A DNA stretch of 13,289 bases from Chloroflexota bacterium (lineage in GTDB: Bacteria > Chloroflexota > Anaerolineae > Anaerolineales > Villigracilaceae). The position numbers were made by a program, and so were the translations under genes. Shown here in pieces: positions 1-13,289 of this stretch. Position 1 is the stretch's first letter. The number at the start of each line of letters is the position of its first letter. The stretch lies in assembly GCA_016191895.1 (NCBI GenBank), contig JACPVD010000210.1, positions 1-13,289 of the forward strand, given 5' to 3'. The notes under the pieces were generated by a model. It saw only the letters and a list, made by a program, of their open reading frames with translations, was not told the origin of the DNA and searched no databases.

Positions 1-1839
1 CACGCCAAAGCGCTTCACTGCATAGACAATCTGCGACCCATCCGGCGACCAGGCCGGCTGGCGCGCCTCGACACTGGGTGTCCCTTTCGTGGCCTGGACC
101 ACCGACGGGGTAGCGCCTCCCAGAGTCAGAATAAAAATTTCCATTTGTCCCGTTCGCAAGGATGCAAATGCGATCTTCGATCCATCCGGCGACCAGGCGG
201 GGTCGAAATCGCCGCCGGGAACGGTGGCAAGCGGCGTGAGATTATCTCCATCCGCATCGGCGATGTAAAGGCCGGCATCGTAATAGATTTCATCCATGCC
301 CTTGCACGGGGAAATAAATACAAACTTCTCCCCATCCGGCGACCAGGAAGGCTGGCATGCACCCTCGGGCATGTCTGTGATCTGCGTTACAGTCTGGCTG
401 GCGATGTCGGCTAGATAAATTTGCGGAATCCCCGAACGGTTGGAAGCATACGCAATTTGCCCGGAGCCTCCCACCGGCGTAGCCGCAGAAGTGGGAGTGG
501 AAGAAGGTAAAGGCGTAAAGGTGAGAGTCGCTGTCGGGGTGGCTGTGTATGTGTATTCGATGCCCACGTTCCCAGTCGCGGAAGGAAGCGGGGTATTCGT
601 CGGGCGGGAAGTTACAGTGGGAGGGATCGTCGTCTCAGTGAGCGTGGCGGTGGCCGTGAGGGTCTGGGTCGGAATCGGCGACGGAGTTGGGGATGACGTT
701 GTTGTGCTTGTCGGCATCAGAAACGGTATCGCGGCGCGGACATCGGCCGGCAGAATACCCGGCGCGACAAACGGAATGCTCCCCACAAATAACAGAATCA
801 GGATAAATATAAAACGAACCAGCGCATTGCGTCGCTTGCGATCGCGCTCTTTTTGTTTCTTCAGCGGTGAGATGAATTCCTGCTCTTCATCGACAACAGC
901 CGGGCCGGCAGACGGCAGGCTGGGAGTCTTTTCCTTTTTGATTTTCTCTTCAACAATCGCGCTGGGATCGTTTGGCAAGAAAGACTCAGCCGGGGGCGGC
1001 TCCACCACATAACTGCCGGGGATGTTTTGGGTGCGCGAGCCAAGCAGGGCTTTTTTGAATTCTTCCGCGGTCTGGAATCGATCGCTTGGGTCGACCGCCA
1101 TCGCCTTTTCGATCGTCGCAGCCAGGCGGCGCGAGATATTTGCGTTGCGCTTGCGAAGCGGGGTTAATTTGGCATTGTCCATGGCGCGGGCAAGGCCGTC
1201 TTCCGGGATGATGCCGCACAACACGGCGTACATCGTGGCGCCGAGCGAATAAATATCGGTGCGCGGATCGGTGCGGGCGGTGCCATATTGTTCCGGCGGG
1301 GAATAACCGGGCGTCATGGCGCGCGCGCCGGAACTGGTAGCCTGCGCCGACCCTTGGTACACCTTCGCCAAACCAAAGTCCACCAAAAAGATGTGGCCTT
1401 CCGGGGTGATCTTCACGTTCCCGGGCTTGATATCGCGGTGCAAAATGGGAGGCTTGCGGGTGTGCAGGTAGGCAAGCGCGTCGCAGATGGCCGCGCCGAT
1501 CTTTACCACATCCTCTTCGGGAACCGTGCCAATCCGCTCCATACGAAAGCGCAAGTCTTCGCCTTCGATAAAGTCCATCACGAGGTATTGACCCTGCTCG
1601 CCCAAATCGAAATGATCCGACACACGCGGCAGGTTTGGGTGGCGCAGGTTCGCCAGAATCACCGCCTCAAGGCGGAACTGGCGCATGTATTCATCTGTGG
1701 TAAACAGGTTTTCTTTGAGCGCAACTTCAACATGGAGGTTTTCATCCATGGCGCGATAAACCGACCCCATGCCGCCCTGGCCGAGGATTTCAACAACACG
1801 GTAACGATTATGAAGGATGGTATTTTTTTCGAGCGTCAT
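1..1839 (-). CDS. Membrane Ser/Thr protein kinase with PD40/TolB-like propeller, 3' end cut by window edge
   Basis: The minus frame is open from an ATG at 1839 to the window edge (613 codons, no stop). Residues 14-280 are a Hanks-type kinase: glycine loop GQGGMG at 20-25, ATP lysine K42 in VALKE, alpha-C glutamate E58, catalytic HRDIKPGN at 134-141 (D136), DFG at 154-156 and activation-segment end TPGYSPPEQ at 176-184. A charged linker leads to one membrane helix (about 340-358). A Thr/Pro/Ser-rich stalk (about 375-455) and repeats with the PD40/TolB motif WSPDG follow at about 499, 549 and 597. The family phosphorylates Ser/Thr of cytoplasmic targets; the propeller should lie outside the membrane and may sense a ligand, which is inference. 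The start is supported by AAGGG seven bases upstream. It is transcribed away from the transglutaminases. The substrate is unknown. Confidence 0.95.
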   Translation of the reverse strand, partial: MTLEKNTILHNRYRVVEILGQGGMGSVYRAMDENLHVEVALKENLFTTDEYMRQFRLEAVILANLRHPNLPRVSDHFDLGEQGQYLVMDFIEGEDLRFRMERIGTVPEEDVVKIGAAICDALAYLHTRKPPILHRDIKPGNVKITPEGHIFLVDFGLAKVYQGSAQATSSGARAMTPGYSPPEQYGTARTDPRTDIYSLGATMYAVLCGIIPEDGLARAMDNAKLTPLRKRNANISRRLAATIEKAMAVDPSDRFQTAEEFKKALLGSRTQNIPGSYVVEPPPAESFLPNDPSAIVEEKIKKEKTPSLPSAGPAVVDEEQEFISPLKKQKERDRKRRNALVRFIFILILLFVGSIPFVAPGILPADVRAAIPFLMPTSTTTSSPTPSPIPTQTLTATATLTETTIPPTVTSRPTNTPLPSATGNVGIEYTYTATPTATLTFTPLPSSTPTSAATPVGGSGQIAYASNRSGIPQIYLADIASQTVTQITDMPEGACQPSWSPDGEKFVFISPCKGMDEIYYDAGLYIADADGDNLTPLATVPGGDFDPAWSPDGSKIAFASLRTGQMEIFILTLGGATPSVVQATKGTPSVEARQPAWSPDGSQIVYAVKRFGV

Positions 1840-1900
1840 GTACAAACCCTTGATGAATCCAACGCCTGATGTGGAGCGGTTGGACTCCGATGTTCACGTG

Positions 1901-1909
1901 ATTATATCA
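1901..1909 (-). promoter_or_regulatory. Extended -10 promoter of the kinase gene
   Basis: Read on the minus strand this is TGATATAAT, a perfect TATAAT with the TG of an extended -10 one base before it. No good -35 is seen at 16-18 bp spacing, which extended -10 promoters tolerate. It would give a leader of about 55 nt ending in AAGGG (1847-1851), seven bases before the ATG. Confidence 0.6.
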
Positions 1910-2024
1910 GACGCCCCGCGAGATTAAACCTTACAAATAACCATGGCGCGACCCAGCCTGCGCCTGCGCCTTGAAGCGCGATAATAAAGGCAATACCGTT
2001 CTCGATCAGGGTTTACATACCATC

Positions 2025-2083
2025 CTCCAGTAGGGTTTTTCGCGCCGCTCAATTGACGGGCTGACTTCTTTTATTGTACACTC
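2025..2083 (+). promoter_or_regulatory. Promoter and shared upstream block of first transglutaminase gene
   Basis: Three blocks recur at identical spacing upstream of both transglutaminase genes. Here they are CTCCAGTAGGGTTTTT (2025-2040), nine bases, CAATTGACG (2050-2058), sixteen bases, TGTACACTC (2075-2083). TTGACG (2053-2058) fits a -35 and TACACT (2077-2082) a -10 with an 18-bp spacer. The ATG at 2089 begins seven bases after the -10, so transcription probably starts at or next to the start codon. The 16-base upstream block may bind an activator, which is inference. The rest of the gap 1840-2024 holds only the divergent kinase promoter. Confidence 0.7.
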
Positions 2084-2088
2084 AACCT

Positions 2089-4422
2089 ATGAATCAGTCA
2101 CCCGCCCGCCGTTGGGACCTGCCCTCGGCTGTCTTTTTATTTTTCGCGATTCTATTCTCCCTCTGGCGTTTGCAACTCACCGGCTGGACGGAGGGATTGG
2201 GCTACGTCCGCAATACGGCGATTTGGGGGCTTGTCATCGGGCTGGCGTTGGGGGCAAGCGCGTTCAAACGACGCGGAGTGGTTCTGCTGACAATCGGCTA
2301 CATGCTGGTCGTGTTCACCTGGCAATGGTTCAATTTGATTGACTTCGCAAAAGAAGACGCCTACCTCGGCGACAGGTTGTTGATTCTTGCGGGCAGGCTC
2401 CTGCTTGGGTTGAGCGAATACGTCGCCGGCCGGCCGGTGAAAGACCCGTTGTTCTTTATCGCCATGTTGTGCATTCCCTACTGGTTTATTTCGCTGATCA
2501 GCGGCTACCAGATGACGCGCCACGCCAACGCGCTCGCAGCCATATTACCCGGCGGCATCGTCATGTTCCTGGTCTTCCTCCTGCATTACACCGACGAAGA
2601 TTACAGTTGGTTATTCGGCGCGTATCTCTTTGCGGCATTTTTATTTTTAGGACGGCAGAAATATCTCGCCGATAAACGAAAATGGGACGCGCGCCGCGTG
2701 CAGATCCCCGTTGAAAGCGGCATGGATTTCAACAACACCATCCTCGCCAGCGCGGCAGTCGTCATCTTGCTGGTGTGGCTGATACCATCCGCCCTGCCGT
2801 ACAACAATGCAATACGAAAAACATGGAACGACACATCCAAAAAATGGTTTGCGCGAAACGAACGCTGGGAAAACATGTTCGCCTCCGCCAAACAGGATGC
2901 GGTTCCAGTCAACGATTTTTATCGCGACACCATGCCGCTCGGCACCTACGCCAAACAGGGCGAATCCATTGCCTTTCTCGTGTACACCCAGCCGTCGCCG
3001 GTGGAGCCGCCCCGTTTGTATTGGCGCGGCCGCATCTATGACCGTTTCGAAGACGGACGCTGGACAACATCGAACACAAAGAGCGCAACCTTCTCCCCGC
3101 ACAACAACGACCTTGAAATCGCAGACGCGCAAAATCGCATCGGGTTCGATTTCACATTCAACATGTATTTATCCGGGCAGACCATCCTCTACGCCGCGGC
3201 GCAACCGGTGTGGGTCAGCCACCCGGCAAACATCCTGTACAAAACGGTTTACGAAGGGGAACGACAGGAAAACGTTTCAGGCATGGCCGAAACGATGGAC
3301 ATCACCACCATGCAGGCCGTGCCCTTTCTTACAGAGGGAGAGTCGTATCACACCACATCGCTCATCGCGAATCCATCCGCCGACCAGTTGCGAACCGCCG
3401 GTGAGGAATATCCCGCATGGGTGACGGATGAATACCTGCAACTGCCGAACGACTTTTCCGTCCGCATTCAATCGCTTGCGTTCGAGATCACCGCCGATTC
3501 AAAAACACCCTACGATAAAACCGCCGCCATCACCGAGTATCTTCGCCAAGAAATCAAATACATCCCGTCGGTAAAACTCCCCGCCGAGTCTGTTGATCCG
3601 CTCGAATATTTTCTCTTCGATTCAAAGCAGGGTTTCTGCAATTATTACGCCAGCGCCGAAGTGTTGATGCTTCGTTCCATCGGAGTCCCGGCGCGGCTTG
3701 CGGTGGGCTTTGCGCAGGGCGAGTCGAATTTGCAAAACACGTTTTACACCGTCCGCGAACGCGACGCGCATGCCTGGCCCGAAGTGTATTTTCCAAAATA
3801 CGGCTGGGTCGAGTTCGAGCCGACCGTCAATCAGGCCGCACTGATCCGCCCCGATAAAAACGAAGAGCCTGAGCCCATCGCCACGCCGGAGATTCTCGCG
3901 CCCGATCCAATTATTCAGGAAGACGCCCCGCCCGAACCCGTGGACTCATCCCCGGCCGGATTCTTCACCCGAACTCGAATCATCTTAATCAGCCTTGCCG
4001 TGCTCGGACTCACCCTCAGCCTGTTCCTGTTTCTGATCAACAAAAGCCTGGCCTCGAACACCCGCGCCGCAATCGCGATCCGCTCGGCGATCGAAAGCGG
4101 GGCATGGCCTTCGCCAGCATGGTTGCAACATTGGGCGCGCTGGCTCGAACTGACCTCCATCGAAAGAGCCTTCCATAGCGTCAACACCGCCTTGACATGG
4201 ATGGACAAAACGCCGAACCTCCACGCCACACCCGCAGAACGCGCCGCAATGTTGACCGAACTCATCCCCGCCATTGCGCCTTCCGTCAACATCCTCCTGC
4301 GCGAGCACCACGCCGACCTGTTCACGCCGAACGCAGGAGACTCATCCCTCGCCCGCCGCGAGGCACGGAAGATCTTGTGGCGTGTTGCATATTTGAAGAT
4401 GAAGGAATTCGCGGCCAGGTAA
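2089..4422 (+). CDS. TgpA-type membrane transglutaminase-like protein, copy 1
   Basis: A 777-residue protein with the TgpA architecture. The N-terminal region has about seven hydrophobic helices (roughly 12-31, 42-60, 64-82, 113-135, 142-164, 172-192, 217-238). An extracytoplasmic region then leads into a transglutaminase core (about 445-580), a Pro/Glu-rich linker (about 583-622), one more helix (631-652) and a cytoplasmic tail with TPAERA, resembling DUF4129. Catalytic Cys is C517 in QGFCNYYAS and His is H561 in AHAWPEVYF. The third triad position carries Glu (E577 in FEPT) where TgpA has Asp. The family acts at the cell surface as amidase, protease or cross-linker; the substrate is unknown. 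A TTG at 2074 is in frame but lies inside the promoter, so the ATG at 2089 is preferred. Its paralogue lies 193 bp downstream. No MoxR/DUF58 partners are present. Confidence 0.92.
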   Translation: MNQSPARRWDLPSAVFLFFAILFSLWRLQLTGWTEGLGYVRNTAIWGLVIGLALGASAFKRRGVVLLTIGYMLVVFTWQWFNLIDFAKEDAYLGDRLLILAGRLLLGLSEYVAGRPVKDPLFFIAMLCIPYWFISLISGYQMTRHANALAAILPGGIVMFLVFLLHYTDEDYSWLFGAYLFAAFLFLGRQKYLADKRKWDARRVQIPVESGMDFNNTILASAAVVILLVWLIPSALPYNNAIRKTWNDTSKKWFARNERWENMFASAKQDAVPVNDFYRDTMPLGTYAKQGESIAFLVYTQPSPVEPPRLYWRGRIYDRFEDGRWTTSNTKSATFSPHNNDLEIADAQNRIGFDFTFNMYLSGQTILYAAAQPVWVSHPANILYKTVYEGERQENVSGMAETMDITTMQAVPFLTEGESYHTTSLIANPSADQLRTAGEEYPAWVTDEYLQLPNDFSVRIQSLAFEITADSKTPYDKTAAITEYLRQEIKYIPSVKLPAESVDPLEYFLFDSKQGFCNYYASAEVLMLRSIGVPARLAVGFAQGESNLQNTFYTVRERDAHAWPEVYFPKYGWVEFEPTVNQAALIRPDKNEEPEPIATPEILAPDPIIQEDAPPEPVDSSPAGFFTRTRIILISLAVLGLTLSLFLFLINKSLASNTRAAIAIRSAIESGAWPSPAWLQHWARWLELTSIERAFHSVNTALTWMDKTPNLHATPAERAAMLTELIPAIAPSVNILLREHHADLFTPNAGDSSLARREARKILWRVAYLKMKEFAAR

Positions 4423-4465
4423 CGCAAAACGAATTTTGTACTTTTCAAAGATTTTCAACGCCAGC

Positions 4466-4493
4466 GCGGTACGTACCGCAAACTTCAGTTTGC
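4466..4493. repeat. Two adjoining palindromes between the transglutaminase genes
   Basis: GCGGTACGTACCGC (4466-4479) is a perfect 14-bp palindrome. It overlaps by two bases GCAAACTTCAGTTTGC (4478-4493), which has seven-base arms around a two-base centre. They could be part of a dispersed palindromic repeat family, an operator pair, or RNA hairpins downstream of the first transglutaminase. The sequence alone does not decide. Confidence 0.6.
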
Positions 4494-4525
4494 ATCGGGC
4501 GCGGGCAGGATGTTGATTGCGCCTG

Positions 4526-4541
4526 GCGAAATAAATTTCGC
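4526..4541. repeat. Palindrome GCGAAAT-AA-ATTTCGC
   Basis: Two perfect seven-base arms flank a two-base centre, 10 bp before the promoter block of the second transglutaminase gene. The first gene has no counterpart at the matching position, so if it is an operator it is private to the second copy. It shares the two-base-centre form of the palindromes at 4478-4493, 9081-9100 and 9107-9124. Confidence 0.5.
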
Positions 4542-4544
4542 AAT

Positions 4545-4566
4545 ACCCTTCTCCAGTAGGGTTTTT
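4545..4566 (+). terminator. Possible weak terminator after first transglutaminase gene
   Basis: ACCCT (4545-4549) and AGGGT (4558-4562) can pair across an eight-base loop and run into five T. The stem is short. The right arm and T-run belong to the block that is also found upstream of the first transglutaminase gene, where the left arm is absent, so the shared block may be kept for promoter reasons instead. Confidence 0.3.
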
Positions 4567-4609
4567 GCTCCAATGCAATTGACGAATGCCCTGTATTCAA
4601 TGTACACTC
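4551..4609 (+). promoter_or_regulatory. Promoter and shared upstream block of second transglutaminase gene
   Basis: Same layout as upstream of the first copy: CTCCAGTAGGGTTTTT (4551-4566), nine bases, CAATTGACG (4576-4584), sixteen bases, TGTACACTC (4601-4609). The -35 is TTGACG (4579-4584) and the -10 is TACACT (4603-4608), spacer 18 bp. The ATG at 4616 begins eight bases after the -10, again implying a leaderless transcript. Each copy therefore has its own promoter. Confidence 0.7.
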
Positions 4610-4615
4610 GCGCTT

Positions 4616-7006
4616 ATGGATAAATCCATTGCCGCTCCCGACTTTTGGGAAAACGTAACCGCATCCATTAAACACAGCCTGCCCAAGCGGGAATGGGACT
4701 GGCAGGCCGCGGTACTTGCCGTTCTGCTTGTGCAAATCGCCGCCGCGCGGCTTTCGATCACCAAATGGGTTCCATCCCTGAATGTTGTCATCTTGTTGAG
4801 TTTTTATGCCGTATGTCTTGGATTGGTCATCGGATATGGCGGCCTCTCGCGCCGCAACGCCATTTGGATGGGCGTTGAATATGGATTGTTGCTCATCCCG
4901 CTGCAATTCCTGAAAGCGATTGAAACCACCGGCGTCCTGCACGAAGACCTGCGCGGAATCCTGGTTCGCCTTTTCGACTCGGTCGTATTCCTGGCCGAAA
5001 ACCAGCCGGTAAACGACACGATTTTCTTCCTGGCACTCATGTCCATTGGATTTTGGGCCATTGGCATGTACACGGGCTATCAACTGGCGCGGCATGGAAA
5101 TTTCATCCCAACTGTTGTTTCGCCCGGGTTGGCGATGCTGATCGTCCAGGTATACGATCCCTGGATCTCGCGCCGCGTGTGGGCGTTCGCCTTCTACTTC
5201 TTCGTTTCGCTGGCGCTCCTCGGACGTTGCAATTTCCTCAAAAACAGCATTTTTTGGAAAACAAAACGGGTCTTTCACACCACCGATTCCGAATGGGATA
5301 TTTCGCGAAGCGTCGTCAGTTTCGCCGCCGTTGCAGTGTTGGCGGTATGGGCGTTGCCTTCCGCGTTGAACGCTGTCGACTCCTTTGCGAGGGAATGGCG
5401 CGGTTTTGTCCGCCCCATCGAAAAGAAATTTTCCAACCCCGTCGCCGCGTTGGATTCGCCTTACGGCGCGCCTCCCAGCAGTGACTTCTACAGTTCGAGT
5501 CTCGGCTTGGGCGATAGCGCCCCGGTCAGCGATACGATCGTTTTTTCGGTGGAAGTAAATCACATCGAATCGGAGCCCACCCGCTATTACTGGCGCGGCA
5601 GGATTTACGATCATTACGAAAACGGCCAATGGACGAATACGGACGTCACGCGCCGCGACTTCGACCCCGATACCGACGAAATGCCTTTCGATATCACTCC
5701 CCTGCGAAGCGAAGCGATATTCACCGTCACGACAAATTTCCCGCGGCAGGAGTTGATCTATGCGCCGTCTGAAATGATCTGGGTCGATCGCGCAGGCCGC
5801 GTGGTTTCGACCACGGCAACGGATTCAGACGCCGACGTAAATGCCTGGATGGCATCCCCCAGCCTGGTCGCGGGAGACAGGTACCAGGTCCGATCGAGAA
5901 TCGCGAATCCAAGCATCGAGGAATTGCGCAATGCCGGAACAGAGTATCCCGCATGGGTAACGGATCGCTACCTTCAAGTCCCAACAGATGTTAAGCGGCC
6001 GCTTGAAACGCTGGCACAACGGGTTGCGGGGGCATATATCACCCCCTACAATAAGGCGCAGGCTGTGACGGCGTATCTGCGAAAGGAAATCCAATACACG
6101 ACCAAGTTGATCGATTCGCCGCCAAGTTATCAAGACCCGGTGGTGTGGTCGGTGTTCGAATACAAACAGGGATTCTGCATGTATTCCGCCAGCGCGGAAG
6201 TGTTGATGCTGCGCACGCTGGGGATTCCCGCGCGAATGGCGGTGGGATTCGCCGAAGGCGATTTCGACCCCGAAGAAAATCATTATGTGGTGACGCAAGC
6301 GGATTCGCACGCATGGCCGGAAGCGTATTTCCCGGGCATCGGCTGGGTGGAGTTCGAGCCTACTGGAAATCAGTCGCCGTTGAATCGCCCACAGCGGGAA
6401 ACCAGGGAGGAGACTGCGGGGCTGGAACCGGGTGATTCGACAAATAATCGCCCGGATCAAAATACCGACGATGAATTCGCCGAAAACCCCAATAACGATC
6501 CGCTTCTGCGCGAGGATGAATTGATGTCACGCGCAGCGCCAACGGCCGGCCCGGGGACAAGTCTTGCGCTATGGGCGGCGTTCTTAATTTTCTTTTCCGC
6601 CGGCGTCTACATCGTTCAACGTTATTCGTTTGCAAACCGCCTGCCGATCTACCTGCAAAGCCGCTACGCCAAAAACGGACAGCGCCCCCCGGCCTGGATT
6701 CAACGCTGGGCAAGTTGGGCGATCCTCGCGCCGGTGGAACGCGCTTTTCATGCCGTTGATTTGAGCCTGCGTTGGTTTGGCAGGTCGCAACCGGCGCATG
6801 TGACGCCTGTCGAGCGCGCAAACGCATTGGGGCGATTGCTCCCTTCCGCGCAGGAGGCCATCGCCACCCTCGAACGTGAGCATGAGATCATCCTGTTCAC
6901 AAACCATGACGGGAATCTCGCCGCCGCCCGCAAAGCCGCGCTTTCGATTCTCTTCGAGAGTCTGCGAAAGACGATCCGCGAAGGCCGGCGGCCGGTGATG
7001 GATTGA
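4616..7006 (+). CDS. TgpA-type membrane transglutaminase-like protein, copy 2
   Basis: A 796-residue paralogue of the preceding gene, similar along its length; compare PAWVTDRYLQVP here with PAWVTDEYLQLP in copy 1. About six or seven hydrophobic helices lie in the first 260 residues, then an extracytoplasmic region and a transglutaminase core (about 450-585) with C521 in QGFCMYSAS, H565 in SHAWPEAYF and E581 in FEPT. An Asp/Asn/Glu-rich linker (about 590-640), a helix (650-668) and a DUF4129-like tail with TPVERA follow. As in copy 1, the triad acid is Glu. An ATG at 4586 is in frame but lies between the -35 and -10, so 4616 is chosen. Likely role: surface processing of protein or peptide substrates. 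Two retained copies suggest different substrates or conditions, which is inference. Confidence 0.92.
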   Translation: MDKSIAAPDFWENVTASIKHSLPKREWDWQAAVLAVLLVQIAAARLSITKWVPSLNVVILLSFYAVCLGLVIGYGGLSRRNAIWMGVEYGLLLIPLQFLKAIETTGVLHEDLRGILVRLFDSVVFLAENQPVNDTIFFLALMSIGFWAIGMYTGYQLARHGNFIPTVVSPGLAMLIVQVYDPWISRRVWAFAFYFFVSLALLGRCNFLKNSIFWKTKRVFHTTDSEWDISRSVVSFAAVAVLAVWALPSALNAVDSFAREWRGFVRPIEKKFSNPVAALDSPYGAPPSSDFYSSSLGLGDSAPVSDTIVFSVEVNHIESEPTRYYWRGRIYDHYENGQWTNTDVTRRDFDPDTDEMPFDITPLRSEAIFTVTTNFPRQELIYAPSEMIWVDRAGRVVSTTATDSDADVNAWMASPSLVAGDRYQVRSRIANPSIEELRNAGTEYPAWVTDRYLQVPTDVKRPLETLAQRVAGAYITPYNKAQAVTAYLRKEIQYTTKLIDSPPSYQDPVVWSVFEYKQGFCMYSASAEVLMLRTLGIPARMAVGFAEGDFDPEENHYVVTQADSHAWPEAYFPGIGWVEFEPTGNQSPLNRPQRETREETAGLEPGDSTNNRPDQNTDDEFAENPNNDPLLREDELMSRAAPTAGPGTSLALWAAFLIFFSAGVYIVQRYSFANRLPIYLQSRYAKNGQRPPAWIQRWASWAILAPVERAFHAVDLSLRWFGRSQPAHVTPVERANALGRLLPSAQEAIATLEREHEIILFTNHDGNLAAARKAALSILFESLRKTIREGRRPVMD

Positions 7007-7036
7007 TTCCGCAGGTATACCCGGCACGGGAACAAA

Positions 7037-7053
7037 TTGCGTTTTTAACGCAA
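7037..7053 (+). terminator. Hairpin downstream of second transglutaminase gene
   Basis: TTGCGTT (7037-7043) and AACGCAA (7047-7053) form a perfect seven-base stem with a TTT loop, 31 bp after the stop. No T-run follows, so it is a poor rho-independent terminator and may be a structural end or a repeat. The AACGCAA arm is followed by a partial repeat, GACGCAA. Confidence 0.35.
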
Positions 7054-7132
7054 AGACGCAATGTATGACCGCGTTCAGTATAGAACTTGCGGACTCCGCC
7101 CGTGAGCGCGGACAAGTTGAAACTTATCCTAC

Positions 7133-7161
7133 GTGATAATTTTCCAGATACCCGTTATAAT
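7133..7161 (+). promoter_or_regulatory. Promoter of the adenylate cyclase gene
   Basis: A perfect TATAAT -10 lies at 7156-7161. GTGATA at 7133-7138 (four of six -35 matches) lies 17 bp upstream. The ATG at 7180 leaves a leader of only about a dozen bases and no Shine-Dalgarno is seen. Confidence 0.6.
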
Positions 7162-7179
7162 CTATGTGGTACTCGAATT

Positions 7180-8889
7180 ATGGCCGAACTCACACGCCCT
7201 CAATCCCTTTCCGAACAGTTGATTGCCCTGCGCCTGCGCGCGGGGAAGATTCGCACCCAGTTCGATGAGGCCGGCCTCAAACTTCCCAAGGTCATTCTCG
7301 ACGACCTTTCGCACATCGAGAACGCGCTCATGCAGGCGAGCGAAAAGATCGCCGCGTTTCAACGCGAACAGGGCAACCTGCTCGCGCTGGCCGATATCGG
7401 GCAGGTGGTCAACTCGTCGCTCGAACTCGACGAAGTGCTCACCATCGTGATGGACAACATCGTGCGCCTGACCAAAGCCGAGCGCGGCTTTCTGATGCTG
7501 CGCGACGAAAAAGGCGAGATGACCACGCGCATGGCGCGCAACTGGGAAATGGAATCGATCAACTCCTCCGAACTCACCGTGAGCAAATCGGTGGTGGGGC
7601 GCGTGATCGAAAGCGGCGAGCCGCTCATCACCACCAACGCGCAGGAGGACACGCGCTTTGCCGGGCAGGAAAGCATTGTGGCCTTCAACCTGCGCTCCAT
7701 CTTGTGCGTTCCCCTCAAAGTAAAAAACGACCTGATCGGCGTGATCTACGCCGACAACCGAATTCGCACGGGCATCTTCGCGGAAACAGAACGGGACCTG
7801 CTCGTGGCTTTTGCCAATCAGGCCGCGGTGGCGATCGACAACGCGCGCCTGTTCTCCTCCCTCAAGCGCACGCTCGAAGAAGTCACCGGGCTGAAGAATT
7901 TGATGGATAACATCTTCGCCTCCATCGCCAGCGGCGTGATCACAGCAGACATCGAGAATCAGATCACGCTCACGAACCGCGCCGCGGAAACAATTCTGGG
8001 ATTTGCATCCAGCGACATCATCGGTCATCTTCTTAACGATACGCTTGCCTCTGTTTCGAAGGAACTCGAGCCTCATCTGACAGAGGTGCGCGAAACCGAC
8101 AAGGCCATTGTGGGGCTCGAGATCAGCCACCACTTCCCCACCCGCGGCAACGTGGACTGGCGCTTCAATCTTTCCCCGCTCAAAGACGCGGGACAAAAAA
8201 CGCAGGGAGTCGCCATCGTCCTCGACGACCTGACCGAGCGCAAGAAACTCGAAGCCCAGCGAAGGCTCTTCGAGCGCATGGTCTCGCCCGCCGTGATCGA
8301 ACAACTCGACCCGAACAGTTTGCAACTGGGCGGCAAGCGCGTGACCATCACCACGCTCTTTGCCGATATCCGCGGGTTTACAACCTACAGCGAAAAGGTT
8401 GGGCCAGAGAAACTGGTGAGCATCCTCAATCGCTATCTCGCCGCCATGGCCGAAGCCGTCCTCTCCCAGGAGGGCACGATCGATAAATTCATGGGCGACG
8501 CGATCATGGCCTGGTTCAACGCCCCCATCCCCCAACCCGATCACACCCTGCGCGCCGTGAGATCCGCGCTGACCATCCGCGAATCGGTGGAGAAGTTATA
8601 CAAGGAACTTCCCGAAGAGGCTCATCTTTTCTTCGGCGTGGGCATCCACAGCGGCGAAGCGGTGCTGGGTTTGATCGGCACCGAAAAGAGACTCGAATAC
8701 ACCGCCATCAGCGACTCGGTCAATACGGCCAAGCGCATTCAGGAAAATTCCGCCAGGAACCAGATCCTCATCAGCGCGGCCGCGTATGAATCAGTGATGA
8801 AGGAAGTGATCGTCAAGCCGCACGAGGACATGGCCGTAAAAGGCAAGACCCATCCGCTGGGAGTGTTTGAGGTGGTGGGGTTGAAATAA
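7180..8889 (+). CDS. GAF-PAS-class III adenylate cyclase
   Basis: A 569-residue protein with no membrane segment. It has an N-terminal helical stretch (about 10-65), GAF domain (about 68-225), helical linker, PAS domain (about 238-360) and class III nucleotide cyclase domain (about 385-569). The catalytic set is complete: metal aspartates D396 (FADIRGFT) and D440 (FMGDAIMAW), adenine-reading K436 and T508 (YTAISDSVN), and transition-state N515 and R519. The Lys/Thr pair points to ATP and so cAMP. GAF and PAS domains would gate activity in response to small molecules or redox state; neither ligand can be read here. The ATG at 7180 fits the promoter; a TTG at 7087 lies upstream of the -10 and is rejected. 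The gene has its own promoter and is probably monocistronic. cAMP specificity is inference from key residues. Confidence 0.95.
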   Translation: MAELTRPQSLSEQLIALRLRAGKIRTQFDEAGLKLPKVILDDLSHIENALMQASEKIAAFQREQGNLLALADIGQVVNSSLELDEVLTIVMDNIVRLTKAERGFLMLRDEKGEMTTRMARNWEMESINSSELTVSKSVVGRVIESGEPLITTNAQEDTRFAGQESIVAFNLRSILCVPLKVKNDLIGVIYADNRIRTGIFAETERDLLVAFANQAAVAIDNARLFSSLKRTLEEVTGLKNLMDNIFASIASGVITADIENQITLTNRAAETILGFASSDIIGHLLNDTLASVSKELEPHLTEVRETDKAIVGLEISHHFPTRGNVDWRFNLSPLKDAGQKTQGVAIVLDDLTERKKLEAQRRLFERMVSPAVIEQLDPNSLQLGGKRVTITTLFADIRGFTTYSEKVGPEKLVSILNRYLAAMAEAVLSQEGTIDKFMGDAIMAWFNAPIPQPDHTLRAVRSALTIRESVEKLYKELPEEAHLFFGVGIHSGEAVLGLIGTEKRLEYTAISDSVNTAKRIQENSARNQILISAAAYESVMKEVIVKPHEDMAVKGKTHPLGVFEVVGLK

Positions 8890-8891
8890 AG

Positions 8892-8947
8892 GGTTTCAGG
8901 TTTCAGGTTTCAGGTTTCAGGTTTCAAGTGTCAGGTGTCGGGTGTCA
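8892..8947. repeat. 7-bp tandem repeat array (GGTTTCA)
   Basis: Eight consecutive heptamers begin three bases after the cyclase stop. Five are perfect GGTTTCA, followed by degenerate units AGTGTCA, GGTGTCG and GGTGTCA. Related heptamers occur inside the NACHT gene (11846-11866) and just after its variable repeat (12377-12411). Confidence 0.9.
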
Positions 8948-8959
8948 AGTGAAAACGGT

Positions 8960-9000
8960 GGTCGAGTAGGACGGACGCTCTTTCCGTCTGTATCGAGACC
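8960..9000. repeat. Imperfect long hairpin
   Basis: Inner arms GACGGA (8970-8975) and TCCGTC (8983-8988) and outer arms beginning GGTCGA and ending TCGAGACC can fold together with a two-base bulge. It lies between the heptamer array and the terminator. It could be a mobile palindromic element or an RNA structure in the cyclase 3' region. Confidence 0.5.
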
Positions 9001-9027
9001 ACAGATGGATAGTGATCAGTGATCAGT

Positions 9028-9057
9028 CTCCCGAGGCAGTGCGCTTCGGGAGTTTTT
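9028..9057 (+). terminator. Rho-independent terminator
   Basis: CTCCCGA (9028-9034) pairs perfectly with TCGGGAG (9046-9052), an 11-base loop between them, followed directly by TTTTT. It lies 138 bp after the cyclase stop and upstream of the NACHT gene, so it most likely ends the cyclase transcript and insulates the DGR cassette. A short direct repeat of AGTGATC precedes it (9011-9024). Confidence 0.75.
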
Positions 9058-9080
9058 GTTTGATGAAGGGTTTGAGGGTA

Positions 9081-9124
9081 GGACAAGATTTATCTTGTCC
9101 CTGCAAGGCAACGTGAACGTTGCC
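9081..9124. repeat. Pair of perfect palindromes with two-base centres
   Basis: GGACAAGAT (9081-9089) and ATCTTGTCC (9092-9100) surround TT. GGCAACGT (9107-9114) and ACGTTGCC (9117-9124) surround GA. Six bases separate the two palindromes. Their shared design but different sequence suggests modules of a composite intergenic repeat; a regulatory role for the gene at 9222 is possible but not shown. Confidence 0.75.
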
Positions 9125-9163
9125 ATACACGACGGGTGTAAAATAGGGCATATTCAGCGCGTA

Positions 9164-9185
9164 GCGGACGTTCTCCAACGTCCGC
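9164..9185. repeat. Perfect hairpin upstream of the NACHT gene
   Basis: GCGGACGTT (9164-9172) and AACGTCCGC (9177-9185) form a nine-base stem with a CTCC loop. It ends 36 bp before the ATG at 9222, so it would lie in the 5' leader if transcription starts upstream. I see no convincing promoter for the NACHT gene; TAAAAT at 9139-9144 lacks a properly spaced -35. Confidence 0.7.
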
Positions 9186-9221
9186 AACCTTCTTCACCCA
9201 GTCCAACCAGCGAGGCAAAGC

Positions 9222-12200
9222 ATGGACATCACCCAAATAGCCGCAGATACCGCAAATTTTTTAGCGCCCTACCTCCCTTACCTCATCGCGGGGACAAAAC
9301 TCGCCGCGAAAGCCGCGATCGAAAAGGCGGGAGGAAACTTTTCGGATGCATTGTGGAAGAAGGCCGAGGAATTATGGGGCAGGCTCAAACCCAAAGTGGA
9401 ATCGAGCCCTGTGGCGCAAAAGGCGATCGAGAATGCCAGCGCAAATCAACTTGCAAAAGCCGAAGGCAAAGCCGATAACATCACCGCGCAGGTGAAACTG
9501 GAGGCGATGCTCGAAACCATGCTTGAAGCCGATGAAGACCTGCGGGCGTTTGTGGAGGCGGAGGACTACAGCATCCATATCGGCGGGAATGTCGAGAACG
9601 CCAATATCCTCAGCAACAGCAATAACAACCAGATCATCAGTCATATCGAGCATTATTATGCGGGGGTGCCTGTTTCGGATGCGGAAAAAGAGAAGACCCA
9701 AAACGCCTTTCGCGCCCATCTCGAAAAACTGCGCCGCCATTGCAATGCCCTGCCGCTGGCCGCTTTGGGCGGAGATGATTCGGATGAAGATATTACACTC
9801 GATAAAGTTTATATTGAATTGGACACAACACAGTCCAGGGAAATTTCCAAAGAGGAATTTCGTCAACACAGAAAAGTTGATAAATCGGGCGTAAATTTTA
9901 TTGACAAACACGCACCCATCAGCGTAATGGACTTCGCCGCGGAAAACAAACGGCTGGTAATTCTCGGCGAGGCGGGCGCGGGGAAAAGCACCTTTGTAAA
10001 GAAATTGATCGCGCTGCAATCTGCGGTATTGCTTGGAGAGACCAAAGAATCAATACAGGGGTTTGCGCCCGACCTCGTGCCCGTATTCATTGTATTGCGC
10101 GACCTCAGCCCGAAACTCGCGGCATTGGACTTGGGGAAGTTATCGGCAGAAAACCAGAAGCAGGCGTTATCCGAATCCATCCTCGAAAAAATACGCGAGG
10201 ATATAAAATCGGCGGAGTTCATCCCGTTGCTCGAGAAATCATTCGAAAGCGGAAAAGTTCTGCTGGTGCTGGATGGTCTGGATGAAGTGCCGCAAGCCCT
10301 GCGCGAACGGGTGCGAAGAGCCGTTGGCGCATTGACTCAATTACATCAGGTGGAACGGGTCATCGTCACATCGCGGACGCGCTCGTATACCGGGCAGGCT
10401 GTCTTCCCGAATTTTCAGTCCTGCGTGATTGCGCCCTTCGACGAGGAAAAGATCTCCCGCTTTGCGCAAGCATGGTACAACGAACAATTTCATCTCGGAC
10501 ATCTGACCGCAGAACACGTGGAAAAACGTTCCGACGACCTTGCCAACGCCGCCAGAGGCGAAGACCTGATCGAAATGTCGAGCAACCCGATGATGCTGAC
10601 CAGCATTGCCATCATCCATCAAAAGGATATCGGCCTGCCGCGCGAGCGTGTGCGTTTGTACCGCCTGATCGTGGAAGTGTTGCTCAGCCGCTGGCAAAAA
10701 TACAAGGCGGGTGAGGAAAGTCTGGCGCCGTCGAAGGCATTGACAGAATTCCTGGTGGAGGGCAAGCGTTTACGCGCCGCGCTTGAACTTCTCGCCTATG
10801 AAACGCACCGCGCAAATTACGCATCAGGAAATAACAACGAAAAGAACAGCGAGGCCGACCTTCCACGCGGACAAGCGTTGACCCTTTTGGAAAGCGGTAA
10901 ATATCTTGGCAGTACCGAACTGGCTTCGGAGTTCCTCGATTATGTGGACCAGCGTTCGGGGTTGTTGGTGGGCAAAGGGGGCGACTTGGAAAAACCGACT
11001 TCGTACAGTTTCCCGCACCGCACGATTCAGGAATATCTTGCGGGATGTTCCCTCGTAAGCGAGCGCAATCGCGGGCGCGAATATTTCAAACATGCCGCCG
11101 AAGGCGATTTCTGGAGTCTTGCGGCGTTGATGGGCGCGGAAGAACTCTATTACAACCACGACAAAACAAGAGACGCCCTGCTTGATCTGGCCTATCATCT
11201 TTGCCCCGTATCCACACCCAGAAACGAACAGGATGAACGCGCTCTGCTTTGGTCAGGACAGATCGCCTGCCTGTTTGGAAACGAAGAAATCAAAAACGAC
11301 GCGGATAATTCCGCCAGTGGGAAAGAATATCTGGATCGCCTGATTGCCCGCACAGTGGAATTGCTGGAAAGCAAACACCTCCCTCCCCGCGAACGCGCCG
11401 AAGCGGGGAACACTCTCGCCAAACTCGGCGACCCGCGCCCCGGTGTTCTCCCTCACCCCGCGCTTCGCGCGACCCTCTCCCGCGGGGAGAGGGTGAATAT
11501 CAATCTCCTTTTCTGCGAAATCCCCGCTGGCAAATTCCTCATGGGAAGCAGGGAAGGCGAGAAGGATTCTTTGAAAAGCGAATACCCGCAATTCGAATAC
11601 CCCATCCCCTACAACTACTTCATGTCGCGCTACCCGATCACCAACGCGCAATTCGACCTGTTTGTAAACGACCCCAAAGGCTATATAAACAATGAATGGT
11701 GGACAGAGGCAGGTTTGAAATGGCGAAAAGACAGAAAAGAACATAACCGTTATGGCGGGGTATTTTCGCTCTCCAATCATCCCGTTGTGGGTGTGACGTG
11801 GTATGAAGCGGCTGCGTTTTGCAAGTGGCTGGCGAAACAGCATCAAGTATCAGGTTCCAGGTTTCAGGTGTACGATTCGCAAACGCATTCCATTCGAGAA
11901 GATGAGAATCTAAAAACATTGATCCTCGCTCAAAAATTGGAAATCAGACTGCCGACGGAAGCCGAATGGGAACGCGCCGCTCGCGGTTCTTTCGCGCTGG
12001 GCGCGGTCGAAGCGCACACTTATCCCTGGGGCAATGAGATCACCCCCAACCATGCCAACTATTCCGATACCAACCTCAACGCCACCAGCGCAGTGGGCGC
12101 GTTTCCATTGGGAATGAACGACTACGGCCTGCTCGACATGAGCGGCAATGTTTGGGAGTGGTGCGCAACGGAATGGCAGGAAAACTATAAGGAGTATTTG

Positions 12201-12470
12201 GAAAAGGAAAACAACAACCCGGAAGGTGACGTGGCGCGTGTTGTTCGCGGCGGCGCATACGGCAATGTAGACAGGATTCTGCGGTGCGCGAGGCGCTTCA
12301 GGAACAATCCCTCTTCGTATGGCTCACTCAAGGCTTTCGTGTGGTGGCGTCGTCGTTCCTATTTTCTCTTCCATCTTATTCTGGTTCCTGATTTCTGTTT
12401 TCTGGTTTCTGAAAAGGTTTTAAAAAAATTTTTTGGATTTTTGACCCTGAAGGATGCTCAAGGCCTTTAG
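9222..12470 (+). CDS. DGR target: NACHT NTPase with C-terminal FGE/C-type-lectin-fold variable domain (frameshifted in VR)
   Basis: The frame as assembled encodes 1082 residues. Residues 1-116 are helical and not recognised. A Gly/Asn-rich linker (about 118-150) precedes the NACHT domain: Walker A GEAGAGKST (249-257), Walker B LLVLDGLDE (347-355) and TSR (383-385). The helical NACHT tail includes NPMMLTS and FPHRTIQEYL. An FGE-sulfatase/C-type-lectin-fold domain starts near 764 (IPAGKFLMGS) and includes RLPTEAEWERAARG, GNVWEW (975-980) and VVRGGAY. The C-terminus is the DGR variable repeat. From codon 1031 the frame is shifted relative to the template repeat; adding one base restores GFRVVASSFLFSLPSYSGS and a stop at 12389-12391 (about 1056 residues). 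Weak GAGG lies six bases before the ATG. NACHT proteins are ATP-driven switches; here the diversified lectin-fold end probably binds varying ligands and the N-terminus gives output. Two repeat-derived inserts lie in the coding region. Confidence 0.93.
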   Translation: MDITQIAADTANFLAPYLPYLIAGTKLAAKAAIEKAGGNFSDALWKKAEELWGRLKPKVESSPVAQKAIENASANQLAKAEGKADNITAQVKLEAMLETMLEADEDLRAFVEAEDYSIHIGGNVENANILSNSNNNQIISHIEHYYAGVPVSDAEKEKTQNAFRAHLEKLRRHCNALPLAALGGDDSDEDITLDKVYIELDTTQSREISKEEFRQHRKVDKSGVNFIDKHAPISVMDFAAENKRLVILGEAGAGKSTFVKKLIALQSAVLLGETKESIQGFAPDLVPVFIVLRDLSPKLAALDLGKLSAENQKQALSESILEKIREDIKSAEFIPLLEKSFESGKVLLVLDGLDEVPQALRERVRRAVGALTQLHQVERVIVTSRTRSYTGQAVFPNFQSCVIAPFDEEKISRFAQAWYNEQFHLGHLTAEHVEKRSDDLANAARGEDLIEMSSNPMMLTSIAIIHQKDIGLPRERVRLYRLIVEVLLSRWQKYKAGEESLAPSKALTEFLVEGKRLRAALELLAYETHRANYASGNNNEKNSEADLPRGQALTLLESGKYLGSTELASEFLDYVDQRSGLLVGKGGDLEKPTSYSFPHRTIQEYLAGCSLVSERNRGREYFKHAAEGDFWSLAALMGAEELYYNHDKTRDALLDLAYHLCPVSTPRNEQDERALLWSGQIACLFGNEEIKNDADNSASGKEYLDRLIARTVELLESKHLPPRERAEAGNTLAKLGDPRPGVLPHPALRATLSRGERVNINLLFCEIPAGKFLMGSREGEKDSLKSEYPQFEYPIPYNYFMSRYPITNAQFDLFVNDPKGYINNEWWTEAGLKWRKDRKEHNRYGGVFSLSNHPVVGVTWYEAAAFCKWLAKQHQVSGSRFQVYDSQTHSIREDENLKTLILAQKLEIRLPTEAEWERAARGSFALGAVEAHTYPWGNEITPNHANYSDTNLNATSAVGAFPLGMNDYGLLDMSGNVWEWCATEWQENYKEYLEKENNNPEGDVARVVRGGAYGNVDRILRCARRFRNNPSSYGSLKAFVWWRRRSYFLFHLILVPDFCFLVSEKVLKKFFGFLTLKDAQGL
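11448..11494. repeat. Palindromic repeat inserted in frame in the NACHT-FGE gene
   Basis: CCCTCTCCC (11473-11481) and GGGAGAGGG (11485-11493) form a perfect nine-base stem with a GCG loop, preceded by CTCACCCC. It is translated as about 16 residues including PHPALRATLSRGERV, placed between the NACHT tail and the FGE domain, where relatives would run straight into the FGE start. A diverged element of the same type lies at 13177-13224. Confidence 0.7.
11846..11866. repeat. Heptamer repeats inside the FGE domain
   Basis: Three units, AGTATCA, GGTTCCA and GGTTTCA, match the intergenic heptamer array at 8892-8947. Three units are 21 bp, so the reading frame survives; they encode most of QVSGSRFQV (875-883). 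The surrounding stretch between FCKWLAKQ and RLPTEAEW is about 30 residues longer than usual for the FGE fold. Confidence 0.75.
12225..12358 (+). repeat. DGR variable repeat (VR)
   Basis: This 134-bp stretch at the 3' end of the FGE domain aligns to the TR at 12914-13048. All 14 substitutions fall where the TR has adenine: VR 12228, 12261, 12262, 12268, 12277, 12297, 12298, 12312, 12314, 12315, 12318, 12323, 12324 and 12327 (three to G, nine to T, two to C). VR also lacks one base opposite TR 13001-13002 (AA). None of the roughly 100 non-adenine positions differs. The last 27 bases (12332-12358) have no adenine and are identical in both copies, as expected for the invariant anchor at the 3' end of a VR. 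Confidence 0.95.
12377..12411. repeat. 7-bp tandem array just after VR
   Basis: Five heptamers in a row: TATTCTG, GTTCCTG, ATTTCTG, TTTTCTG, GTTTCTG. The array begins 18 bp after the VR and contains the restored stop codon of the target gene (12389-12391). It has the same period as, and a similar sequence to, the GGTTTCA array after the cyclase gene. Confidence 0.7.
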
Positions 12471-12479
12471 TGCCTTTTT
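12460..12479 (+). terminator. Possible weak terminator between target gene and avd
   Basis: AAGGC (12460-12464) and GCCTT (12472-12476) can pair across a seven-base loop and continue into T residues. With a five-base stem it may only attenuate, allowing some transcription into avd. Confidence 0.35.
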
Positions 12480-12503
12480 CATAAATACATAAAAGGAGAA
12501 CCC

Positions 12504-12845
12504 ATGAAGGAATCGCCCATTTTCATTCGCGCGTTCGATCTCATGATGTGGTTACTGCCCGCCACGACCAAATTTCCAAAAGAGCAGCGCTTCATCCTTG
12601 CGCAGAGGGTGCAACATGCCGCCTTCGGATTCTATGAAGCCATCACAGCCGCATCATTAAGCAAAAGAAGACAGGCGCAGTTTTTGGAAGATGCGGATAT
12701 TGAATTGCAACGACTGAGACTCTACTTGCGTTTAAGCCGCAGGCTCGAATTTTTAGACAGCGGCCAATATGAGCATGTGTTCAAAATGATCGAGGAGATT
12801 GGGAGGCTACTGGGAGGGTGGAGCAAAAAGACGGAAGTCAGGTGA
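12504..12845 (+). CDS. avd: DGR accessory variability determinant Avd
   Basis: A 113-residue, all-helical, basic protein of the Avd family (four-helix bundle, related to the 23S rRNA intervening-sequence protein fold). Typical family features are FDLMMWLLPATTKFPKEQRF near the N-terminus, LAQRVQHAAFGFYEAI in helix 2, LRLYLRLSRRLEFLDSGQYE and the ending EIGRLLGGW. Length is normal for Avd. In characterised DGRs Avd forms a basic pentamer that binds the reverse transcriptase and TR RNA and is needed for mutagenic cDNA synthesis. AAGGAG (12493-12498) lies five bases before the ATG, the best ribosome-binding site in the window. It sits between VR and TR, the standard target-avd-TR order. Its stop codon is inside the left arm of the hairpin at 12840-12873. 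Confidence 0.93.
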   Translation: MKESPIFIRAFDLMMWLLPATTKFPKEQRFILAQRVQHAAFGFYEAITAASLSKRRQAQFLEDADIELQRLRLYLRLSRRLEFLDSGQYEHVFKMIEEIGRLLGGWSKKTEVR

Positions 12846-12873
12846 CAGTCACTTACAAAAGTGACTGTCACCT
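12840..12873 (+). terminator. Perfect 15-bp hairpin between avd and TR
   Basis: Arms at 12840-12854 (AGGTGACAGTCACTT) and 12859-12873 (AAGTGACTGTCACCT) are perfectly complementary with an ACAA loop; the left arm contains the avd stop. The right arm runs into TTTATAAT. It could terminate the avd message, protect its 3' end, or be a REP-like palindrome. It lies 40 bp before the TR. Confidence 0.65.
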
Positions 12874-12875
12874 TT

Positions 12876-12881
12876 TATAAT
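12876..12881 (+). promoter_or_regulatory. Possible -10 box for the TR transcript
   Basis: A perfect TATAAT directly follows the hairpin. CTTACA at 12852-12857 (four of six -35 matches) lies 18 bp upstream, the same spacing as in the transglutaminase promoters, but inside the hairpin. It would start a TR RNA near 12888, about 26 bases before the TR. It may instead be only the A/T-rich tail of the hairpin. Confidence 0.4.
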
Positions 12882-12913
12882 GGAACAGCCAATATAAATT
12901 GGCGGGGCTGGCT

Positions 12914-13048
12914 GGTAACGTGGCGCGTGTTGTTCGCGGCGGCGCATACAACAATGAAGACAGGAATCTGCGGTGCGCGAGGCGCAACAGGAACAATCCC
13001 AACAACGAATGGAACAATCAAGGCTTTCGTGTGGTGGCGTCGTCGTTC
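12914..13048 (+). repeat. DGR template repeat (TR)
   Basis: A 135-bp non-coding copy of the target gene's 3' end. It is rich in AAC/AAT/GAA codons exactly where the VR varies: read in the target frame it gives GGAYNNEDRNLRCARRNRNN and then NEWNNQGFRVV, the usual Asn-rich look of a TR. About 34 adenines by hand count; 14 are substituted in VR and one base of an AA pair is missing. AAC codons can change to many amino acids without giving a stop, which is why TRs favour them. Its RNA should be reverse transcribed with adenine misincorporation and copied into VR. An 85-codon frame across it (12899-13156) is a by-product, not a gene. Confidence 0.95.
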
Positions 13049-13176
13049 ATGCTTCTCGAACAGGAAGGTTTTCAGGGTTTCCCCTGTTTACCCCAGGACA
13101 GAAATGCTTTCCACGTAGAACTGGAGGCCGAGTCCGAACCTATGGAAGAGAAATAGCGCAGTCACGCCCTGGCTGA

Positions 13177-13224
13177 CCTCACCCCCAACCCCTTTGGGCT
13201 CCTAAAGGCGAGGGGAGAGGGGAG
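13177..13224. repeat. Diverged CTCACCCC...GGGGAGAGGGG palindromic repeat
   Basis: CCTCACCCCC starts the element and AGGGGAGAGGGG closes it, with CCTTT and AAAGG pairing at the centre. It resembles the element translated within the NACHT-FGE gene at 11448-11494. It lies 129 bp after the TR. The rest of 13049-13176 shows no gene or repeat that I can support. Confidence 0.55.
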
Positions 13225-13245
13225 AAGTCAGGCGAATATAGAAGA

Positions 13246-13281
13246 GCCGCGCGGCCTCGGCAAATGTCCACGCCGCGCGGC
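13246..13281. repeat. GC-rich hairpin around a candidate start codon
   Basis: GCCGCGCGGC occurs twice, at 13246-13255 and 13272-13281, 16 bases apart. The word is itself palindromic, so the copies can pair as a ten-base all-GC stem. The ATG at 13264 would lie in the loop. Confidence 0.7.
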
Positions 13282-13289
13282 AATCTCCA
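13264..13289 (+). CDS. Candidate start of the DGR reverse transcriptase, cut by window edge
   Basis: An ATG at 13264 opens a frame, MSTPRGNL, that runs off the right edge. It is 215 bp after the TR, on the same strand, where DGRs usually place the reverse transcriptase, and an early Gly-Asn-Leu is compatible with the N-terminus of DGR reverse transcriptases. Only eight residues are visible, no Shine-Dalgarno is seen, and the start codon sits in the loop of a GC hairpin. The call rests mainly on position. Confidence 0.35.

Follow-up and report, generated by a model that had tools for sequence, protein, structure and literature searches.

Diversity-generating retroelements (DGRs) that act on NLR-like proteins have been described before. 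In Thiohalocapsa PB-PSB1, DGR 3 and DGR 6 (clade 5D) diversify STAND/NACHT-CLec proteins put forward as putative antigen sensors, and filamentous Chloroflexi are among the hosts of DGR clades 5A-5D (Dore et al. 2024, PMC10907252). The sensor role of these proteins is given as putative in that paper; a NACHT-FGE target diversified by a DGR is of a kind already known from it. Insertions and deletions of the variable repeat (VR) within AAC repeats have been posited to arise by slippage in multiples of three (PMC12875486, which refers to Wu et al. 2018 NAR); VR indels that keep the frame are thus known as well. For VR frame breaks, we drew on passages in PMC3521204, PMC8144416, PMC4159848 and PMC12875486; the words frameshift and deletion are absent from the main text of PMC10907252. 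We make no claim of novelty for frame-breaking VR indels.

Here, we analyzed a window of 13,289 nt, which is a whole contig from a 67%-complete Chloroflexota bin of 367 contigs and stops short of the reverse transcriptase (RT). Our main reading, to which we give a probability of roughly 70%, is of an NLR-like NACHT-FGE protein whose tip the DGR likely rewrote and which likely serves as a sensor of infection or in self-recognition, the sequenced allele being out of frame and likely off until the next rewriting. The order target, avd, template repeat (TR), claimed in an earlier note on this DNA, is what the ORF, profile and alignment coordinates give (Table 1). The RNA fold of positions 12840-13289 has z = -4.2; a search of 9000-13289 against Rfam at the gathering threshold returned no match.

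Table 1. Features of the retroelement locus, in window coordinates.
Feature	Position	Strand	Remarks
Target ORF	9222..12470	+	1082 aa as annotated; N-terminal helical module, NACHT body and FGE domain; out of TR frame after 12311
N-terminal module	9222..9677	+	predicted helices, then beta-type linker
NACHT NTPase and helical body behind it	9678..11456	+	NOD2/NLRC4/NLRP3-like (predicted fold)
FGE/C-type-lectin-fold domain with VR	11517..12391	+	stop 12389-12391 if read in TR frame
Variable repeat (VR)	12225..12358	+	134 nt; TR-VR alignment
1-nt deletion site	12311..12312	+	TR counterpart A13001/A13002; frame shifts here
avd, accessory variability determinant	12504..12845	+	113 aa; NF033474, PF22296, phrog_3206 'Avd protein of DGR'
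Hairpin, 15 bp	12840..12873	+	at avd end, ahead of TR; RNA fold and sequence
Template repeat (TR)	12914..13048	+	135 nt, 34 adenines, open in target frame
TR-RT spacer	13049..13289	+	conserved with relative G052; RT beyond contig end

The protein encoded between VR and TR is a bona fide Avd, matching NCBIfam NF033474 DivGenRetAVD at 92.4 bits (cut-off 80) and Pfam bAvd PF22296 at 74.6 bits (cut-off 40). An RT had been expected to the right of the contig, and a DGR-type RT is indeed present in the same bin, on the 4-kb contig C351 (locus L001, 106-1173, 355 aa). It carries the motifs GLPIGNLTSQ (the SQ motif) and YVDD, matches PF00078 at 75.8 bits, and has as its closest PDB relative 8ub7 (E 1.5e-51), which we take to be the BPP-1 RT. 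From synteny with a relative whose locus lies on one contig, we infer that this RT sits just beyond the window end. RT, Avd and TR are all open.

The target matches Pfam NACHT at 33.9 bits (cut-off 26.7) and FGE-sulfatase (PF03781) at 177 bits. In the predicted fold, its body matches NOD2, NLRC4 and NLRP3, and its C-terminal FGE/C-type-lectin domain matches TvpA (2y3c). The models thus describe an NLR-like protein with a helical N-terminal module, a NOD2-like NACHT body and an FGE/C-type-lectin domain. The earlier note had proposed a NACHT protein whose FGE/C-type-lectin tip bears the VR; profile and predicted fold bear this out, but the note overlooked the frame break in that VR. In relatives, the NACHT body is exchanged and the FGE-DGR cassette is kept. 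A GAF-PAS-cyclase gene of the same kind adjoins the target gene in three relatives. The target matched no PADLOC family at E<=1e-3, and its score against the EruA NCBIfam model, 40.3 bits, is below the membership cut-off of 1000. An immune or self-recognition role is what we infer for it.

The N-terminal domain had been called unrecognised. This stands insofar as comparison with Pfam and PDB sequences gave no convincing family: the best PDB match, a WD40 protein at E 0.003, and Pfam matches at E 0.02-0.35 were taken as chance. The fold search, run on the whole protein, barely probes this module, so a known fold is possible there. The domain is, however, a recurrent module, found in 730 small proteins (E<=1e-3) and common to stand-alone, KTSC, EAD10-type and NB-ARC proteins; elsewhere it is fused to or adjoins STAND-type ATPases, including NB-ARC switches. 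Looking in the literature for bacterial NLRs with HeLo-type N-terminal domains turned up no paper.

In the alignment, TR (135 nt) and VR (134 nt) are set apart by 14 substitutions and a single 1-nt deletion. The 15 template positions affected are without exception adenines, of which the TR has 34 (P = 6e-11 if positions were random), confirming the adenine specificity noted earlier, and the trimmed VR core has zero non-A mismatches. Because the TR matches the tip except at adenines, the DGR likely rewrote it. Searched at the DNA level, the incomplete bin yields a single VR and a single TR, both from the window locus. The VR had been expected to vary within the lineage; between related species, the one level compared, VRs differ strongly despite similar TRs, for example in G052.

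The deletion removes the partner of one of two adjacent template adenines, A13001 or A13002, at VR 12311/12312. Because it shifts the frame, the annotated end of the 1082-aa protein is out of the template frame. The predicted fold of the frameshifted tip collapses, with pLDDT 38-50 at residues 1011-1050, compared to 70-92 at residues 991-1030 of the intact homologue P0002. The target of G052 ends in ...QGFRVVASFPISLPYSGS*, and the window read in the other frame gives ...QGFRVVASSFLFSLPSYSGS*; from these ends the break looks derived. It also looks recent: RT, Avd and TR are open, the target has an uninterrupted run of 1022 codons ahead of the VR core, and in the trimmed core every mismatch falls at a template A. 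We also considered a functional wrong-frame tail, which is hydrophobic in both the window and P0010. This was rejected: in 70 VRs without a net indel, the three frames behind the VR reach a stop after a median of 3 (shortest), 11.5 (middle) and 36 codons (longest), so that a lengthy open stretch is unsurprising.

To place the break among related elements, we scanned 121 loci: the window, 40 stretches chosen around RT/target matches (a subset of the RT places found), and the best 80 of 580 RT loci. By title, those 80 are 63 Chloroflexota, with Thiothrix and Accumulibacter in the remainder; 77 are MAG, two uncultured and one an isolate. A TR/VR pair was seen in 78 of the 121. After the tandem-repeat artefact L154 was dropped and two pieces of L158 were merged, 90 unique VRs became 88 from 73 loci, 26 from the window and chosen stretches and 62 from the best 80 of 580 RT loci. 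A net-indel count, independent of any motif, found frame-breaking indels in 8/88 related VRs by script, or ten with the hand-read L137 and L158, and the ten split evenly, five in the window and chosen-stretch group and five in the best-80-of-580 group. In contrast, a break is seen in only 1/92 VRs of a viral set (Fisher p 0.016 against 8/88), and in 1/81 control stretches of 600 nt that lie upstream within the genes concerned. The viral set is likewise poorer in in-frame indels (2/92 versus 8/88), so part of this contrast may come from RT clade or AAC-rich TRs rather than selection. By plain comparison, the template around each of the 16 scripted indels has an A content no lower than the mean of that TR (L107 is about equal). 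Two of the ten breaks look doubtful: L064 adjoins a second break and L137 lies in a G run. The isolate locus, on a Thiothrix plasmid (L170), has its VR in frame.

Sorting the 88 VRs by motif gave 7 out of frame, 77 in frame and 4 unassigned. Reading by hand moved L080 and L137, passed by a loose motif, and L158 (+19 nt) to the out-of-frame class, and the second VR of L163 and the VR of L178 to the in-frame class; L150 was left unassigned. The motif-based comparison, 7/84 VRs against 1/81 upstream stretches, reaches only p 0.064, an effect of unequal length (about 115 nt for the VRs versus 600 nt for the upstream stretches). Counted per base, 17% of the sequence holds 10/11 breaks (p 2e-7) or, on the lower count, 8/9 (p 6e-6). 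L144 has a single TR for three targets, of which two are in frame and the third is broken.

Could the break be an artefact of assembly or sequencing, arising where the population varies, with the real sensor gene intact? The genome is a fragmented, incomplete bin and the VR is expected to be the most polymorphic part of the gene; with nearly all titled loci MAG-derived, a mistake of assembly or consensus calling at so variable a repeat could account for any single case, and L064 and L137 do show traits of ordinary errors. Yet the window deletion hits a template adenine, outside any homopolymer and near other adenines that are mutated, and assemblers retain real k-mers. The viral VRs, many of them also metagenomic, and the upstream stretches of the same genes are both far less often broken. 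We consider an artefact rather unlikely. That the DGR is decaying and inactive and the target a pseudogene strikes us as very improbable; the tip is out of frame and VR turnover lacks a second-strain example, but the 355-aa RT and Avd are open, as is the TR, mismatches in the trimmed VR core are confined to template adenines, and L144 keeps a broken target alongside two readable ones under one TR. The openness of RT, Avd and TR is the main ground on which we rejected a dead element.

The nature of the receptor can be read differently as well. NACHT proteins also drive fungal incompatibility (PMC7159879), and the shared GAF-PAS-cyclase neighbor fits a receptor that a filamentous bacterium would use for regulation or to recognise kin or self, rather than an infection sensor. 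This seems to us doubtful, given that DGR-NACHT targets are putatively linked to antiphage systems in PMC10907252.

Under our main reading of a rewritten, currently unreadable sensor, TR RNA would be copied by an RT-Avd complex with errors at A, and the mutated cDNA would replace the VR. Those loops of the FGE domain that carry the variation would then bind ligand, opening the NACHT switch, with output through the N-terminal module, either directly or by recruiting partners with the same module. The deletion may stem from RT slippage on codons rich in adenine. As the TR itself stays in frame, one more round of retrohoming would make the tip readable again and give it a new specificity. Reversible silencing of the sensor by a frame break is a live hypothesis. 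Its stronger form, that in this lineage the DGR can write an OFF state in addition to new specificities, with slippage at adenine-rich Asn codons breaking about one in ten sensors and the in-frame TR restoring ON with a new tip, we regard as a long shot. If true, one machine would both diversify and reversibly silence immune receptors, allowing escape from self-triggering alleles. Random receptors may trigger themselves; copies of the one template that break the frame would offer an inexpensive, reversible escape, an idea that is testable.

DGR-diversified NLR-like sensors would be a bacterial counterpart of receptor diversification in adaptive immunity. The window locus adds an example with a placed RT and relatives; together they show that sensor cassette and signaling body are swapped as modules, and the output domain is traced to a wider STAND-associated module. 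Compared to the NLRs NOD2, NLRC4 and NLRP3, the predicted NACHT body is alike, but the target has an FGE sensor instead of leucine-rich repeats and a different N-terminal domain. The antiphage NACHT protein EruA shares the NACHT region in a weak match of 40 bits, far under the 1000-bit cut-off. With the Bordetella phage BPP-1 DGR (bRT, Avd, Mtd), the locus has the RT and Avd families in common, the RT being 33% identical; the BPP-1 target, however, is a phage tail protein. Treponema denticola TvpA (2y3c), itself a DGR target, appears from the model to share the FGE/C-type-lectin fold of the tip, but is not known to have a NACHT body. Its DGR status is also reflected in the reference list of PMC12875486. 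Closest are the systems of Dore et al. (PMC10907252), which likewise combine a DGR RT, a TR/VR pair, a central NACHT/STAND region, a C-terminal FGE/CLec VR domain and modular targets, often with an uncharacterised N-terminal extension; the window target is also N-terminally extended. Unlike them, the window carries a frame-broken VR allele, and the N-terminal extension of its target has been followed to a module that recurs in other proteins.

The target gene at the right of the window couples a NACHT to an FGE domain and has an avd gene beside it, as the earlier note had proposed; all of these assignments are carried by matches that exceed database cut-offs. The adenine specificity claimed for the VR/TR differences also stands, since all 15 TR positions changed in the VR are adenines (P 6e-11). 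The window makes up all of contig C198 in an incomplete bin (2.11 Mb in 367 contigs, 67% complete, 2.4% contamination), and searching that bin at the DNA level revealed no further copies of TR or VR.

Genes and repeats in the window
Feature	Position (nt)	Observation
Protein kinase with WD40-like (PD40) propeller repeats	1-1845	minus strand; contig end cuts gene
TgpA-like transglutaminase protein	2074-4422	first of a tandem pair upstream of the DGR locus
TgpA-like transglutaminase protein	4586-7006	second of the pair
GAF-PAS-adenylate/guanylate cyclase	7087-8889	adjoins target; upstream, same strand
Target ORF	9222-12470	NACHT and FGE-sulfatase domains, both exceeding Pfam cut-offs
VR	12225-12358	14 substitutions and one 1-nt deletion relative to TR
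Avd	12504-12845	exceeds NCBIfam cut-off
TR	12914-13048	34 adenines

No RT lies within the window, and the earlier note had directed the search beyond its right end. Contig C351 of the same bin (3983 nt) encodes, after its first 105 nt, a 355-aa RT with the motifs GLPIGNLTSQ and YVDD (PF00078, 75.8 bits; nearest PDB relative 8ub7, E 1.5e-51). In the related genome G052, target, avd, TR and RT follow in that order on one contig; window positions 12381-13261 match that contig at 79% identity, and C351, from its base 81, matches it at 83%, about 180 nt beyond the window-end match. Because the two align in succession on G052, the RT almost surely adjoins the window on the right, a placement that comes from synteny rather than assembly.

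The single-nucleotide deletion in the VR, opposite A13001/A13002 of TR (VR 12311/12312), puts the tip of the target out of frame. We surveyed such events in sampled RT loci, using stretches selected around RT or target hits in related genomes, together with loci of named genomes (the best 80 of 580; 77 titled MAG, two uncultured, one isolate). Self-comparison of 121 loci showed a TR/VR pair in 78. By script, 8/88 unique VRs in these loci carry a net indel whose length is not divisible by three (the window, L064, L078, L080, L091, L107, the third target of L144, and L167), and 8/88 carry indels that keep the frame, +3 in six cases. Reading by hand brings in L158 (+19) and L137 (an extra G within a G run), giving 10/88 frame-broken; the breaks in L064 and L137 are doubtful, because L064 carries a second break upstream and the L137 indel lies in a G run. 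The 600 nt upstream is open for 80 of the 81 VRs with enough sequence; seven had too little. Among 120 listed family proteins, 95 keep an intact tail motif, 12 have a VR start but not the motif, and no VR start is recognisable near the end in 13. Six of the 12 read as broken: P0001 (the window's own), P0010, P0016, P0043, P0066 and P0111, the last perhaps reflecting a cut by the contig end.

Mismatches fall at A in 1340/1380 cases across 89 TR/VR pairs. The indels likewise sit in TR contexts at least as A-rich as their own TR mean in 16/16 scripted cases (about equal in L107), with a mean A content around them of 44% vs a TR average of 25%. In the viral control (106 IMG/VR loci, 89 with a pair), 1/92 unique VRs is frame-broken, with ambiguous bases in its repeats, and 2/92 have in-frame indels. 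The two sets, which are unmatched in sequencing method, thus differ in frame breaks (8/88 vs 1/92, Fisher p 0.016) and in indels of any kind (Fisher p 0.0012). Given that in-frame indels are also rarer in the viral set and Asn runs are shorter in viral TRs (2.3 vs 3.2), part of this contrast may reflect the template or the enzyme, not selection.

In BPP-1, the cDNA that RT-Avd produces carries errors at A and takes the place of the VR. By analogy, RT-Avd here would copy TR into error-bearing cDNA that replaces the VR of the target. RNA spanning the end of avd, TR and the spacer folds better than 100/100 shuffles (z -4.2). The constant segments RGG, RCA and GFRVV, which enclose the varied codons, largely match strands in a model of the intact homologue P0002; binding of a ligand would free the NACHT switch. 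RT slippage at adenine-rich codons is the best reading of the deletion, and the next retrohoming event would reset the broken allele because TR stays in frame. That the OFF state is useful to the cell is speculation. PMC12875486 reports a proposal of slippage by multiples of three at AAC repeats.

For the N-terminal module, a profile built from seven N-termini gave no convincing Pfam or PDB family. Searched against 4653 candidate proteins limited to about 84-268 aa, it matched 730 at E<=1e-3. Among the 120 matches listed, 88 are 135-160 aa long, 11 carry KTSC and three carry EAD10 (P0134, P0157 and P0181; partial matches barely over cut-off). Eleven fusions of the module to KTSC (P0139, P0181 and nine others) span 221-249 aa; P0181 as a single query reaches the window's N-terminus (E 1.2e-12). 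By eye, the first helix of the module looks hydrophobic; the module may act on membranes or recruit partners. Of eight module loci read, L305 encodes the module and an NB-ARC ATPase (89.6 bits) as a single fused protein; in L312 the module gene and one of NB-ARC type overlap (23.6 bits against a cut-off of 23.5); and L298 has, next but one to the module gene, a gene resembling AAA_16 that scores below cut-off. The other five, as read, show no such neighbour within short flanks. Judged from these gene arrangements, the module accompanies STAND-type switches, fused or split.

Across 151 related genomes, the RT is present in 32 (E<=1e-30), the N-terminal and NACHT part in 63 (E<=1e-20), and Avd above the Pfam cut-off in 45, of which the weaker matches may be other four-helix proteins. 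The GAF-PAS-cyclase gene also lies upstream of the target on the same strand in G052 and G072, and in G011 it adjoins the target, but the target is inverted; those of the window, L065, L066 and L069 share 67-80% identity. L065, the G011 locus, encodes a protein closely related to the target (65% identity in the NACHT) with a VR-like tip. Neither a TR/VR pair in that locus nor an RT or Avd in that genome was found, and L065 is read as an orphan sensor, perhaps a frozen one. Other arrangements include L064 (Chloroflexi bacterium OLB14; Chloroflexota per NCBI; 3864-8588), with a related NACHT body (65%), the order VR-RT-avd-TR and two frame breaks in its target; L144 (a KSB1 MAG), with three targets under one TR, two VRs in frame and one out; and L170, a related DGR with an in-frame VR that the isolate Thiothrix fructosivorans carries on its plasmid pTfr446.

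No survey of VR indels that break the frame turned up in the literature searched, which did not cover Wu 2018, the paper likeliest to bear on the point. PMC7159879 places DGR FGS domains in conflict systems. DGR-diversified NACHT-CLec sensors are already described for multicellular bacteria in PMC10907252, which also names filamentous Chloroflexi among the hosts of related RTs, and the locus is a further example of this known kind.
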